64,000 nucleotides of DNA, from NCBI RefSeq assembly GCF_030512175.1, contig NZ_JAULBL010000002.1, positions 866,149 to 930,148 on the forward strand, read 5' to 3'. The stretch comes from Paeniglutamicibacter sulfureus (lineage in GTDB: Bacteria; Actinomycetota; Actinomycetes; Actinomycetales; Micrococcaceae). The notes beneath the pieces are model-generated. The model made no database searches and was not told the origin of the DNA. It was given only the letters and a program-made list of their open reading frames with translations. Positions 1-64,000 of this stretch are shown here, piece after piece (within the stretch, counting starts at the first letter, position 1; each line of letters starts with the position of its first letter). The position numbers were made by a program, and so were the translations under genes.

Positions 1-166
1 CCCGGGTCTCGGGAACCACCGCGGCCCAGAGCGGGAGTAGGTCCGCCTCGATGCCCGGGGTGAGGCAAATCGGGCTGGTGTCCACATTCCCGGGAGCGGG
101 AATGGGGCGTTGTGGATAGGCAGCGGCGAAGGCGGCGCCGGGATCGGTGTCGGTCAGGGTGTTCAT
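1..166 (-). CDS. Partial gene, N-terminal 55 residues only; unknown product (creD position)
   Basis: An open frame runs leftwards off the window edge from an ATG at 166. AAGGAG lies 11 nt upstream of the ATG, so the start is convincing. The visible N-terminus begins MNTLTDTDPGAAF, is rich in Ala and Pro, and shows no motif I recognise. It starts 48 nt after the stop of the ferredoxin reductase gene on the same strand, so it is probably the next gene of the same operon. In the C. glutamicum cre cluster, as I remember it, this position is held by creD, the phosphohydrolase that removes the phosphate after P450 oxidation. That link rests on position only. Confidence 0.6.
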   Translation of the reverse strand, partial: MNTLTDTDPGAAFAAAYPQRPIPAPGNVDTSPICLTPGIEADLLPLWAAVVPETR

Positions 167-214
167 GGCGCGTGCGGCTCCTTGCGTCAGGGAAGAGTAT
201 GTGGGAGAGGGCGG

Positions 215-1513
215 CTAGGCAATGAGGGACTTGAGCATGGTGCCCGGATCGGCGGCCCGTTCCGGGTCGATGGACTTGCCGGCGGCCAGGGCCTGCTTGA
301 CGGCCATGAAGTCCAGCGGGGCGTTGACGGCGTCGGCGGCAATGATGCGCCCGCCGCGGTAGTAGAGGACGGTGAACTTCCCCTTGTCGGGGTCGCGGCG
401 GATGACCGTGGATTCGAAGCCGGTGGACAGGCCGGCGATCTGGAGTTTCATGTCCGCCTGGTTGGACCAGAACCACGGGATGCCGGCGTATTCCTCGCTG
501 CGTCCCATGAGCGAGTAGGCGGCGACCTTGGCGTGCTCAATGGCGTTGTTCACCGACTCGAGGCGGATGCGCTCACCGGCCGGTGCGCCGGGAACGGGGT
601 TGGGCATGTTGGCCACGTCGCCGACGACGATGGTGGTGCCGTCGGAGGCGAGCGCCCCGGCGTCCACGACGATGCCGTTGTTGATTTCCAGCCCGAGGGA
701 TTCGCCGAGCTCGGTATTGGGGATGACCCCGATGCCGACCAAGACGATCTGGGCCGTGATCCGGGACCCGTCTTCGAGGCGCACCGCGCCCACGGCGCCG
801 TTGCCGTCGTCGAGGATCTGCTCGATGCGCGCCCCGATGCGGATGTCCAGGCCGCGCTTGCGGTGTTCGGTGAGAAAGTAGTCGCTGGTTTCGGTGCCCA
901 CGGCCCGGCCGACGAGGCGCTGCCCGTATTCCAGGACGGTGACGCGCTTGCCCATGGCGGCCAGTGAGCTGGCGGCCTCCAAGCCGATGAACCCGCCGCC
1001 GACCACGACCACGTCGGTGGTGGCGGGGGCAAGTTCCTTCAGCCGCAGCGCGTCGTCCGCGTTGCGCAGGTAGACCACCCCGTCCAGCTCGGCGCCGGGG
1101 GCCTCGAGGTGCCGCGGGCGGGCTCCGACAGTCAAGGCCAGACGCTGATAGGGGTAGGTGGCACCGGAGGTGCCGCGGGCGGTTCCGCTGCCGTCGGCGT
1201 TTGAGTGCACGGACTCGATCCGCTCGCCCTTGATGAGGGTGATGTTGTGTTCGATCCAGTAGTCGTTGGTGCGGAAGATCAGGGATTCGGAACCGACCTT
1301 GTCCTGCAGGAACTCCTTGGACAGGGCCGGGCGCTGGTAGGGTCGGTGGTCCTCGTCGCCCAGCAGCGTGATGTGCTCGGTGTAGCCCAGGGCGCGCAGC
1401 GAGATGGCCAGCTGCACACCGGACTGGGAGGCTCCGATGATCAGCAGGCCGGTGGCGGTACCCGACTCTTGTGCGCCGGCCCCGGCACGGGAGGGAACGG
1501 TGGCGGTGTCCAT
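215..1513 (-). CDS. creE: FAD/NAD-dependent ferredoxin reductase of the P450 system
   Basis: This 432-residue flavoprotein should pass electrons from NAD(P)H to the [2Fe-2S] ferredoxin encoded just upstream, which then reduces the P450. An FAD-binding Rossmann motif (GASQSG) lies at residues 27-32, a second nucleotide-binding motif (VVVVGGGFIG) near residue 170 and a flavin-contacting GD motif (VVGDVANMP) near 295. This is the putidaredoxin/rhodocoxin reductase layout, and the length is normal for that family. The gene follows the ferredoxin gene with a 3-nt gap, so the two are co-transcribed. The symbol follows the creDEFGHIJ order of C. glutamicum. The enzyme class is secure; the assignment to cresol metabolism is inferred from context. 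Confidence 0.88.
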   Translation of the reverse strand: MDTATVPSRAGAGAQESGTATGLLIIGASQSGVQLAISLRALGYTEHITLLGDEDHRPYQRPALSKEFLQDKVGSESLIFRTNDYWIEHNITLIKGERIESVHSNADGSGTARGTSGATYPYQRLALTVGARPRHLEAPGAELDGVVYLRNADDALRLKELAPATTDVVVVGGGFIGLEAASSLAAMGKRVTVLEYGQRLVGRAVGTETSDYFLTEHRKRGLDIRIGARIEQILDDGNGAVGAVRLEDGSRITAQIVLVGIGVIPNTELGESLGLEINNGIVVDAGALASDGTTIVVGDVANMPNPVPGAPAGERIRLESVNNAIEHAKVAAYSLMGRSEEYAGIPWFWSNQADMKLQIAGLSTGFESTVIRRDPDKGKFTVLYYRGGRIIAADAVNAPLDFMAVKQALAAGKSIDPERAADPGTMLKSLIA

Positions 1514-1516
1514 GTC

Positions 1517-1837
1517 CTAGACCTGCGTTTCGGGGGTGGTGACGTGGAGTTCCTGGTCCTCGCAGAGCCGGATCTGGCAGGAGAGCCGGGAGTTGTCCTC
1601 GCGGTCAACGGCGGTGCCGTAGAGCATCTCGTCCTCCATCTCGCCCATGGGCTCCAGGCTCGGCAGGTCGGCCTCGGCGACGAAGACGTGGCAGGTGGCG
1701 CAGGAGAGCGAGCCGCCGCATTCGGCGACGATGGCGGAGACGCCGTTGCGCACCGCGGTCTCCATGACCGAGTCCCCGGTGTTGGCGTTGATGGTGGTGG
1801 TGGCACCGGCTGCATCGGTGAAGTGGACTGTAGGCAT
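1517..1837 (-). CDS. creF: [2Fe-2S] ferredoxin
   Basis: This 106-residue adrenodoxin/putidaredoxin-type ferredoxin is the electron carrier between the reductase and the P450 of this operon. The cluster ligands are Cys40, Cys46, Cys49 and Cys87 (C-x5-C-x2-C-x37-C), typical of vertebrate-type [2Fe-2S] ferredoxins. An in-frame TTG at 1846 would add three residues, but it sits too close to the AGAAAGG ribosome-binding site (about 1851-1857), so I chose the ATG at 1837. The gene lies between the SDR and the reductase with 18-nt and 3-nt gaps. A dedicated reductase-ferredoxin-P450 trio is expected for a class I bacterial P450. Confidence 0.9.
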   Translation of the reverse strand: MPTVHFTDAAGATTTINANTGDSVMETAVRNGVSAIVAECGGSLSCATCHVFVAEADLPSLEPMGEMEDEMLYGTAVDREDNSRLSCQIRLCEDQELHVTTPETQV

Positions 1838-1855
1838 GATGATCAATCGACCTTT

Positions 1856-2617
1856 CTAGATGAACTGGCGGCCACCGTCGACGACGAGCGTCTGACCGGT
1901 GATGAAGGAGGAATCGGGACCGGCGAGGAAGAGCGCGGCCCCCACGATGTCGTCGGGCTGGCTGGCCCTCTTGAGCGCACCGCGGTCGACCCCGTAGTTT
2001 TCGGCGTTGTCCATCAGCCCGTAACTGGCCTCCGTGAGGGTGAATCCCGGGGCGATGGTGTTCACTGTGATTTCGCGTCGGCCCAATTCCTTGGCCATGA
2101 CCCGGCTCAGGGCGATGACCCCGCCCTTGGAAGCCACATAGTGGGCCCACTGCTCGGAACCGGAGTAGACGGTGGCCGAGGCCAGGTTGATGATGCGCGA
2201 GCCGGCACCCAGATGCGGGCTCAGCGCCCGGGCCATCATCCAGGGTCCCTTGAGGTTCACCGCCATGACCCGGTCCCATTCCTCGAAGTCGATGTCCTCG
2301 AAGGGCGAGCGGGTGACGGTGGCGTAGATGGCGGCGTTGTTGATGAGCACCTGGACGTGGCCGCCGGCGAAGCCGGCAACCTGGGCCGCGAGCGCTTCGG
2401 TGGAGACGGGGCTGGTGACATCGACGGTGAAGGCCTCGGCGCGGCCGCCGGCGGCCCTGACCATTTCTGCGGTCTCGGCGGTGCCGGCAGGATCGATGTC
2501 CGCCGCGGCAACCGCATAGCCGCGCCGGGCGAATCCGAGGGCAAAGGCCCGGCCGAGGCCTCCGGCGGCGCCGGTGACCAACACCGTGCCCGGCGGGGTG
2601 TGTGCTTCGGTGGTCAT
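1856..2617 (-). CDS. creG: SDR-family alcohol dehydrogenase
   Basis: This 253-residue classical short-chain dehydrogenase has a cofactor motif GAAGGLG at 16-22, a structural NNAA near 93-96, catalytic Tyr160 and Lys164 (YVASK) and the usual C-terminal TGQTLVVDGG. In this cluster the likely job is oxidation of the 4-hydroxybenzyl-type alcohol left after P450 hydroxylation and dephosphorylation, the role given to CreG in C. glutamicum; that is inference. The open frame extends 30 codons upstream, but the ATG at 2617 begins a normal SDR N-terminus and has AAAGG about 15 nt upstream. It lies 18 nt before the ferredoxin gene. Confidence 0.82.
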   Translation of the reverse strand: MTTEAHTPPGTVLVTGAAGGLGRAFALGFARRGYAVAAADIDPAGTAETAEMVRAAGGRAEAFTVDVTSPVSTEALAAQVAGFAGGHVQVLINNAAIYATVTRSPFEDIDFEEWDRVMAVNLKGPWMMARALSPHLGAGSRIINLASATVYSGSEQWAHYVASKGGVIALSRVMAKELGRREITVNTIAPGFTLTEASYGLMDNAENYGVDRGALKRASQPDDIVGAALFLAGPDSSFITGQTLVVDGGRQFI

Positions 2618-2743
2618 TGTCTGTACCGAGGACCTTTCAGTGGGGCGAATGCTCTGGGCGGGGAATCGGGGTGGGCGGTGGGCGGGGCCTTGGGGTGCCC
2701 CGCCCACCTGCGGATGTCCGGAACCGCTATGGGGGGAGCGGTC

Positions 2744-4609
2744 CTAGACGTGCGTGTGGGAGTGCGCCCCGGGGCCGGTGACCACGGGCGCCTCCTCGAG
2801 GATTTCGACGGTGCCCTTGGTACCGTCCACGCGCAGCATCTGGCCGGTGCGGATGGTGGTGGACGCGCTGCCGGTCCCGGTGACGGCCGGCAAACCGTAC
2901 TCGCGGCAGACGATGGCAGCGTGGCTCATCATCCCGCCAATGTCGGTGACCGTGGCCTTGATCTTGCCGAAGATCGGGCCCCAGCTCGGGGCGGTGATCG
3001 GGGCAACCAGGATCTCGCCGGCCTGCACGTCGGAGAGGTCATCCGCGTGCATGACCACGCGGGCCATGCCCTCGACCAGTCCGGGGGAGGCGGCCATGCC
3101 CTTGAGCACGCCCGACTCGGAATCCTCGTCCCCGCCCAGCCACTGCTGAACTTGTTCGGTGGTGATGCCCCAGAGCATCCGGGTGAACGGCTCGGTGATG
3201 GCCGAGGGCGGGGTGTTCAGTGCCGGCGCCGGCCGTGCGGTCTTCAGTGCGTCGACGATGCCGCGGCGGCGCTCGATCTCCTGCGGCCACACCACGTTCC
3301 CGATCGGGTCGCCGGCGCCGATGCCCCAGGAAGTGACGAGGTCGAAGAGCACGTCACGGACCTCGTTTCGGCCCAGGTAGAGCATGTCCTCGGGTTCGTT
3401 CCATAGGCCCTGGGCGTGCAGCATGCGGGACAGTTCGCGCACCTTGCGCCAGAACACGCCCATGGTCCAGTGCTCGATGTAGAAGTTGTGGTTTTCCACG
3501 TACGGGTAGGCGGTGGCGGCCAGGGTGCGCTTGGCGTCGAAGACCTCGCGGACCTCGGGATCCAGCAGGTCCCGGTACTCCTCGACGATGCGGTCCTTCT
3601 CGGCGATCAGCTTGTCGGTCGGGCGCATGATGTTCGCCCCGCCCTGCAGACGGTGGATGTAATCGGCGATGAAGCCAAGCGGGATCTCCTGGTGTTCGAT
3701 CCAGTACTTGTCGTGCCCGTAGAAGCCGTTGCCGATGGTGAAGTTGAACCACGGGTCCTTGGCCTCCTCCCAGCGTGCCAGCCAGCGCTCGCCGGAGGGC
3801 GAGGATGCGATGGCTGCAAGCGTGGCTGTCGGGTCGTCGGTGTTGGAGAACGCGCCGGAAAGATCCAGTTCCACGGCCAGTGCCGCGAGTTCCTTCAGTT
3901 CATCGTCGGGCTTGAACAGTTCCATGTCCACGCCCTGGACCATGGTGGCGATCGACTGGTCGGGGATGTTGGGGAATACTTCCTTGCAGAAGTTGAAGAA
4001 GTCCAGGTAGGCGATGTAGCCCAGGTTCAGGAATTCGAAGTGGTATTGCCAGTTCTGGTAACAGAGCTGGATCAGCCGGTCGTAGTTCTCCAGCAGCACC
4101 TCCGAGCCGTCCTTGGCCTTGCCGGAAAGGATGTCCGCCATCGGGACCTGCTCGGGCAGGGCCTCGAAGCTGAGGGACTCCATCTCGCTGATGGTTCCCT
4201 TGACCTTGATGTGCCAGGCCTTCAGGAGCTCTTCCCAATTGGCGAAGTAGTGGCCGATGCGGGCCTCGAAGTCAGGGACGCGGGCGGCGATCTGCTCGCT
4301 GGGCACCGGAAGCGGAGACATATAGAGGTAGCCGAGGTGGATGCGGAAGTCGATGCCGTTGGCATTGGGGATCATCAGGTGGCGGGCGTTGTACTGGCCC
4401 AGGCACTTGACGGCGAATTCCCCGCCGATGGTCTCGAACGGCTTGAAGACGGTGGGCCAGTGCTGGGAGTCGCAGAACCAGAACTTTTCGTCTTCCTCGG
4501 CCTTTAGTGCGTCCTGAAAGACCAGGTAGTACGGGTAGAGCTCCTCCCAGCCCTCGGCGCCCGGGGGAACCTGGAGATCGGAAGGCTTGGGAAAGGATTT
4601 CATGCTCAT
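2744..4609 (-). CDS. creH: PEP-utilising phosphotransferase subunit with swivelling His domain
   Basis: This 621-residue protein ends in the mobile phosphohistidine domain of PEP-utilising enzymes: GGMMSHAAIVC with the catalytic His at residue 563, then GLPAVTGT. The rest is a large substrate-binding region. The ATP-grasp half of a PEP synthase-like enzyme is the separate gene upstream. This split (about 70 kDa plus 40 kDa) resembles phenylphosphate synthase of Thauera and the CreH/CreI pair that phosphorylates p-cresol in C. glutamicum. Expected role: transfer of phosphate from phosphohistidine to a phenolic hydroxyl. GAAAGG lies about 12 nt before the ATG at 4609. The domain call is firm; substrate and symbol come from gene order. 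Confidence 0.8.
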   Translation of the reverse strand: MSMKSFPKPSDLQVPPGAEGWEELYPYYLVFQDALKAEEDEKFWFCDSQHWPTVFKPFETIGGEFAVKCLGQYNARHLMIPNANGIDFRIHLGYLYMSPLPVPSEQIAARVPDFEARIGHYFANWEELLKAWHIKVKGTISEMESLSFEALPEQVPMADILSGKAKDGSEVLLENYDRLIQLCYQNWQYHFEFLNLGYIAYLDFFNFCKEVFPNIPDQSIATMVQGVDMELFKPDDELKELAALAVELDLSGAFSNTDDPTATLAAIASSPSGERWLARWEEAKDPWFNFTIGNGFYGHDKYWIEHQEIPLGFIADYIHRLQGGANIMRPTDKLIAEKDRIVEEYRDLLDPEVREVFDAKRTLAATAYPYVENHNFYIEHWTMGVFWRKVRELSRMLHAQGLWNEPEDMLYLGRNEVRDVLFDLVTSWGIGAGDPIGNVVWPQEIERRRGIVDALKTARPAPALNTPPSAITEPFTRMLWGITTEQVQQWLGGDEDSESGVLKGMAASPGLVEGMARVVMHADDLSDVQAGEILVAPITAPSWGPIFGKIKATVTDIGGMMSHAAIVCREYGLPAVTGTGSASTTIRTGQMLRVDGTKGTVEILEEAPVVTGPGAHSHTHV

Positions 4610-4690
4610 GGTGGTGGATGCCTTTCAAAAGATGCTGCTGCGGAGTTGGGGGGGGAAAAGCGGCGAACGGTGGTGGGTCGGGCAACGCGA

Positions 4691-5785
4691 CTAGGATGCG
4701 GTGTTCATCAGCGAGGACGTGATCGAGGAGAAGTTGAAGCCCGAACCCAGCCCGAGGGAGGAAGCGTAGCCGCCGGCGTCCGGCTTAACCGTGGACTTGG
4801 ACGAGTGCACGGTTTCCGGGCGGGACTGTAGCAGGAGCAGGTTTTCGCCTTCGGGCAGATCCGCATCCAGCGCCCACTCGATGTCCTGCGGGCAGCCGTA
4901 GTGCTTCTCGGCGCGCTTGGCCAGCTGCGCCACCAGGGCCAGGTCCGCATCCGAGAGGCAACGCACCGCGCGGCGCTCTTCACTGACCTCGACCTCCACC
5001 AGGGAGTTGGTGGCCGGGTCGGGAATGAGTTCGGCGTGCTTGGCCCCGATGTGCTCGGTGATGATGGCCAGGGTGACCTTGTCCAGCTGGATGTTGTCGG
5101 GGGTGACGGTGCCGGAAACGACCATTTCGCCGACCCCGTAGGAGGCGTCGATGGTGATCTTGGAGCGGTCCCCGTTGGTGGGGTCCAAAGTCATCGCCAC
5201 GCCGGCTGCGGCGGAGTTGACCATCTTCTGCACGACGACCGCCATGGACAGGCCCTCGTCGGGGATGTTGTTCTTCAGCCGGTACAGGATGGCCCGGGAG
5301 GTGTAGAGCGAGGCCCAGCAGGCGCGGATGTGCTCGGTGACCGCATCGTAGCCGTTGAGCCAGAGGTAGGTGTCCTGTTGCCCGGCGAAGGAGGCATCGG
5401 GAAGGTCCTCCGCGGTGGCCGAGGAACGCACCGCCAGCGGCACCTCCACGGTGAAGTTCCCCTGCAAGGTGGCGTAGGCGTCCTTGGTGACTTGGCGCAG
5501 GGCGGCGGGCACCGGGCGCTGGGTGATCATGGAGCGGATCGCGGCACTGGCGGCGTCCACGGCGTTCACGTCCTCCGGATCGACGCCGGCCAGCAGAGCG
5601 TTGATTTCGGCGGTAATGCCACCTTCCATGAAGGCGTCGAAAGCTGCGGTGGTGACGACGAATCCGGGAGGCACGGGCATCCCGGCCGCGGTCATCGTCA
5701 CCAGCGAGGCACCCTTGCCGCCGAGGTTTTCCAGCTTCGGGTCGGCACCGCCGTCGAAGAATTCAATGAAGTCGTTGTTGCTCAT
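4691..5785 (-). CDS. creI: ATP-grasp (PEP/pyruvate-binding) subunit of a split phosphotransferase
   Basis: This 364-residue protein is the N-terminal half of a PEP synthase-like enzyme. LGGKGASLVTM at 21-31 carries the conserved Lys, RSSATAEDLP sits at 120-129, and the C-terminal QDIEWALD and LLLQSRPET belong to the ATP-grasp fold. It should use ATP to phosphorylate the swivelling His of the partner subunit encoded 81 nt downstream. The frame is open for 56 codons further upstream, but the ATG at 5785 overlaps the P450 stop as ATGA, which fixes the start by translational coupling. It could belong to another split dikinase, but the neighbours favour a phenol-phosphorylating pair. Confidence 0.8.
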   Translation of the reverse strand: MSNNDFIEFFDGGADPKLENLGGKGASLVTMTAAGMPVPPGFVVTTAAFDAFMEGGITAEINALLAGVDPEDVNAVDAASAAIRSMITQRPVPAALRQVTKDAYATLQGNFTVEVPLAVRSSATAEDLPDASFAGQQDTYLWLNGYDAVTEHIRACWASLYTSRAILYRLKNNIPDEGLSMAVVVQKMVNSAAAGVAMTLDPTNGDRSKITIDASYGVGEMVVSGTVTPDNIQLDKVTLAIITEHIGAKHAELIPDPATNSLVEVEVSEERRAVRCLSDADLALVAQLAKRAEKHYGCPQDIEWALDADLPEGENLLLLQSRPETVHSSKSTVKPDAGGYASSLGLGSGFNFSSITSSLMNTAS

Positions 5786-7068
5786 GCCTGGGATTCCTTC
5801 CAGCTCACGTTGACGTATTCGGGGACCCGAAAGGACAGGTTCTTGCGGAACTCGATGCCCTCGCCATCGATCAGCTCGAGCCCCGGGATCCTGGAAGTCA
5901 GTTCCTCCAGGGCGATCTTGGCCTGCAGCTTGGCGAGCATGTTGCCCAGGCAATAGTGGATGCCGAAGCCGAAGGAGAGGTGTTCGCGGGCGTTGGTCCG
6001 GGCGATGTCGAAAGCCTCGGGGTCCTCGAAGCGGGCTTCGTCGCGGTTGGCCGCACCCATCAACAGCAACAACTCGGCGCCTTCGGGAATCTTGACCCCG
6101 GCGACCTCGGTGTCCTTAAGGGCCTTGCGGCGCCAGCCGACGATGGAGCCGGCGTAGCGCAGGACCTCGTCGATGGCCGCGGGGATGGCCTTGGGATTTT
6201 TGACCACTTGCTCCCAGGCCTCGCGGTGGGCCAGAAGCACGCGCACGCAATTGGAGATCAGCGTGGTGGTGGTTTCGTGGCCGGCGAAAAGCAGGGAGTA
6301 GAGCAGCGAGGCGATCTCGTGGTCGCTGATTTCCGCGCCCTCGGACTGGGCCTTGACCAGGTCGGCGGTGAGGTTGTCCCCGCCGTGCTCGTGGGCGTGG
6401 ACCACGAGGCGCATGCACTCTGCCCAGTACTCCACGAGGTTGTGGGCATGCGGGATCTGCTCCTCGTCGCTCAGGTCTCCCCAGGTCATGGCGGCCCGGG
6501 AATCGCTCCAGCGCTTGTAGGTGTCGACTTGGGAGACATCGGCGCCGATGAGGGTGAGGATGGTGATGGTAGGAATGGCGTAGGCCAGATCCTTGACGAT
6601 GTCGCCGGTGTTGGATTCGCGCGCCAGCATGGTCTCGATCGATTCGATGACATTGGCGCGGATGGAGGGTTCCAGGGCCTTGAAGCGGCGCGGGGTGAAC
6701 GCCTTCTGTGCGATGGCCCGGATGCGGGTGTGCTCCGGCGGGCGGCGGGCAGAGAGCCCGGAGTAGGTGGTGAAGCCGCCGTCGTTCATGATCTTGGTGG
6801 CCTGCGGACCGCGCTTGCGCACCGGGGCTTGGGCGTTTTCCGAGGAGAAGGTTTCCCAGTCCTCAAAGACGGCCTTGACGTCGTCGTAGCGGGTGACCAC
6901 GTAGAGCCCGACACGTTCGTCGAACATCACGGGTTGTTCGTTGCGGAGGTTCGTGTAGGAGGGAAACGGGTTTTCCATGGTGAACGGTTCAAAACCGTGG
7001 TGGTCGGCCGGTGCCGTGGCGCCGTGCCCCATGGGACAAACCCCGGCTGCAACATTGCTGCTGGACAT
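5782..7068 (-). CDS. creJ: Cytochrome P450
   Basis: This 428-residue soluble bacterial P450 has an I-helix AGHETT at 262-267, the ExxR motif EVLR at 301-304 and the haem-binding loop FGFGIHYCLG at 366-375 with the Cys373 ligand. The start at 7068 is supported by AAGGAG 8 nt upstream; an in-frame ATG at 7131 has no such site. It is the first gene of the operon and overlaps the next by ATGA. In the C. glutamicum cre pathway, CreJ oxidises the methyl group of a phosphorylated alkylphenol, the phosphate serving as an anchoring group. The same role is likely here because reductase, ferredoxin and phosphotransferase genes all follow. Confidence 0.9.
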   Translation of the reverse strand: MSSSNVAAGVCPMGHGATAPADHHGFEPFTMENPFPSYTNLRNEQPVMFDERVGLYVVTRYDDVKAVFEDWETFSSENAQAPVRKRGPQATKIMNDGGFTTYSGLSARRPPEHTRIRAIAQKAFTPRRFKALEPSIRANVIESIETMLARESNTGDIVKDLAYAIPTITILTLIGADVSQVDTYKRWSDSRAAMTWGDLSDEEQIPHAHNLVEYWAECMRLVVHAHEHGGDNLTADLVKAQSEGAEISDHEIASLLYSLLFAGHETTTTLISNCVRVLLAHREAWEQVVKNPKAIPAAIDEVLRYAGSIVGWRRKALKDTEVAGVKIPEGAELLLLMGAANRDEARFEDPEAFDIARTNAREHLSFGFGIHYCLGNMLAKLQAKIALEELTSRIPGLELIDGEGIEFRKNLSFRVPEYVNVSWKESQA

Positions 7069-7119
7069 GGAACGGACTCCTTGAGGAAAGAAGATCGGGG
7101 TTGCACTACCCGATTGTGG

Positions 7120-7129
7120 GTTGCGCAAC
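7120..7129. promoter_or_regulatory. Palindrome GTTGCGCAAC upstream of the P450 operon, possible IclR site
   Basis: A perfect 10-bp palindrome lies about 51 nt upstream of the P450 start, in the only intergenic space (7069-7201) between the IclR gene and the operon it probably controls. No convincing -35/-10 pair could be fixed, so its placement relative to the promoter is open. Confidence 0.35.
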
Positions 7130-7182
7130 ATTCATTGCCTCAAGTGTTACCCATGACACATGCGAAGGGTGCAGAACCATTC

Positions 7183-7193
7183 CCACTCAGTGG
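7183..7193. promoter_or_regulatory. Palindrome CCACT-C-AGTGG next to the IclR stop, possible operator
   Basis: Perfect 5-bp arms around one base lie 8 nt beyond the stop of the IclR gene and about 115 nt upstream of the P450 start. The arms are too short for a good terminator and there is no T-run, so an operator is the better guess. Confidence 0.3.
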
Positions 7194-7201
7194 AAACTTG
7201 T

Positions 7202-8020
7202 TCAGGGCTCGGGTTCGGCGGGAAGCCCCGGTGCGCTTCCTGTGACGCTGCCCAGTAGCGTTTCGAGCGGGATGTGCGCCGTGGCTGCCTCGATGCGCTG
7301 GGAAATGCCCTTGAGCACGGGCAGGTGCCGGGTCATGGTTCCGGCATTGGCGGAGGGAACCACGAGCCCGATCGAGCAGCCCAGGCGACCGGTGTGAAAG
7401 ACCGGCACGGCAATGGAGCACGAGCCGATGATGACCTCTTCCTGTGTCGTGGCGTAGCCCTGCTCCCGAACCTGGGCAAGCTCGGCGCGCAGGCGGGCCG
7501 GGTTGACGTGGGTGTGGCCGGTGACGGTAGTCAGCGGGCGGTTGAGGTAGGCATCGGTGACCCAGTCCTCGGAATACGCCAGGATTACCTTGCCCACTGC
7601 GGTGGCATGCAAAGGCAGCCGGCCGCCGACACGTGAGGCGCGCGGAACCCTTTTGGAACCGTAGACCCGGTCGATGTACAGGGCCATGTTGCCGTCCCGC
7701 ACGGCAAGCTGGCTGGTTTCCCCGGTCAGGGAGAACATGTCCTGGACGAAGGGGCGGGCGGTGTCGCGTAATTGGCGCCCCGCATTCTGGGCGATGGCCC
7801 ACAACCGCAAGCCAAGCTGGATCCCGCCGTTGGGTCCGCGGCTGAGCATGCCCCACTCGACCAGCTCGCTCACCAGCCGGTGGGTGGTGCTCAAGGGGAC
7901 GCCCGAGGCTTCCGCGATTTCGGTCAGGCTCAGTGCCCGGCGCGATGTTTCAAACACTTCCATGATGGCAAGGACCTTGGAGGTCACGGTGCTTCCGGGA
8001 ACTCGATTTCCACCTGCCAT
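7202..8020 (-). CDS. IclR-family transcriptional regulator of the cre-like operon
   Basis: This 272-residue IclR-type regulator has an N-terminal winged helix-turn-helix (about residues 10-70, with LSLTEIAEASGVPLSTTHRL) and a C-terminal effector-binding domain (ALYIDRV, LPLHATAVGKVILA, GYATTQEEVIIGSCSIAVPV). The ATG at 8020 has GAAAGG about 9 nt upstream. It lies directly upstream of the P450 operon on the same strand with a 133-nt gap that carries two palindromes. IclR proteins often control aromatic-acid pathways from adjacent genes, so control of this operon by a phenolic ligand is likely but not shown. Confidence 0.88.
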   Translation of the reverse strand: MAGGNRVPGSTVTSKVLAIMEVFETSRRALSLTEIAEASGVPLSTTHRLVSELVEWGMLSRGPNGGIQLGLRLWAIAQNAGRQLRDTARPFVQDMFSLTGETSQLAVRDGNMALYIDRVYGSKRVPRASRVGGRLPLHATAVGKVILAYSEDWVTDAYLNRPLTTVTGHTHVNPARLRAELAQVREQGYATTQEEVIIGSCSIAVPVFHTGRLGCSIGLVVPSANAGTMTRHLPVLKGISQRIEAATAHIPLETLLGSVTGSAPGLPAEPEP

Positions 8021-8115
8021 CTACGGTGTCCTTTCCATCTGCCACACCTATTTTGCGCGCACCTTTGAGTGTAGGGGAGGAACCTCGGAAGCGACCGGAC
8101 GAGACATGGAAGTCC

Positions 8116-8802
8116 TTAGTGCACCGGTTGCAGCTCCCGGCTCCGCGGCCAGAGGTTTGCCTGCTCCAGGGCGATCAGCCCGTTTGCCATGGTGATTGCC
8201 TCGGGAGTGAAAAGCTTGCCCAGCACCCGCGAGGCACACAGGCGAAGGGCCTGGCCGCGGTGCAACCCGAACCAGTCCATGACGGTGTCCAGGCCGTGCG
8301 GGGTCAGCCGCCACAACTTGTCGGCGTCCTTGACGATTTCGTCGTCGGGGTTCAGCGCATGGGAGCGGGAGTCGTGCCCGTCGATGATCGCGACGACCTG
8401 TTTGATCACCAGTGTATCCACGCGGAGAGATTCCAGGATCTCTATTGCCAGTCGCGCGCCCTCCTTTTCGTGTTGCAAGACCAGCTCGGGTCGTCCGCCG
8501 CCCGGGGCGATGGCTGCGAGCACGAGGCCGGGCTCCACTTGTGACCAGCCGATGTCGTGCAGCATCATTGCCGGCAAAACAACCCCGGGGTCGGCCTGCG
8601 GCCGTTGATCGAGCAGGGCGGCGGCCAAGGAAACGGCGTAGAGGGTGTGGGCGTCGTTGTCGCGCACCGCCAGCAGGCCCCGCGCCTGTCCCCAGATTTC
8701 GCCCAGCAATGGATGGGCTTCGAAAAGATCGGGATGCGGCGGCGGGATGTGCTCTGAGCTGTCGAGTCCAAAGTGGTTGGCCTGTGGGTGAACTTTAATC
8801 AT
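8116..8802 (-). CDS. HD-domain hydrolase
   Basis: This 228-residue HD-superfamily protein has the metal-binding pattern His52, His82-Asp83 (LHDIGW), His143-Asp144 (DGHDSRS) and DADKLW near 159-164. Such enzymes are metal-dependent phosphohydrolases. It sits 95 nt upstream of the IclR gene on the same strand, next to an operon that makes phosphorylated intermediates, so a phosphomonoesterase role there is worth considering; the substrate is unknown. The frame is open to 8913, but the ATG at 8802 begins a sequence that looks coding from its first residues. Neither start has a strong ribosome-binding site. Confidence 0.68.
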   Translation of the reverse strand: MIKVHPQANHFGLDSSEHIPPPHPDLFEAHPLLGEIWGQARGLLAVRDNDAHTLYAVSLAAALLDQRPQADPGVVLPAMMLHDIGWSQVEPGLVLAAIAPGGGRPELVLQHEKEGARLAIEILESLRVDTLVIKQVVAIIDGHDSRSHALNPDDEIVKDADKLWRLTPHGLDTVMDWFGLHRGQALRLCASRVLGKLFTPEAITMANGLIALEQANLWPRSRELQPVH

Positions 8803-8938
8803 GGGCACATGCTTGCACCAACACAACTTAAACCCAAGCGGTGGGTTCCGGGCAGTGGAAACCTCTCTGACAACGACCGGCCGGGATCGGGCCACGATTG
8901 GCTTTGCCTTCATGCCGGTATGGCTTGGTTAAATGGGT

Positions 8939-8985
8939 GAGCACCGGCCGGAAAATTATGGGGGCAATTCTTCCGACCGGTGCTC
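8939..8985 (-). terminator. Hairpin terminator behind the MFS gene
   Basis: Two 15-nt arms, 8939-8953 (GAGCACCGGCCGGAA) and 8971-8985, pair with one exception. Read as minus-strand RNA the exception is a G-U wobble, and a T-rich stretch follows (ACCCATTTAA). This fits termination of the minus-strand transporter gene ending at 9091. Confidence 0.7.
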
Positions 8986-9090
8986 TCATCACTCGCACCT
9001 TCAAGAGGTAACTACGACTCTAGGGAATGATTCTGGGCATTCCATGTGTAGAGGCCTCATATTTCATGTGGCTGCAGTTGGGCGCCTTTG

Positions 9091-10320
9091 CTAGGCGTGG
9101 GAGAAATGCATGCCGCTGCGCCGCCGGACCAGGACCGCGGACAGGATGATGCCCAGGACCGCGAAGCTACAGGTCATCCACCAGGTGGCTGACCAGCCGC
9201 CGGTGCTCATGGCCAGCCACGCCACGATCATCGGGCCGGTGAAGTTTCCGACGTTGTAGATCTGCTGCATCAATCCCATGGCCGCCGGAGCCGAACCGCC
9301 CTCCGGCGCCAGATCCACGGCCATCCGCGTCATGGTCGCCGGTATCATCGCCCCGGCCAGGGAGAAGAAACCGACACAGGCGACTTGCCAGGCCAACCCG
9401 CCGGGAACCGGCGACCAGTCAATGGCAAAGGTCAGCAGGCTGGCCGCGGCCATCAGCACGAACGACAGGAACAACAGGGCACGGGCCGGGGCGCCGCGCT
9501 GGAGCAGCATGCCGGTGACGATGGCACCGACCCCGTTGAGCCCGCCGACAATGGCCGACAAGACCCCGGCATGCGTGCCGCTGAGGCCGCTTTCCCCGTA
9601 GAGCGTGGGCAGGAATCCCACCACGGCCATCCACTGGACCGTGTAGCACCCGAAGACCAGCCCGGCGATCCACACCTTGGACGAACGGGCGGTGATGCCG
9701 ATTCGTCCGGCTGCTGCCTTGGCCCCGCCGGTACCGGCGGGGTGGTCCTTGGGTACCATGCGCAACACCAGCGGGATCGGGATCAGCGTGATCGCGGCCA
9801 TGACCCACCACCACATCTGCCAGGTGCCAACCTGCAGGAAGTAGGCACTGGCAATCAGGCCCACGAAGGTGGCAGTGCCCTGATAGGCGCTCCAGCAACC
9901 GACGGCCATGTTCACGCGGCGGAACGGAGCATGGCGGCGGATCAGGCCAGGCCCGACCACGGTGGCGACGATGAACCCGACGCCCTCGACGGCCCGCGAG
10001 GCCAACAGCGTGTTCGGGCCGATTGACAGGGCGCCAAAGATTGAACCGGCACTCAGGAAGAGCAGCCCCAGCAGCAAGGTCCGACGCTCGCCGATGACCT
10101 CGGCCAACAACGACACCGCCAGGCCGCCGACCATGCCTGCCACCTGCACGATGCCCAATAGCACCCCGGCCGCCAGCAGGGACAGACCCAGGTCTTCCTG
10201 GATCATGGGAAGCGCGGCGGGAAGCTTCCAGATATGCAGCGCAGCGCTGATGCCCGCAACCACCACAACGATCCAGGCGGCATTGCCGCTGGCGGTGCGT
10301 TGGAGGTTCGGTTGGATCAT
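9091..10320 (-). CDS. MFS transporter, CynX/NimT-like
   Basis: This 409-residue integral membrane protein of the major facilitator superfamily has about 12 hydrophobic segments, starting with WIVVVVAGISAALHIWKLPA and including the loop AEVIGERRTLL between segments 2 and 3. The overall look is of the CynX/NimT group. The substrate cannot be read from sequence; its place between two aromatic-catabolism modules suggests a small organic anion. In-frame ATGs occur at 10446, 10368 and 10320. The last has GAAGGA upstream, at a rather long spacing, and gives a normal MFS length. It is transcribed away from the VOC gene at 10518. Confidence 0.78.
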   Translation of the reverse strand: MIQPNLQRTASGNAAWIVVVVAGISAALHIWKLPAALPMIQEDLGLSLLAAGVLLGIVQVAGMVGGLAVSLLAEVIGERRTLLLGLLFLSAGSIFGALSIGPNTLLASRAVEGVGFIVATVVGPGLIRRHAPFRRVNMAVGCWSAYQGTATFVGLIASAYFLQVGTWQMWWWVMAAITLIPIPLVLRMVPKDHPAGTGGAKAAAGRIGITARSSKVWIAGLVFGCYTVQWMAVVGFLPTLYGESGLSGTHAGVLSAIVGGLNGVGAIVTGMLLQRGAPARALLFLSFVLMAAASLLTFAIDWSPVPGGLAWQVACVGFFSLAGAMIPATMTRMAVDLAPEGGSAPAAMGLMQQIYNVGNFTGPMIVAWLAMSTGGWSATWWMTCSFAVLGIILSAVLVRRRSGMHFSHA

Positions 10321-10517
10321 GGTCACGTCAGTTGGTCCTTCGTTGGGCAGTTGATCGGATTCTTCCATGCCTGTGAGACGGAACACGAAGATGTGTCGAA
10401 CCACAACCGGGTGCGGGTCTGCCCGCGGCCTGTCGGATTCCTTCAAGACCTTGACCGCCCGTCCGGCGTCCGATGGAATGGCAAGCAGGAATCCAGGCCA
10501 GCGAAGGGTATTCGATC

Positions 10518-11051
10518 ATGTCCCCGGAACCAACCAGTACGGCAGCAACCGGCAAGCACACGACCAACGGGGTGCCCCACGGTTACACGGCTCTGACGCC
10601 GTTCATCGTGGTTGACCCGGCGCACGAGGCCATCGAGTTCTACCGCCACGTCTTCGGTGCCACGGTGCTCTCGGTGATGCCCGGCGCCCCGGGGGAAGAT
10701 GGCAACGCCACCGTCGCCCATGCGGAGCTCGATTTCGGCAACGGCATCCTGCAGCTCTCCGACCCGCAGCCGGGATACGGGCTGGTCGCGGCCGATGCGC
10801 AACACACCAACAATTCCATCGCGGTCTACGTGCAGGATGTGGACGCCGTCTTCGCACGGGCACTGGAACGCGGAGCCACCGCGGTTGAGCAACCCGCGGA
10901 CTTCGTCTCCGGAGACCGCTTTGCCACCTTCGTGGATGCTTTTGGGCGTCGCTGGAACGTCATGACGCGTGTGGAAGACCTGTCCCGGGAGGAATCCGAA
11001 CGACGGGTTGCCACCTGGCTCGAATCGTTCAACGCCACGGGCACGGATTAG
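10518..11051 (+). CDS. VOC-family (glyoxalase/PhnB-like) protein
   Basis: This 177-residue protein has the vicinal-oxygen-chelate fold signature: PFIVVDPAHEAIEFYRHVFGA, with strands and helices repeated towards VYVQDVDAVFARALERGA and ending FVDAFGRRWNVM. It looks like the PhnB/YdeN-like single-domain group, whose substrates vary widely. GAAGGG lies just upstream of the ATG at 10518. It is divergent from the MFS gene and convergent with the MHS transporter, from which a long hairpin separates it. No specific reaction can be assigned. Confidence 0.75.
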   Translation: MSPEPTSTAATGKHTTNGVPHGYTALTPFIVVDPAHEAIEFYRHVFGATVLSVMPGAPGEDGNATVAHAELDFGNGILQLSDPQPGYGLVAADAQHTNNSIAVYVQDVDAVFARALERGATAVEQPADFVSGDRFATFVDAFGRRWNVMTRVEDLSREESERRVATWLESFNATGTD

Positions 11052-11177
11052 GGGAAAACCAGCGTCGGCTGCCGGCGGTGCAGGCCTGAGCCGCATGTAC
11101 GCGCCCGGGCTTATCCTGGCGCGGTCGTGAAATCCCGGGTGCAATGCGCCCGACTGGCATGGCAAGGACCGGACGCG

Positions 11178-11223
11178 CCAGGGCCCCGCCGACTCCCGTG
11201 GTGGGGAGTCGGCGGGGCCCTGG
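11178..11223. terminator. Bidirectional terminator, perfect 20-bp stem
   Basis: Arms 11178-11197 (CCAGGGCCCCGCCGACTCCC) and 11204-11223 are perfectly complementary around a 6-nt loop. It lies between the convergent VOC (stop 11051) and MHS transporter (stop 11241) genes, so it can serve both. Confidence 0.8.
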
Positions 11224-11240
11224 TCGTGGCGTGCGGGGCG

Positions 11241-12602
11241 TTACTGCACGTGGGCGCCGGAGGCGTTCTCCACCTTGTGCGCGGTGCGGCCCAGCAGGTG
11301 CGTGGGCACCTTGTAGGTTTCCTTGGCCGTCAGCGCGGAGACCGAGGCGATCAGCGCGATCACGGCGGTAAAGATGCTGATGACCACCCAGCCGCCCGGT
11401 GCCAGGCCTCCGAGGGCCGCGACGATGGACGGGGCGAAGCCGGCCATCAGGAAGCCGAGCTGGGTGCCGATGGCCAGGCCGGAGAAGCGGACCTGGGAGG
11501 AGAACATCTCGGCGTAGAAGGACGGCCAGACGGCGTTGGCCGCGGCGTAGGCACACGAGAAGACCAGCAGCGAGAGCGCGAACTGCAACACGGTGTTGCT
11601 GGTTTCCATGGAGCGCAGGTAGAAGGGCATGAATACTGCCGAGGCCACAGCGCCGTAGATGAACACCGGCTTGCGGCCGATCCTGTCGGCCAGCTTGCCG
11701 AAGAACGGTTGGGTGAACAGCGCGCCGATGTTGCCGGCAACCACCAGCCACAGGGTGATGGACTCATCCATGTTGCCGATGGACTTGCCGTAGGAAATGG
11801 CCAGGGTGCCGTAGACGGTGGAGACCGCGGCGATGAAGGCGCAGAAGACCACGCGCAGCACGTCGCGCCAGTGGAAGCGGATCAGCACGCCCAGGGGCAG
11901 CTTGGCGATCTCGTTGTTCTTCTTGGCTTCCTCGAACTCCGGGGTCTCGTGCAGCGAGCGGCGGATGAAGAAGGTGACGATGACGACGACCGCGGAGAGC
12001 CAGAACGGGATGCGCCAGCCGATGCCGAACTTGAATTCGTCCGGCATGGCGACCACGGGAATGAAGATCAACGCGGCCAGGATCTGGCCACCCTGGGTGC
12101 CGGTCAGCGTCCAGGAGGTGAAGAAGGAGCGGCGGTCATCCGGTGCGTGTTCCAGGGTCAGCGAGGAGGCGCCAGCCTGCTCGCCCGCGGCCGAAAGTCC
12201 CTGCAGCAGGCGCGCGAACACCAGCAGGGCCGGGGCCCACCATCCGATCTGGTCGAAGGTTGGCAGGCAGCCGATGGCGAAGGTCGCAGCGCCCATCAGC
12301 ACCAGGGTGAACATCAAGACCTTTTGCCGCCCGATCCGGTCGCCGTAGTGGCCCAGGATCACCGCGCCGATAGGCCGGGCAACATAGGCGAAGCCGAAGG
12401 TCGCCAGTGACATGACGGCGGCATTGGCGCCGGCATCGGGGAAGAACACATGCGGGAAGATCAGTGCGGCCGCGGAGCCGAAGATGAAGAAGTCGTAGTA
12501 TTCGACGGCACTGCCCATGAAGCTGGCCAGGGCGGCCTTGACCGGCGTCCTGCCCCCGGTGCCGGGCGCGTTCTGCGCCGGTGGGTTGTCGGTGTTTGGC
12601 AT
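11241..12602 (-). CDS. MHS-family MFS transporter, probable shikimate/quinate importer
   Basis: This 453-residue member of the metabolite:H+ symporter branch of MFS (ShiA/ProP type) opens with SFMGSAVEYYDFFIFGSAAA, has the loop GHYGDRIGRQKVL after segment 2, and QGLSAAGEQAGAS and RRSLHETPEFEE, all typical of this group. ShiA-type members import shikimate and dehydroshikimate. It is divergent from the quinate/shikimate dehydrogenase gene and shares with it a 166-nt promoter region holding an IclR-type operator, so import of hydroaromatic acids is the natural role. The start at 12602 gives a standard N-terminus. Confidence 0.87.
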   Translation of the reverse strand: MPNTDNPPAQNAPGTGGRTPVKAALASFMGSAVEYYDFFIFGSAAALIFPHVFFPDAGANAAVMSLATFGFAYVARPIGAVILGHYGDRIGRQKVLMFTLVLMGAATFAIGCLPTFDQIGWWAPALLVFARLLQGLSAAGEQAGASSLTLEHAPDDRRSFFTSWTLTGTQGGQILAALIFIPVVAMPDEFKFGIGWRIPFWLSAVVVIVTFFIRRSLHETPEFEEAKKNNEIAKLPLGVLIRFHWRDVLRVVFCAFIAAVSTVYGTLAISYGKSIGNMDESITLWLVVAGNIGALFTQPFFGKLADRIGRKPVFIYGAVASAVFMPFYLRSMETSNTVLQFALSLLVFSCAYAAANAVWPSFYAEMFSSQVRFSGLAIGTQLGFLMAGFAPSIVAALGGLAPGGWVVISIFTAVIALIASVSALTAKETYKVPTHLLGRTAHKVENASGAHVQ

Positions 12603-12672
12603 CGGGTGCTCCTAGGTATGACGGGACAACTGAGGGGGAACTCAACGTGTCTGCGAGACTTGTGTGCGCAAA

Positions 12673-12709
12673 GCGTACGGTTGTACGAATTGCGTACAAC
12701 CACTAGAGT
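12673..12709 (+). promoter_or_regulatory. Promoter of the quinate/shikimate genes with IclR-type operator
   Basis: An inverted repeat GTTGTACG-N5-CGTACAAC (12680-12700) is perfect over 8-bp arms. A further GCGTAC at 12673-12678 directly repeats the one at 12692-12697, so three related boxes lie in a row, as at PcaU/PcaR-type operators. A promoter -35 TTGTAC (12681-12686), 17-bp spacer and -10 TAGAGT (12704-12709) overlaps it. The likely binder is the IclR protein encoded at 15509. Confidence 0.65.
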
Positions 12710-12768
12710 AGAGCTAAATCACATGCAAGACAATCCTCACGCGAAAAATCTCAAGGACTGGAATTTTC

Positions 12769-13641
12769 ATGAGCACCAGCACGCAGTCGTACCTTGTAGG
12801 CCTGATCGGGGACGGGGTCATGCCATCGCTGACTCCGCCCATGCACGAGGCCGAGGCTGACGCCCACGGATTGCGCTACCTCTACCGCCCCATCGACCTG
12901 GCCGAGATCGGCAAGGACGCCACCGAGGTCGGTGAGCTGCTGCGCGCCGGGGCGATGCTGGGATTCAACGCCTTCAACATCACCCACCCCTGCAAGCAGC
13001 TGGTGCTCGAGCACCTCGATGACATCAGCGACGAGGCCCGCGCCATCGGCGCGGTGAATACGGTAGTCATCAAGGACGGCATGTTCCACGGCTACAACAC
13101 CGACGCCTCAGGCTTCTCCTGGGCCCTGGCCAACGGACTGCCGGGAGCCACGCTGGATTCGGTGCTGCAGCTGGGCGTCGGCGGGGCCGGCTCCGCGGTG
13201 GCCTACGCGCTGCTGGACTCCGGGGTAAAGGAGTTGCTGCTGGTGGACCCCGAGGCCACCCGCGCCGCCGAACGCGCCGCGACGCTGGCCATGCAGTTCC
13301 CCGAAGCCACCATCCTGGCCTGCGACTTCGACCAGGTCCCGGCGCTGCTGCCGCGTGTGAACGGCGTGCTCAACGCCAGCCCTGTGGGCATGCACCACCA
13401 TCCCGGGCTGCCCTTCGACATCAGTGGGCTCACATCCGGGCACTGGGTCGCCGACGTGGTCTACCGCCCGGTGGACACGGAACTGATCACCGCGGCCCGG
13501 GCCCTGGGCTGCCGCACCCTGGACGGCGGGCACATGGCAGTGGGCCAAGCGGTCGACGCCTTTGGCATCATCACCGGAACCGCCCCGGACACCGCCCGGA
13601 TGCGCAACCACCTGCTCGAAATGCTGGAGGCGGGCCTCTAA
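12769..13641 (+). CDS. qsuD: Quinate/shikimate dehydrogenase
   Basis: This 290-residue enzyme of the AroE superfamily oxidises quinate and/or shikimate with NAD(P)+ to the 3-dehydro acids. Substrate-site Ser20 and Thr22 (SLTPPMHEAE), catalytic Lys76 (NITHPCK) and Asp112 (YNTDASGF) and a dinucleotide motif (GVGGAGSAV, 136-144) are all present. Biosynthetic AroE usually has Ser where Thr22 is; Thr there goes with quinate use in the C. glutamicum enzyme, and MHEAE also matches that catabolic type. Its stop overlaps the ATG of the next gene by one base. The catabolic role follows from the dehydratase and transporter neighbours. Confidence 0.9.
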   Translation: MSTSTQSYLVGLIGDGVMPSLTPPMHEAEADAHGLRYLYRPIDLAEIGKDATEVGELLRAGAMLGFNAFNITHPCKQLVLEHLDDISDEARAIGAVNTVVIKDGMFHGYNTDASGFSWALANGLPGATLDSVLQLGVGGAGSAVAYALLDSGVKELLLVDPEATRAAERAATLAMQFPEATILACDFDQVPALLPRVNGVLNASPVGMHHHPGLPFDISGLTSGHWVADVVYRPVDTELITAARALGCRTLDGGHMAVGQAVDAFGIITGTAPDTARMRNHLLEMLEAGL

Positions 13642-15482
13642 TGCGCACCTCCATCGCCACCGTCTGCATCTCCGGCACCCTCGAGCAGAAGATGCTCGCT
13701 TGCGCCAAGGCCGGCTTCGACGGCATCGAGATCTTCGAGCAAGACCTCACCGTCTCACCCATGTCCCCCGAGGAGGTTCGCGCCCTGGCCGACCGTCTGG
13801 GCCTGACCCTGGACCTCTTCCAGCCCTTCCGCGACTTCGAGGGCGTGGACGAGGCGACCCTCCGGGCCAACCTGGCGCGCGCCGAGGCCAAGTTCCGGCT
13901 CATGGGCCAGCTGGGCATCGACACCATGCTGCTGTGCTCCAACGTGGGCACCGCGACCATCGACGACGACGAACTCTTCGCCAGCCAGATCCGCGCCCTG
14001 GCCAAGCTCGCCGTCGAGCACGGGGTGAAGATCGCCTACGAGGCCCTGGCCTGGGGCAAGTTCGTGAACACCTACCAGCACTCCTGGAAGATCGTCGAGC
14101 TGGTGGACCACCCCAACGTGGGCCTCTGCCTGGACTCCTTCCACATCCTCTCGCGCGGGGACGACCCGGCGGGCATCGCGGACATCCCTGCGGAAAAGAT
14201 CTTCTTCGTCCAGCTGGCCGACGCCCCGGTGCTCTCCATGGACGTGCTCTCCTGGTCCCGGCACTACCGCGTGTTCCCCGGCGAGGGCGGCTTCGAGCTG
14301 GACGCCTTCATGGGGCACTTGGTCCGCTCCGGCTACGACGGCATCGTCTCGCTGGAGATCTTCAACGACGTCTTCCGCCAGTCCAACGTCGAGCGCACCG
14401 CCGTGGACGGGATGCGCTCGCTGATCTGGCTGCAGGACAAGACCGCCGCGCACCTGGGTACAGGTGCACTTGACTACCCGTTGGGGCTCGCCGCCCTGCC
14501 CGGCGCCCAGGAGCCTTCGGGCTTCGACTACGCCGAGATCCGCACCGAGGACCCGGAAATCGTGGCAGGGATGCTGGCGCAGCTGGGCTTCACCTTCCGC
14601 GGCCAGCACCGTCGCAAGCCGGTCACGCTCTGGAGTGCGGGGGACGCGCGGATCATCATCAACACCCAGCGCAGCCGCGGGATCACCGCGGAGGTCTCCG
14701 GCTTCGGCGTCCAGGTCCCCGAGGCGGCCCTGGGTACCCGGCGCGCCACCGCGTTGAAGGCCCCTGCGGTCCCGCGCCACCACACCGTGGGCGAGGCGCC
14801 GCTGCACGGATTCACCGCACCGGATGCCACCGAGGTGTTCTTCGGGACCACCGCTGACGAGCCCGCCTGGGCCGCCGAATTCGGCGACGGCACCACGCCC
14901 GCGGACACCGGGGCCATCACCGGCATCGACCACGTCAACCTGGCCCAGCCCTGGCAGGCCTTCGACGAATCGGTCCTCTTCTACACCTCCACGCTGAACC
15001 TCACCGCCCGCCCGGGCACCGAGGTCCCAAGCCCCATGGGGCTGGTCCGCTCGCAGGTATTGCGCACGGAAGACGGCGCCGTGCGCCTGGCGCTGAACAT
15101 CGTGCCGCACGGGTTGGAGGACTCCCGGGCCAGCGCCCCGCGCTATCCGGAGCACATTGCGGTGCACACCGATGACATCATCGCCCTGGCCCGCCGCGCG
15201 GTGGCCGCCGGCATGGAGTTCCTGGCCGTGCCGAACAACTATTATGAAGACCTGGCGGCACGCTTCGGGCTGGACGGGGAAACCCTGGCGCAATTGCAGG
15301 AACTGAACCTGCTCTATGACCGCGACGAGCACGGCGAGTTCCTCCATTTCTACACCGAGACCGTGGGATCGATGTTCCTGGAGGTCGTTGAGCGCCGCGG
15401 CGGCTACGACGGCTACGGGGCACCGAACGCACCGGTGCGGCTTGCCGCGCAATTCGAGCGCAACCGCCTGATGACGTACTAG
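13641..15482 (+). CDS. qsuB: 3-Dehydroshikimate dehydratase, fused TIM-barrel and HPPD-like domains
   Basis: This 613-residue enzyme converts 3-dehydroshikimate to protocatechuate. Residues about 1-270 form a xylose-isomerase-like TIM barrel (FDGIEIFEQDL, VKIAYEALAWG, VGLCLDSFHIL, FFVQLADAP). Residues about 290-600 are two VOC modules like 4-hydroxyphenylpyruvate dioxygenase (TGIDHVNLAQPW, HIAVHTDDI, FLHFYTETVG, FLEVVERRGGY). This fused layout and length match QsuB of C. glutamicum (about 618 residues). The gene is translationally coupled to the dehydrogenase (TAATG). The product would enter the beta-ketoadipate pathway, whose genes are not in this window. Confidence 0.92.
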   Translation: MRTSIATVCISGTLEQKMLACAKAGFDGIEIFEQDLTVSPMSPEEVRALADRLGLTLDLFQPFRDFEGVDEATLRANLARAEAKFRLMGQLGIDTMLLCSNVGTATIDDDELFASQIRALAKLAVEHGVKIAYEALAWGKFVNTYQHSWKIVELVDHPNVGLCLDSFHILSRGDDPAGIADIPAEKIFFVQLADAPVLSMDVLSWSRHYRVFPGEGGFELDAFMGHLVRSGYDGIVSLEIFNDVFRQSNVERTAVDGMRSLIWLQDKTAAHLGTGALDYPLGLAALPGAQEPSGFDYAEIRTEDPEIVAGMLAQLGFTFRGQHRRKPVTLWSAGDARIIINTQRSRGITAEVSGFGVQVPEAALGTRRATALKAPAVPRHHTVGEAPLHGFTAPDATEVFFGTTADEPAWAAEFGDGTTPADTGAITGIDHVNLAQPWQAFDESVLFYTSTLNLTARPGTEVPSPMGLVRSQVLRTEDGAVRLALNIVPHGLEDSRASAPRYPEHIAVHTDDIIALARRAVAAGMEFLAVPNNYYEDLAARFGLDGETLAQLQELNLLYDRDEHGEFLHFYTETVGSMFLEVVERRGGYDGYGAPNAPVRLAAQFERNRLMTY

Positions 15483-15508
15483 AAAAGAACAAAGGGGAGT
15501 GGTGAGTC

Positions 15509-16288
15509 ATGGCCGAGCAGCCTGACTACTATGTGAAGTCGGCGGAGAAGACGCTGGCGGTGTTGCTGGCCTTTGATGCAGCCCACCCGCTGCTGACCGT
15601 GACCCAGGTGGCGCAGGCCATCGGAGTCTCGCGTGCCGCGGCCCGCCGCTTCCTGCTCACCCTGGTGGACTTGGGGTACCTGGAGGCCGACGGGAGCGCC
15701 TTCCGGCAGACCCCGCGGGTGCTGGACATCGGTGCCTCCTACCTCTCCGGGCTGACCCTGCCCCAGGTGGCCCGCCCGCACCTGCAGGCCCTGGCAGCCG
15801 AGCTCTCGGAGACCACCGCGCTGTGCGTGCTCGATGACCAGGACATCCTCTACGTGGAGCGCATCGCCGCGCCGCGCATGCATTCGATGAACGTGTCAAT
15901 CGGCAACCGGCTCCCGGCCTGGGCCACCTCGATGGGCCGGGTGCTGGTGGCCGAGCTGCCCGAGGCCGCGCGCGAGGAGTTCCTCTCCAGGGCCAAGCTC
16001 ACCCACTACACCGCCAAGACCGTGGCGAGTATCGACGAGCTGCGCGCGGAGCTCGATACCGTGCGCGCCCAGGGCTGGTCCCTGGTCGCCCAGGAACTGG
16101 ATGAGGGGCTGCGCGGGCTGGCGGTCCCGGTCTACCGCGGGCCGCAGCTGCTCGGGGCGCTGAACGTCTCGGTGCAGCCCGGGCGCATCGGCTCCACCTC
16201 GATCACCGAGGAGATGCTGCCCCTGATGCGCAAGGTCGCCAACGACATTGCCGATGACTTCGGCGGGCGCACCGCGGCGCGCAACTGA
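15509..16288 (+). CDS. IclR-family regulator of the quinate/shikimate genes (PcaU/PcaR-like)
   Basis: This 259-residue regulator has a winged helix-turn-helix (about 10-70, LLTVTQVAQAIGVSRAAARR) and an IclR effector domain (CVLDDQDILYVERI, LPAWATSMGRVLVAELP, WSLVAQELDEGLRGLAVPVY). Those C-terminal motifs are of the PcaU/PcaR/PobR subgroup, which sense protocatechuate, beta-ketoadipate or related acids. It lies 26 nt after the dehydratase gene, with AGGGGAG before the ATG. The operator at 12680 is its probable target, giving feedback control of the divergent transporter and catabolic genes. Confidence 0.9.
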   Translation: MAEQPDYYVKSAEKTLAVLLAFDAAHPLLTVTQVAQAIGVSRAAARRFLLTLVDLGYLEADGSAFRQTPRVLDIGASYLSGLTLPQVARPHLQALAAELSETTALCVLDDQDILYVERIAAPRMHSMNVSIGNRLPAWATSMGRVLVAELPEAAREEFLSRAKLTHYTAKTVASIDELRAELDTVRAQGWSLVAQELDEGLRGLAVPVYRGPQLLGALNVSVQPGRIGSTSITEEMLPLMRKVANDIADDFGGRTAARN

Positions 16289-16298
16289 GACGACGGCG

Positions 16299-16934
16299 CT
16301 AGCGCGCACCCTCGAAGTCGATGCGCATGACCAGACGACGCGGGGTGGGGTGGCTGACCTCCGTGAATCCGGCTTCCTCGAAGATGGACCGGCTGCCCAC
16401 GTACATCTCGCCCCACATGGCCCTTTTTCCCTCGGGCAGCAGGATTGGGTAGCCCTCCACGGCGCTTGCCCCGCGGTCACGGGCGAAGGCCACCGCCGCG
16501 ACGGCCATGGCCCGGCTGACACCCATGCGCCGGTAACCGGTGCGGGTCACGAAGCAGACAGCTGCCCAGACGTCCTGGCTGTCCTTGTCCTCGTCGCGTC
16601 CGCTCCACGGGACCTTCGAGGTGCGCAGTCGCGGGTAGGCGGTGCGCGGTTCGATGGCGCACCAGCCGACGGGCTCGCCCTCGAGATAGCCGACCAACCC
16701 GCTGGTGTTTGTCGCCTTGGGATGCCCGCACGCGGTCTGGGTGCGCAACCGGTTGGCCCGTTCCTCATCGGTGAGCATGTTGAAGCTCTTTCCGGGATTC
16801 TGGAACCACTGGCATTGGCAGTGCCCGGCATCGCCCCGCGTGCCGAAGATCTTTTCCAGGTCCTCGCCGCTGGCCTGGTTCGCCGGAACGATGCGCAGGT
16901 CTGCCCTCTTGGTGGTTTCCTGGTTGGTTTCCAT
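16299..16934 (-). CDS. GNAT-family N-acetyltransferase
   Basis: This 211-residue GNAT protein contains a substrate-side segment GEPVGWCAIEPR, the acetyl-CoA-binding region VTRTGYRRMGVSRAM and a C-terminal MYVGSRSIFEEAGFTEV strand-helix unit. An early CQCQWF sequence near residues 39-44 is unusual but occurs in some actinobacterial GNATs. The stop lies 10 nt from the stop of the convergent IclR gene. The substrate is not predictable. The start at 16934 is the only good candidate. Confidence 0.75.
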   Translation of the reverse strand: METNQETTKRADLRIVPANQASGEDLEKIFGTRGDAGHCQCQWFQNPGKSFNMLTDEERANRLRTQTACGHPKATNTSGLVGYLEGEPVGWCAIEPRTAYPRLRTSKVPWSGRDEDKDSQDVWAAVCFVTRTGYRRMGVSRAMAVAAVAFARDRGASAVEGYPILLPEGKRAMWGEMYVGSRSIFEEAGFTEVSHPTPRRLVMRIDFEGAR

Positions 16935-17085
16935 TGACGAGCACTCCCGCGGACCGTGGCGTGAGCCGCCGGGATTCGGCAGGCTCCCTGGCTTCGAGAC
17001 TGCCAGTGCCGCATTCGCCGGTCAAGGGCCACGTGCCGACCTGTAGCCGTGGTGCGGATTCCTGAGGGGTGCAAGACGAAGGAAA

Positions 17086-17121
17086 GGCGGGGACGGAAGA
17101 GCATGCTCTTCCGTCCCCGCC
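17086..17121 (-). terminator. Perfect 36-nt palindromic terminator behind dps
   Basis: GGCGGGGACGGAAGAGCA at 17086-17103 is exactly self-complementary to 17104-17121. It starts 21 nt after the dps stop and is followed on the minus strand by TTTCCTT, so it should form a strong intrinsic terminator. Confidence 0.82.
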
Positions 17122-17142
17122 AAGATGCGCGTGCAGTTAGGG

Positions 17143-17703
17143 CTACTTGGCCTTCTTGGCCGCGCCCTTCTCGGTGGTGGCGTCCCGGTGGGCCAGTTCG
17201 CCCTCGGTGTTTTCGAGGTGCGAGCGCATGAACCACTGGAATTGCTCCAGTGCGGCGGTCTGGCCGATGAGGATGTCCTCGGTGATCGGGTCCAGCTCGC
17301 CGACCTCCTCGATGGTCTTGCGCATCGACTCGATGACCCCGGTGTAGACCACATCCAGGGCTGCAAGGTGCTCGGTGGTACGGGCTCGGCCAATCTCATA
17401 GTCGTCCCATTCGCGTGCCTTGACCAATGCGCCGGGCAGGCCGTTCGGGGCAACGCCCATGGTGGCCATGCGTTCGGCCAGCGCGTCGATCATGGCGCGA
17501 ACCAATTCAATCTGGGGGTCAAGCATTTCGTGGACGCCGATGAAGTCGCGTCCCACGACATTCCAGTGTGCGTGCTTAAGCGTCAATTGCAGGTCGTTGA
17601 ATGCGTGGATCCGCATTTGCAGGGCGTTGGCGACCTTGTGGCCGTTGGCCAGACTCATTCCCGGAACGGTGAATCCTGCATTGCTCGTGGTTTTTGCTGC
17701 CAT
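17143..17703 (-). CDS. dps: Dps-family DNA-binding ferritin-like protein
   Basis: This 186-residue Dps protein forms iron-storing dodecamers that protect DNA. The ferroxidase signature is present: HAHWNVVG with His44/His46 and FIGVHEMLD with His58, Glu59 and Asp62, which also matches the Dps family signature. The C-terminus ends in a short basic tail (EKGAAKKAK) that may bind DNA. GAGGAGG lies close before the ATG at 17703; an upstream in-frame extension lacks such a site. A perfect palindromic terminator follows. No clear operator was seen upstream. Confidence 0.9.
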   Translation of the reverse strand: MAAKTTSNAGFTVPGMSLANGHKVANALQMRIHAFNDLQLTLKHAHWNVVGRDFIGVHEMLDPQIELVRAMIDALAERMATMGVAPNGLPGALVKAREWDDYEIGRARTTEHLAALDVVYTGVIESMRKTIEEVGELDPITEDILIGQTAALEQFQWFMRSHLENTEGELAHRDATTEKGAAKKAK

Positions 17704-17866
17704 TGATGCCTCCTCGATGTTCGACTGCCGCGCAGTCTTCCGTGGATATCCATGTGATGTAGCGGTACTTAGGAACGTATCATGCACCGGGCGCAAAAGG
17801 CCCGGGATTTACGCGTAGGGAAAACACAAGAACACCGAACGGCTGGTTTCTGCTAGGCGCAACCCG

Positions 17867-18358
17867 TCATTCCGCCGGCAGCTTCGAGCGCGGGGTGACA
17901 ATCCGGGGCAGGACGAGCAAGAGGAAGAGGGCTGCGGCCGTGAGGATCCCTCCCACCAACAGGCCCATCTGCCAACCGTGCAGGACCTGGATGACAAACC
18001 AGACGCACCCGGCCACCAAGACACCCACCCCCACGACGACAATCCGGGAGATGATATGGCCCAGGTGGACGGTGGTGGCCTTGAGCTGCTGGCCGAAGAA
18101 GTGGCGGTGCACGGCCACGGGGGTAACCAGCAACAGGATCACCAGGGCCGACGCGACCAGCAGCACCAAATAGAACCTCTCATCGGGTGCCTCAAGGGTG
18201 TCGAAGCGGGACTGGAAGGGCAGGACGACCAGGAAGGCTGCCAGGATCTGTGCCCCGGTTTGCATCACGCGCATTTCCTGCAATAGCTCGTTCCACTTGC
18301 GGTGCAGTTCCTCGTCGCTGTTCTCGGTCTCTTGGACGTTGTCGGTGTGCTTGGCCAT
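17867..18358 (-). CDS. DUF6328 membrane protein
   Basis: This 163-residue small membrane protein has a charged N-terminus (HTDNVQETENSDEELHRKW), a conserved stretch NELLQEMRVMQTGAQILAAF and LPFQSRF, then about four hydrophobic segments. The pattern matches the actinobacterial DUF6328 family, which has no known function. GAGGAA lies 7-8 nt before the ATG at 18358. It is divergent from the UvrA2-like gene with about 116 nt between starts. Confidence 0.75.
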   Translation of the reverse strand: MAKHTDNVQETENSDEELHRKWNELLQEMRVMQTGAQILAAFLVVLPFQSRFDTLEAPDERFYLVLLVASALVILLLVTPVAVHRHFFGQQLKATTVHLGHIISRIVVVGVGVLVAGCVWFVIQVLHGWQMGLLVGGILTAAALFLLLVLPRIVTPRSKLPAE

Positions 18359-18474
18359 GTCAGGTTCCTCTGCCGGGGACGGTGTGTCAAAAACATTATG
18401 CGACGCCCGGGCGCAGGACACGACAACACGGCGGATAACCCACATAACAACGCAACGGCTGGAGATCGGCGGGT

Positions 18475-21039
18475 ATGCGGCTTAGTGTGGGGATGGTGAA
18501 CAGCATTGGGCAGGACACCGAATACACGCCGGCACCAAACAAGCATGACGGGTTCGTCCACGTGCGCGGCGCCAACGAGAACAACCTGCAGGACGTGGAG
18601 GTGCGCATCCCGCGCGATGCCATCGTCGCCTTCACCGGGGTCTCGGGGTCGGGGAAATCCTCGCTGGCCTTTGGCACCATCTTTGCCGAGGCGCAGCGCC
18701 GATTCCTGGAATCGGTGGCACCCTATGCGCGTCGGCTCATCGCCCAGGGCCACACGCCCAAGGTCGAATTCATCTCCGGGTTGCCGCCGGCCGTCGCCCT
18801 GCAACAGCGCCGCGGCACCGCCAGCTCCCGTTCCACCGTGGGCACGCTGACCACGCTCTCAAACTCGGTGCGCATGCTCTTCTCCCGGGCCGGGGACTAT
18901 CCCCAGGGGGTTCCGCGCCTGGACTCGGACTCCTTCTCGCCGAACACCGCGGTGGGCGCCTGCCCGCAATGCCACGGCCTGGGCATCGCCCATACCGTCA
19001 CCGAGGACTCACTGGTTCCTGACCCGTCACTGAGCATCCGCGAGGGCGCGATCGCCGCATGGCCCGGTGCCTGGCAGGGGAAGAACCTGCGCGACATCAC
19101 CTCGCACCTGGGCCACGACGTGGATATACCCTTCCGGGAACTTCCCAAAAAGGTGCGTGACTGGCTGCTGTTCACCGAGGAGCAACCCGTGGTGGAAGTG
19201 ACACCCGAACGCGACAGGGTCGCCAAGCCCTACAAGGGGCGGTTCTGGAGCGCGCGACGCTATGTGCTGCACACCGTGGCCGACTCCAAGTCCGAAACGA
19301 TGCGCACCAAGGCGCTGCGCTTCATGCGCTCGGGCCCCTGCCCGGCATGCTCCGGGACGGGCTTCCGCCCCGAGGCCCTGGCGGTGGGCTTCGCCGGGTT
19401 GGACATCGCAGAGTTCAACGCCACCGCGCTCGATGCCCTCGCCACGGTGCTGCGGCCGGTTGCCGAGAACCGGCCGGCTCCCGGAGGGGAACCGGCACAC
19501 GAGGTGGCCGCCACGATCGCTGCCGACCTGCTGGAGCGCATCGAGGTGCTCACCGGGTTGGGACTGGGCTACCTGAGCCTGGACCGCGGCACCCCCACGC
19601 TCTCGCCGGGGGAAATGCAGCGCTTGCGCATCGCCACGCAGCTGCGCTCGGGTCTCTTCGGGGTGATCTACGTGCTCGACGAACCATCCGCCGGACTGCA
19701 CCCGGCCGACGCCCGACCGCTGCTGGAGGTGCTCGAGGCCTTGAAGGCCGGCGGGAACTCGGTCTTTGTGGTGGAACACAACATGGATGTGGTCGGCCGG
19801 GCGGACTGGATCATCGACGTGGGTCCCGGGGCGGGCGCGGGAGGCGGCAAGGTTCTCTACAGCGGACCGGTGGCGGGGCTGGCGAAGGTTCCCGAATCGG
19901 TGACCCGGCGCTTCCTGGAGCCCGCCGACGCCGCTGCACCCCGGACGCCGCGGGAAGCCGAGCACTGGCTGGAACTGGACGGGATCAGCCTGCACAACCT
20001 GGCGGATCTTGACGCGAGCTTCCCGCTGGGCGTGCTCAGCGCCGTCACCGGTGTTTCCGGATCCGGCAAGTCCTCGCTGGTCAGCCAGGCATTGGCGTAC
20101 GGTGTTTTGGACAATATGCGCGGCGACGGATCCAATGGGTCCAACGGATCGCCCGATTCCTTCGAGTCGGTCGACGGCGAGCCGGACACGGCATCCGACC
20201 GGGCCACGGTGCGCGAGGTACGCGGAGCAGGGCGGATCGATCGGATCGTGGCCATGGACCAAAAACCCATTGGCCGCACTCCGCGCTCCAACCTCGCCAC
20301 GTACACCGGCCTCTTCGACGCGGTGCGCAGGGCCTTTGCCGACACATCCTTGGCCAGGCAGCGCGGCTACGGGGCAGGGCGGTTTTCCTTCAATGTGGCC
20401 GGCGGGCGCTGCGAGACGTGTCTGGGCGAGGGATACCTGGAAGTTGAATTGCTCTTCCTGCCCGGCAGCTACGGCCCCTGCCCCGAATGCCACGGATCGC
20501 GCTACAACCCCGAGACCCTCGAGGTCACCTACGAGGGCAGGAACATCGCCGAGATCCTGGCCCTGAGCGTGGACGAGGCCGCCGAATTCCTGGCCGGCAT
20601 TCCGGCCGCGGCACGGTCCCTGGAGACGTTGCGCGACGTGGGATTGGGCTACCTGTCCCTGGGTCAACCGGCGCCCGAGCTCTCCGGCGGCGAGGCCCAG
20701 CGCATCAAGCTGGCCACCGAGTTGCAGCGTGCCCGGCGGGGCCACACGCTCTACCTGTTGGACGAGCCCACCACCGGCCTGCACCCGGCGGATGTGCAAT
20801 TACTGCTGGGCCAACTGCACCGGCTGGTCGATGAATCCAACACCGTGATCGTGGTGGAACACCACATGGATGTGGTGGCAGCCGCCGACTGGGTCATCGA
20901 CCTGGGCCCGGATGGCGGGGACGCCGGAGGGAAAATCGTTGCCACCGGGACCCCTGCGCAATTGGCTGCGCACCCGAAGTCCAGGACCGCTCCCTACCTC
21001 GCCAAGCGACTGGGGATCGCGGGGTCCAACCGTCGGTAA
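18475..21039 (+). CDS. UvrA2-like excinuclease ATPase lacking the UvrB-binding domain
   Basis: This 854-residue UvrA paralogue has two ABC ATPase modules. Walker A motifs GVSGSGKSS occur near 55 and 530, signature regions LSPGEMQRLR and LSGGEAQRIK, and Walker B LDEPSAGLHPAD and LDEPTTGLHPAD. Zinc-binding CxxC pairs are at CPQCHG, CPACSG, CETCLG and CPECHG. It is roughly 90-100 residues shorter than canonical UvrA, and the region after the first Walker A runs directly into the ATPase core, as in UvrA2 proteins linked to tolerance of DNA-damaging drugs. The first signature has Pro for Gly. An ATG at 18493 is an alternative start. Confidence 0.85.
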   Translation: MRLSVGMVNSIGQDTEYTPAPNKHDGFVHVRGANENNLQDVEVRIPRDAIVAFTGVSGSGKSSLAFGTIFAEAQRRFLESVAPYARRLIAQGHTPKVEFISGLPPAVALQQRRGTASSRSTVGTLTTLSNSVRMLFSRAGDYPQGVPRLDSDSFSPNTAVGACPQCHGLGIAHTVTEDSLVPDPSLSIREGAIAAWPGAWQGKNLRDITSHLGHDVDIPFRELPKKVRDWLLFTEEQPVVEVTPERDRVAKPYKGRFWSARRYVLHTVADSKSETMRTKALRFMRSGPCPACSGTGFRPEALAVGFAGLDIAEFNATALDALATVLRPVAENRPAPGGEPAHEVAATIAADLLERIEVLTGLGLGYLSLDRGTPTLSPGEMQRLRIATQLRSGLFGVIYVLDEPSAGLHPADARPLLEVLEALKAGGNSVFVVEHNMDVVGRADWIIDVGPGAGAGGGKVLYSGPVAGLAKVPESVTRRFLEPADAAAPRTPREAEHWLELDGISLHNLADLDASFPLGVLSAVTGVSGSGKSSLVSQALAYGVLDNMRGDGSNGSNGSPDSFESVDGEPDTASDRATVREVRGAGRIDRIVAMDQKPIGRTPRSNLATYTGLFDAVRRAFADTSLARQRGYGAGRFSFNVAGGRCETCLGEGYLEVELLFLPGSYGPCPECHGSRYNPETLEVTYEGRNIAEILALSVDEAAEFLAGIPAAARSLETLRDVGLGYLSLGQPAPELSGGEAQRIKLATELQRARRGHTLYLLDEPTTGLHPADVQLLLGQLHRLVDESNTVIVVEHHMDVVAAADWVIDLGPDGGDAGGKIVATGTPAQLAAHPKSRTAPYLAKRLGIAGSNRR

Positions 21040-21427
21040 CCGGCGAGCACCACGCCAGGCGGGGAAGTCGAGGTCGCGGCGGTGGTTCTGGCGCATCACG
21101 TGGCGGATGCACCCGACGGCGCTGGGCGTGAGCACCACGTCGATGTGCTTCTGCAGTGCCCGAGCCTGCTTCTGAAGGTTGACCGGGCGGCCGCCCTTGC
21201 GAAGCTGCCGGGCAACATGGGCCGCGAGTGCGTCCTGCGCGTGGGCGATGAAGGCCTGTGGCCTGGCGGCGCGGATCATGTCAAAGCCTCGATGGGGGGA
21301 GTGCCCGCGATCCAGCAGGATCGCGAATCCCATGGAAGGGCCGCGGTTGATGCCCATGTGGCAGTGGGCCAGGACCTTCCCGCCCTCAAGCTCCGCGAGC
21401 CGGGCGAAGCGGTCGGGACCATCGGCT
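21040..21427 (-). pseudogene. Remnant of a dual-specificity phosphatase-like gene
   Basis: Read on the minus strand this stretch encodes RFARLAELEGGKVLAHCHMG followed by INRGPSMGFAILL. It contains the tyrosine/dual-specificity phosphatase P-loop HCxxGxxR with the nucleophilic Cys and the Arg. About 100 further plausible residues follow, then the frame runs into the end of the UvrA2-like gene. Immediately upstream of the fragment two stop codons (TAA, TAG) close the frame at 21428-21433, no start codon or ribosome-binding site precedes the P-loop, and the first 60 or more residues of such a phosphatase are absent. It therefore looks 5'-truncated by a rearrangement. Confidence 0.55.
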
Positions 21428-21437
21428 TACTAGTGCG

Positions 21438-22607
21438 TTGGCGAAAAATGAAAGAATCAACGATGTGGATAACGAACTTGAACCCGGGCGCCGGCGTGAA
21501 TCGGCGGAGATCCAGTTCCGCAGCGAAAGCTGGGCACTGTGGCTCGGGTTCGGCTGTACGGCCCTGGGCGTGGCGGTCGGGCTCGTCGGCTTTGCAAACC
21601 ACCGTCCGGATTTGGCGGGCTTCCATTCCGTGGGCGTGTATTCCGCGATCCTGGCGGCACTGACAGCGTCGGGCGGAAGCGTCCTCGGCTACCTGAGGGT
21701 GCTGACCAAGACCCAGACCTGGCTACTGGACTTTCCGCTCTACCGGCAGATCATCAACGCCGGCGCACTGGTGATCATCCACGCGGCAATTTCCGCGATG
21801 GCGGCACTTGTCACCTTTCGGATCTTTCAGGACGCCTTCCTGGGACTGACCGTGGACAGGTATGCGGGCAGCCTTATGTTGGGTATCACCGCCGGAATCG
21901 CCGGCTATGTTGCCCTGCTGTCCTCGGCGCGGGTGACGGCACAAAGCCTGTCAACGCTGCTGGCAACCTTCATGACCACCGGCGTGTTCATCAGCATGCT
22001 GGCAGCTGAGAACCCGTTCTGGTGGCGTTCGATGTTCTCCGCCCTTGGTACCAGGTCCTCCGGGCTCATGTCCTTCTGGACGTTCAACGTCACCCTGGTC
22101 GTCTCCGGCCTGGTGCTCAGCACCCTGACCGCGTTCATCGTGCGCGACGTGATCAGGATGGCGCGCATTCACGACAGGCTGGCCACCGCGCAGGGAAGGC
22201 CGCTGCCGCGTTTCATCCGGCCGCGCCCAGCGGTGGTGCGCACCTGCCTGCTGGGCCTGGGGGCCTGCGTCATCGGGATCGGACTGATCCCGTTCAACGT
22301 CTCGGCGCCGGTGCACTCGGCCATCGTGCGCATCGCCGCGGGATTCATCGTGGTGCTGCTGCTGGGCGCGGCACTTTGGCTGCCGGGATTCCCCTGGGTG
22401 TTCCACCTGCTCTCATTTGCCTGCTTCCTGGGGCTGGTGGGCGCTGCCCTGCTCTGGCAGCCGCTGGCCTACTACAACCTCACAGCCTTCGAGCTGGCGG
22501 TCGTGGGCATCGTCTTTGGCTGGCTCAGCGTGTTCATCCGCACCACCGACGCGGCCCTCGCCGTCAAGAGGAAGGAACTTGCCGACGTCTTGGCCGTCAA
22601 CGGCTGA
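21438..22607 (+). CDS. Multi-pass membrane protein of unknown function
   Basis: This protein of up to 389 residues has a short charged N-terminus and about nine to ten hydrophobic helices (for example WLGFGCTALGVAVGLVGF, IIHAAISAMAALVTF, ACVIGIGLIPFNVSAPVHSA, LGLVGAALLWQPLAYY). I do not recognise the family; it could be a transporter-like or integral sensor protein. The start is unclear: TTG at 21438 or GTG at 21465 are the only reasonable early starts, and neither has a good ribosome-binding site. This is odd next to the truncated phosphatase remnant that ends just upstream, so the gene's own 5' end may have been moved. It ends 2 nt before the stop of the convergent monooxygenase gene. Confidence 0.65.
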   Translation: MAKNERINDVDNELEPGRRRESAEIQFRSESWALWLGFGCTALGVAVGLVGFANHRPDLAGFHSVGVYSAILAALTASGGSVLGYLRVLTKTQTWLLDFPLYRQIINAGALVIIHAAISAMAALVTFRIFQDAFLGLTVDRYAGSLMLGITAGIAGYVALLSSARVTAQSLSTLLATFMTTGVFISMLAAENPFWWRSMFSALGTRSSGLMSFWTFNVTLVVSGLVLSTLTAFIVRDVIRMARIHDRLATAQGRPLPRFIRPRPAVVRTCLLGLGACVIGIGLIPFNVSAPVHSAIVRIAAGFIVVLLLGAALWLPGFPWVFHLLSFACFLGLVGAALLWQPLAYYNLTAFELAVVGIVFGWLSVFIRTTDAALAVKRKELADVLAVNG

Positions 22608-22609
22608 GC

Positions 22610-24154
22610 CTAGGCGCCCACGTGTTCGAAGTGGGCCACGAACATGTCAGGCCGCACCAACACCACCGAACCATTGGGCAGGCGGCGCTTGGGAGCGGCG
22701 ACAAATTCATGAAGCGGCACCTGGTACTCGGCGGCCAGTTGCTCCCCGCGCTCCCTTCCGGCCGGGCCGTAGACGTGCACCTGCCAGCGGGCGTCGTTGA
22801 GCACCTCGAAGTTGTCGGCGTGTTCGCCGGTGCGGTTGGGCACCCATGGCAGGCGGCGGCCAAGCACCTGTCCGCGTCGCCTGGTCCGGGCAAAGCCGGT
22901 GGCCAGGGTGGCACGGTCCTTGGCGCTGTCATCCATCCAGTAGTGGATGCGGATCTGCGAGAGGTACCCGAAGAAGCGCCGCCCGGCAGGTATTCTGCCC
23001 ATCAGGCGCACGGCGGCCGGCCACACCAGAGGCAGCACCCGGGTGCGGATCGTGCGGGCCAGCAGGGAATCGGAGGTGGCGGCGCTGAAGAGCCTGTCGG
23101 TGGTGGCCACCAGGCGCAGGGCCACGGGGCGGCGTTCGACTTCGTAGCGCTCCAGGTAGGACTCGGGCATGCGGCCGGAAAAGACGTCAGCCATCTTGCA
23201 CACCAGGTTGTGTGCGTCCTGCAGCCCGGTGTTCATGCCCTGCGCTCCGACCGGCGAGTGGATGTGGGCGGCATCCCCGGCCAGGAAAACCCTGCCCCGG
23301 GCGAAGCGCTCGGCAACGCGGTGATGCACGCGGTAGGTGGTGAACCACGAGGCCGATCCGTACATGACACCGAACTCGCGGCGCAGGCTGGCCCGGGCGC
23401 GGTCCTCGTCGATATCGGGTTTGTCCCCGGTGGAGTCCTTGGGTTCGTGCAGGATGCCCAGCAGGCGACGCCGCTCGCCGCCGGAGTCGTCCCTGCCCAT
23501 CGGGAAGCCGAGCATGAAGTTCTCATCGGAAAAGCGCAGGTTGATTCCCGAGCCCATGCCGGTGACCCCCTGGGCGTCGAGCACGTAGAAGACCTCGTCG
23601 TCGGTTTTCCCCTCAAAGGCAATGCCGAGGGATTCGCGGATGGGGGAGGAAGCGCCGTCCGCGGCGATCACGTAGCGAGCCGAAATGTGCACCGGCCCCT
23701 GCGGCCCGGTGCACTTGATGAGCAACTGGTCCCCAGTGTCCGAAAAGGACTCGTAGCCGTGCTCCCAGAGCACTTCGTTGCCCGCGTCTTTCAGGTAATC
23801 GGCCAACAGCTCCTCATTGGCGCTCTGTTCCAGCATGGTCAGTCCCGCGAAGGGCGTCTGGGCGTAACCGAGCCGGTTGAGCTTGATGCTCTTGAAACTG
23901 CGGGACCCGATGCCCGGGCGCATTTCCCCGGTCGGCACCGAGCGTCGCTTGACCTCGTCCGCCAGCCCCAGTTGGCGGTAGATCTCCATGCTGCGTGCCT
24001 GCAGCGCCAGGGCGCGCGATTCGCGGGTGGGACCCGACTTCATGTCAATGACCCGTGCGTCGATCCCGAAATTCTGCAGCCAAGCCCCGGCCATCAAACC
24101 CGTGGGCCCGGCACCGATTACCAAAACGTCTGTGTGCAGTAGCGTCGCGTCCAT
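22610..24154 (-). CDS. FAD-dependent aromatic monooxygenase (PheA/TfdB type)
   Basis: This 514-residue flavoprotein monooxygenase has the dinucleotide motif GAGPTG at 14-19, the middle DG motif (AADGASSPIR) and the GD motif GRVFLAGDAAHIHSP followed by GAQGMNTGLQDAHNL. A C-terminal thioredoxin-like tail of the phenol-hydroxylase group appears to be present. Family members hydroxylate phenols, polyketides or antibiotics such as rifampicin and tetracycline, and the substrate cannot be read here. It is encoded 61 nt after the photolyase gene on the same strand. The ATG at 24154 is preferred to one at 24190 because the flavin motif then lies at the usual distance; the ribosome-binding site is weak. 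Confidence 0.82.
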   Translation of the reverse strand: MDATLLHTDVLVIGAGPTGLMAGAWLQNFGIDARVIDMKSGPTRESRALALQARSMEIYRQLGLADEVKRRSVPTGEMRPGIGSRSFKSIKLNRLGYAQTPFAGLTMLEQSANEELLADYLKDAGNEVLWEHGYESFSDTGDQLLIKCTGPQGPVHISARYVIAADGASSPIRESLGIAFEGKTDDEVFYVLDAQGVTGMGSGINLRFSDENFMLGFPMGRDDSGGERRRLLGILHEPKDSTGDKPDIDEDRARASLRREFGVMYGSASWFTTYRVHHRVAERFARGRVFLAGDAAHIHSPVGAQGMNTGLQDAHNLVCKMADVFSGRMPESYLERYEVERRPVALRLVATTDRLFSAATSDSLLARTIRTRVLPLVWPAAVRLMGRIPAGRRFFGYLSQIRIHYWMDDSAKDRATLATGFARTRRRGQVLGRRLPWVPNRTGEHADNFEVLNDARWQVHVYGPAGRERGEQLAAEYQVPLHEFVAAPKRRLPNGSVVLVRPDMFVAHFEHVGA

Positions 24155-24215
24155 GAAACCCACGCTACGCCCCCATGCCCGGCAAAGCACTGATACGGGC
24201 CTTGTGGCGGCGCAA

Positions 24216-25631
24216 TCACGTGCCGGTTTCCGCCGGGGGTGTCTCCTTCATCCGCGCAAGCGAGTCCAGGGCCCGGGCACGGGAGGCCATCAGGTCCACC
24301 ATCTGATCGACCTTGGAATACGGGACAAAGCGGTCAATGTAGGAACCGTGCGGATCAAATTTCTTGGCCTGCAGCAATGGGTTGAAGACCCTGACGAACG
24401 GGGACGCGTCGGCCCCGCACCCGGCGACCCATTGCCAGTTGGCCGGGTTTGATGCCGCGTCCGCGTCCACGAGGGTGTCCCAAAACCATTCCTCGCCCAC
24501 CTGCCAATGGATACCCAGGTTCTTGACCAGGAAGCTGGCGGTGACCATGCGGACCCTGTTGTGCATCCATCCCGTTTCCCAAAGCTGCTTCATGCCGGCG
24601 TCCACCAGCCCGTAACCCGTCGAACCATCGCACCAGGCCTTGAAGTGGCGGGCCGCCGTTGTTTCCTCCGGCCCTCTGTTTACGCTGGAGCCGGGCCAGG
24701 CCCAGTCAAACGCGTCGAACTCGCTGCGCAGGTTGCGGGTAGCCAAATCCGGGTAGTGGTAGAGCAGGTTCCAGCAAAAGTCGCGCCACACCAGTTGACG
24801 CATCAAGGCCCGCGTGCCCTCGGCTCGCTCGGGATGGACGCGCAACATGCGGCTGAGGGTCTCCCAGACCTCGACGGGACCCAGATGCCCCCAACGCAGG
24901 GCCGCCGACAAACGCGAGGTGCCGTCGGTGTCGGGCCTGTCGCGGGACGTGGCGTAGTCGCCGGCGATTTCCTCCAACACCACGCCCAGGCGGTCCCGGG
25001 CCGCGGCCTCGCCCGGAACCCAGGCGGCGGCCAGTCCGTGCGACCAGTCGGGAGCCGAGGGCAACAGGCCCCAGTCATCCAATTTTTCCGAGGTCAATTC
25101 GGTGGTCACGGGTTCCTGCGCTTCGGGCCTGTCCAGCACCGGGCGCATCGGCAGCCGCTGCAGCGCGTTGAAGAAGGGCGTGAAGACCTTGAAGTTCCTT
25201 GAATCCTGGGTCAGCACGGTCCACGGTTCGTGCAAGAGCGTTCCGGCATGGCTGTGGGCCTCAAGCCCGGCGTCGGTCGCCAACTTCTTGGCCGCTGCGT
25301 CGACGGCGCGTTCGGCTCCGCCGTAGCGACGGTTCCAATGCATCGTGGAGATGCCGTCGGCGGCGAGGAGCCCCGGAAGGACCTCGGCCGCGGCACCGCG
25401 GCGCAAAAGCAATGGCACGCCGAGTCCTGCCAATGATTCACGCAGCTCATTCAATGCGTGATGCAGCCACCACTTGGCAGCGCCGCCCAACGGACGCACG
25501 CCGGGGGACTGCTCGTCAAGGATGAACAGGGCGGTTGTCGGCCCCGAAGCCATGGCGGCACAGAGCGCCGGATTGTCGGCCACGCGCAGGTCGTCGCGGA
25601 ACCACACGATGGTGGATGATGCCTGGTTCAT
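24216..25631 (-). CDS. phr: Deoxyribodipyrimidine photolyase (cryptochrome/photolyase family)
   Basis: This 471-residue class I-type photolyase reverses UV-induced pyrimidine dimers using light. The N-terminal antenna domain starts TIVWFRDDLRVADNPAL. The FAD-binding C-terminal half shows TGYGLVDAGMKQLWETGWMH, then NRVRMVTASFLVKNL and DADAASNPANWQWVAG, the best-conserved photolyase blocks. GAAAGAG lies before the ATG at 25631. It starts 35 nt after the crtEb stop on the same strand, so it is probably co-transcribed with the carotenoid genes, an arrangement that makes sense for light protection. Confidence 0.92.
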   Translation of the reverse strand: MNQASSTIVWFRDDLRVADNPALCAAMASGPTTALFILDEQSPGVRPLGGAAKWWLHHALNELRESLAGLGVPLLLRRGAAAEVLPGLLAADGISTMHWNRRYGGAERAVDAAAKKLATDAGLEAHSHAGTLLHEPWTVLTQDSRNFKVFTPFFNALQRLPMRPVLDRPEAQEPVTTELTSEKLDDWGLLPSAPDWSHGLAAAWVPGEAAARDRLGVVLEEIAGDYATSRDRPDTDGTSRLSAALRWGHLGPVEVWETLSRMLRVHPERAEGTRALMRQLVWRDFCWNLLYHYPDLATRNLRSEFDAFDWAWPGSSVNRGPEETTAARHFKAWCDGSTGYGLVDAGMKQLWETGWMHNRVRMVTASFLVKNLGIHWQVGEEWFWDTLVDADAASNPANWQWVAGCGADASPFVRVFNPLLQAKKFDPHGSYIDRFVPYSKVDQMVDLMASRARALDSLARMKETPPAETGT

Positions 25632-25666
25632 GTTCGTGCTCTTTCGTGCGGACGGTGGTTTTGGGA

Positions 25667-26527
25667 CTAGCGGGACAGGGCGTACCAAATCAGCAGCATG
25701 GTGACGAGGAACCCCGTGGCATAGTTCAGCCAGAGGAAGCGCACCCATCCGGCATGGGCGCGGGCGGAATCCTCGTCGTCCAGCCGGGCATGGGGCAGCA
25801 CATTGGCCAGGTAGGGCAGGGCCAGCAGACCCGCCAACGGGCCCGGCCAGTCGGTGAACAGGAGCAATGCGCCGGCGGCGAGGTAGGCTGCGGCGGCGAA
25901 CCTGACGGTCCGTTTCGCCCCCAGCACCGTGCCGATGGAACCCAGCGATGCTGCGCGGTCGGGGACGATGTCCTGCACCGCGCCGAACGCGTGTGAGGCC
26001 ACGCCCCAGAGAAAGAACGCCAGCAGGATCGCCACGAGCGCCGCGTCGAAACCGGCCCCCGCCAAGGCCAGTCCGTAGAGCGCGGGGGAGACGAAGTGGG
26101 TGCTGGAGGTCAGCGAGTCCAGGAAGGGACGCTCCTTGAAGCGCAGGTGCGGAGCGCTATAGGCGTAGAGCGCCGCCATCGATACCAACAGCACCAGGTT
26201 CGCCTGCCAGGAACCAACGATTCCCAGCACCACCAGGAATGGCAGGCAGGCAACCGCGCAGGCCGCTAGGATCCCGCGGTGCCGGCTGCGGTCCACCACC
26301 GCGCCTTCGGCCCCGCCCTTGCGGGGATTCAACAGGTCCGATTCGTAGTCGAAGACATCGTTGATCCCGTACATGGCCAGGTTGTAGGGAACGAGGAAGA
26401 AGAATGTTCCGACCACCCAGATCCAGTCGATTCTCCCGGCTGCCAACAGGTATGCCGCGGCAAAGGGGTAGGCGGTGTTGACCCAGGAAACGGGGCGGGA
26501 AGTCATGAGCAGTTCGCGCAGCATCAT
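25667..26527 (-). CDS. crtEb: Lycopene elongase (UbiA-type prenyltransferase)
   Basis: This 286-residue integral membrane prenyltransferase adds C5 units to both ends of lycopene to give the C50 flavuxanthin-type intermediate. The metal-binding motifs are NDVFDYESD at 56-64 and a second Asp-rich QDIVPDRA near 200. About eight to nine hydrophobic helices follow the UbiA pattern. The start ATGATG (26527 or 26524) overlaps the crtYf stop, so translation is coupled. Placement after crtYe and crtYf matches the decaprenoxanthin operons of Corynebacterium and Arthrobacter. Confidence 0.92.
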   Translation of the reverse strand: MMLRELLMTSRPVSWVNTAYPFAAAYLLAAGRIDWIWVVGTFFFLVPYNLAMYGINDVFDYESDLLNPRKGGAEGAVVDRSRHRGILAACAVACLPFLVVLGIVGSWQANLVLLVSMAALYAYSAPHLRFKERPFLDSLTSSTHFVSPALYGLALAGAGFDAALVAILLAFFLWGVASHAFGAVQDIVPDRAASLGSIGTVLGAKRTVRFAAAAYLAAGALLLFTDWPGPLAGLLALPYLANVLPHARLDDEDSARAHAGWVRFLWLNYATGFLVTMLLIWYALSR

Positions 26528-26922
26528 GGTGTTTCCTTCCCGGTCCGGATCACTGGCGCCGGGCCCGATGGGGCCTGGGCAATACCGCTTCCCTTCACCG
26601 AAGCTCCGATTCCCATAGGTGTCTTGCCCCCTGCGATCCACCACAGGGCAGGGACGAAGAACACCGCGCAGACCGGGTAGCTGAAGTCCTCCAGCGGGGC
26701 CAGCCCGATGCGGAGGCCCAGCAACGTTTGGCTCCCGTAGCCAAAAAGCCCGGAGCCGATCATCACGTTGTCGAACACCGCGGTCAGCACCCAGAGCACG
26801 AGCAGGGCGAGCCCCATCGGCGGAAGCACCGTGCGCAAGCTGATCCGGCGCAGGCGCACCGCCAAGAGGAAGAGCAACAGCGAACCGAGCATGAAGCACA
26901 AGGACAGCAGGGCGAAGTTCAT
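26524..26922 (-). CDS. crtYf: C50 carotenoid epsilon-cyclase subunit (CrtYf-like)
   Basis: This 132-residue protein has three hydrophobic segments and the lycopene-cyclase-domain motif PLEDFSYPV with its conserved acidic residue. It should form a heterodimer with the preceding CrtYe-like subunit and cyclise the C50 chain ends. It overlaps both neighbours by ATGA. A Gly/Pro-rich tail of about 35 residues after the last membrane segment looks disordered. The f/e labels are assigned by order and could be swapped, or could be the CrtYg/CrtYh pair that makes sarcinaxanthin. Confidence 0.85.
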   Translation of the reverse strand: MNFALLSLCFMLGSLLLFLLAVRLRRISLRTVLPPMGLALLVLWVLTAVFDNVMIGSGLFGYGSQTLLGLRIGLAPLEDFSYPVCAVFFVPALWWIAGGKTPMGIGASVKGSGIAQAPSGPAPVIRTGKETP

Positions 26923-27290
26923 GCTGTCTCCTTCGAATCCGGTAGTGGCGTGGCGGTGGAATGGCGGTCGGTGCCGGCGGCTTTCCGCCGTGCCCGCCAG
27001 GCCATGGCGCCGGTGAACAGGACCATCGTGTTGTAGCAGAGGAACAGCAGGAAGAAGGCTTCCTCCAGCGGCAACTGCTCGCCCAGCATCACCCCGGTCA
27101 TAAGCGCCGAATCACGGTGCAGGAAGATCCCCAGGTCGATGGCGATGACGTCCCAGAGCAGGAACATCGCGGTTCCACCGGCCAGCGCGAGCAGCGCGGG
27201 AAGCGGTTGGGCAAAGACGAACAGCCGGTACCTGGCATCCAGCACCGCCATGCAGGCAATGAGTGCCAGCAGGATGAGCAGGTAGGTCAT
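26919..27290 (-). CDS. crtYe: C50 carotenoid epsilon-cyclase subunit (CrtYe-like)
   Basis: This 123-residue membrane protein has three hydrophobic segments and the motif LPLEEAFFLLF, the conserved PLEE of small lycopene cyclase subunits. The frame is open upstream, but the ATG at 27290 overlaps the crtI stop by ATGA and begins a clean membrane segment (TYLLILLALIACMAVLD). It should act with the CrtYf-like partner on the elongated C50 intermediate. The exact ring type formed cannot be read from sequence alone. Confidence 0.87.
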   Translation of the reverse strand: MTYLLILLALIACMAVLDARYRLFVFAQPLPALLALAGGTAMFLLWDVIAIDLGIFLHRDSALMTGVMLGEQLPLEEAFFLLFLCYNTMVLFTGAMAWRARRKAAGTDRHSTATPLPDSKETA

Positions 27291-28948
27291 GGTGTCGCCG
27301 CCCGGGTGGGTTCGGTCTTGGGCTGTGTCCCTGGCGACAGCCGGCAAGGGACCATGGGTCCCTTGTCCTTGATTCCGTTGACTGCCTTCGCGATAATTTC
27401 GGCACTGATTAGGCACATCGGGACTCCGATGCCCGGACGCACCGAGCTGCCGGCATAGTGCAGGCCGCGAATCTTCGAGCTGTGGTTCGAGGGCCGGAAG
27501 AAAGCCGACTGGCTCAGCGTGTGGGCCAGCCCCAGGGCACCGCCCTGCCAGGCATTGACGTTTTCCACGAAGTCGCCGGGGCCAAGGCTTTGGCGCACCA
27601 CGACCCTCTCGCGCAGGTCAGCAATGCCCGCCCAAGCGGCCAACTGGTCCAGCGCGGCATCCGCAACCGCCTCCACCGGCGGTGATCCGGTTCCGTCCGG
27701 GCCGCCCTTGCCCCACGCGGGCAGGGCGGGGGAAGGCACGAGGATGAACAGGTTTTCATGTCCGTCCGGTGCCACGGAGGGGTCCGTGGCGCTGGGCATG
27801 CAGACATACAGGCTGGTTTCCTCCGATAGGTCCTCTCCACGGTGGATGCGCCCGAAATTGTCGTCCCAGTCGGTGGTGAACAACAGGTTGTGGTGGCTGA
27901 GCTTGGGGAGCTTGCCCCGGATGCCCAGACAGAGCAGTACGGCACTGGGCCCGGGATCGCGCCGCTTCCAACTGGCTTCGGAGGAGGAGCGAAGTCTCGC
28001 CGGGAGCAATTCGGTCTCCAGGTGGTGCAGGTCTGCGGCACCCACCACCACGTCGGCTTTCAGGCGTTGCTCCGGACCCGTTATGTGGCCGGGGTCGCCC
28101 GCCTCGACCCAGCGCACCGCCTCGACCCGGGGTGTGCCCGCGGCGGTGTCAGCGTCGATGCCCGTGACCCGGGCGCCGGTGATGATCGTGACGCCGGCGG
28201 CCCGGCAGAGTCCTGCCATCACGTCGACCAGGTGTGCAAAGCCGCCCATCGGGTATTTCACGCCTTGGGTCAGGTCCAGGTGGCTCATCAGGTGGTAGAG
28301 CGCCGGGGTGCGCTTGGGGCTCGAGCCCAGGAACACCGCGGGGTAACCCAGGATCTGGCGCAGGCGCGGATCGCTGAAGCGGCTGGCCACGAGGGAATCC
28401 AGGGAGCCGGCCAGCAGCGGTGCAAGCCGTGGCAGCAGCGCCACCATCCGCGGGTCCAGGAAGCTGGCAGGAGAGGAGAAATCCGCATAGAGAAAATGCT
28501 TCAGCGCCAGGTCGTAGCTCTCGGCGGACTGTTCCAGGTATTTATCCAGCGCGGCACCGGCACCAGGCTGGAGGGATTCGAAGGCTTCGCGGGCCCCGGA
28601 GCCGGATGGCATGTCCAATGGGGTGTAGTCGCCCTGGAACCAGGTCCGGTAGCCGATCCCGAGGTCCACGAGATCCAGCTCGGTGTCCGTGGAAGTGCCC
28701 ATGAGCTCAAACCAGTGCTCGATGACTTCGGGCATCAGGTACCAGGAGGGGCCGGTGTCAAAGCTGAAGCCCTCGCGTTGCAGGCGTCCGGCGCGGCCAC
28801 CGAGCACCGTCTGTTTCTCCAGCAGCGTGACCCGGTGGCCGGAGGCGGCCAGCAGTCCCGCGGTGGCCAAACCGGAGAAACCGCCGCCGATGACGACCAC
28901 CTCTTGTGCGGCAGTGTGGGCAAGGTTCTTCATGGGTTTCGCTTTCAT
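27287..28948 (-). CDS. crtI: Phytoene desaturase
   Basis: This 553-residue FAD enzyme desaturates phytoene stepwise to lycopene. The N-terminal nucleotide-binding motif is VVVIGGGFSGLATAGLLA (about 17-34), with LGGRAGRL after it and the C-terminal YAGSSVRPGIGVPMCLISAE typical of CrtI. A tail of about 25 residues after the conserved end (DKGPMVPCRLSPG onwards) is not typical. The ATG at 28948 overlaps the crtB stop (ATGA), which decides the start against a long open extension upstream and an internal ATG at 28933. Confidence 0.93.
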   Translation of the reverse strand: MKAKPMKNLAHTAAQEVVVIGGGFSGLATAGLLAASGHRVTLLEKQTVLGGRAGRLQREGFSFDTGPSWYLMPEVIEHWFELMGTSTDTELDLVDLGIGYRTWFQGDYTPLDMPSGSGAREAFESLQPGAGAALDKYLEQSAESYDLALKHFLYADFSSPASFLDPRMVALLPRLAPLLAGSLDSLVASRFSDPRLRQILGYPAVFLGSSPKRTPALYHLMSHLDLTQGVKYPMGGFAHLVDVMAGLCRAAGVTIITGARVTGIDADTAAGTPRVEAVRWVEAGDPGHITGPEQRLKADVVVGAADLHHLETELLPARLRSSSEASWKRRDPGPSAVLLCLGIRGKLPKLSHHNLLFTTDWDDNFGRIHRGEDLSEETSLYVCMPSATDPSVAPDGHENLFILVPSPALPAWGKGGPDGTGSPPVEAVADAALDQLAAWAGIADLRERVVVRQSLGPGDFVENVNAWQGGALGLAHTLSQSAFFRPSNHSSKIRGLHYAGSSVRPGIGVPMCLISAEIIAKAVNGIKDKGPMVPCRLSPGTQPKTEPTRAATP

Positions 28949-29889
28949 GCCGCATTCACCGTGGCTGACTTGGGACGCCGGCCCATGGTGGTGCGCAGCG
29001 CGATGTATGCCTTGCGGCGGGCGGGAACGGAGATCCGTCGGGTCATGAGCTCGGCGGCGTCGGTGTGTTCGAGGCGGCGGTTCAGTTCGCTGAACAACCC
29101 GTGGGCCATGGACACTGCCTGTGCGGCTCGCGGCGCCAGGTGGGGGATGCCGCGGGCCGCGGCGTCCAGGTCCGCCCGGATCTCGTGGACCAATGCGTTC
29201 TTGTGCGCGTCGGTGAATGCCGCCGGGTCCAAACCCGGGAAGTAGCTGCGTCCCAGTGAGGAGGTGTCCTCCGCCAGGTCGCGCAGGAAGTTGACCTTCT
29301 GGAAGGCTGCGCCCAGTCGTCGGGCGGCGGCCTCGGTTTCCGCCTCGTGTCCGGTGGGGGCGTGGGGCATGGAACGGAAGACCCGCAGGCACATCAATCC
29401 CACGACCTCCGCCGACCCGTAGATGTAGCCCTGAAGAGTCGTGGCGTCGTGGGTGGACACCTCCAGGTCGCTGCGCATTGAGGCGAAGAACGGGCGGGTC
29501 AGCGCGGTGTCGATGCCTTGGGAACGGGCGGTGCAGGCGAAGGCGTGCACGATCATGTTGGTGCTGTAGCCGCTGGCCAGCGCCGCCTCGGTTTCCTCCT
29601 CGAGCCGTTGCAGAGCGGCAGCGACGGCAGGTGCGTCCAGCCCGGCCTCGCGGGCGACCCCGTCGACGACCTCGTCGGCCAGGCGCACCAGGGCATAGAT
29701 ATTGGAGATGTGTTCGCGCGCGGGGCGCCCCAGCATGCGGCAGGCCAGCGAGAACGAGGTGGAATACCGGGCGATGACGACCCGGGCGCTGCTGCTGGCC
29801 GTGGCCGAGTAGCGTTGCAGGGCGGTGGGCCGGCCGCTTGCGTGGCCGGCGGCCGGTGCCCCGGTTTTGACTGCGGTGGCGTGTTTCAC
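28945..29889 (-). CDS. crtB: Phytoene synthase
   Basis: This 314-residue squalene/phytoene synthase condenses two geranylgeranyl diphosphates to phytoene. The Asp-rich motifs are LADEVVDG (Asp72-Asp76) and LRDLAEDT, with SFSLACRMLG and NIYALVRL typical of the family. The start is a GTG at 29889, three bases after the crtE stop, so ribosome transfer from crtE is likely. The stop overlaps crtI as ATGA. Confidence 0.93.
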   Translation of the reverse strand: MKHATAVKTGAPAAGHASGRPTALQRYSATASSSARVVIARYSTSFSLACRMLGRPAREHISNIYALVRLADEVVDGVAREAGLDAPAVAAALQRLEEETEAALASGYSTNMIVHAFACTARSQGIDTALTRPFFASMRSDLEVSTHDATTLQGYIYGSAEVVGLMCLRVFRSMPHAPTGHEAETEAAARRLGAAFQKVNFLRDLAEDTSSLGRSYFPGLDPAAFTDAHKNALVHEIRADLDAAARGIPHLAPRAAQAVSMAHGLFSELNRRLEHTDAAELMTRRISVPARRKAYIALRTTMGRRPKSATVNAA

Positions 29890-29892
29890 GGA

Positions 29893-31011
29893 CTAGGCCC
29901 CCCGGTTCAGGATCAGGCCGGCGAAGCCCTCGAGCTCGGTGGATACATGGGCAGGCAGCCCCAAGGCGCGTGAGGCGGAGGTGGCACTGGCGCACAGGTC
30001 CTGCGCCAATTGCCGGGCAAAGCGCTCGGCACCGGTCGATTCGAGCGCGGAGCGCATGGCCTGCACGTCCGTTCCCCGGTCGCGGAAGCGCTGCAGGTCC
30101 TCGGTGAACCCGGGAGTGGAGGCAGCCATGGCGGTGAGGATGGTGCTTTTGCCCTCGCGCAGGTCGGACTCGATGGATTTTCCGGTTCGTGCCGGATCCC
30201 CGAAAGTCCCCAGCACGTCGTCGATGAGCTGGTAGGCAACGCCCAGCTGGCTGCCGATGTTGGCCAGGGCGGCGGCCCCGGCGGCATCTGCGCCTGCCAG
30301 CAGGGCACCGGTGTGCAGCGGCACCTGGAAGGAATAGGCGGCGGTCTTCAGTTTTTCCATGCGCAACACCTCCTGCACCTGGGCGGGCGCTGGATCCAGG
30401 GAAAAGAGCAGGTCTTCCAGCTCCCCGGCACCCGCGTGGTGGATTGCCTGGTGGAAGGAGTTCTCGATGATGGCTGCCTGGGGCAGTGAATCGGCGGCCC
30501 GCAGGGCGAGCTTGATGGCCGCGGCAAGCAACAGGTCGCCGGCGATGATGGCTGCCGCGTGGCCCGCATGCTCGGCGTTCTCCGCCGACTTGCCGCGCGC
30601 CAGCGCATCGTCGCGGTACAGCGCCGAGAGGGTGGGGCGCCCGCGCCGGGTGAAGTCGCGGTCGATCACGTCATCGTGCATCAGCAGCGACCCATGGAGC
30701 AGTTCGAAGGCGCAGCCCAGCAGAACGACGCGTTCGGAAACTTCGCCGAATTCAGCGTTGTCCACCGAGGCTGGAGCGAATGCCTCGTGGCCCAGCATGA
30801 CCAGGCGCGGCCGGGTGAGCTTGCCACCTTCCAGTGCCTGTCCAATGCGGGACCACAGCATTTGGGTGGCCTTGGAGTATTCCCCGGACGCGCGCCGATG
30901 TTCCTCGATGACAGAGGACAACAGCTGGCGGACCCGCGACTGGAGCACTTCCGTTTTCCCGGGTGCGGCGGACCCGCAAGTCTGCGCGGGACTTTGGGTT
31001 GGCAGGCTCAT
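29893..31011 (-). CDS. crtE: Geranylgeranyl diphosphate synthase
   Basis: This 372-residue trans-isoprenyl diphosphate synthase supplies GGPP for carotenoid synthesis. The first Asp-rich motif is LMHDDVIDRD (DDVID at 113-117) and the second LIDDVLGTFGD near 264-274, with GKSIESDLREGKST following. Spacing and length suit the GGPP or longer-chain group. The start at 31011 overlaps the MarR stop by ATGA. As first structural gene it sits directly under MarR control. Confidence 0.92.
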   Translation of the reverse strand: MSLPTQSPAQTCGSAAPGKTEVLQSRVRQLLSSVIEEHRRASGEYSKATQMLWSRIGQALEGGKLTRPRLVMLGHEAFAPASVDNAEFGEVSERVVLLGCAFELLHGSLLMHDDVIDRDFTRRGRPTLSALYRDDALARGKSAENAEHAGHAAAIIAGDLLLAAAIKLALRAADSLPQAAIIENSFHQAIHHAGAGELEDLLFSLDPAPAQVQEVLRMEKLKTAAYSFQVPLHTGALLAGADAAGAAALANIGSQLGVAYQLIDDVLGTFGDPARTGKSIESDLREGKSTILTAMAASTPGFTEDLQRFRDRGTDVQAMRSALESTGAERFARQLAQDLCASATSASRALGLPAHVSTELEGFAGLILNRGA

Positions 31012-31508
31012 GATCGTTCGTTCCGTTTCTGGGTGGTGGCGGGAGGGGCCAGGGTGTCGATCTGGGTGTGCATGGCCGTGAGGATGCCCTCGAGGTACCT
31101 CACCACGGCGCGTTGTTCATCGGGGTCCAGCTCCTGGATGCCAAGTTCCGCATCGTTGAACAGCGGACGCAGTGCGGTCATGGTCAGGTTCACTGCCCGG
31201 GTGCTTGGATGGACGCGGATACTGCGTCGGTCAGTGGGATGGGCCGCCCGCGACACGTAGCCGCGATCGCTCATCCGGTCGATGAGCGCTGTGGTCGCCG
31301 CGCTGGAAATATTTAGTTTTCCGGCCAGTTCACCCGGAGTCATGGGGCGGTCAAGCATCAGATGCTGCAGGGCCTGGAAGTCGGTCTCGTTGATGCCAAG
31401 ATGGCGACACACCGCGTGTTCAAGGACATCATTGAGCATGAGGACCTCGTGCAACAGCTTCGATGCCGCGTGCGGACCGGACGTCTCGCCCGTGGAAACC
31501 TTGATCAT
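31008..31508 (-). CDS. crtR: MarR-family regulator leading the carotenoid operon
   Basis: This 166-residue MarR protein has a winged helix-turn-helix (MTPGELAGKLNISSAATTALIDRM, split here as two helices) and the wing AAHPTDRRSIRV. It is the first gene of the carotenoid operon and overlaps crtE by ATGA. In C. glutamicum a MarR protein, CrtR, represses the crt operon and its own gene and responds to GGPP. The same circuit is likely here, although there the regulator is encoded divergently whereas here it is the first cistron. The symbol is by analogy. Confidence 0.83.
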   Translation of the reverse strand: MIKVSTGETSGPHAASKLLHEVLMLNDVLEHAVCRHLGINETDFQALQHLMLDRPMTPGELAGKLNISSAATTALIDRMSDRGYVSRAAHPTDRRSIRVHPSTRAVNLTMTALRPLFNDAELGIQELDPDEQRAVVRYLEGILTAMHTQIDTLAPPATTQKRNERS

Positions 31509-31629
31509 CTATACCTCGAACGGTTGATTACTAGCTTAGCTATATACATCATGGGTTAACAAGTTAGTGTTTGTCGAGTAGGACTGACGCATTCAGTGAA
31601 AATTTCCCCCGAGCCAAGGAGATCTCCCC
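31509..31629. promoter_or_regulatory. Divergent crt / tspO promoter region with a MarR-type palindrome
   Basis: This 121-nt A/T-rich spacer separates the carotenoid operon from tspO. It holds the palindrome TAGC-TTA-GCTA (31532-31542) directly next to TATATA (31541-31546), and GTTAAC at 31555-31560. On the minus strand TTGTTA is a candidate -35. I infer a shared control region for the MarR protein; the exact promoter elements are uncertain. Confidence 0.5.
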
Positions 31630-32448
31630 ATGCATTCCCCACCAAAGGCCTCCTGGACCATCCGGATAGTCTGTGCCGCAGCGGTTTTTGCCGCGATCGC
31701 CGGCGCCTTCATCGGCAGCGGAGCGATGGGCGGCACCCCAATTGCCGAGGCTGCGGACGGCAGCCTGGGCGCAGATTCGACCTTGCTGGCTCCCGGCACC
31801 GGCGCCTTTTCCATCTGGAGCCTCGTGTATCTGGGTCTGGTCGTCTACGCGATCTGGCAACTGACGCCCCGCGCCGCACGGAGCGACACCCAGCGGCGGA
31901 TCCGTCCGTTGGCGGCAGGCTCCGCGGTCCTCAACGCCCTGTGGATCGGCGTGGTGCAAGTTGGCTGGTTGGGTGCAAGCGTCGTGGTGATGCTGCTCCT
32001 GCTCGCGGTTCTGGCGAGGATCTTCATGCTGATGCGGCCGCACATCGAACATCCCGCCGAACGCTGGATCATGGCACTGACCTTCGGCCCGTACCTGGGC
32101 TGGGTCAGCGTGGCGACGGTGGCAAACATCGCCGCGTGGCTGGCGGCCCGGGGCGTGGGTGACGGAGCTGAATGGGCCACGCCCCTGGCCTGCGTTCTGG
32201 CGGTGGTCGCGGCCTTGATCGGTGCCATGACCGTGGTGTATTCCGGTGGCAGAATCGCGGCGGCCCTCGCCATGGTGTGGGGTATTGCCTGGATCGGGGT
32301 GGGGCGCGGCGACGGCGGCCTGGAATCCATGCCCGTCTCCGTCACGGCGTATTCTGCGGCTACGGCCCTGCTGCTCTTCGCCCTCGTCGCTGCGGCAAGG
32401 CGCCGGGTTTATCCGGCCGCGACGTCCGCATCCGAGGTCGCGGCATGA
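31630..32448 (+). CDS. tspO: TspO/MBR-family membrane protein
   Basis: This 272-residue protein of about seven hydrophobic segments contains FSIWSLVYLGLVVYAIWQL, then NALWIGVVQVGWLGASVVVM, the Trp-rich core of TspO/MBR (tryptophan-rich sensory) proteins. It is longer than classical TspO (about 160 residues), with two extra segments, as in several actinobacterial relatives. It is divergent from the carotenoid operon and overlaps the next gene by ATGA. TspO proteins bind porphyrins and in some bacteria modulate pigment genes in response to oxygen and light; a link to carotenoids is suggested by position only. Confidence 0.78.
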   Translation: MHSPPKASWTIRIVCAAAVFAAIAGAFIGSGAMGGTPIAEAADGSLGADSTLLAPGTGAFSIWSLVYLGLVVYAIWQLTPRAARSDTQRRIRPLAAGSAVLNALWIGVVQVGWLGASVVVMLLLLAVLARIFMLMRPHIEHPAERWIMALTFGPYLGWVSVATVANIAAWLAARGVGDGAEWATPLACVLAVVAALIGAMTVVYSGGRIAAALAMVWGIAWIGVGRGDGGLESMPVSVTAYSAATALLLFALVAAARRRVYPAATSASEVAA

Positions 32449-33917
32449 GCGTCATCGCCGTCACCGGAGCCACCGGATACATTGGCGGGCGATTGGTCCC
32501 GTTGCTGCTGGAACAGGGACACAGTGTGCGGGTGCTCACCCGTCGAAGCAACGCCCTGCGCGATGTTCCCTGGGGGACACGTGTGCAGATCGTGCAGGGG
32601 GATCTCACCGACCCGGATGCCGCCGCGGAACTGTGTGAGGGAGCCGAGGTCCTCTACTACCTGGTCCACTCCATGGGCGGCACCAGCAATTTCGCCCCCG
32701 TTGAGGAACGTTGTGCCGACACCATTGTGGAAGCGGCCAAGGCCGCGGGCATCGGGCGTCTGGTCTATCTCTCGGGTTTGCATCCCGAGGGCGAACTGAG
32801 TCGCCACCTGGCCTCCCGGGTCAAGGTCGGGCGCATTCTGGAATCCAGCGGCATTCCCACGATTACGTTGCAGGCCGGGCTGATCATCGGCTCCGGGTCC
32901 GCAAGCTTCGAGATGGTCCGCCACCTTACTGACGTGCTTCCCGTGATGCCTGCCCCGCGCTGGGTGCTGAACCGGGTGCAGCCCATCGCCGTGCGCGATG
33001 CCCTGCACTACCTCAGTCAATGCGCACTTCTTCCCTCGGAGGTGTCCGGCACCTACGACATCGGCGGACCCGAGGCACACAGCTACGGGGACATGATGCG
33101 CCTCTATGCCGATGCCGCGGGCATCCGCCGCCCGGTCATCCTGGCGCTCCCGGTGCTGACCCCGTGGCTGGCGGCCCAGTGGGTCAACCTGGTCACCCCG
33201 ATCCCGCGCGCGCTGGCCATTCCGCTGGTCGAGTCCCTGCAACACGACTGCGTGATGCGAAACCGCGACATCGATGCGGTCATCGACCGCCCTGCAGAGG
33301 GGCTGACCGGGTACCGGAGCTCCGTTGAATTGGCACTGGCCAAGATGCGTGATGACACGGTGGAAACGACATGGGCCACCGCCCATGCCCTGGAGGCACC
33401 CGCCGAGCCGCTGCCCTCGGATCCGCAATGGGCCGGGCACACCGTCTTCACCGATGTTCGGGAGCGAGATACCAGTGCGAGTCCCGCTGCGTTGTTCCGG
33501 GTCATCGCGTCGCTGGGCGGGGAAACCGGCTACTACTCGCTGCCCGGTGCCTGGGCGCTGCGCGGGATCCTGGACAAGCTCGCCGGGGGAGTGGGCCTGC
33601 GCCGCGGGCGGCGCAACCGCACCTCCCTTGCGTTGGGGGACGCGGTGGACTGGTGGCGCGTGGAGGAGCTGGTGCCGGATCGCCTGCTGCGCCTGCGCGC
33701 GGAAATGCGGGTCCCCGGGCGGGCCTGGCTGGAGCTCTCGGTGGAACCGACCGAATCGGGCAGCCACTACCGACAGCGTGCAGTGTTCTTCCCCGAGGGT
33801 CTGGCGGGCCGGCTCTACTGGCTGGCGATCCTGCCCTTCCACGGGGTGATCTTCTCCTCCATGGCCCGTCGCATCACCACTGCCGCCGAGGGGCTCGAGG
33901 CCACGGACGCGGCCTAG
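32445..33917 (+). CDS. NAD(P)-binding SDR fused to DUF2867
   Basis: This 490-residue protein begins with an atypical SDR domain (VTGATGYIGGRLVPLLLEQG at 6-25; YLSGLHPEG near 108) of the NmrA/complex-I-39-kDa type and continues with a DUF2867 domain from about residue 330 (GGETGYYSLPGAWALRGILD, WWRVEELVPDRLLRLRAEM). The two-domain layout is common in actinobacteria and cyanobacteria, with function unknown. The active-site Tyr-x3-Lys of classical SDRs is not obvious. The start overlaps the tspO stop (ATGA) and the stop overlaps that of the convergent MarR gene, so the locus is tightly packed. Confidence 0.78.
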   Translation: MSVIAVTGATGYIGGRLVPLLLEQGHSVRVLTRRSNALRDVPWGTRVQIVQGDLTDPDAAAELCEGAEVLYYLVHSMGGTSNFAPVEERCADTIVEAAKAAGIGRLVYLSGLHPEGELSRHLASRVKVGRILESSGIPTITLQAGLIIGSGSASFEMVRHLTDVLPVMPAPRWVLNRVQPIAVRDALHYLSQCALLPSEVSGTYDIGGPEAHSYGDMMRLYADAAGIRRPVILALPVLTPWLAAQWVNLVTPIPRALAIPLVESLQHDCVMRNRDIDAVIDRPAEGLTGYRSSVELALAKMRDDTVETTWATAHALEAPAEPLPSDPQWAGHTVFTDVRERDTSASPAALFRVIASLGGETGYYSLPGAWALRGILDKLAGGVGLRRGRRNRTSLALGDAVDWWRVEELVPDRLLRLRAEMRVPGRAWLELSVEPTESGSHYRQRAVFFPEGLAGRLYWLAILPFHGVIFSSMARRITTAAEGLEATDAA

Positions 33918-34480
33918 TCTTGGGAGGGCTTGCGCTCGCCGACCGATCCGATGCTGTCCTCAAGGTCCATGGCCGTTTCGGCGAGGAAACGGATGACCAC
34001 CTCGCGTTCGGCGGGGCTCAGCCGTGCTGCCGCGCCGAAGCGCGCGGCATGGTGCCGACCGACCTGCTGGCGGGCGGCAAGGTGGGTCTCGGGGGTCACG
34101 GTGATGCACAGGGAGCGGCGGTCGGTGGGGTGTGCCGCGCGCACCACGTGTCCCGCCTTCTCCAGCCGGTCCACCATCTTGGTCACCGAAGCGGTGGTGA
34201 TCCCTAGGTGCTTGGCAAGCATGCCCGGAGTCGCCGCGGTGTCGGTGTTCTTGGCCGAGATCAGGAACCTGATGGCCCGCATGTCAGTCTCGTTCAGGTT
34301 CATGTAGCTTTGCGAGGCACGGGAGATCTTGCGTTCAACGGCCCGCAACCTGCCCATTTCGGCCATGATCCGATCGATCTGCTTCAGCGTTTCCTCGCTG
34401 AGCTTCGACCTGTCGATCAATTCGCTGCGCGGGTCGCTCGAGGCAAGGTTGAAGATCGTGGGAAGTTCCTCGCGGTCCAC
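33914..34480 (-). CDS. MarR-family transcriptional regulator
   Basis: This 188-residue MarR protein has a helical N-terminus (LSEETLKQIDRIMAEMGRL), a winged helix-turn-helix centred on ATPGMLAKHLGITTASVTKM and the wing AAHPTDRRSLCITV. Its wing closely resembles that of the MarR protein leading the carotenoid operon 2.4 kb away. It overlaps the convergent SDR/DUF2867 gene by 4 nt. Targets are unknown. Confidence 0.83.
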   Translation of the reverse strand: MDREELPTIFNLASSDPRSELIDRSKLSEETLKQIDRIMAEMGRLRAVERKISRASQSYMNLNETDMRAIRFLISAKNTDTAATPGMLAKHLGITTASVTKMVDRLEKAGHVVRAAHPTDRRSLCITVTPETHLAARQQVGRHHAARFGAAARLSPAEREVVIRFLAETAMDLEDSIGSVGERKPSQD

Positions 34481-34698
34481 TGGATTCCACTCCCTTCCCT
34501 TGCGCAGGCTGATAAGTTCGACGTCCCCATGATACGACCCGGTCAGGCCACGGCCGGTATCGCCCGGGTTCTGCGACCGGGAAACCTCGCACGGCCGTCC
34601 TGCTCGCCCCCCTGTTCGCCGCGGGTCCCGCGCGGCGGCCCCGGGTGGTGCCCAATCTCACCGCCCACACTCTGGACATGCATGGGAGAATGGAAACG

Positions 34699-36015
34699 AT
34701 GACTTCCCCCGAAAAAACCCCAGTGACCGTGCCTGCCACTACTGCGCCCGCCGCAGAGGACGCCGCGGCCCGTCGCGCCGCCCAGGCCGCGGCCCAGGGT
34801 GCCCAGCAAATGCGCATCTCCGAATCCCGTGCCAAGGCCGAGGGCCGCGCACAGGTGCGCCCCACCGCCGAGGGGTGGAAGCAGGCCATGGGCGAGGACG
34901 GCCGCCCGCAGCTCCAGTTCACCGCCAAGGCCCGCGTCAGCCAGCCGCCGATGCACCTTGCCGACCTCACGCTGGCCGAACGAGCCGCCAAGCTCAAGGA
35001 GATCGGCCTGCCGGCCTTCCGCGCCAAGCAGCTCTCGGTGCACTACTTCCAGCACTACACCACCGATCCCGAGCTGATGAGCGACCTTCCCAAGGACCGC
35101 CGCGCCGAGATCGCCGAGGTCATGTTCCCGAAGCTGCTGACCGAGGTGAAGCGACTGGCCACCGACGATGGCCGGACCATCAAGTTCCTGTGGCGCCTCT
35201 TCGATGGCTCGCTGGTCGAGTCGGTGCTGATGCGCTACTCCAATCGCATCACCCTGTGCATCTCCTCGCAGTGCGGCTGCGGCATGAACTGCCCGTTCTG
35301 CGCCACCGGCCAGGCCGGTCTGACCCGCAACATGTCCACCGCCGAAATCCTGGACCAGATCGTCCAGGCCAACCGCGTGATTGCCGAGGGCGGACTGGGC
35401 GGCCAGAAGCACCCCGAGGAGCGCGTGGGCAACATCGTGTTCATGGGCATGGGCGAACCCCTGGCCAACTACAAGCGCGTCATGAACGCCGTGCACCGCA
35501 TGGTGGCCGAGGCCCCCGAGGGCCTGGGCATGAGCGCCCGCGGCATTACGGTCTCAACCGTGGGCCTGGTCCCGGCCATCAACAAGCTTGCCGAAGAGGG
35601 CGTCCCGGTCACCTTCGCGCTGTCGCTGCACGCGCCGGATGACGAACTGCGCGATGAGATGATCCCGGTGAATTCGAAGTGGAAGGTCGACGAGGCCCTG
35701 GATGCCGCGTTCAACTACTACGTGAAGACCGGTCGTCGCGTCTCCATCGAGTACGCGCTGATCAAGGACATGAACGACCACGGCTGGCGCGCGGACCTGT
35801 TGGCCCGAAAGCTCAACGCCCGCGGCCGCGGCTGGGTCCACGTGAACCCGATCCCGCTGAACCCGACCCCGGGATCGGTCTGGACCTCCTCGGAGCCGGA
35901 CGTCACCGCCGAGTTCATCGACCGCCTGGAGTCCGCCGGCGTGCCTACCACGCTGCGCGACACACGCGGCAAGGAAATCGACGGCGCGTGCGGCCAGCTC
36001 GCCGCGGCTGAGTAG
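34699..36015 (+). CDS. rlmN: 23S rRNA (adenine-2503-C2)-methyltransferase RlmN
   Basis: This 438-residue radical-SAM enzyme methylates C2 of A2503 in 23S rRNA (and A37 of some tRNAs). The [4Fe-4S] motif is Cys194-x3-Cys198-x2-Cys201 (CGMNCPFC). The family blocks NIVFMGMGEPLANY, SARGITVSTVGLVPAI, SLHAPDDELRDEMIPVN and the C-terminal RDTRGKEIDGACGQL, with the methyl-carrying Cys, are all present. An Ala-rich extension of about 80 residues precedes the core, as in many actinobacterial RlmN. The ATG at 34699 has GGGAGA upstream; ATGs at 34678 and 34690 are less well spaced. Confidence 0.95.
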   Translation: MTSPEKTPVTVPATTAPAAEDAAARRAAQAAAQGAQQMRISESRAKAEGRAQVRPTAEGWKQAMGEDGRPQLQFTAKARVSQPPMHLADLTLAERAAKLKEIGLPAFRAKQLSVHYFQHYTTDPELMSDLPKDRRAEIAEVMFPKLLTEVKRLATDDGRTIKFLWRLFDGSLVESVLMRYSNRITLCISSQCGCGMNCPFCATGQAGLTRNMSTAEILDQIVQANRVIAEGGLGGQKHPEERVGNIVFMGMGEPLANYKRVMNAVHRMVAEAPEGLGMSARGITVSTVGLVPAINKLAEEGVPVTFALSLHAPDDELRDEMIPVNSKWKVDEALDAAFNYYVKTGRRVSIEYALIKDMNDHGWRADLLARKLNARGRGWVHVNPIPLNPTPGSVWTSSEPDVTAEFIDRLESAGVPTTLRDTRGKEIDGACGQLAAAE

Positions 36016-36056
36016 GCTGTAACCACCACGTTGGGGCGCGATGCGCCATTGATGAG

Positions 36057-36536
36057 ATGAGTCGAGAAGTGTCACTGGCAGCACCGTTTTTCCTGGACAA
36101 GTCCGACACCGCCAGCTGGAAGGCCCTGAACGGGCTCTCGCTCAAGGTCAAGGAAGCCGCGGATGCCGCCGGGCTGGGCACACGCCTCATCGAGCTGCTC
36201 AATGTGCGTATATCCCAGATCAACGGCTGCTCATACTGCCTGGACATGCACGGCCGCATGGCACTGGAAGCAGGCGAGACGGCCCAGCGACTGGCGGTGC
36301 TCTCCACCTGGCGCGAGACCGAGTTGTTCGACGACCTGGAATCCGCTGCCTTGGCCGTTGCCGAGGCAGCAACTTCCCTGCCCGATTCCGAAACCCGTAT
36401 TGCGGAACTCGCCGCGTCGCGGCTGGTACTCGACGACGCGCAGTTCTCCGCCGTCCAGTGGGCAGCCATTGCCATGAACGCCTTCAACCGCGTTTCCATC
36501 CTGTCCCAGCACCCGGTGCGCCCGAGCCAGAAGTAG
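36057..36536 (+). CDS. Carboxymuconolactone decarboxylase-family (AhpD-like) protein
   Basis: This 159-residue helical protein has the AhpD-type redox signature Cys58-x2-Cys61-x3-His65 (INGCSYCLDMHG). Such proteins reduce peroxides or alkylhydroperoxidase partners; true decarboxylases of the family lack the CxxC. It lies 41 nt after rlmN and 7 nt before the MpaB-like gene, on the same strand, so the three may be co-transcribed. The ribosome-binding site is poor: a run of ATGs precedes 36057. Confidence 0.82.
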   Translation: MSREVSLAAPFFLDKSDTASWKALNGLSLKVKEAADAAGLGTRLIELLNVRISQINGCSYCLDMHGRMALEAGETAQRLAVLSTWRETELFDDLESAALAVAEAATSLPDSETRIAELAASRLVLDDAQFSAVQWAAIAMNAFNRVSILSQHPVRPSQK

Positions 36537-36543
36537 CGGGGCC

Positions 36544-37365
36544 ATGGCAGCGGGCACGACCGATTCCCGGGGCGCGGAGACGCGACCCGAATCCGTGCTC
36601 TCGCGCTTCGCCCCGGAAGCCGTCTACCTGATGGGCGGTGGCCGCGCCATCCTGCTGCAGCTCGCGCTGCCCGGCGTCGGCCACGGCGTTGCCAGGCATT
36701 CGAATTTTGCCGTCAATCCGCTGGGCCGCCTCAACGGCACCTTGACGTATATCTATGCTCTGAGCAACGGTACCGACGAGCAACGGGCCAAGGTCCGGTC
36801 GATAGTTCACGCGGCTCATGCCCCGGTCAAGGCGCCGGCCGCCCAGGATGGATCGCACCCCGCCTATTCCGCGCGCGACCCGAAGTTGCAATTGTGGGTT
36901 GCTGCCACGCTCTATGACTCGGCCATGCAGATCCAGCGTGCGGTGTTCCCGCCGCTCGACGATGACACAGCCGAGGCCCTGTACCGTGACTATGCGCAGC
37001 TGGGAACCGAACTGGGGATGCCCGCTCACCTCTGGCCTGCGACCCGGGCTGACTTCGCGGAGTACTGGGCCGAGACGCTTGGGCAATTAAGGGTCGATGC
37101 GCCGGTACGTGCGGTCGCACATGAACTCCTGGCCGCCAAGCAGGCACCGCCGTGGATCCGGGCCGCGATGCCGCTGGTCCGGCTCATGACCATTGGGTTG
37201 CTGCCCGAACGGGTGCGCGCCATGTTCGGTTTCGCATTCAGCCCGCGCCAACAACGCCGAATGGATCAAGTCTTGCGTTGCGCTCGTATTTCAATGCGCG
37301 TCTTGCCGCGCCGGATCCGTCACTTTCCCATGCACTTCTACCTTCGTCGGCTCGACGGACGATAG
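36544..37365 (+). CDS. MpaB-like (DUF2236) oxygenase-family protein
   Basis: This 273-residue protein of the DUF2236/MpaB family, which includes latex-clearing and mycophenolate-pathway oxygenases binding haem b, has family features including PEAVYLMGGGRAILLQLALP near the start, VGHGVARHS with a candidate haem-ligand region, and LQLWVAATLYDSAM in the middle. The reaction is unknown for this subgroup. It starts 7 nt after the CxxC protein gene, a pairing that suggests a shared redox role. The 250-nt region after it (37366-37615) holds no gene but a short palindrome GTTGA-N4-TCAAC at 37529-37542 before the SipW locus. Confidence 0.75.
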   Translation: MAAGTTDSRGAETRPESVLSRFAPEAVYLMGGGRAILLQLALPGVGHGVARHSNFAVNPLGRLNGTLTYIYALSNGTDEQRAKVRSIVHAAHAPVKAPAAQDGSHPAYSARDPKLQLWVAATLYDSAMQIQRAVFPPLDDDTAEALYRDYAQLGTELGMPAHLWPATRADFAEYWAETLGQLRVDAPVRAVAHELLAAKQAPPWIRAAMPLVRLMTIGLLPERVRAMFGFAFSPRQQRRMDQVLRCARISMRVLPRRIRHFPMHFYLRRLDGR

Positions 37366-37615
37366 GCCAAGCAGAAGTTCTGGGCAGCAGAGTTTGGGTA
37401 GTCCTGGTTGGCCACGTGGCTAACCTGTTAGCGACAATCGACTAGACATCTCAAGAAAATGTCCATGACTTGGCCAAATGCGTAATATCGTGGCTTTTGG
37501 GGAAATTTTCCTGTTAGATTCTCAAGTGGTTGATACGTCAACTAATGGCGCTCACAAAGTATCGATTCAACTGGGGTTGACGATCGTGCCAGGGAACATT
37601 AGCAAGGGGGAGTTC

Positions 37616-38218
37616 GTGGCTCAGAAAGAAAAGAATCGCAAGATCCGGGCTGTACTAGCCGGAGGACTGGTGCTTGGTATTGGTGCGGCGGTGACGCTGG
37701 CTGCTTGGAGTGATTCCGAATTCGCGAAAGGGACTTTCGGCGCCGGCCATTTCAACATGCAGGGCAGCCTCAACGGAACAGCATTCAGCGATCATCCAGT
37801 GGGGACGCCGGCGCAGCTAGCCTTTCCCCTCGACAAGCTCAGCCCCACTGAAACTGTTGCGGCGCCGTATGTGCTCCGCCTGGACAAAGACACGACCAAC
37901 GATGCGACGGTGCAAGTCGTCTCGGCAAACGGCGAAGGCTCCGCCGAGGCCAAGCTCAGCTATGGGATTGTTCAGGTGGAATCGTATGGTGCCTGCAGTC
38001 CGACCGCAACAGGTACGCAGCTCGTCCAGGCCGGTACAGCACTGGATGCGGTCACGGACGCACAAACTTTCGAGCTGAGAAAACCCGCGCCCGAGGCCGC
38101 TCCTGGCGATCCTGGCGCTGACGTGTTCCTGTGCATCCAAGTGAAGGCCGCTTCGGATCTTGACCAGAATACTACCGCCGTCGGTACCTGGGGATTCCTC
38201 GGCGAATCGAAGCCGTAA
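37616..38218 (+). CDS. Exported protein with SipW-type signal peptide (TasA/camelysin-like), copy 1
   Basis: This 200-residue protein begins with the long basic signal peptide of SipW-dependent proteins: KIRAVLAGGLVLGIGAAVTL then AAWSDSEFAKGTF, where cleavage is expected around AAW. The mature part is rich in beta-prone segments and has two Cys that could form a disulfide (GACSPT, VFLCIQV). The start is a GTG at 37616 with AGGGGGAG just upstream; the open frame beyond it looks non-coding. It is 6 nt from the next gene, which has a nearly identical signal peptide. Function is unknown; related proteins form surface fibres or are matrix or surface proteins. Confidence 0.78.
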   Translation: MAQKEKNRKIRAVLAGGLVLGIGAAVTLAAWSDSEFAKGTFGAGHFNMQGSLNGTAFSDHPVGTPAQLAFPLDKLSPTETVAAPYVLRLDKDTTNDATVQVVSANGEGSAEAKLSYGIVQVESYGACSPTATGTQLVQAGTALDAVTDAQTFELRKPAPEAAPGDPGADVFLCIQVKAASDLDQNTTAVGTWGFLGESKP

Positions 38219-38224
38219 ACATAG

Positions 38225-38860
38225 ATGAGACTATTTATGTTGCGGGAGCGAGGGCACCGGTTGATTCGCCTGCGGGCGGTACTCGCCGGCGGTCTCGTGC
38301 TCGGGGTCGGTGCTACGGCGACACTCGCCGCGTGGACCGATGAAGAACACTCGGCCGGGTCGTTCAAAGCCGGCACATTCTCGATCGTCGGCAGCACGAA
38401 CGGTACTGACTTCAGCGACCATCCTGCCGCGTCCGGAGCTTCTCTTGCATTCTCGCTGCCTGCGGCCGCCATGGTGCCGGGCACGACGGTGTACGCGTTG
38501 TACTCGGTGAAGACGGCGAAGACGCCAGTTCCGAGTGTCGCCGGTTCAGTGCATCTGACCGCTGACGCGGCCAATTTTAGCGGGTTAGGCAATTACCTTC
38601 ACTACGGCGTCAAAGCGATTACGCAAACGACTTGCGACGCCATCACCTTTGCCCATCCCACTTCCATCGTCGTCGTCGATTCCGGATCGAAGTTGAATAC
38701 GGGTGCCGACGTAGGGATTGCACTGGCCGCGAATGGGGACTCCACGGTCAATTACTGTTTCGCTGTCACATTGCCCGCGGATGCATCCAACGAGGCCCAG
38801 GGCGCTGCGCTAACGGCACGGTGGACTTTCGCGGCAACCACCGATCCCGCAGGGAATTGA
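38225..38860 (+). CDS. Exported protein with SipW-type signal peptide, copy 2
   Basis: This 211-residue paralogue of the upstream protein has the signal segment RLRAVLAGGLVLGVGATATL then AAWTDEEHSAGSF, differing from copy 1 at only a few positions. After it both proteins share NGTxFSDHP. The rest diverges apart from two Cys (TTCDAI, NYCFAV). The near-identical leaders with divergent mature parts point to tandem duplication followed by divergence, with the leader kept for recognition by the signal peptidase encoded 1 nt downstream. No function assigned. Confidence 0.78.
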   Translation: MRLFMLRERGHRLIRLRAVLAGGLVLGVGATATLAAWTDEEHSAGSFKAGTFSIVGSTNGTDFSDHPAASGASLAFSLPAAAMVPGTTVYALYSVKTAKTPVPSVAGSVHLTADAANFSGLGNYLHYGVKAITQTTCDAITFAHPTSIVVVDSGSKLNTGADVGIALAANGDSTVNYCFAVTLPADASNEAQGAALTARWTFAATTDPAGN

Positions 38861-38861
38861 C

Positions 38862-40061
38862 ATGAGCAGACGCGTGCATGGCGTCGGAAGGTTCCTTTGC
38901 GGTGCCATGTTGAACCTGGCCGCAGTGGGTGGAATCATCTGCCTGGTACTGGTTGGCCTGGCCTTCGTGTTCGATACAACGCTGATCATGTTCAAGACCG
39001 GTTCCATGAGCCCCACGATTCCGGCCGGTTCCCTGTCTTTGGTGCGGGAGATCCCGGCGACCGAAATCAAGGTCGGGGACGTCGTGACGGTGGAGCGACC
39101 GGCGGCTCTGCCCATCACGCACCGGGTCACGTCGGTGGCAGATGGGTCGACAAGTACCGAGCGGATCATCACCATGAAGGGCGACGCCAACGAGGCCGAA
39201 GACCCGTTCCCGTATGCGGTGAACACCGTCCGGACTGTCCTCGCCTCAGTACCCAATCTGGCTTATGGCGTCGTTTGGCTGTCGAATCCATGGGTGATGG
39301 CCGTTCTCACGCTCGGTGCATCGGCATTGGTCACCTGGGCCTTCTGGCCGCGGGATCCGTCGGATCTGGGTGCATATGAGCAGGAAGCTCTGCTTCCCCT
39401 GCCGGAGCCACCTGGAAATGGTTCTCAGTCTGGACTGACACTGCTCATTGCCCCCTTGGCATTCGGCCTCGCTTTGGCCAGCCCCACCCCGGCGGTCACA
39501 GAGGACGTGATCACCAGTGGCCACCTGAAAATGATCTCGATCGGTGACCAAGCGGCCATGGCCCGTCTGGCTCCCGGTGAACCCGTGCAATGGCAAGTCG
39601 GCGTTTCGGCTGCGGAGTCCGAGCCCGGCGAGGTTCGGATCCAACTGCGCGGTGATGGGAACGCTGGGCTGGGTCTGAATGCCATCATTCGGTCTTGCGA
39701 TCGACGGTGGGTTGAGGGGGACTGCGAAGGGGAAGCCGACCAAGTCCATAGCCCTGGTCCGATTGCTGTCGACGGAACGAAGCGGCAACTGACGGCGATG
39801 TCTGTGGCTGAAGAGCGCTGGTTGCTTTTCGACTTGTGGCTGCCGAGGAACAATGCTGCAGAAAGGACCGAAAAATCCGTTCGTTTGCAGGTTCACGCCA
39901 CCGGATCTGGCGACGACGTCACAGCTTCCCCCGGGCCGATCGATTCATTGGCAGCAACCGGAGCTAACCCGCTTTTACCCTTACTTGCAGCGGCGCTCTC
40001 CATCGGTTTCGGCCTGGCGCTGGCCGGCTTCGCAAAACAGTGGAGGAAACGGAACCGATGA
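38862..40061 (+). CDS. sipW: SipW-type signal peptidase I with C-terminal LAATG sorting-like domain
   Basis: This 399-residue protein has two parts. Residues 1-175 are an ER/SipW-type signal peptidase I with two membrane segments: nucleophile Ser in FKTGSMSPTIPAGS, the catalytic His (instead of Lys) in LPITHRVTS, and the MKGDANEAEDP block. Residues about 190-360 form an extra extracellular-looking domain with a hydrophobic entry segment. It ends in LAATG (363-367), a hydrophobic helix and the basic tail KQWRKRNR, the layout of a cell-wall sorting signal (LAxTG suits class E sortases). It probably processes the SipW-type leaders of the three flanking proteins. Its stop overlaps the next start (ATGA). 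Confidence 0.8.
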   Translation: MSRRVHGVGRFLCGAMLNLAAVGGIICLVLVGLAFVFDTTLIMFKTGSMSPTIPAGSLSLVREIPATEIKVGDVVTVERPAALPITHRVTSVADGSTSTERIITMKGDANEAEDPFPYAVNTVRTVLASVPNLAYGVVWLSNPWVMAVLTLGASALVTWAFWPRDPSDLGAYEQEALLPLPEPPGNGSQSGLTLLIAPLAFGLALASPTPAVTEDVITSGHLKMISIGDQAAMARLAPGEPVQWQVGVSAAESEPGEVRIQLRGDGNAGLGLNAIIRSCDRRWVEGDCEGEADQVHSPGPIAVDGTKRQLTAMSVAEERWLLFDLWLPRNNAAERTEKSVRLQVHATGSGDDVTASPGPIDSLAATGANPLLPLLAAALSIGFGLALAGFAKQWRKRNR

Positions 40062-40621
40062 GTCGCATTGGTCCCCGTAGGGATGCCACGCGACGGCGAG
40101 GCTCCGGCCGCTTTCAACGTTGTGCCCTTCTCGTTGCGGGCGCTGGGCTTCTGATTTCACTGGTGCCGCCCACCATGACGGCGGCCAGGTGGACAGATGC
40201 CGAGCACTCATCGGCCAGTTTCAAGGCAATGACCGTGCCGGCGCCCATCATCGACACTTGCACGGCAGAGAGCATTCTGGTCAGCGGGAATCTTCTCACC
40301 CCCAGTGTCACTGTCACCTGGCACTATCCGGCCACTGGATACTCGCTGGACAACACAAAATTCTGGGCAGGACCCACTCTGGCAAATATCCAAGACGTGT
40401 CGAGAGATGGTGTCGTTTCGACGACCGGCCCGGTTGCTGGCCGTTACACCAGCACATTCCAGGGACCCATACTGGGTGGGCTGCTCGGCGGAAGCGCGGA
40501 AATAGGAATATCCACCGAGCACACATCGAGCTGGTCTTCCGAAAAATCTACAGCCCACATAACTTTCCCACTGGTGGTAGGGAAGAGGTCTTGCCCTTTC
40601 GTCAACGCAATGGGAGGGTGA
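40058..40621 (+). CDS. Exported protein with SipW-type signal peptide, copy 3
   Basis: This 187-residue protein opens with a very basic n-region (SRIGPRRDATRRRGSGRFQR), a hydrophobic stretch (CALLVAGAGLLISLVPP) and the SipW-type boundary TAARWTDAEHSSASF, like the two paralogues upstream. The mature part (about 140 residues) is unlike them and has a Cys pair (DTCTAES, KRSCPF). GGAGG lies well placed before the ATG at 40058, which overlaps the peptidase stop, so it belongs to the same operon. No function assigned. Confidence 0.75.
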   Translation: MSRIGPRRDATRRRGSGRFQRCALLVAGAGLLISLVPPTMTAARWTDAEHSSASFKAMTVPAPIIDTCTAESILVSGNLLTPSVTVTWHYPATGYSLDNTKFWAGPTLANIQDVSRDGVVSTTGPVAGRYTSTFQGPILGGLLGGSAEIGISTEHTSSWSSEKSTAHITFPLVVGKRSCPFVNAMGG

Positions 40622-40977
40622 GTAGGAATCTTAGAGTGACACGTGTCCGGATTTGGTGACAAGGGAGAGACCCTGCCATTGCGCCTCCTAAATCCGCTAT
40701 TTCGGCCGGCGAAACCTTGTGCCTAGGCGGGGCGAAAGTCGAAGAGCACCGAGACTCACCAGATACCCTCTAACGAACCCCGGCGGGGAACCTGCTCCGC
40801 GAGGGCGGGAGCCGTCAGATCGTGAACACGAACTACAGCTGTGCCGACTTCGAGCAAACTGTGGATGAGCCTCGTAGGTTGCGACTGTTCTCGGAACGGC
40901 GACCGAAAATGGTCCAGCGTTATCACTCGCGTCCTACATTTGAATAGCCAAACGACGGCGCTTTTCGCATGTACCTT
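40622..40977. other. 356-nt gap, no gene seen
   Basis: No open frame here has a ribosome-binding site or recognisable product. It holds a 10-bp palindrome GACACGTGTC (40638-40647) shortly after the last SipW-locus stop and CCCCGGCGGGG (40778-40788). It may be the degraded edge of the SipW locus. Confidence 0.4.
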
Positions 40978-41097
40978 CTACTCGGCGCAGGAGCAGCGAT
41001 CGACCATCGCAACGTCGCCGAGCGCATCTTCAATGTGCTCGCCGCAGCCTGCCCAGGTCGGCTTGGCGCAGCTATCGCAGGTGACCTTCTTGCACAT
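40978..41097 (-). CDS. 39-residue Cys-rich protein
   Basis: This small gene encodes MCKKVTCDSCAKPTWAGCGE, then HIEDALGDVAMVDRCSCAE. It has six Cys arranged as C, C-x2-C, C and C-x-C, plus a conserved-looking KPTWAGCGxH centre, and I recall proteins of this kind across actinobacteria without known function. AAAGGAG lies 7 nt before the ATG at 41097, a near-perfect ribosome-binding site. It is divergent from thioredoxin with 128 nt between starts, so metal binding or a thiol-related role is possible. Confidence 0.72.
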   Translation of the reverse strand: MCKKVTCDSCAKPTWAGCGEHIEDALGDVAMVDRCSCAE

Positions 41098-41225
41098 GGG
41101 GTGACTCCTTTGGAAGATTCTTGAACGAACTCTCTAGGAATATTACCGTTGAGCGTGTGGTTGACCTATTTGCGGATACGCTCGTGATCCGCGGCAATCA
41201 AACCTCCCGAAGGGATGAAGCACGT

Positions 41226-41591
41226 ATGGCTTCCGTTGAACTGAACTCCGCAAATTTTGAATCCACCATCACCGAACCCGGCACCGTGTTCGTGGACTTC
41301 TGGGCCGCGTGGTGCGGCCCGTGCCGCAACTTCGCGCCGGTGTTTGAGACCGCCAGCGAGAAGTACCCGGACATTACCTTCGGCAAGATCGACACCGAGG
41401 CCGAGCAGCAGCTGGCCGCCGCCGCGAACATCACTTCCATCCCCACCTTGATGGCGTTCCGCGACGGAATCCTTGTCTTCTCGCAGCCCGGCGCTCTGCC
41501 CGCCGAGGCCCTTGAAGACTTGATCGGCCAGGTCCAGGGACTGGACATGGAAGCGATCAAGAAGGACATTGCAGCCGGCACCAAGGCGTAG
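41226..41591 (+). CDS. trxA: Thioredoxin
   Basis: This 121-residue thioredoxin has the active site WCGPC (Cys30, Cys33) in VFVDFWAAWCGPCRNFAPVF and the cis-Pro loop ITSIPTLMAFRDG. It reduces protein disulfides. The frame is open upstream to a TTG at 41121, but the ATG at 41226 gives the normal thioredoxin N-terminus and has a GAAGGGATGAAG region upstream. The hairpin that should terminate its transcript is split by the insertion sequence that follows. Confidence 0.92.
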   Translation: MASVELNSANFESTITEPGTVFVDFWAAWCGPCRNFAPVFETASEKYPDITFGKIDTEAEQQLAAAANITSIPTLMAFRDGILVFSQPGALPAEALEDLIGQVQGLDMEAIKKDIAAGTKA

Positions 41592-41612
41592 TTTTCCGGC
41601 GAACTTGCGATT

Positions 41613-41630
41613 CGAAGGCCCCACCTGGTG
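41613..41630 (+). terminator. Left half of a hairpin split by the IS element
   Basis: CGAAGGCCCCAC (41613-41624), a ctg loop and the target copy GTG (41628-41630) lie 22 nt after the trxA stop. The matching arm GTGGGGCCTTCG is at 43073-43084 beyond the insertion. Rejoined, the arms give a perfect 12-bp stem with a 3-nt loop. Confidence 0.7.
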
Positions 41631-41655
41631 TGAACTGGTCCCCGAAAGTTGGACT
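41631..41655. repeat. Left terminal inverted repeat of the IS element
   Basis: TGAACTGGTCCCCGAAAGTT then GGACT; identical to the reverse complement of 43048-43072 except G for C at position 8. Confidence 0.92.
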
Positions 41656-41669
41656 CGGTAAGTAAAAGT

Positions 41670-42509
41670 CTACGCAGCCAGTGCCTGGGCCCGGTATTTC
41701 ATCGGGCTCAGGCACTCGAGCGTTAACGAGATGCGGTCATAGTTGTACCAGTGGATGTAGTCGTCGAGCTCGGCGGTGAACGCCTCGACGCTGGTGTGTT
41801 CGTGGTGGTGGAACATCTCTTCCTTCAGGTGCCCGAAGAAGTTTTCCATCACGGCGTTGTCCAGGCAGTTGCCCTTGCGCGACATGGATTGGGTCATGCC
41901 GGCGTCGGCCAGCAGCCTCTGCCAGCTGGCGTGCTGGTACTGGAATCCCTGGTCCGAGTGCACCATCGGCGCCTCGCCCGCGGCCAGGGTCCCGATGGCC
42001 TCGCTAAGCGATTGGTTGGCGAAGGCCACGGTCGGGGACTGCGACACCGAGTAGGAAACGATCGAGCGGTCGAACAGGTCCAGCACCGGCGAAAGATAGA
42101 CCTTCCTGTCGGCAATCTTGAATTCGGTCACGTCGGTCACCCACTTCAGGTTCGGTGCCTCGGTGTCGAACTGGCGCTTCAGCAGGTTTTCGGCGACCTT
42201 GCCGACAGTGCCCTTGTAGGAGGCATACCTTCGCTTGCTGCGGACCTTGCAGACCAGGCCCTCGGCGCGCATCAGCTTCAGCACGGTCTTCTTCGCCACC
42301 TGCCACCCGCCGCCGAGCAATTCGGCGTGGATGCGGCGGTGCCCGTACCGGCCCATGGCCTTGGTGAAGATCTCGTGGATCCGTGCGCGGAGCTCCGCGT
42401 GCCGGTCCGGTGCCTTGAGCGCGGCCTGGCGGTGGAAGAACGTGGAGCGGGGAAGCCCGGCAGCGGCCAGGAGCAGGGGCAAGGGGTGGGAGGCCTTGAG
42501 GGCGATCAC
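41670..42509 (-). CDS. IS3-family transposase OrfB (DDE integrase domain)
   Basis: The 279-residue frame encodes the catalytic half of the transposase. It has an HTH_21-like region (GRYGHRRIHAELLGGGWQV) and the rve core with Asp in WVTDVTEFK, Asp in MVHSDQGFQYQ and Glu in DNAVMENFFGHLKEE. The listed start is a GTG at 42509, but the frame is open further upstream to the A7 run at 42554-42560. It is therefore most likely made as an OrfAB fusion by -1 frameshifting, as known for IS150 and IS911. Confidence 0.92.
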   Translation of the reverse strand: MIALKASHPLPLLLAAAGLPRSTFFHRQAALKAPDRHAELRARIHEIFTKAMGRYGHRRIHAELLGGGWQVAKKTVLKLMRAEGLVCKVRSKRRYASYKGTVGKVAENLLKRQFDTEAPNLKWVTDVTEFKIADRKVYLSPVLDLFDRSIVSYSVSQSPTVAFANQSLSEAIGTLAAGEAPMVHSDQGFQYQHASWQRLLADAGMTQSMSRKGNCLDNAVMENFFGHLKEEMFHHHEHTSVEAFTAELDDYIHWYNYDRISLTLECLSPMKYRAQALAA

Positions 42510-42520
42510 CGCGCTGATTT

Positions 42521-43012
42521 TCAGCGCGGTGGTTGGTTCCTCAAGGCCCGAACTTTTTTTAGGTATGCATTCTCCGCCTGCAGCCGCTGGTTCTCGCGGC
42601 GCAGCTTCTCGAGTTCGGTGGGTCCACCCGCTTCGGCGCCGGAAGCGGTCTTGGGACGGCCCTTGGCCTTGGGACGCAGCCCGTCCTCGCCCTGTTCCCG
42701 GTAGGTCCTGACCCAGGTCCTGAGAAGGTTCGGGGAGCTGAGCCGGTGTCGTTGGGCAAGCTCCATCAGCGTCGCCTCGCCGTCGAGGAACTGGCGGACG
42801 ACCGCGAGCTTGAACTCGAAGGAATACACCTGATTGGTCGGTTTGCTTTCCAACGCTGCCCTACCCCAAATCCTGAACCGTTTCTCGAGCCCACGAACGG
42901 CGTGTTCACCGGCGTTCAGTCTTGAGGATACCGCCTTATGCCCGATTCCCTGCTCGAAAAGATCGACGGCAGCCAGCCGCTGCTCGGCGGTCAATGAACT
43001 ATTTTGACGCAT
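42521..43012 (-). CDS. IS3-family transposase OrfA
   Basis: The 163-residue protein has a helix-turn-helix near the N-terminus (LTAEQRLAAVDLFEQGIGHK) and a second one in the middle (LMELAQRHRLSSPNLLRTWV). A helical Leu/Glu-rich end (LEKLRRENQRLQAENAYLKK) probably lets it multimerise. Two such modules mark the IS150 subgroup. GGGGAG lies 6 nt before the ATG at 43012, inside a hairpin formed with the IS end. The frame crosses AAAAAAA at the LKK codons, the slip site for OrfAB. Confidence 0.92.
   Translation of the reverse strand: MRQNSSLTAEQRLAAVDLFEQGIGHKAVSSRLNAGEHAVRGLEKRFRIWGRAALESKPTNQVYSFEFKLAVVRQFLDGEATLMELAQRHRLSSPNLLRTWVRTYREQGEDGLRPKAKGRPKTASGAEAGGPTELEKLRRENQRLQAENAYLKKVRALRNQPPR
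42554..42560 (-). promoter_or_regulatory. -1 programmed frameshift site (A7) of the IS element
   Basis: On the coding strand the codons are CTA AAA AAA GTT, that is the heptamer A AAA AAA followed by G. After a -1 slip the frame reads on into OrfB without a stop. Confidence 0.8.
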
Positions 43013-43047
43013 GAAAAACTCCCCGAAAGTAAGGATCTGAATTATTC

Positions 43048-43072
43048 AGTCCAACTTTCGGGGAGCAGTTCA
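43048..43072. repeat. Right terminal inverted repeat of the IS element
   Basis: Reverse complement of the left repeat with one mismatch. Part of it (43054-43065) also pairs with 43019-43030 in front of orfA. Confidence 0.92.
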
Positions 43073-43162
43073 GTGGGGCCTTCGCGCGTCAACGCTTCGG
43101 TGTGTGACAGGCTTGGTGAAGTCGTCAGTTCGGCACAAGAAACCAGAGGAAGAGTGCAGCGA

Positions 43163-44359
43163 ATGTTGAAGGTCGCGGAGCGGGCCAAAGTTCCGGCGTT
43201 TGAGGTCATGAACATCCTCGAGCGGGTCGCCCAGTTGCGGGCAGCGGGCCGCAATGTCATTTCCCTGTGTGCCGGCGAACCGAATGACGGAGCTCCGTCT
43301 GCTGTTTCCCAGCGCGCCGCAGAGATCCATGCGGCCGGTACGCCCATGACCTATACGCCAGCCCTGGGCATTCGCGAACTCCGCGAAGCCATCGCAGGAC
43401 ACTACAAGCGTTGGTACAACATTGAAGTTTCCGCGAATAACGTCGCCATCACCACCGGTAGCTCCGGCGCCTTCATGTTGAGCTTCCTTTCGGCTTTCAA
43501 TGCCGGCGACAAGGTGGCCTTGGCCCGTCCTGGCTATCCCGCTTACGCCAATATCCTGCGCACGCTCGGCATCGATGTCATCGAGCTTGATGCCGGACAG
43601 GAATCCCGATACCAGCCCACCGTTGAGTTGCTTGAAGCGGCTCGGCAACAACACGGACAGCTCGATGGCCTGATGCTGGCCTCCCCGGCGAACCCCACCG
43701 GAACCATGGTCTCCGGCGCGGAGCTTGAGGAGCTCATCGGGTGGTGCAAGGAACACGGCGTCAGGCTGATCAGCGACGAGATCTACCACGGCATTGATTA
43801 CCCGGAACCGGGATCGGAAGTCCGCCGCTCGATCAGTGCCTGGGAACTGGATACCGACACTGTGGTGATATCCAGCTTCTCCAAGTACTGGGGCATGACC
43901 GGATGGCGCTTGGGGTGGGCGCTGGTCCCCGACGATATGCTGCCAACCGTCGACGCACTGGCCGGCAACGTGGCGCTTTGCCCGCCGGCGCCCGCGCAGT
44001 ACGCGGCACTGGCCGCGTTCACGGAGGATTCGTATGCCGAGGCCGAGGTCCGGGTGGCCGAGTTTGCGAGGACCCGCGCCGCGGTGCTGGACTCGCTGGG
44101 GCGGCTGGGGTGGGGTGAAAGCGCACCGGCTGATGGCGCCTTCTACTTGTATGCGGATCTGGGCGACAAGCTTGGGCCCTATGAAAATGCCGCCGCCTAC
44201 TGTGCTGCCCTGTTGGAAACAGAGGGCGTGGCCATCGTTCCCGGAAACGACTTTGACCGCGTCAATGGACACAGGCATGTGCGACTGAGCTTCGCCGCCG
44301 GATTCGACGCGGTCACCGAGGCCATTGATCGAATTGTGCGCTTCCAGGACAACGCGTGA
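43163..44359 (+). CDS. Class I/II pyridoxal-phosphate aminotransferase
   Basis: This 398-residue fold-type I aminotransferase has the N-terminal SLCAGEPNDGAP, the cofactor region TTGSSGAFMLSF, then ASPANPTGTM, LISDEIYHGIDY, the Schiff-base Lys in SSFSKYWGMTGWRLGW and the C-terminal Arg in HVRLSFA. It resembles aspartate- or alanine-type transaminases; the amino donor is not clear. It lies just beyond the IS insertion. The ATG at 43163 is preferred; a GTG three codons earlier (43154) is almost as good, both sharing the upstream AGAGGA. Any original upstream promoter may have been separated by the insertion. Confidence 0.88.
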   Translation: MLKVAERAKVPAFEVMNILERVAQLRAAGRNVISLCAGEPNDGAPSAVSQRAAEIHAAGTPMTYTPALGIRELREAIAGHYKRWYNIEVSANNVAITTGSSGAFMLSFLSAFNAGDKVALARPGYPAYANILRTLGIDVIELDAGQESRYQPTVELLEAARQQHGQLDGLMLASPANPTGTMVSGAELEELIGWCKEHGVRLISDEIYHGIDYPEPGSEVRRSISAWELDTDTVVISSFSKYWGMTGWRLGWALVPDDMLPTVDALAGNVALCPPAPAQYAALAAFTEDSYAEAEVRVAEFARTRAAVLDSLGRLGWGESAPADGAFYLYADLGDKLGPYENAAAYCAALLETEGVAIVPGNDFDRVNGHRHVRLSFAAGFDAVTEAIDRIVRFQDNA

Positions 44360-44503
44360 TTTCCGGCGCGGGTCCGTGGCTTCCCCACACAGCTACGAGC
44401 GGCGGGCTGTCCACTGTGCCTGTCCACAGTGCACGTCCGCGATAGGACGCGAGGTCGGGTGTTGATCCCATGCTGAAGACTCCACCGATTCAAGGAGTCC
44501 GCC

Positions 44504-44914
44504 ATGGAACAATACACCGTCACGGAACTTGAGGATGCGCTCAAGGTTGTCAAGATGCTGCTGCCGCCACGCTACGAATGCTTGGCTTGTTACGTCAACC
44601 GGATGCTCGAGCATGGGTGTAACGGGTTGAAGTGGTGCACCACCTACCGCGATCTGCGTGCACCGCGGGCAACCTCGTTGGAGCGGAAATTCCCCGAACT
44701 CGGAGGCTATTGCGATTGCGAGGTCATGGCCAACGTGTTCAGGATCAACGACGAGCTCTGGACTCGCGGCGAAGACGGAGAACTCGACGAAAGCTATGTT
44801 CCGCCATGCCACAAGGTCCGGCTGGGAACCATTCGGCCATGTGAATTGTGGCTGATGCGCAGCGGTGTCCAGTGGGGCGGGGGAGTCTTTCGCCCCGTGA
44901 AGGATGCGTCGTGA
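44504..44914 (+). CDS. DUF2695 protein
   Basis: This 136-residue protein carries the DUF2695 pattern CLACYVNRMLEHGCNGLKWC and, after RDLRAPRATSLERKFPELGG, a YCDCEVMANVF block. It thus has five to six conserved Cys/His positions that could bind a metal. The family is common in actinobacteria and uncharacterised. AAGGAG lies 7 nt before the ATG at 44504. Confidence 0.8.
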   Translation: MEQYTVTELEDALKVVKMLLPPRYECLACYVNRMLEHGCNGLKWCTTYRDLRAPRATSLERKFPELGGYCDCEVMANVFRINDELWTRGEDGELDESYVPPCHKVRLGTIRPCELWLMRSGVQWGGGVFRPVKDAS

Positions 44915-44988
44915 CCGGGAATTCAGGTGGGTTCCGCAAAACCCGCCGGAGCACGCGCGATTTCATGGCAATCAACCGGACGCTGCGG

Positions 44989-45426
44989 CTACAGCTCCTC
45001 GGGCTGCTTGATCTTCAGGTGCTCGCCGGGAATGCGGTCGCGGTCGTAGGTGATCTCCGAGTAGCCGTGCGGGGCGGGGATGCCGTCCGGGCCCATGTTC
45101 ACGAACACGATCTTTTCGATGGTGAGGATGGACTGGCGGGTGATCATGTTGCGGACCTCGGCGCGCATGGTCAGTGAGGTGCGGCCGAAGTGGGTGGCGG
45201 TCAGGCCCATCTCGATGAGGTCGCCCTGTTGCGCCGAGGAAACGAAATTGATCTCCGACATGTACTTCGTAACGGCGAATCCGTTTCCGAGCTGGACGAT
45301 CGCGTAGATCGCGGCTTCCTCATCGATCCAGCGCAGCAGGCTTCCTCCAAAGAGCGTGCCATTGGCGTTGAGGTCTTCGGGGCGGACCCATTTGCGGGTG
45401 TGGAAGGTTATGTCGCCAGTATTCAT
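44989..45426 (-). CDS. Acyl-CoA thioesterase (hotdog fold, YciA-like)
   Basis: This 145-residue hotdog-fold protein has the motif RPEDLNANGTLFGGSLLRWIDE, with Asn/Asp and Gly-rich turn typical of YciA/BACH-type acyl-CoA thioesterases, and the second strand INFVSSAQQGDLIEMG. It should hydrolyse acyl-CoA esters; chain length is unknown. It is convergent with the DUF2695 gene and lies 98 nt beyond the stop of the minus-strand MarR gene. Confidence 0.87.
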   Translation of the reverse strand: MNTGDITFHTRKWVRPEDLNANGTLFGGSLLRWIDEEAAIYAIVQLGNGFAVTKYMSEINFVSSAQQGDLIEMGLTATHFGRTSLTMRAEVRNMITRQSILTIEKIVFVNMGPDGIPAPHGYSEITYDRDRIPGEHLKIKQPEEL

Positions 45427-45524
45427 GTCACGAGTCTATGGTGTTGGCGCCTGTTGGATCACAGTTGGTGACCGGAACCGTTCGCCCTGTTCGTGTTGGT
45501 ATCCTGCATCCTCGGGACCAGTGG

Positions 45525-46040
45525 CTAACCCAGGTTGTCCATGGCCTCGCAGGGATTGGCGCCGGGCTGCGCTCGATGGATCGCCATGGAGAGCTTGGAA
45601 ACCAGGTGCGCGAGCTGCTCGCTTTCACCGGCGTCAAGTTCGGTGAGCAGGATCTGTTCGGCAGCGGCTACGCGTGCCTCCATCCTTTTCAGCAATGCCT
45701 CGCCCTGGTTCGTGGCAACGATCTTCCGCGCTCGTCGATCCGTGGGAGCAGGCACGCGTTCAACCAGGCCGGCAGTCACAAGGTCGTCGATGAGGTAGGT
45801 CAACACCGTGCGGTCGATGCCCAGGTGAGCACCCAAAGCCTGCTGGTTTGCGGGGTCATGGTGAACCACGGTGGAAAGCATCTGGAAGCCGCGCACCGAA
45901 CATGGCATCTCCGCGACGGCCTCTGCGAAGTGCGTTTGGTGTCCGCGCAGGATCATTCCCAGGTGCCAAGCGAGATCGCCGGGCAGGAATCCCGGCAACG
46001 ACTTGCCGAAGACGAGGGGCGGGTGCGAAGTGGAAGCCAT
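45525..46040 (-). CDS. MarR-family regulator
   Basis: This protein of about 171 residues has a helix-turn-helix around QQALGAHLGIDRTVLTYLID and the wing APTDRRARKIVAT, followed by a long C-terminal dimerisation helix. It is divergent from the F420-reductase-like gene and shares with it a promoter region of under 100 nt, so it probably represses that operon. In-frame ATGs occur at 46052, 46049 and 46040 without a clear ribosome-binding site; translation may even be leaderless. Confidence 0.8.
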   Translation of the reverse strand: MASTSHPPLVFGKSLPGFLPGDLAWHLGMILRGHQTHFAEAVAEMPCSVRGFQMLSTVVHHDPANQQALGAHLGIDRTVLTYLIDDLVTAGLVERVPAPTDRRARKIVATNQGEALLKRMEARVAAAEQILLTELDAGESEQLAHLVSKLSMAIHRAQPGANPCEAMDNLG

Positions 46041-46068
46041 GACATCCATCATACCGGAGATTGCGGTG

Positions 46069-46097
46069 TTGCGCAGATGATCTGTTGGGAATATAGT
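46069..46097 (+). promoter_or_regulatory. Promoter of the NADP-binding/luciferase-like operon
   Basis: -35 TTGCGC (46069-46074), a 17-bp spacer and -10 TATAGT (46092-46097) lie 35 nt before the ATG at 46132, which has GGAAGG in front. The A/T-rich stretch TGTAATACAACA just downstream is a possible MarR site. Confidence 0.6.
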
Positions 46098-46131
46098 CTG
46101 TAATACAACATAAATTTTCGGAAGGCAGGAC

Positions 46132-46803
46132 ATGGATATCGGCGCACAAGAAGACGTGGCTTCCCGGGGGACGATCGGCATCCTGGGTGCCGGGCGCGTA
46201 GGTACGGCCATTGCGCGGTTGGCGGTTGCCGCCGGCTACCGCGTCAAGGTCGCGACTTCGAAGCCAGCAGCCGACAACGCGCTGATCATCGAAATCGTCA
46301 CCCCTGGCGCAGTGGCCGTCGACACGGCCGAGGCCGCGGCCTCCGACCTTGTGGTGGTCGCCATCCCGCTACACAAGTACAAGTCCCTGAATGCGGAAGC
46401 CCTTAGCGGCAGGGTCGTCATCGATGCCATGAACTACTGGGCTGCCACCGACGGTGACATTGCGGATTTCGAGAACACACACCTGTCCTCCAGCGAGGTC
46501 GTGTCCGCATACCTGGCCGGGTCTCGGGTAGTGAAGACCTTCAACCACATCGGATACCACGAGATGGAACCGGATGCCGCCGAGCCGGGGACGCAGGACC
46601 GCCGCGCACTGGTGGTCGCCGGGGACGACGAAAAGGCCAAGGCATCGGTGGCCATGTTCATCGACACCTTGGGCTTCGACTCCCTTGATGCCGGCGAACT
46701 CGCGGCGGGCAGATCCTTTGAACCCGGCACCGAGATCTTCAACGGCCGCTTCAACGCCGCCGAACTGGCGCAGGAGCTGCAGCGCAGCCTTGCCGCCGCT
46801 TGA
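46132..46803 (+). CDS. F420:NADPH oxidoreductase-like NAD(P)-binding protein
   Basis: This 223-residue Rossmann protein has GILGAGRVGTAIARLAVAAG near 15-34 and the NADP-specificity loop KVATSKPA, with VVVAIPLHKY, VVIDAMNYWAA and VKTFNHIGYHEM, as in the F420-dependent NADP reductase family. Many members in organisms lacking F420 use other acceptors. It is the first gene of an operon with the luciferase-like protein 38 nt downstream, which suggests a reductase/oxidase pair. Control by the divergent MarR gene is likely. Confidence 0.8.
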   Translation: MDIGAQEDVASRGTIGILGAGRVGTAIARLAVAAGYRVKVATSKPAADNALIIEIVTPGAVAVDTAEAAASDLVVVAIPLHKYKSLNAEALSGRVVIDAMNYWAATDGDIADFENTHLSSSEVVSAYLAGSRVVKTFNHIGYHEMEPDAAEPGTQDRRALVVAGDDEKAKASVAMFIDTLGFDSLDAGELAAGRSFEPGTEIFNGRFNAAELAQELQRSLAAA

Positions 46804-46841
46804 ACCGCCACACGCTTACCCAACGAATGAGGATTGACCAC

Positions 46842-47885
46842 ATGGAAATCGGTGCCTACAGCTTCGGCGACACCCAGCGCAATGTCGACGGATCACTGCG
46901 ATCAACCGGAGAATCCATCCAAAACCTGTTCGCGGCGATCAAGCACGCGGATGAGGCAGGCCTGGACTACTTCGGCGTGGGTGAACACCACACCACCAGC
47001 ATGCCTGCGTCCTCGCCCGGCACCCTGATCGCCGCCGCGGCGGCCGCCACGGACCGGATCAAACTGGGAAGTGCAGCGAGCATCATCAGCACCGACGACC
47101 CTGTGCGCGTCTTCCAGCAATTCGCCACGGCCGATGCCATCTCCGGGGGAGGGCGCATCGAAATCACCGCCGGACGCGGCTCCTCCGTGGAGACGTTCCC
47201 GCTCTTTGGCTACGACCTGGGCGAGTATGACGAGCTCTACGCCGAAAAACTGGACCTGCTCATGGCGATCAACAACGCCGACACCCAGAACGTCACCTGG
47301 TCCGGCACGAAGCGACCGGCGATTGCGGACCTGGCAGTGGTGCCTCGTCCGCTCGGTGGCAGGCTCCCGGTATGGGTGGCCACCGGCGGCAATGCAAGTT
47401 CCTCCGCCCGGGCCGGGCAAATGGGCCTGCCGGTGTCCTACGGCATCATTGGCGGGGAGCCACACCGCTTCGCCCCGCTGGCCGAGCTGTACCGGCGCGC
47501 CGGGGCCCAGGCCGGGCATTCGGAGGACTCGCTCAAGGTCTCGGTGGCGGCGCTGGGTCTGGTGGCCCCGACCAAGAAGGAAGCGCTCGAGCGCTTCTAC
47601 CCGGGTTGGTACAACCTCAACGTGGAAATGGGTGAACTGCGTGGCTGGCCGGCGCCGGACAAGCGCGCCTACGACGCGCAGGCCGAGGCCCCGGGCGCCT
47701 ACTACGTTGGTTCGCCTGACGAGGTGGCCGAGCGCATCGTCCATCTGCATGGCTACATGGGACATATGCGCCACTTCCTCCAAATGGATATCGGAGGCCT
47801 CCCGCAGGAACACCTGCTGGAGTCGATCACGTTGCTGGCCACCGAGGTTAAGCCGCGCGTGCAGCGACTGCTGGCCCAAAAGTAG
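46842..47885 (+). CDS. Luciferase-like (LLM) flavin-dependent oxidoreductase
   Basis: This 347-residue TIM-barrel protein of the bacterial luciferase superfamily contains ADEAGLDYFGVGEHHTTSMP, then LGSAASIISTDDPVRVFQQF, GRIEITAGRGSSVETF and the C-terminal GSPDEVAERIVHLH. Members oxidise substrates with FMN (or F420). GAGGATTG lies before the ATG at 46842, better than the upstream TTG at 46800. The partner gene upstream could supply reducing power. The substrate is unknown. Confidence 0.85.
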   Translation: MEIGAYSFGDTQRNVDGSLRSTGESIQNLFAAIKHADEAGLDYFGVGEHHTTSMPASSPGTLIAAAAAATDRIKLGSAASIISTDDPVRVFQQFATADAISGGGRIEITAGRGSSVETFPLFGYDLGEYDELYAEKLDLLMAINNADTQNVTWSGTKRPAIADLAVVPRPLGGRLPVWVATGGNASSSARAGQMGLPVSYGIIGGEPHRFAPLAELYRRAGAQAGHSEDSLKVSVAALGLVAPTKKEALERFYPGWYNLNVEMGELRGWPAPDKRAYDAQAEAPGAYYVGSPDEVAERIVHLHGYMGHMRHFLQMDIGGLPQEHLLESITLLATEVKPRVQRLLAQK

Positions 47886-48339
47886 CTTCACAGCAACCTG
47901 TCCAGGCGTGGTTTCACGGTTGGGACCCAGCTGGGTGGACCCAGTCAGGTCGACCCAAGTGAGGGTAGAGCCGGGGAACCACTCTTTGTTTGGATAAGTC
48001 CTGTGGTTGTGAACCAAACGGGTATATCGGCTTTGAAAGCGTGGGGTGGAATTTTGGGGGAAAGCCGAACTGCTGATGGTGAAGCGGTTCTTCCCGACGC
48101 CTTCAAGCGTTTGCATACTTGTTGGGTTCCGTACCACCTGCGTTTTTGGCGGGGGGATCGGGGCGCATCGAACACTTCGGCACCAGTACTCTGGGCCGGA
48201 CCTTTCAGGGTAGGACCTGGGCGGATGTCGATGCGGACCGTTGCCGATAACGACCAATGTCGCAGCTGGAGTGGGGGCGCCGGGCTGCTTGGGGCAGCCG
48301 GCCTCCGCTCCTAAATCTCCCGGTCGGGCAAATCCGAAC
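47886..48339. other. 454-nt gap, no gene seen
   Basis: Short frames occur on both strands but none has a good start or family-like sequence. ACCCAGCTGGGT (47925-47936) is a perfect 12-bp palindrome 39 nt after the luciferase-like gene, possibly part of a weak terminator. The stretch is less GC-rich around 48000-48070 and could be decayed coding sequence. Confidence 0.4.
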
Positions 48340-49236
48340 CTACGGCTTTCGCCTCTGACCCATTGCGGTCTCCGCTGCTTGTTCGATGGTAAGCCCATCG
48401 CCGGGATCGACCAGTGCCAGAAAGAGCGAAAGTGCTGCGGTTCCCAGCAGCGAAGTCCGCTTCTCATGATCGAGCAGTCGTTCTCCCACCCCGGAAATCA
48501 AGCGCAGCCCAAGACCCTCCGCCATGGCCTGCAGCAAGATGTTGAAGTCTTCCATGGTCACGCCTGGCCTGAACGTGAGCCCATAGTGTTCAAATACATT
48601 CGTGTAGAGCGTGATCCACACCTGTGAAAGATTCGTATACATGCGAGCCAGGGCTTGCGCGGATGCGGTATCCGCCTGTGCCGTGGCCACTGCCAAAAGT
48701 TGGAACCGGAAGGCCGGCAGCTCCAGCACGAGCTTGAGGTCTTCATAGGCGACTCGATGGACCGCACTGGGGAAATTATCATCCGAGGTCAGAAGGTCCT
48801 TGGCGTGTTGCGAGAGCGCGACCTGAAGGCTCCAGTGCTTGTCGGCCAGGGCATAGGAAACGAAGTCGGCCAGAAAATCTCCGTGCGTGCTCCAACGGTG
48901 GCGCATCATGTTCTCACTGAGGGGGTAGTCGTCGCCGCAATTCTGCCTGGCCTTGGCCAGGACTTTGCGGCGGGACAGATACGACATGACCGGACGAGCG
49001 TCCTCCTCGTCGGTATCAAGCAGCTGTTCGGAGAGCGCCGGGCTGAACAGTTCGGTGGTGAGGTCCAACGCAGCATCAAGAAAGGCTCGGGTCTCGCGGC
49101 CGTTGGCCAGGCGTTTGCGGGTCATCGCGGTCCGGCCGGAAATGTTCGTGACGATCTTGGATTCGTAGAGATCCTGATTGGAACCCGGGTGTACCTCGGC
49201 GAGTGGATGCAGCTCGTCCTTCTTTGGTGTCACCAT
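48340..49236 (-). CDS. Possible TetR-like regulator, uncharacterised
   Basis: This 298-residue, mostly helical protein has a region LSENMMRHRWSTHGDFLADF, then VSYALAD, that resembles the end of a TetR helix-turn-helix and the following helix, but the usual hydrophobic pattern before it is weak. The C-terminal part (YTNLSQVWITLYTNVFEHYG, FNILLQAMAEGLGLRLISG) looks like a TetR ligand domain. AGGGGA lies 9 nt before the ATG at 49236. No gene is close enough to suggest a target other than yceI. Confidence 0.6.
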   Translation of the reverse strand: MVTPKKDELHPLAEVHPGSNQDLYESKIVTNISGRTAMTRKRLANGRETRAFLDAALDLTTELFSPALSEQLLDTDEEDARPVMSYLSRRKVLAKARQNCGDDYPLSENMMRHRWSTHGDFLADFVSYALADKHWSLQVALSQHAKDLLTSDDNFPSAVHRVAYEDLKLVLELPAFRFQLLAVATAQADTASAQALARMYTNLSQVWITLYTNVFEHYGLTFRPGVTMEDFNILLQAMAEGLGLRLISGVGERLLDHEKRTSLLGTAALSLFLALVDPGDGLTIEQAAETAMGQRRKP

Positions 49237-49400
49237 TAGTTGCGTCCCCTATGCGAGTTTAGTGAAATGCAGATCCCCCGTTTCCAAGGTACCGTACTGC
49301 TCCCGTGTAGAGGAGGGCTGGTGAGGTGCGCATTCAGCGCGGGCGGGCTTAATGCGCAGGCGAATCGCAGGCAAGACCCGGATGCCGTTATTAACGAGCT

Positions 49401-49434
49401 CGGGGTGCCGTCCACCATGGTGGACAGCACCCCG
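49401..49434 (-). terminator. Hairpin terminator behind yceI
   Basis: Two 17-nt arms starting CGGGGTGC meet at CCATGG with one mismatch that becomes G-U in minus-strand RNA. It begins 17 nt after the yceI stop (49452) and is followed by GTTAATAA on the minus strand. Confidence 0.72.
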
Positions 49435-49451
49435 ACTGGGGCCGAAAGGGC

Positions 49452-49997
49452 CTAGTTCTGTCCCGCGAGCACGAATGCGGAGTCGATGTTGATGGTGACC
49501 TTGTCGCCAACCAGTACGCCCCCGGCTTCGAGGGCAGCATTCCAGGTAATACCGAATTCCTTGCGGGAGATCTGGGTGGTGGCCGAGAATCCGGCGCGGG
49601 TGGCACCGAACGGATCAACCGCAACGCCGCCAAATTCAACCTTGAAGGTCACAGGCTTGGTGGTGTCCTTGATCGTCAATTCACCCAGGAGCTCGAACTC
49701 TTCCGGGGAGCCTGCAACGCCGGTGGACACGAAGGTCATTTCCGGGAACTGCTCAACGTTGAAGAAATCCGCACCCTTGACGTGGGCATCGCGGTTGTTG
49801 TCGTTCGAGTCGAAGGACTCGGTCTTGACGATGGCCTCGACCTTCGAGGAGGAAACCGATTCGCCTACGGTCAGGGTGCCGGTGACATCGGTGAATGCGC
49901 CGCGGACCTTGGAGATGCCCGCGTGGCGGACGGTGAAGCCAACTTCGCTGTGCGAGGTGTCGAGGGTCCAGGTGCCGGGGGTGATTTCAATGCTCAT
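49452..49997 (-). CDS. YceI-family lipid-binding protein
   Basis: This 181-residue YceI lipocalin-like protein binds isoprenoid-type lipids in family members of known structure. Typical blocks are TWTLDTSHSEVGFTVRHAGI, then KVEAIVKTESFDSNDNNRD, HVKGADFFNVEQFPEMTF and RKEFGITWN. There is no signal peptide, so it is cytoplasmic, as for most actinobacterial copies. AAGGAG lies 9 nt before the ATG at 49997. A promoter with a palindrome over the -35 box lies about 60-90 nt upstream. Confidence 0.92.
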   Translation of the reverse strand: MSIEITPGTWTLDTSHSEVGFTVRHAGISKVRGAFTDVTGTLTVGESVSSSKVEAIVKTESFDSNDNNRDAHVKGADFFNVEQFPEMTFVSTGVAGSPEEFELLGELTIKDTTKPVTFKVEFGGVAVDPFGATRAGFSATTQISRKEFGITWNAALEAGGVLVGDKVTINIDSAFVLAGQN

Positions 49998-50058
49998 GGG
50001 AGAACTCCTTCGTGTTGGAAGCCGGTCGGGTCAACCGGTTTGCATGCTTATGCATATA

Positions 50059-50088
50059 AATATGCCACAACTATGTTGACGTGTCAAC
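50059..50088 (-). promoter_or_regulatory. yceI promoter with operator palindrome over the -35 box
   Basis: On the minus strand TTGACA (50087-50082), a 17-bp spacer and CATATT (50064-50059) form a promoter. The -35 lies within GTTGAC-GT-GTCAAC (50075-50088), a perfect palindrome with 2-bp centre. A MarR-type repressor is the likely binder. Confidence 0.6.
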
Positions 50089-50486
50089 CACTTTTATTTG
50101 AGCTGCAACACTTCTTAACCTGCCATCGTTTTCCCCCGGCTTTGCGGAGTTGCCATTAATGCCGGATGAACATTTGGTGGGGGCAATGACTGCGGCCGGC
50201 GGGTGCGTGACGGCGGAAGGCAGGTCGGCGGGCCGGGGCCCCCGCCAGGACTCCGTGAAGCGACGCCCGAATAGCGCGGGATTTTCCTCGGTGGCCACGG
50301 CCGATTCGACCTCCCGCCCCAGGCTTTCGTATCGCGGACATGGCACTCGCCCATGTTGCGCGGAGTTTCGCGCCTGAGTTTCGCGATTCTGCTTCGCCCT
50401 CATATGGAGGCTAGGCTGGCCATGAGAAGAAAGTGGTGATACGCGTCACGAAGATGTGGGGGCGGAGACCAAATGGAAGGCAGGAT
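50089..50486. other. 398-nt gap, no convincing gene
   Basis: An open minus-strand frame covers much of it (50071-50403) but starts without a ribosome-binding site, is rich in Arg and Pro and resembles nothing I know. The end of the gap holds GGAAGGCAGG, the ribosome-binding site of the next gene. Confidence 0.4.
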
Positions 50487-50762
50487 ATGAACGACGTTAT
50501 CGCAGAGGCACTGAACGTACTCAGTAATACGGATCCCGAAGACGCGACCCCAGAGGCCCGCGGACGCCGGGCACATGCCCGGGTCCTGGCCATGATCGAG
50601 GTGGCACGTGAGAGCAGCAAGAGTCGTAGGGAACAGCGGATCGCGAACTTGTTGCTCTTGGCGCAGCTGGACAAGAAGGACTCATCCGAGGCATTGCGGG
50701 AAGCCCGTCGGTTGATGTCGCTTGACGACGTTTCGACAGACAGGGCACTAAAGGCAGCGTAA
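50487..50762 (+). CDS. Small helical protein, unknown
   Basis: This 91-residue protein begins MNDVIAEALNVLSN, is strongly charged and predicted helical throughout (HARVLAMIEVARESSKSRRE, QRIANLLLLAQLDKK, EALREARRLMSL). GGAAGGCAGG lies just before the ATG at 50487, a good site, and codon use looks genuine. I do not recognise it. It lies 165 nt before the aminotransferase gene on the same strand. Confidence 0.55.
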   Translation: MNDVIAEALNVLSNTDPEDATPEARGRRAHARVLAMIEVARESSKSRREQRIANLLLLAQLDKKDSSEALREARRLMSLDDVSTDRALKAA

Positions 50763-50927
50763 TTGCGGGGACTTGGGTGCGTTTTCCCTGCGGCACTGGT
50801 GCCTGAGCAGAAGCGGAGCATCATGAACTCGCCTCCGTGCCGGGTGCCGGACATGACTTCATGAAACTGCGCGAGGAATAGGCTGGCTCTGCGCACGCCA
50901 GAGTTTGCCATGAGAAAGAGAGACCAC

Positions 50928-52025
50928 ATGACACATATCGTTCCGGTTCGCCACCTCTTCGGCCCCGGCCCATGCAACCCGTACCCCGAAGCCACCGCCG
51001 CACTTGGACTGCCGCTGCTGGGTCATCTTGATCCGTTGTTCATTGCCCGGATGGATCGCACGGCCGAGGGGCTGCGCACCCTGTGGGGAACCAAGAACAC
51101 GCGCACGCTGCCATTGAGCGCGACCGGTTCGGCAGGCATGGAAGCCGCCTTCGTCAACACGGTGAAAGCCGGGGACGTGGCGGTTGTCGCCGTCAACGGC
51201 CTCTTTGGCGAACGCATGTGCGAGGTCGCCTCGCGCGCCGGGGCCGAAGTGGTGCGCGTGGACCATGAATACGGAACACCGGTCGACGCCCAGCGCGTGG
51301 CCGATGCGCACCCGAACCCCACGGTCATTGCCGCAGTGCACGCCGAAACCAGCACCGGCGTCGTTTCGGACATCGCGGCACTCGGCGCCATCAAAAAGGA
51401 CGCGTTGCTGATCGTTGATGCCGTCACTTCGATCGGCGGCATGCCGGTGCTCGCCGATGAATGGGGGATCGATGTCGGTTACGCCGGAACGCAAAAGTGC
51501 ATCGGTGTGGCCCCGGGTCTCGCACCGTTCACGATCTCTGACCGTGCCTTCGATCGCCGCGTTGAAAAGCCGCAATCCTGGTACCTGGATCTTGGCCTGC
51601 TTGGCGGATACGCCACGGGGGGCTCCGGAGGGGGACGCACCTACCACCACACCGCGCCGGTGGGAATGGTGGCATCGCTGGAAGCGGGCATCGACCGCAT
51701 CCTGGCCGAAGGGCTGGACGCTGTCACCGTGCGCCACCAGGCTGCCGGAAAAGCGCTGCAGGACGGCCTGGAGGAAATGGGCCTGAAGCTGTTCGCCGCA
51801 GAAGGACACCGCCTGCCCCAGCTGACCACGGTGTACGTTCCCGAGGGAGTGGATTCGGCCAAGGTCCGCGCTTACCTGCTGGAACGCTTCAACATCGAGA
51901 TCGGCGGGGGTGTGGGCAAGTATGCCAGCACCGTGTGGCGCATCGGGCTGATGGGCCCAAACGCGAACCCGACCTCGGTTGCGCTGATTCTCTCGGCGCT
52001 GAAGGAAGCCATCGCCAAGGCCTGA
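50928..52025 (+). CDS. Class V aminotransferase (serine-glyoxylate/alanine-glyoxylate type)
   Basis: This 365-residue PLP enzyme has the signature FGPGPCNPYPEATAAL, TGSAGMEAAFVNTV, HAETSTGVVSDI, LIVDAVTSIGGMP and the Schiff-base Lys190 in GTQKCIGVAPG. It matches the serine/alanine-glyoxylate aminotransferase group, which turns glyoxylate into glycine. The ATG at 50928 follows GAGAAAGAG. A small palindrome GCCGGTC-AA-GACCGGC (52040-52055) lies 15 nt after the stop. Confidence 0.88.
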   Translation: MTHIVPVRHLFGPGPCNPYPEATAALGLPLLGHLDPLFIARMDRTAEGLRTLWGTKNTRTLPLSATGSAGMEAAFVNTVKAGDVAVVAVNGLFGERMCEVASRAGAEVVRVDHEYGTPVDAQRVADAHPNPTVIAAVHAETSTGVVSDIAALGAIKKDALLIVDAVTSIGGMPVLADEWGIDVGYAGTQKCIGVAPGLAPFTISDRAFDRRVEKPQSWYLDLGLLGGYATGGSGGGRTYHHTAPVGMVASLEAGIDRILAEGLDAVTVRHQAAGKALQDGLEEMGLKLFAAEGHRLPQLTTVYVPEGVDSAKVRAYLLERFNIEIGGGVGKYASTVWRIGLMGPNANPTSVALILSALKEAIAKA

Positions 52026-52554
52026 CGACCCCTCGCGAAGCCGGTCAAGACCGGCGGAACCGCCCGCTCCGCCGACGCGGGGCGGGCCGTCCTGTCTCCG
52101 GCAACCGTCAGGCCCGCCCTGCGCCTTCGAGGATTCGGCCGCGCCCGGCGCGCATGGGAGTAACGTCGCGCCGTCATGGTTCCAAGGCGGCGGGCAACTT
52201 CGTGTCTAAAAATGACACCCCGTGCTTGCCTGAAGACGCTTCGCGACGGCCCGCAGCGTCCCGCGGTATCGAACCCGGCGGCTCGCTGTGGTCCCGCCGC
52301 GTCGCCCCGCGCTGGGGCTGGCAGAACTCTGGCCTTCTTCGCCATCATCCTGCTGAACCTGCCGGCGTTGGTCGGCGAGAGCAGCTATGGGCCGTTCTCC
52401 TTCGGCGTCCTGGTTCTACTGGATGCGGCTCTGGCGGCGAGTCCCGCTGTTGCCCTGCGTCGACGAACCGTCGTTCTGGACTGAACCGCCCCCTCCCGGT
52501 CAGCGCCGTTTCATGCGCGGCTGGTGGAAGCAGGCACCGCGGCGACGGGCCGGC
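52026..52554. other. 529-nt gap, at most one small doubtful gene
   Basis: A plus-strand frame 52176-52484 ends with two hydrophobic stretches (TLAFFAIILLNLPALVG, FGVLVLLDAALAASPAVAL) that look like a small membrane protein, but its N-terminal third is Arg-rich and no ribosome-binding site decides a start. I do not call it. Nothing else is apparent. Confidence 0.35.
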
Positions 52555-53844
52555 TCACGGGACCTGCGCGGAGGCGGCATGGTCTGGCCGCTCCAACAGT
52601 CGGGACACGGCGTAACCGATGACGATGCCCCAGAACGCTGCGTGGATGTTGAAGAGGTCCAGGCCAGAGATCGTGACGACGAAGGTCACCAGTGCACCGA
52701 GGGTGAACTTTGTGGAGAACGCGCTGACGAAGGCCTGCTGGAGGGCCTTGAGCATGGCAATGCCGCCCAGGGCCAGGACGAAGGCCTCCGGGGTGGCGAG
52801 CATGTAGCGGGTCAGGGTCGGGGCCAGCAGTGCACAGACAAGTGACAACAGGCCGTAAACCACGGCGCCGGTGTACTGCCGGTGCTTTTCCCCCGAAGAA
52901 GTCAGCAGGGCGTTGGTTGGACCGGTCACGCAGGCGGAGACGGCGCCGAACCCGGCGTTGAGCAAGGAGAAGGCGCCGGAGGCGATGGCGAAGGCATTGA
53001 CCGGCGGGCGGTGGCCGGCCGCACGCAGCACGACCACGCCTTGACCGTTCTGGACGATCAGCACGGTGATTGCCAGCGGCACCACCAGTTCAAGTTGCGA
53101 GGCCCAGGTGAAAACAGGTGCGGTGAACACCGGGGTGGCGAAGATCGGTCCCGCCGCGGAGTCCAGGGCAAACTGCCCGCTGGCCGCCACCGCGATGATG
53201 CCGACCACCAGGGTGCCCAACACCGGCGGGAGGTACCTGCCCAGGACGGGCACTGCGGACAGGACGAGGAACGCGAGCACCATAGGCCCGGCCACCACCG
53301 GGTTGGCCTGGGAAGAAGCGACGATGTCGGTGCCGAAGCGCAGGAACACCGCCGCCACCATGGCCATGACGATGGGCATGGGAATGGCAGCCATGATCCG
53401 CCGCACCAGGCCGGTGGACCCGAGCGCCAGGATGAGCAGGCCGGAGACGAAGAAGGTCCCCACCACTTCCGGGAACGAAAGATGCGCCAGGGACGGGCCC
53501 AACAGCACGGTTCCGGGGATTGACCAGGCGAATCCGAGTGGCTGGCTATAGAGCATGGACATCACCAGCGTTGCCAGGCCCGCGGAGAGGAAGATGCCAA
53601 AGACCCAGGATGCCAATTCGACCTGGCTCAGGCCACCGGCGGCACCCACGGCAAGGGTTACCGCGATGGGCCCGGACGCGGAGAAAACCAGCCCGATCAC
53701 CCCGTTGCTCGCATAGTGCGGGGCGATGTCGCGCAGGAAATCGCGCACCCCGGCGGGCTTGAGCGCCGGGCGTTCGAACAACGGTGAACGGCCGGGAGCC
53801 ATGGCGGGGTCCAATGTGCTCTTCTCGGGGATCGGGCTGGGCAT
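52555..53844 (-). CDS. benE: Benzoate/H+ symporter, BenE family
   Basis: This 429-residue membrane protein with about 12 hydrophobic segments has BenE family blocks: GVIGLVFSASGPIAVTLAVG, AWSIPGTVLLGPSLAHLSFP, GFGAVSACVTGPTNALLTSS and DLFNIHAAFWGIVIGYAVS. Members import benzoate with protons. AGGAG lies 6 nt before the ATG at 53844. No benzoate-degrading genes are nearby; it is divergent from an SDR gene across a region with a 47-bp inverted repeat. Confidence 0.9.
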   Translation of the reverse strand: MPSPIPEKSTLDPAMAPGRSPLFERPALKPAGVRDFLRDIAPHYASNGVIGLVFSASGPIAVTLAVGAAGGLSQVELASWVFGIFLSAGLATLVMSMLYSQPLGFAWSIPGTVLLGPSLAHLSFPEVVGTFFVSGLLILALGSTGLVRRIMAAIPMPIVMAMVAAVFLRFGTDIVASSQANPVVAGPMVLAFLVLSAVPVLGRYLPPVLGTLVVGIIAVAASGQFALDSAAGPIFATPVFTAPVFTWASQLELVVPLAITVLIVQNGQGVVVLRAAGHRPPVNAFAIASGAFSLLNAGFGAVSACVTGPTNALLTSSGEKHRQYTGAVVYGLLSLVCALLAPTLTRYMLATPEAFVLALGGIAMLKALQQAFVSAFSTKFTLGALVTFVVTISGLDLFNIHAAFWGIVIGYAVSRLLERPDHAASAQVP

Positions 53845-53919
53845 GGTTGCTCCTGGCTTGACGATGATGATGCTCCTACAAGTCCATCACGCCTGCCGGC
53901 ACATGGGGGGCCACGGTCG

Positions 53920-53966
53920 GGGCCCACTTTATCCGGGGTATGGCATACCCCGGATAAAGTGGGCCC
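53920..53966. repeat. Perfect 47-bp inverted repeat between benE and the SDR gene
   Basis: Arms 53920-53942 (starting GGGCCCACTTTATCC) and 53944-53966 are perfectly complementary over 23 bp around a single G. It lies 75 nt upstream of benE and 46 nt upstream of the SDR start, so it is in the shared divergent control region rather than behind a gene. Confidence 0.85.
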
Positions 53967-54012
53967 GGCTGGAGCCCCTGGCCTGGGGCCGGGGGCTGGT
54001 GAAATGGAACCC

Positions 54013-54783
54013 ATGAACACCATAGCGAATCAGTCCACCAAGTTCAGCGGCCGCCGTGCCGTCGTCACCGGCGCGAGCTCCGGCATCGGTGCAGCCACCG
54101 CCCGCCATCTGGTGGCCGCAGGGTTCTCGGTGCTGGCCGTAGCCCGCCGCCGGGACCGCCTCGAGGCCCTGGCGGCGGAGATCGGCTGCGATGTGTTGGC
54201 CGCCGACATTACTTCCGATGACGACGTGGCGCGCATCGTGGAAGCCGCCGGAGATGTCCAGGTGCTGGTCAACAACGCCGGCGGTGCGCGCGGCACCGAG
54301 ACCGTCGCCGACGCGGACCTGGAAAAGTGGTCCTGGATGTACGAGGTCAACGTGCTGGGCACCCTCAGGCTGACCAAGGCACTGCTTCCGGCACTGCGGG
54401 CGTCGGGACGCGGCGACATCGTGGTCGTTTCCTCGGTGGCGGGCCAGGACACCTATGAGGGCGGGGGCGGTTACGCCGCCGCGAAACACGCGGAGCGGGT
54501 CATCGCCCGGACTCTGCGGCTGGAACTGAACGGCGAACCGATCCGGGTCATCGAGATCGTGCCGGGATTGGTGCACACCGAGGAGTTTTCCCTGCGCCGT
54601 CTCGGCGGGAACCAGTCGGCAGCCGATGCCGTATATGCCGGGGTCTCCGAGCCGCTCTCGGCCGACGATGTCGCCGAATGCATCGCCTGGACCCTGAATC
54701 GACCCCACCACGTGAACATCGATGAACTGGTCGTCAAGCCGCTGGCCCAAGCGGCAATCCACAAGTTGCACCGCACGCCGTAA
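54013..54783 (+). CDS. SDR-family NADP-dependent dehydrogenase (YdfG-like)
   Basis: This 256-residue classical SDR has the cofactor motif VVTGASSGIGAATA (about 17-30), VNNAG near 95 and the active-site region VVSSVAGQDTYEGGGGYAAAK, cited here in two parts as VVSSVAG and YAAAK with Ser, Tyr and Lys in order. Early ARRRDR suggests NADP preference. The downstream XRE/MmyB regulator starts 54 nt after it, a frequent pairing in actinobacteria. ATGs at 54004 and 54013 are both possible. Confidence 0.87.
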   Translation: MNTIANQSTKFSGRRAVVTGASSGIGAATARHLVAAGFSVLAVARRRDRLEALAAEIGCDVLAADITSDDDVARIVEAAGDVQVLVNNAGGARGTETVADADLEKWSWMYEVNVLGTLRLTKALLPALRASGRGDIVVVSSVAGQDTYEGGGGYAAAKHAERVIARTLRLELNGEPIRVIEIVPGLVHTEEFSLRRLGGNQSAADAVYAGVSEPLSADDVAECIAWTLNRPHHVNIDELVVKPLAQAAIHKLHRTP

Positions 54784-54836
54784 TGCCCCGCATCCCTGGA
54801 AGTGGGATCATGGACAGTGGCGAAAGGAGCCCGGAG

Positions 54837-55754
54837 ATGACAGCTGGCACCGAGCTCGGTGAGTTCCTCAAGGTCCGCCGCGCCCTGGTCTCACCTGCTG
54901 GTGACGGAGGTCCGAGACGACGCGTACCGGGACTGCGGCGGGAGGAAGTCGCCGCGCTGGCCAAGGTCAGCACCGACTACTACACCCGCCTGGAACAAGG
55001 GCGGCACAAGCGTCCGTCCGAGGCCGTGTTGGATGCCTTGGCCCATGCCCTGCAGCTCGATGACCTGGCAACCCGCCACCTGTTCGACCTTGCCCGTGCC
55101 GTGGCCTCCCCGCGCCGTACCGAGCCGCAGAGCGCCGTCCAGCACGTGCGCCCTTCCCTGCATCTGCTGCTGGCCTCCTTCACCGAGCACCCGGCATTCA
55201 TCCGCGGGCGACGCACCGAAGTGCTGGCCATGAACCCGTTGGCCGCCTTTCTGCTGGCGAACTTTCCCGCAAAGCCGGTACGCCAGCGCAGCCTCATCCG
55301 TTGGACCTTCCTGGAGGAGGAAGCAAGAACCCGCTACGTGGACTGGGAGAAGACAGCCTCCTCGATGGTGGGTACGTTGCGTCTGGATGCCGGCCGCCAC
55401 CCGGACGATCCGCTCCTGGCCCAGCTCGTGGGGGAACTGGCGGTGAACAGTGCCGAGTTCCGCACATGGTGGGCCGACCATCGCGTGGTCGAGCGCCGTG
55501 ACGGGATCAAGCGGCTCAACCACCCCTTGGTGGGCCGCCTCGACATCCGTTACGAGGCCCTGACGGTCACCGGGGAGCCGGACCAGACGATGTTCATCTA
55601 CACCACGGATCCCGGTTCCGAATCAGAATCCAAGCTGCGCACCCTCGCCAGCTGGGTATACGGCGACACGACGGCACGAGACCTTATCGAAACAACCGCG
55701 GAACACCCGGGCTTGCAAGATCCCCAGCCGAAAGACGATCCGGGCGCACGCTGA
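54837..55754 (+). CDS. XRE-family regulator with MmyB-like ligand domain
   Basis: This 305-residue regulator has an N-terminal helix-turn-helix (LGEFLKVRRALVSP, RVPGLRREEVAALAKVSTDY then YTRLEQGR) and a C-terminal MmyB-like domain (FTEHPAFIRGRRTEVLAMNP, LAAFLLANF, HRVVERRDGIKRLNHPLVG). Such proteins usually control the adjacent SDR gene. AAAGGAG lies 8 nt before the ATG at 54837, which decides the start. The large inverted repeat upstream of the SDR gene is a candidate target. Confidence 0.9.
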   Translation: MTAGTELGEFLKVRRALVSPAGDGGPRRRVPGLRREEVAALAKVSTDYYTRLEQGRHKRPSEAVLDALAHALQLDDLATRHLFDLARAVASPRRTEPQSAVQHVRPSLHLLLASFTEHPAFIRGRRTEVLAMNPLAAFLLANFPAKPVRQRSLIRWTFLEEEARTRYVDWEKTASSMVGTLRLDAGRHPDDPLLAQLVGELAVNSAEFRTWWADHRVVERRDGIKRLNHPLVGRLDIRYEALTVTGEPDQTMFIYTTDPGSESESKLRTLASWVYGDTTARDLIETTAEHPGLQDPQPKDDPGAR

Positions 55755-55927
55755 TTGTCGGTGGCGGACGATTCGGTGCATTCGGTTGGCGCACCCGCGA
55801 TGCAAAGCCCCGAACGTCGCGGAGTGGATGCCGGACGGCAACGTCGAAGCTGACTGGTCGTTAAACCCATGTCGACGCGAGTCGCCAGCCCCAAGCCCGC
55901 GCAGCCCAAATTGTCCCCAACAACCCC

Positions 55928-55976
55928 TTGTGCCGGACCTCGCGGCGCGCTAATGTACAACCAAATGGTTGTACAT
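55928..55976 (+). promoter_or_regulatory. ArsR promoter and operator overlapping the start codon
   Basis: -35 TTGTGC (55928-55933), 17-bp spacer, -10 TAATGT (55951-55956). The inverted repeat ATGTACAACCA-AA-TGGTTGTACAT (55953-55976, perfect 11-bp arms) covers the -10, the expected transcription start and the ATG at 55965. Confidence 0.72.
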
Positions 55977-56315
55977 CTATTGAGTGAACTCGAGATCGAC
56001 CGCATCTTCCAGGCCATGGCAGATGCAACCCGGCGCGACATCATCAAGCAGGCGATGCTTCGGGAACAGTCGGTCTCCGATTTGGCGAAGCGCTATGAGA
56101 TGAGCTTCGCAGCCGTGCAAAAGCACGTGGCGGTGCTCGAGAAAGCATCGCTGATCACCAAGGAGCGACGCGGAAGGGAGCAGATTGTGCATGGGAACCT
56201 GGAATCCTTGCGCCGTGCCGCCGGGCTGCTGGAAGCCTACGAGGGCATTTGGCGGCAACGCGTCGGCATGATCGGAGACATTCTCTCCGGCGAACATGAA
56301 GGAGTAAGACCATGA
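55965..56315 (+). CDS. ArsR-family regulator
   Basis: This 116-residue winged-helix repressor has ELEIDRIFQAMADATRRDII, SVSDLAKRYEMSFAAVQKHV and AVLEKASLITKERRGREQIV, the pattern of ArsR proteins paired with SRPBCC genes. No metal-binding Cys are present, so it is not a classical metal sensor. The -10 box ends 8 nt before the ATG at 55965, so the mRNA is probably leaderless; an ATG at 55953 would lie inside the promoter. It overlaps the SRPBCC gene by ATGA. Confidence 0.87.
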   Translation: MVVHLLSELEIDRIFQAMADATRRDIIKQAMLREQSVSDLAKRYEMSFAAVQKHVAVLEKASLITKERRGREQIVHGNLESLRRAAGLLEAYEGIWRQRVGMIGDILSGEHEGVRP

Positions 56316-56809
56316 GCGTCATCAGCGTTCAAACCGACCCGGAAAACCTCACCCTCACGCTCGTTGCCGAATTCGAGGCAAGGAAGGAACGCGTCTGGCA
56401 GGTCTGGGAAGATCCCCGGCAGCTCGAGCGGTGGTGGGGCCCGCCGACGTGGCCCGCAACCTTCGTTCGGCACGAGTTTTCCGAGGGTGGGGAATGCAGG
56501 TACTACATGACTGGCCCGGACGGGGAAAAGGCCCGTGGCTGGTGGAAGATCTTGTCGGTGGATGCGCCGAACGGCTTTGAATTCCAGGACGGATTCGCCG
56601 GGGACGACGGGGAGCCAAGCGGCTTTCTCGGCACCACGCGTTGCGTGGTCAGCCTGGAGGAATAAGACGGGAAAACCAGGATGACCTCGGTGTCCTCATT
56701 TGAAAGCGCCGAGCAGCTCGAGGAAATGACCAAGATGGGCATGGACGAGGGTATGCGCGAGGCAGCGGGACAGATCGACGCGATTCTTGCCGAGACTCCT
56801 GTCAGATAG
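56312..56809 (+). pseudogene. SRPBCC (AHSA1-like) gene interrupted by an in-frame TAA
   Basis: The frame starts at 56312, overlapping arsR, and encodes an AHSA1/START-type SRPBCC domain: LTLVAEFEARKERVWQVWED, LERWWGPPTWPATF, GGECRYYMTGPDG. After SLEE a TAA stands at 56663-56665. The same frame then continues without a break as DGKTRMTSVSSFESAEQLEE, MTKMGMDEGMREAAGQID and AILAE, the normal C-terminus of this family, to a TAG at 56807-56809. The full length (165 sense codons plus the stop) is right for the family. Either a recent nonsense mutation or a sequencing error has split it; the 117-residue product would lack the last helix. Confidence 0.8.
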
Positions 56810-56908
56810 CCGTTTCCGCGGGGAATTGCATGGGGATAGAGGGGGCGGGCCGCTTTGGTTCGCCCTCTTTTTCGTGCCCAATGAGATCCTCTGCGCGCTG
56901 TATCAGGA

Positions 56909-56952
56909 TTGCTCTACTTATCGTTTAACGATAGATTCGAGTCGTTACTCGA
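56909..56952 (+). promoter_or_regulatory. Promoter of the DUF2975/XRE pair with two palindromes
   Basis: -35 TTGCTC (56909-56914), 17-bp spacer, -10 TAGATT (56932-56937). The spacer holds TATCGTT-T-AACGATA (56919-56933, perfect 7-bp arms), and a second palindrome TCGAGT-N4-ACTCGA (56937-56952) follows. The XRE protein encoded at 57445 is the likely binder of the first. Confidence 0.62.
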
Positions 56953-56968
56953 TATTAGGAGCCCCTCA

Positions 56969-57445
56969 ATGGGAAAAATTACTGTCCTCGCGTTGCGCAT
57001 TGTCCTTGCGCTGGGTCTTGCCGGATCGTTGTTCGTGCAGGCGGTGATGGTCCCGCTGCTGGCCATCGACCTGAATGAGGCTGGCCCCGACGTCATTGCC
57101 GTGCGGACCCCCATGATCGTGATCGTGTTGCTGGGTATCGTCACCGTCCAGGTTTCCATGGTCTGCGTGTGGCGGTTGTTGAGCATGGTGCGCAGGGGAA
57201 CGGTATTCTCCCGCGGTGCCTTCCGCTACGTGGACATCGTGATTGGTGCCGTCGCCGCGGCAGCCTTGCTCACCTTCGCCATGGCCGTGGTGCTGGCGCC
57301 CGGCGAGGCAGTCGCCCCGGGAATAGTCCTTTTGCTCTGCGGCGGGGCACTGTTGGTCGGCGGGGTGGCGCTCATCGTCATTGTGCTGCGCATGCTGCTG
57401 GCCCAGGCTCTGGGAATGCGTGCCGAACTCGACGAGGTTATTTGA
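56969..57445 (+). CDS. DUF2975 membrane protein
   Basis: This 158-residue protein with four hydrophobic segments begins KITVLALRIVLALGLAGSLF and contains VSMVCVWRLLSMVRRGTVFS then RGAFRYVDIV, the conserved centre of DUF2975. AGGAG lies 8 nt before the ATG at 56969. Its stop overlaps the start of the XRE gene (TGATG). This pairing resembles the B. subtilis YoaS-YozG type of membrane protein with small regulator, whose function is unknown. Confidence 0.83.
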   Translation: MGKITVLALRIVLALGLAGSLFVQAVMVPLLAIDLNEAGPDVIAVRTPMIVIVLLGIVTVQVSMVCVWRLLSMVRRGTVFSRGAFRYVDIVIGAVAAAALLTFAMAVVLAPGEAVAPGIVLLLCGGALLVGGVALIVIVLRMLLAQALGMRAELDEVI

Positions 57446-57681
57446 TGCCGATCATCGTGGATATCGACATCATGCTGGCCAGGCGCAAGATGCAGGTTGG
57501 AGTTCTCGCCGAACGCATCGGCATCACGCCGGCCAACCTGGCCGTTCTCAAGAACGGACGGGCCAAGGCAGTTCGCTTCGCGACGCTCGAGGCATTGTGC
57601 GACGTGCTCGAATGCCAACCCGGGGACCTGCTGCGGTGGGAACCCGGACCGTCGGCCGATGCCGGTGCCTCGGAAGCCTGA
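57445..57681 (+). CDS. Small XRE-family regulator (YozG-like)
   Basis: This 78-residue single-domain helix-turn-helix protein begins MPIIVDIDIMLARRKMQVGV and continues LAERIGITPANLAVLKNGRA, RFATLEALCDVLECQPGDLL, all standard for the Cro/CI-type YozG family. It is translationally coupled to the DUF2975 gene. It probably controls its own operon through the TATCGTT palindrome upstream. Confidence 0.88.
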   Translation: MPIIVDIDIMLARRKMQVGVLAERIGITPANLAVLKNGRAKAVRFATLEALCDVLECQPGDLLRWEPGPSADAGASEA

Positions 57682-57779
57682 CTGTTCCTGCCGGCCTTCC
57701 GGGAGCCCTCCTTGCTTGGCATCGCCAACGCCGCCGCACCGGCGTACGGTGGAGATACCAAGTCGCTTGATGGGGATTG

Positions 57780-58976
57780 ATGGCCGTGAAACCCGCTGTA
57801 CTCAAAAAATGGATACCCGCCGCGCTGGCGCCCGCCGTCATTGCCGCCTTCGCGATGGGAGCCTCGATCTCCGCGAACGCGCAGGTGCAGCTCGAACCCA
57901 AGACCCCGCAACAGGTCCTGCAGATGATCGCGGGATCCCACGTCACCGACTTCTCCGGAACCGCCCGCATGACGCTCGACCTGGGGATCCCGCAGCTGCC
58001 GGATGCGGGAAGCACTGGCATGGCGCAGCCGGGCCCCTCGGAGGCAGGGGTCGACTCTCCTTCCTCGGATGATCCCGAGTCCGCCGGCGCCGACATGCTG
58101 GGGATGCTCTCGGCGCTATCGGGAACCCACGAGGCAAGGGTGTACGTGGACGGACCGGACAAGGCGCGGATCCAGGTCATGGAAGAGATGAAAGAGCAGA
58201 ACATCATCCGAAATGGTTCCTCGCTGTGGCACTACGACTCCGCCGAGAACACCGCCGTTCATGTGCAGCTTCCCGAATCCCACCGCCAGGCCGGTCCGCC
58301 ACGACACACGATGCAGCCGCCAACTCCCGAGGTGGTCGCTGACCGCTTCCTCGATGCGATGGGGGCAAACACCGACATCAGCGTGCAGGCGGACACTCGC
58401 GTGGCCGGCCGGGACGCCTACACCCTTGAATTGGACCCGCGCAGCGAGAACTCGCTGATAGCAAAGGTGAGCATCGGCGTCGACGCCGCCACCGGGGCAC
58501 CACTGGAGGTCGTCGTGGATGCGGTCGGGCAGGAAGATCCGGCCATGGCCGTTGGATTCACCACGTTCACCCCGGAGACACCTGCGGCAGATCTCTTCGA
58601 ATTCACGCCACCGCCGGGGGCAGAGGTGAGTGAACGGGAAATCCCGAAGGATCACCTTGGCCGCAAAAACCCCGAGCGGTTCCCGGACCACAAACCCGGT
58701 GCCAAGGATGAAACCGTCGAACCAGATTCCAAGGACCTTGCCGATCCCCCCGGCGCGATCAACGGCACCGGCTGGGACACCGTCATGGTGGTTCCCGCCG
58801 GCCAGGTCCCCGAGGACCTGGCTGCGAACGAACTGCTGAACCAGCTGGCCACCCCGGTCGAAGGCGGAAAACTGCTCCACACCTCGCTGCTCAATGTCTT
58901 GGTCACCGATGACGGGCGCATGGTCTTCGGCGCCGTGACGGTGGCCAGGCTACAGGCCGCGGCCAACGACCAGTGA
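57780..58976 (+). CDS. Exported LolA-like/MucB-RseB-type protein
   Basis: This 398-residue protein has an N-terminal signal segment (WIPAALAPAVIAAFAMGASI, cut probably after ANA). Its body resembles the LolA/RseB fold found in actinobacterial sensors of envelope lipids: FSGTARMTLDLG, YVDGPDKARIQVMEEMKEQN, SSLWHYDSAENTAVHVQLPE and PRSENSLIAKVSIGVDAATG. GGGGATT lies before the ATG at 57780. Its stop overlaps the start of an ABC transporter ATPase gene (GTGA), so it probably works with that transporter at the outer face of the membrane. Confidence 0.78.
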   Translation: MAVKPAVLKKWIPAALAPAVIAAFAMGASISANAQVQLEPKTPQQVLQMIAGSHVTDFSGTARMTLDLGIPQLPDAGSTGMAQPGPSEAGVDSPSSDDPESAGADMLGMLSALSGTHEARVYVDGPDKARIQVMEEMKEQNIIRNGSSLWHYDSAENTAVHVQLPESHRQAGPPRHTMQPPTPEVVADRFLDAMGANTDISVQADTRVAGRDAYTLELDPRSENSLIAKVSIGVDAATGAPLEVVVDAVGQEDPAMAVGFTTFTPETPAADLFEFTPPPGAEVSEREIPKDHLGRKNPERFPDHKPGAKDETVEPDSKDLADPPGAINGTGWDTVMVVPAGQVPEDLAANELLNQLATPVEGGKLLHTSLLNVLVTDDGRMVFGAVTVARLQAAANDQ

Positions 58977-59944
58977 CCGCGGTGCCGGAACCCGGGGACC
59001 TGGCCATCCGCACGACGGGGTTGGGCAAGAGCTTTGGAAAACGCCGTGCGGTCAATGACCTGGACCTTGCCGTGCCGCGCGGTTCGATCTTCGGATTCCT
59101 GGGACCGAACGGCTCGGGCAAGACCACCACCATTCGGATGCTGTTGGGCCTGGCAACCCCCGATGCCGGCAGCATCTCGCTACTCGCCGAACCCATGCCC
59201 GCCGCAGCAGCCCGGGTACTGCCCCGGGTGGGTTCCCTGATCGAAGGTCCCGCGTTCTACCCGTTCCTTTCCGGTCGGGCCAACCTCGTTCGCCTGGATT
59301 CCGCTGACCGCACCTCCAACGCGTCCACCCGCCATCGCCGCGTGGACGCAGCCCTGGATAAGGTCGGGTTGGGCAAGGCCGCGCGGCTGGCAGTGCACGC
59401 CTATTCGCTGGGCATGAAGCAGCGCCTGGGAATTGCCCATGCGCTGATGGCCGAACGCGAGCTGCTGGTGCTCGACGAACCAACCAACGGGCTGGACCCG
59501 CAGGGAACCCGCGAGGTCAGACACCTGATCCGGGTGCTCGCCACTGAGGGGACCACGGTCTTTGTCTCCAGCCACCTGCTCAGTGAGATCGAACAGACGT
59601 GCAGCCACGTGGCGGTGATGAGCAACGGAAACCTGGTGGCCCAGGGCACGCTGGAGGAATTGCGGGCCGATGGGAGGCCCATGGTCTCCCTGCGCACCCC
59701 GGACACCGGCGTTGCCCTGGCGGTGCTGGAACGGCTGGGCCTCGACGCGCGTGTCGACCCGGTGCCCGCCGGCGACGACGGGATCCTTGATGCGGTGCTC
59801 GGCTCCGAAGCGCCCGAGCCCGAAAGACTGGTGGAGGAACTCGTCGCCGCAGGCGTGCGCGTGCGGGGCTTCACAGTTCAGGCGGCCAGCCTCGAAGAGA
59901 GATTCGTGGCACTGACGGGGGAGGGGTTCGACCTTGTCCAGTAG
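58973..59944 (+). CDS. ABC transporter ATP-binding protein
   Basis: This 323-residue ATPase has Walker A GPNGSGKTTT, Q-loop region, signature YSLGMKQRLGIA, Walker B LLVLDEPTNGLDPQG and the H-loop VFVSSHLLSE. A C-terminal extension of about 80 residues after the core is of the kind seen in exporters such as bacitracin- or lantibiotic-type transporters. The start is a GTG overlapping the LolA-like gene, and it overlaps the permease start by 11 nt. The substrate is unknown. Confidence 0.9.
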   Translation: MTAVPEPGDLAIRTTGLGKSFGKRRAVNDLDLAVPRGSIFGFLGPNGSGKTTTIRMLLGLATPDAGSISLLAEPMPAAAARVLPRVGSLIEGPAFYPFLSGRANLVRLDSADRTSNASTRHRRVDAALDKVGLGKAARLAVHAYSLGMKQRLGIAHALMAERELLVLDEPTNGLDPQGTREVRHLIRVLATEGTTVFVSSHLLSEIEQTCSHVAVMSNGNLVAQGTLEELRADGRPMVSLRTPDTGVALAVLERLGLDARVDPVPAGDDGILDAVLGSEAPEPERLVEELVAAGVRVRGFTVQAASLEERFVALTGEGFDLVQ

Positions 59945-60749
59945 CGGCTTGCTGGCCAACGACGTGGCGCTGCTTTTTCGGCGCCGCCGCACCTGGGCGA
60001 TGCTCCTGGCGCTGGGCGCGGTGCCGGTGCTCATTGCCGTCGCGGTGCGCCTGACGTCGGGTCCGCCCAGCGGGCGGGGGCCGGCGTTCCTTGACCGCGT
60101 GGCGGGAAACGGCTTGTTTGTCGCAATCACCGGTCTGCTGGTGTGCATCCCGCTGTTCCTGCCGCTGACGGTCGCCGTGGTTTCCGGGGACACCATCGCC
60201 GGCGAGGCAGGGACCGGGACGCTGCGCTACCTGCTCACCGCACCTGCCTCCCGCCCGCGCCTGCTGCTGGTCAAGTTCATCGTGGCGGCGCTCTTCTGCC
60301 TGGCCGCGGCGGCCATGGTGGCGGTATGCGGACTGGGCATCGGGGCGCTGCTGTTCCCCACCGGGCCGGTGACGCTGCTGTCGGGAACCACCATTTCCGC
60401 ACCCGCGGCAGTGTTGCGGGTGGGCTTGGTGGCGCTTTACGTGGCGGTGTCGCTGCTGGGGCTCACCATGCTGGGCCTGTTCATCTCCACGCTCACCGAC
60501 GTCCCCGTTGGCGCCATGGCCGCCATCGCCGTACTGGCCGTGACCGCGCAGATCCTTGGCCAGCTACCGCAACTGGATTGGCTGCATCCATGGCTGTTCA
60601 CCCATCATTGGCTGGGCTTCGCCGATCTGCTGCGAGACCCCATCCGCTGGAGCGAATTCGGGCAGAACGCGCTGTTGCAGGGAGGGTACCTGCTGGTGTT
60701 CGGCGCCCTGGCCTATGGCCGGTTCGCCAGCAAGGATGTTCTCTCCTGA
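59934..60749 (+). CDS. ABC-2-type permease
   Basis: This 271-residue membrane protein with six hydrophobic segments has the ABC-2 hallmark of a long loop after segment 2: VVSGDTIAGEAGTGTLRYLL, then TAPASRPRLLLVKFI. It forms a transporter with the ATPase encoded upstream. The start is a TTG at 59934 inside the ATPase gene. The fused order LolA-like, ATPase, permease suggests export or extraction of a lipid or lipoprotein, an inference from neighbours. Confidence 0.87.
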   Translation: MSSSGLLANDVALLFRRRRTWAMLLALGAVPVLIAVAVRLTSGPPSGRGPAFLDRVAGNGLFVAITGLLVCIPLFLPLTVAVVSGDTIAGEAGTGTLRYLLTAPASRPRLLLVKFIVAALFCLAAAAMVAVCGLGIGALLFPTGPVTLLSGTTISAPAAVLRVGLVALYVAVSLLGLTMLGLFISTLTDVPVGAMAAIAVLAVTAQILGQLPQLDWLHPWLFTHHWLGFADLLRDPIRWSEFGQNALLQGGYLLVFGALAYGRFASKDVLS

Positions 60750-60787
60750 CCCTGGAACCATGCCCCGCGGAGGACAACAATGGGGGA

Positions 60788-61723
60788 ATGGACACTGTGG
60801 CTTGGTTGCTCGACTCCGACCCCTCGCTCCGCTGGCAGGTGCTGCGCGATCTGCTCGACGCCCCCGAAACCGAGGTGGCCAAGGAACGATCCCGTGTAAC
60901 CGTTGAGGGTTTCGGGGCCCAGCTGCTGGCGCTGCAGGATGCCCGCGGATACTGGAACAACGACGAATACGGGGAGGACCAGAGCCGGAAGTCCGTGTTC
61001 TGGTCGCTGGCGCTGCTGCGCCGGCTCGGTGCCGACCCGAAGGATCCGCCCGTGCGCGCGGCGGTGGGCAGGGTGCGCGATTCGGTGACCTGGAAGTACT
61101 GGGAGAACCTGCCCTACTTCCATGGAGAGGTCGAACCCTGCATCAATGGCGGTGTCCTTTCCCAAGGTGCCTACTTCGGACAGCTCGGCGAGGGCAGCGA
61201 GCGGATCATCTCGCGGCTGTTCACCGAACAACTGCCCGACGGCGGCTGGAACTGCGAGGCCCCCGATTCATCCAAGGTCTCGTCCTTCGACACCACCCTC
61301 GGCGTACTCGAGGGACTGCTCGAACTCGAGCGCGCCGTGGGGGAGGCACCGGCGGCGCTCGCCGACGCCCGGTCCCGCGGCGAGGAATACCTGCTGAAGC
61401 GCTCGGGGTTCAAGCGGCTGAGCACCGGGGAAGTGGCCGAAGGCCGCTACCTGAATTTCTCCTTCCCGCCGTATTGGTTTTACGACGTGCTGCGTTCCTT
61501 GGACTACTTCCGGGCGGCGCGAAGCTCGTTTGATCCGCGGTTGGACCCGGCGGTTGAGGCGCTGATCGACAAACGCCGTGGGGACGGCCGCTGGTCTTCC
61601 GGGGTTACCTGGCCCGGAGAGACTTATCTGGACGTCGATGCAGCGGAGGGTGAGCCGAGCCACTGGAACACCCTGCGCGCGCTGCGGGTGCTGCGCTGGG
61701 CCGGGGTGGAGTCGGAGGCCTGA
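60788..61723 (+). CDS. Toroid-type protein with squalene-cyclase/prenyltransferase-like repeats
   Basis: This 311-residue protein appears built of helical repeats like the alpha-alpha toroid of terpene cyclases and prenyltransferases: LLALQDARGYWNNDEYGEDQ, LFTEQLPDGGWNCEAPDSSK, LIDKRRGDGRWSSGVTWPGE. No DxDD or other catalytic motif of squalene-hopene cyclase is seen, so it is probably not a cyclase. The listed ATG at 60788 has GGAGGACAACAATGGGGGA upstream. It starts 38 nt after the permease, so may belong to that operon. Confidence 0.7.
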   Translation: MDTVAWLLDSDPSLRWQVLRDLLDAPETEVAKERSRVTVEGFGAQLLALQDARGYWNNDEYGEDQSRKSVFWSLALLRRLGADPKDPPVRAAVGRVRDSVTWKYWENLPYFHGEVEPCINGGVLSQGAYFGQLGEGSERIISRLFTEQLPDGGWNCEAPDSSKVSSFDTTLGVLEGLLELERAVGEAPAALADARSRGEEYLLKRSGFKRLSTGEVAEGRYLNFSFPPYWFYDVLRSLDYFRAARSSFDPRLDPAVEALIDKRRGDGRWSSGVTWPGETYLDVDAAEGEPSHWNTLRALRVLRWAGVESEA

Positions 61724-61948
61724 CTTCGCGGAGGACCCGACCCCCTTACGATCCGACATGGAATGCGTTGCGTGCCGGACGGCTCGACCCGCGGGGTCAC
61801 ATTCGATTTCCGCATGTGCGCATACTTCGCTGTCATCCCGAGTTTTCATGTTCCCCGTTGCCATGCAACTAAGTAAGAAATGACTAGTCGTCGCGGTTTT
61901 GGCTATGGTTTGATCCGTTGATCGAAATATTTGAAGACTTGGGGAATT

Positions 61949-62782
61949 ATGGGCACGGACAAGGGTTTCTTTTGCATGCGGCGGCGCGTCATGGGTTTGG
62001 ACGGGCAGTCGAGTGGGGTCGCGGCGCGTGATGCCCGGGACGGCAACGGTAAACGAATGTCGAGGGGCATCGTTGGAAAGAGCATCGCCGGTGTCGTGCT
62101 TGCCCTGACGCTGGTCGGTTGCTCGATGGCCACGGCCGACCCCGGAAACGGGGATACGCTGCTCGAGGAAGCCGCGGTGGCCGAGACCCTTCCGGCTGAT
62201 CTCGCGAGCCACGTCGGCCAGTCCTGCGAATTCGATTATCAGGTCATGACCCAGGGCGCCGCGAACAACTACTGCGACGCGGATTCAACGGGTGCGCTGG
62301 TCTGGGTCGACCAGGATGCCCACGATCGGGCCGAGGCCGATCTGGCATCGGCCCGCGAAGCCGAGGCCCAGAAGGTTGCCGAAGCGAAGAAGAAAGCGAA
62401 CGAAGCCGCTGCAGCCACAGCGAAGGCAGCAGCCGACGCCAAGAAGAAGAAAGCGGCAGCCGCTGAAAAGGCAGCCGCCGAGACCAAGAAGAAGGCAGCG
62501 GCGGCGAAGGCGGAGGCAACGGCCAAGGCAAAAGCCACCCGGAAGGCAGCGGATGCGCAAGCGGCCAAGGTCCGTGAACAAGAAGCGAAATCCGCCCGTG
62601 CCGCAGAAAAGGCTCGCGAGAAGAAAGAGTCTGCCAAGCCCAAGGCGCCAAAGGTCACCGCCAACACCTACTACAAGAACTGCACAGCGGTAAGAAACGC
62701 CGGAGCAGACCCGATCTACAAGGGCGATCCCGGCTACAGCAGAAAACTTGATAGGGACGGCGACGGTGTCGCCTGTGAGTGA
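61949..62782 (+). CDS. Lipoprotein with Ala/Lys-rich stalk and excalibur domain
   Basis: This protein of about 277 residues has a lipoprotein signal (GKSIAGVVLALTLVGCSMA, lipobox LVGC). A long Ala/Lys/Glu-rich segment of about 100 residues, probably helical, follows, and the end is an excalibur domain (YYKNCTAVRNAGADPIYKGD, then DRDGDGVACE with the EF-hand-like calcium loop). The ATG at 61949 has GGGG upstream; an ATG at 62057 gives a more usual signal peptide but no ribosome-binding site. It overlaps the HNH nuclease gene. It is probably surface-attached. Confidence 0.78.
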   Translation: MGTDKGFFCMRRRVMGLDGQSSGVAARDARDGNGKRMSRGIVGKSIAGVVLALTLVGCSMATADPGNGDTLLEEAAVAETLPADLASHVGQSCEFDYQVMTQGAANNYCDADSTGALVWVDQDAHDRAEADLASAREAEAQKVAEAKKKANEAAAATAKAAADAKKKKAAAAEKAAAETKKKAAAAKAEATAKAKATRKAADAQAAKVREQEAKSARAAEKAREKKESAKPKAPKVTANTYYKNCTAVRNAGADPIYKGDPGYSRKLDRDGDGVACE

Positions 62783-63716
62783 CGGCGATCGTGCGGGCTC
62801 GGGTGGAGTTCGGGCGCGGAAGAGAACCAATCCCGGAAAGAGCCTAGGCACTGCAGGGCCACTATCTGCCATGGTGCTTGTTCTCGGACTGGTCCTGACA
62901 TCCTGCGCTGGTTCCGACGCTTCGGCCGTTGCAGCTCCGGTCATCTGGTCGGAAGCTCCTGTCGGTGAACCCCTGGTGGTTTGGTCGGAGGCTCCGGCTC
63001 CAACAGCTTCCGAACACGTGCCCGAACCCGAGGTGGCGGCAAGGCCCGCTCCGACCGTACCGTCGAATTCAGCCGCAGCCAGCTCGAAGGCGGCTTCCGC
63101 GCCCTCGAGCACCGAAAACGCCTCGAAGGCCAAGGCGGGCACAACGCTGCATCAGCTTGCCGGCATCCCCATCAAGGGCAGGGCTCCAAAGACGGGCTAC
63201 GAACGTAGCCTCTTCGGTAGCGGCTGGAAGGACCCGGACCGAAACGGCTGCGATGCCCGCAACGACACGCTGCGTCGGGACCTGACCGGCATCGCGGCGA
63301 AGCCCGGAACCAACGGCTGCGTCGTCACCAGCGGAGTGCTCTCCGATCCGTTCACCGGAAAACGCATCGATTTTGTGCGCGGCCAAGGGACCAGCACCAA
63401 GGTCCAGATCGACCACGTCGTCGCGCTGTCCGACGCCTGGCAAAAGGGTGCGCAAAAGATGACCGAGGAACAGCGAGTTAAATTTGTCAACGATCCGCTG
63501 AACCTCCTGGCCGTGGACGGTCCATCGAATGCTTCCAAGGGCGATTCCGATGCTTCCAGTTGGCTGCCATCGAACAAGTCGTTCCGCTGCTCCTACGTGG
63601 CACGCCAGACCGCGGTCAAGGCGAAACATGGACTGTGGATGACCAAGGCCGAACATGCCGGCATCAAGCGGATCATCACCAGCCAGTGTCCTCAGCAGCA
63701 GGTTCCCGAGGGTTAG
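62766..63716 (+). CDS. Exported HNH-family nuclease (DUF1524-like) lipoprotein
   Basis: This protein of about 316 residues has a lipoprotein signal (LSAMVLVLGLVLTSCAGSD, lipobox LTSC), a Ser/Ala/Pro-rich linker and a C-terminal nuclease domain. The domain shows TGYERSLFGSGWKDPDRNGC, then VQIDHVVALSDAWQKGA (the HNH-type DH pair) and FVNDPLNLLAVDGPSNASKG. It matches secreted HNH/DUF1524 nucleases of actinobacteria. The start is a GTG at 62766 or 62775 inside the excalibur gene. The two lipoproteins may be one functional unit: excalibur domains and such nucleases often occur in the same polypeptide. Confidence 0.83.
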   Translation: MSPVSDGDRAGSGGVRARKRTNPGKSLGTAGPLSAMVLVLGLVLTSCAGSDASAVAAPVIWSEAPVGEPLVVWSEAPAPTASEHVPEPEVAARPAPTVPSNSAAASSKAASAPSSTENASKAKAGTTLHQLAGIPIKGRAPKTGYERSLFGSGWKDPDRNGCDARNDTLRRDLTGIAAKPGTNGCVVTSGVLSDPFTGKRIDFVRGQGTSTKVQIDHVVALSDAWQKGAQKMTEEQRVKFVNDPLNLLAVDGPSNASKGDSDASSWLPSNKSFRCSYVARQTAVKAKHGLWMTKAEHAGIKRIITSQCPQQQVPEG

Positions 63717-64000
63717 CGGACAGGAGGCATCACTCGGTTCGCGTGATCGCCGACTCACTGCGAGAGCCCTCGCCACGGTGTGAATGGCAAGTGTCTGACC
63801 GTCGCACGGTGCAGGGTCGAACCATCGCACGGAAGAACACTTCAAGGGCGTTCTGCGAATGCTCGGCGAGGCGGGCGGGTGTTCCTTGGTGATCCGGCGG
63901 AACGGATGGCCGCCCTCTTGATTCCCGTCCGGCACCAAACCTGATTGTCCGCTATCAGCTGAGGCGAGTGTCAAAATTCTTGTCGTTCCAGTGAAGGCAA
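63717..64000. other. 284-nt window end, nothing identified
   Basis: Minus-strand frames cross this stretch but none has a good start or known product. No tRNA-like fold was seen. Confidence 0.35.

What the first reader, a model, noticed from the sequence alone, without database searches (positions are those of the whole stretch)
37616..40621. SipW locus: signal peptidase fused to a wall-anchor-like domain, with three SipW-type substrates
A SipW-type (Ser/His) signal peptidase carries an extra C-terminal domain of about 200 residues ending in LAATG, a hydrophobic helix and a basic tail, the form of a sortase signal. It is flanked by three exported proteins with SipW-type leaders, two of them nearly identical in the leader. 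A processing enzyme that may itself be anchored to the wall, or act as base of a surface fibre, is to my knowledge undescribed. The region also looks less GC-rich than its surroundings, which suits transfer.
Basis: partly seen in the sequence, partly recalled or inferred. Interest (0 to 1): 0.78.

Follow-up and report, generated by a model that had tools for sequence, protein, structure and literature searches.

The report
Signal peptidase joined to wall-anchored surface protein
In this bacterium one gene encodes both a specialised enzyme that trims exported proteins and a second protein that carries a tag for attachment to the cell wall; relatives often keep the two as separate neighbouring genes, so the joined protein is probably cut apart into both as it crosses the membrane.

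Summary
Window 38862-40061 encodes a SipW/ER-type signal peptidase (TIGR02228 over cut-off; Ser48/His87 invariant in 9 of 9 aligned) with an extra C-terminal half ending in LAATG, a hydrophobic helix and a basic tail, in a tight cluster with three exported cargos.

The fusion recurs widely in Actinobacteria (70 fused frames in the best 80 of 285 related loci, a set biased towards fusions). The added half is a confidently modelled beta-sandwich without a Pfam or NCBIfam family.

In many relatives the second half is a separate gene behind sipW, often overlapping it as ATGA, with its own N-terminal signal peptide; in fusions that signal peptide persists, internally, in the same register. Likeliest is a two-in-one precursor: the peptidase stays in the membrane, the other half is cut free and anchored by the genome's one, class E-like sortase. 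Fused and split forms interchanged at least twice. A few relatives fuse SipW to a cargo, or SipW, anchor and cargo together. Cleavage, anchoring and fibres are inferred. The GC/transfer argument is weak.

The parts
37616..38218 (+). cargo 1: exported protein with SipW-type leader (GTG start)
   Evidence: TIGR04088 34.5 bits, cut-off 19
38225..38860 (+). cargo 2: exported protein with SipW-type leader
   Evidence: TIGR04088 39.5 bits; mature part modelled at pLDDT 91.8
38862..39359 (+). SipW/ER-type signal peptidase part (residues 1-166), Ser48/His87
   Evidence: TIGR02228 65.1 bits; invariant residues
39360..39431 (+). variable linker, predicted cytoplasmic (residues 167-190)
   Evidence: gapped, unconserved in alignment; topology inferred
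39432..39494 (+). internal hydrophobic segment, corresponds to the signal peptide of stand-alone homologues (residues 191-211; candidate sites ALA|S after 206 and TPA|V after 211)
   Evidence: register comparison
39495..39947 (+). beta-sandwich domain, predicted outside the cell (residues 212-362), conserved cysteines 279 and 288
   Evidence: AlphaFold2 pLDDT 95.0, pTM 0.89; 55-sequence alignment; no Pfam/NCBIfam family
39948..39962 (+). LAATG sorting motif (residues 363-367)
   Evidence: LxxTG conserved
39963..40058 (+). hydrophobic helix and basic tail of the sorting signal
40058..40621 (+). cargo 3: exported protein with SipW-type leader by eye; start overlaps the sipW stop (ATGA)
   Evidence: ORF; overlap; no TIGR04088 hit

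Best explanation
The gene makes one precursor that yields two surface-system proteins. SipW (two membrane helices, Ser/His active site outside) is followed by a cytoplasmic linker, then a third hydrophobic segment that works as an internal signal peptide and starts export of the second half. That half is a beta-sandwich ending in LAATG, a membrane helix and a basic tail. A signal peptidase cuts behind the internal segment (probably the general signal peptidase I, because the site lacks the aromatic SipW-type motif), leaving SipW in the membrane. The class E-like sortase then attaches the LAATG half to the wall. SipW matures the three co-encoded cargos, which by analogy with TasA and BsaA may form fibres, with the wall-linked half as their anchor or organiser. 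Shown: architecture, conserved sorting signal, homology to stand-alone proteins, shared register of the signal peptide, recurring gene neighbourhood. Inferred: topology, cleavage, anchoring, fibre role.
For: Stand-alone homologues mostly follow sipW: in 15 of the 21 split loci looked at for their junction, a candidate ATG overlaps the SipW stop as ATGA in 12, by one base in 2, and lies 5 bp on in 1. AxA near the mature domain start: 67 of 74 fused and 22 of 22 split, most often at -2 in both (26 of 74; 14 of 22; one of the 22, L115, is a fusion cut by its contig end and misfiled). The SipW-type aromatic motif is near the site in 0 of 74 and 0 of 22; an aromatic residue stands at P1' or P2' of the AxA in 1 of 67 and 1 of 22. 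Fused/split labels change at least 7 times on a quick 96-row SipW tree, 2 forced by starred branches. At least one SipW-type leader frame lies within 1.5 kb upstream in 80 of 80 loci, two or more in 70, one downstream in 35 (loose pattern). LxxTG conserved. One sortase match in the genome, class E-like. Relatives fuse SipW to an exported protein whose own leader is internal (L154, L155, L042), and L038 holds SipW, the LPATG domain and a cargo in one frame without N: a sorting signal inside a longer chain makes sense mainly if the chain is cut. Two invariant Cys fit an exported domain.
Against: In the window's own protein the internal signal is one of the weaker ones: no K/R/H in the 12 residues before it and candidate sites ALA|SP or TPA|V. 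AxA alone is modest evidence in such alanine-rich stretches: 64 of 67 observed, 52.0 expected by shuffling. In L008 and L012 the separate domain gene lies upstream of SipW, with cargo 3 between. No cleavage data exist. The domain and the cargos are not shown to share a fold (hhalign probability 8.9%); TasA is not among the 50 fold matches listed for either model; TIGR01167 is not reached; L154, L042 and L038 score just under the TIGR02228 cut-off (49.0, 46.9, 48.7 against 51.85). At the same site G004 and G011 have SipW without the domain in the stretch fetched, so a base-of-fibre role is not general.
Confidence: 0.66

Rival explanations
1. The protein stays whole: the internal segment is an uncleaved transmembrane helix, and sortase links the LAATG end to the wall, so the signal peptidase itself is tethered between membrane and wall.
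For: The window's own internal segment has a weak cleavage site and no positive n-region; LAATG is intact.
Against: Register match with the signal peptides of stand-alone homologues, fused/split interconversion, the L038 SipW-anchor-cargo chain.
Confidence: 0.2
2. LAATG is not used; the C-terminal part is only a membrane-anchored outward-facing domain that helps SipW choose or hold its cargos.
For: Seven fused proteins end in near-motifs: IPVTG, IASTG, FPVTG, VAYTG, LAVSG, LARSG, LSASG; TIGR01167 is not reported for the window protein.
Against: LxxTG in 56 of 67 against 5.7% in shuffled tails, P or A at position 2 in 52 of the 56, at least 2 K/R in 56 of 56; one class E-like sortase in the genome.
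Confidence: 0.1
3. The fusion is a neutral by-product of loss of a stop codon at an ATGA junction, with no function beyond that of the two separate proteins. This can be true together with the best explanation.
For: ATGA overlaps in split loci; both forms within Microbacterium strains Moxy_1, MYb45 and A20 (rows).
Against: Fused forms persist in several families, including a Micromonospora clade of 7 rows. It differs from the best explanation only in whether the fusion is selected.
Confidence: 0.35

Closest known systems
Bacillus subtilis tapA-sipW-tasA
   Same: dedicated Ser/His-type signal peptidase co-encoded with cargos, TasA having an aromatic residue just after the cleavage site; a minor anchoring/assembly protein in the same operon (passages of PMC9674648, PMC10151520, PMC10269814)
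   Different: here the presumed anchor is fused to the peptidase and carries a sortase signal; NF046067 (Bacillus SipW) 40.2 bits against a cut-off of 190; no TapA or TasA match by sequence in PDB
Clostridium perfringens sipW-bsaABC operon
   Same: SipW with several exported proteins, one of which polymerises (passages of PMC7395162)
   Different: there a neighbouring srtB is not needed and no LPXTG was predicted in BsaA; no fusion mentioned in the passages seen
Class E sortase substrates of Streptomyces (chaplins)
   Same: LAXTG signal; sorting signals have a hydrophobic segment and positive tail (passages of PMC5148588)
   Different: unrelated mature domain as far as I recall (not tested here); no peptidase half
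Stand-alone LPxTG protein near sipW in relatives (for example L017:1369-2082, L088, L114)
   Same: homologous domain, signal peptide and anchor
   Different: separate gene; no family name in NCBIfam beyond anchor models under their cut-offs (7 stand-alone proteins scanned)

Membership tests
SipW / archaeal-ER-type signal peptidase I (TIGR02228) | model score over cut-off | tested here: met
   65.1 against 51.85 bits
SipW / archaeal-ER-type signal peptidase I (TIGR02228) | Ser/His catalytic pair instead of Ser/Lys | tested here: met
   S48 and H87 invariant in 9 of 9 aligned; meaning of the pair from PMC10269814 passages
SipW / archaeal-ER-type signal peptidase I (TIGR02228) | co-encoded cargos with TIGR04088 leader | tested here: met
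   2 of 3 cargos over cut-off
SipW / archaeal-ER-type signal peptidase I (TIGR02228) | peptidase activity on the cargos | not testable with these tools
   no experiment
Bacillus SipW equivalog (NF046067) | score over cut-off | tested here: not met
   40.2 against 190 bits
Sortase-anchored surface protein (LAxTG/LPxTG) | LxxTG, hydrophobic stretch and basic tail, conserved | tested here: met
   56 of 67 counted, 3 of 70 dropped (list)
Sortase-anchored surface protein (LAxTG/LPxTG) | NCBIfam LPXTG_anchor TIGR01167 over cut-off | tested here: not met
   not reported for the window protein; homologues L017, L008, L011, L038 at 15.7, 14.6, 14.1, 14.8 against 15.9
Sortase-anchored surface protein (LAxTG/LPxTG) | cognate sortase in the genome | tested here: met
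   one PF04203 match; PDB relatives 5utt, 5go5, 5go6 and, lower, SrtE1 5cuw
Sortase-anchored surface protein (LAxTG/LPxTG) | cleavable N-terminal signal peptide | tested here: inconclusive
   present in stand-alone homologues and internal in fusions; cleavage not shown
TasA/camelysin fibre subunits (cargos) | Pfam Peptidase_M73 over cut-off | tested here: not met
   14.1 against 22.5 bits for cargo 2, nothing for the others at E <= 1
TasA/camelysin fibre subunits (cargos) | TasA-like fold | tested here: inconclusive
   cargo 2 model pLDDT 91.8; no PDB match at E <= 0.001; weak matches include a Sulfolobus filament 7pnb and pilus subunits, TasA not among the 50 of 905 listed
TapA-type anchoring protein | sequence relation of the LAATG domain to solved TapA | tested here: not met
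   profile search of PDB chains at E <= 10 gave only Villin at E 0.4

The most novel reading that the evidence does not exclude
Actinobacterial SipW clusters make secretory polyproteins: a signal peptidase heads a chain whose later members (wall-anchored subunit, sometimes an exported cargo) are set free at internal signal peptides, in the cargo fusions by the enzyme that heads the same chain. This would be a bacterial, self-encoded counterpart of the processing of viral polyproteins by signal peptidase (that comparison is recalled).
Probability: 0.5. Interest if true: 0.72.

Novelty: new variant of a known kind. Interest (0 to 1): 0.56.

Why it matters
SipW systems have been studied mainly in Bacillus and a few other Bacillota (recalled, and the papers seen here), where the role of the anchoring protein is still argued. 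Here a protein with a wall-sorting signal is encoded in the same gene as the processing enzyme, which names a candidate anchor and gives a directly testable case of an internal signal peptide splitting one bacterial protein into two. The beta-sandwich domain belongs to no Pfam or NCBIfam family, and the proteins are likely to be annotated simply as signal peptidase I.

Tried and rejected
Literature: ten searches, listings only, except for passages seen in PMC9674648, PMC10151520, PMC5148588, PMC10269814, PMC5817068, PMC7395162 and PMC12445088; none of what I saw mentions a SipW fused to an LPxTG protein. The 2022 paper on archaeal bundling pili, known from reference lists, is not held.

Common origin of the LAATG domain and the cargos was considered because both are beta-rich with two conserved cysteines; profile comparison gave 8.9% probability, so it is left open. 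Sequence searches of PDB with both profiles found nothing of use. Foldseek with the domain gave generic beta-sandwich matches (23 at E <= 0.001; the 50 listed have TM-scores of 0.24 to 0.56 by query length); the toxin entries among them are taken as generic fold matches with no meaning for function.

L040 looked like a second SipW-anchor-cargo chain, but its frame crosses two N bases, so it is not used for that claim; it is still among the 70 fused frames, the 11 sorting-signal misses and the tree rows. L044 was dropped as a copy of L043. The domain alignment A3 holds the window and 54 of the 79 segments prepared; the cargo alignment A4 holds 2 window proteins and 62 of 107 prepared. The W in A4 is partly a product of the pattern used to pick cargos, so it is not used as evidence. 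Class-wide weak matches (about 20-35 bits) were kept apart: of 25 loci, 4 fused, 14 with SipW nearby, 5 without SipW found, 2 where the domain was not found again.
Full report
What is there. Four ORFs run head to tail on the + strand: cargo 1 (37616-38218), cargo 2 (38225-38860), SipW with its extra half (38862-40061) and cargo 3 (40058-40621), separated by 6 bp, 1 bp and an ATGA overlap. SipW scores 65.1 bits with TIGR02228 over residues 25-149. Residues 191-399 hold a third hydrophobic segment, a domain, LAATG, a fourth hydrophobic segment and a basic tail. Cargos 1 and 2 pass TIGR04088; cargo 3 has a SipW-like leader by eye only.

How common. The C-terminal half was found in 15 of 119 genomes searched, the window's own included, and, as a 55-sequence profile, in 25 of 394 genomes drawn from the class, again with the window's own (at most 10 first-look candidates per genome were scored, so a lower bound). 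A scan of genome contigs with the 9-protein alignment gave 285 relatives, of which the best 80 loci were kept. In these 80, 69 hold a SipW fused to the domain (70 frames; L034 has two, L044 is a copy of L043, L040 crosses N bases), 10 hold the two in separate frames and 1 is cut by the contig end. This set was ranked with the fused query and over-represents fusions. In the class-wide sample of 25 loci other than the window's, 4 are fused, 14 have SipW nearby, 5 have no SipW found and in 2 the domain was not found again; many of these matches are weak.

Sorting signal. Of 70 fused proteins (window included, L044 left out), 67 were counted and 56 carry LxxTG 20-60 residues before the end, 52 with P or A in second place; shuffled tails give 5.7%. 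Of the three that my parser dropped, L047 and L054 end in LPQTG and LPRTG signals and L065 is cut by the contig end after VAYTG. Of the 11 misses, seven end in near-motifs (IPVTG, IASTG, FPVTG, VAYTG, LAVSG, LARSG, LSASG), L051 is cut by the contig end just after LPSTG, L062 stops early near a contig end without a signal, L038 has LPATG inside a longer chain and L040 crosses N bases. The genome has one sortase match, whose PDB relatives are 5utt first, then 5go5, 5go6 and others including SrtE1 5cuw. Class E sortases take LAXTG (PMC5148588 passages) and, in a review's words, LAXTG or LPXTG (PMC12445088 passages).

The second half was a gene of its own, or can be. In L017, L008, L012, L010, L016, L007 and L015 the domain is a separate frame with a hydrophobic N-terminus and LxxTG; in L008 and L012 it lies upstream of SipW with cargo 3 between, in the split loci whose junction I inspected it follows SipW. 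In 15 of 21 split loci the junction was inspected: a candidate ATG overlaps the SipW stop as ATGA in 12, by one base in 2, and lies 5 bp downstream in 1. Measured from the first position of the domain profile, AxA ends at -2 most often in both sets: 26 of 74 fused, 14 of 22 split (one of the 22, L115, is really a fusion cut by its contig end); AxA lies within -14..+4 in 67 of 74 and 22 of 22. None of the 74 or 22 has the aromatic SipW-type motif there; an aromatic residue at P1' or P2' of the AxA occurs in 1 of 67 and 1 of 22. After the third hydrophobic segment AxA occurs in 64 of 67 proteins against 11 of 67, 14 of 67 and 19 of 56 after the other three, but shuffling of these alanine-rich windows already gives 52.0. 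So the register, not the mere presence of AxA, carries the argument.

Neighbourhood. With a loose leader pattern, 80 of 80 loci have at least one SipW-type leader frame within 1.5 kb upstream of SipW, 70 have two or more, 35 have one 1.0-1.7 kb downstream and 32 have both two upstream and one downstream, as in the window (chance frames are not excluded).

Interconversion. On a quick tree of 96 SipW domains (75 fused, 21 split) the label needs at least 7 changes, 2 of them forced by starred branches; 0 of 500 shuffles were as low. The direction is not determined. Around the chromosomal site of the window (carboxymuconolactone-decarboxylase-family gene on one side, aminotransferase on the other) 15 congeneric genomes were compared: 4 carry the LxxTG fusion (G000, G496, G003, G008), 2 a SipW without it (G004, G011), 2 a SipW fused to an exported protein (G013, G006), and in 7 no SipW match at E <= 1e-8 falls there; for one of these 7, G012, the two flanking genes were not found together. 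The LAATG letters are kept in G496, and the motif is LAPTG in L003 and LPPTG in L004.

Other fusions. L154 and L155 encode SipW followed by a further hydrophobic leader (ERTQAAFHGS, ERTLAVWSSS) and an exported domain; L042 has a similar second SipW (PAPAQAAFSS); L038 has SipW, the LPATG domain and a cargo with leader DTVAAWTDAE in one frame of 596 residues without N. L154, L042 and L038 score 49.0, 46.9 and 48.7 with TIGR02228, just under its cut-off of 51.85. These point to chains that are cut at internal signal peptides.

Structure. The domain (residues 212-362) is modelled with pLDDT 95.0 and pTM 0.89 as a nearly all-beta fold whose N-terminus is already a strand. The nearest PDB folds are distant beta-sandwiches. 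Mature cargo 2 is modelled with pLDDT 91.8 and a less certain N-terminal stretch without secondary structure; its weak matches include the Sulfolobus filament 7pnb, CanA, Csu and type 1 pilus subunits, none at E <= 0.001. This suits, but does not show, donor-strand fibres like those reported for TasA (PMC9674648 passages).

Mechanism and verdict. Most likely SipW and a wall-anchored surface subunit are made as one precursor and separated at the internal signal peptide, so the enzyme stays in the membrane and the subunit goes to the wall. The window's own protein has one of the weaker internal cleavage sites, so an uncut, wall-tethered peptidase remains possible here. Peptidase and sorting-signal families are known; the fusion, its domain and the polyprotein-like variants were not found described in the ten searches listed. 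Hence: new variant of a known kind.

Noticed in passing
L018 (own genome, contig C9 334636-338013): A second SipW-type locus in the same genome: a SipW without the LxxTG half (TIGR02228 77.2 bits) with exported proteins bearing LAVWNKS and LAAWNQTE leaders upstream and an ALWTL leader downstream.
   Followed up: partly
window 41670-43012 (-): Two-ORF transposase (HTH_Tnp_1 plus rve) between the thioredoxin gene that follows the SipW cluster and the aminotransferase gene.
   Followed up: partly
L034 2728-4032 and 5806-7167: Two tandem copies of the fused SipW gene, each with leader-bearing frames upstream, in a Glaciihabitans MAG.
   Followed up: no
L155 4127-4870 (-): Stand-alone LGETG-type exported protein in a congener at the same site where SipW is fused to a cargo; weak match to the longer domain profile.
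   Followed up: no
L084/L090, L086/L099, L080/L097: Microbacterium strains that carry both a fused and a split version of the SipW-anchor pair.
   Followed up: no
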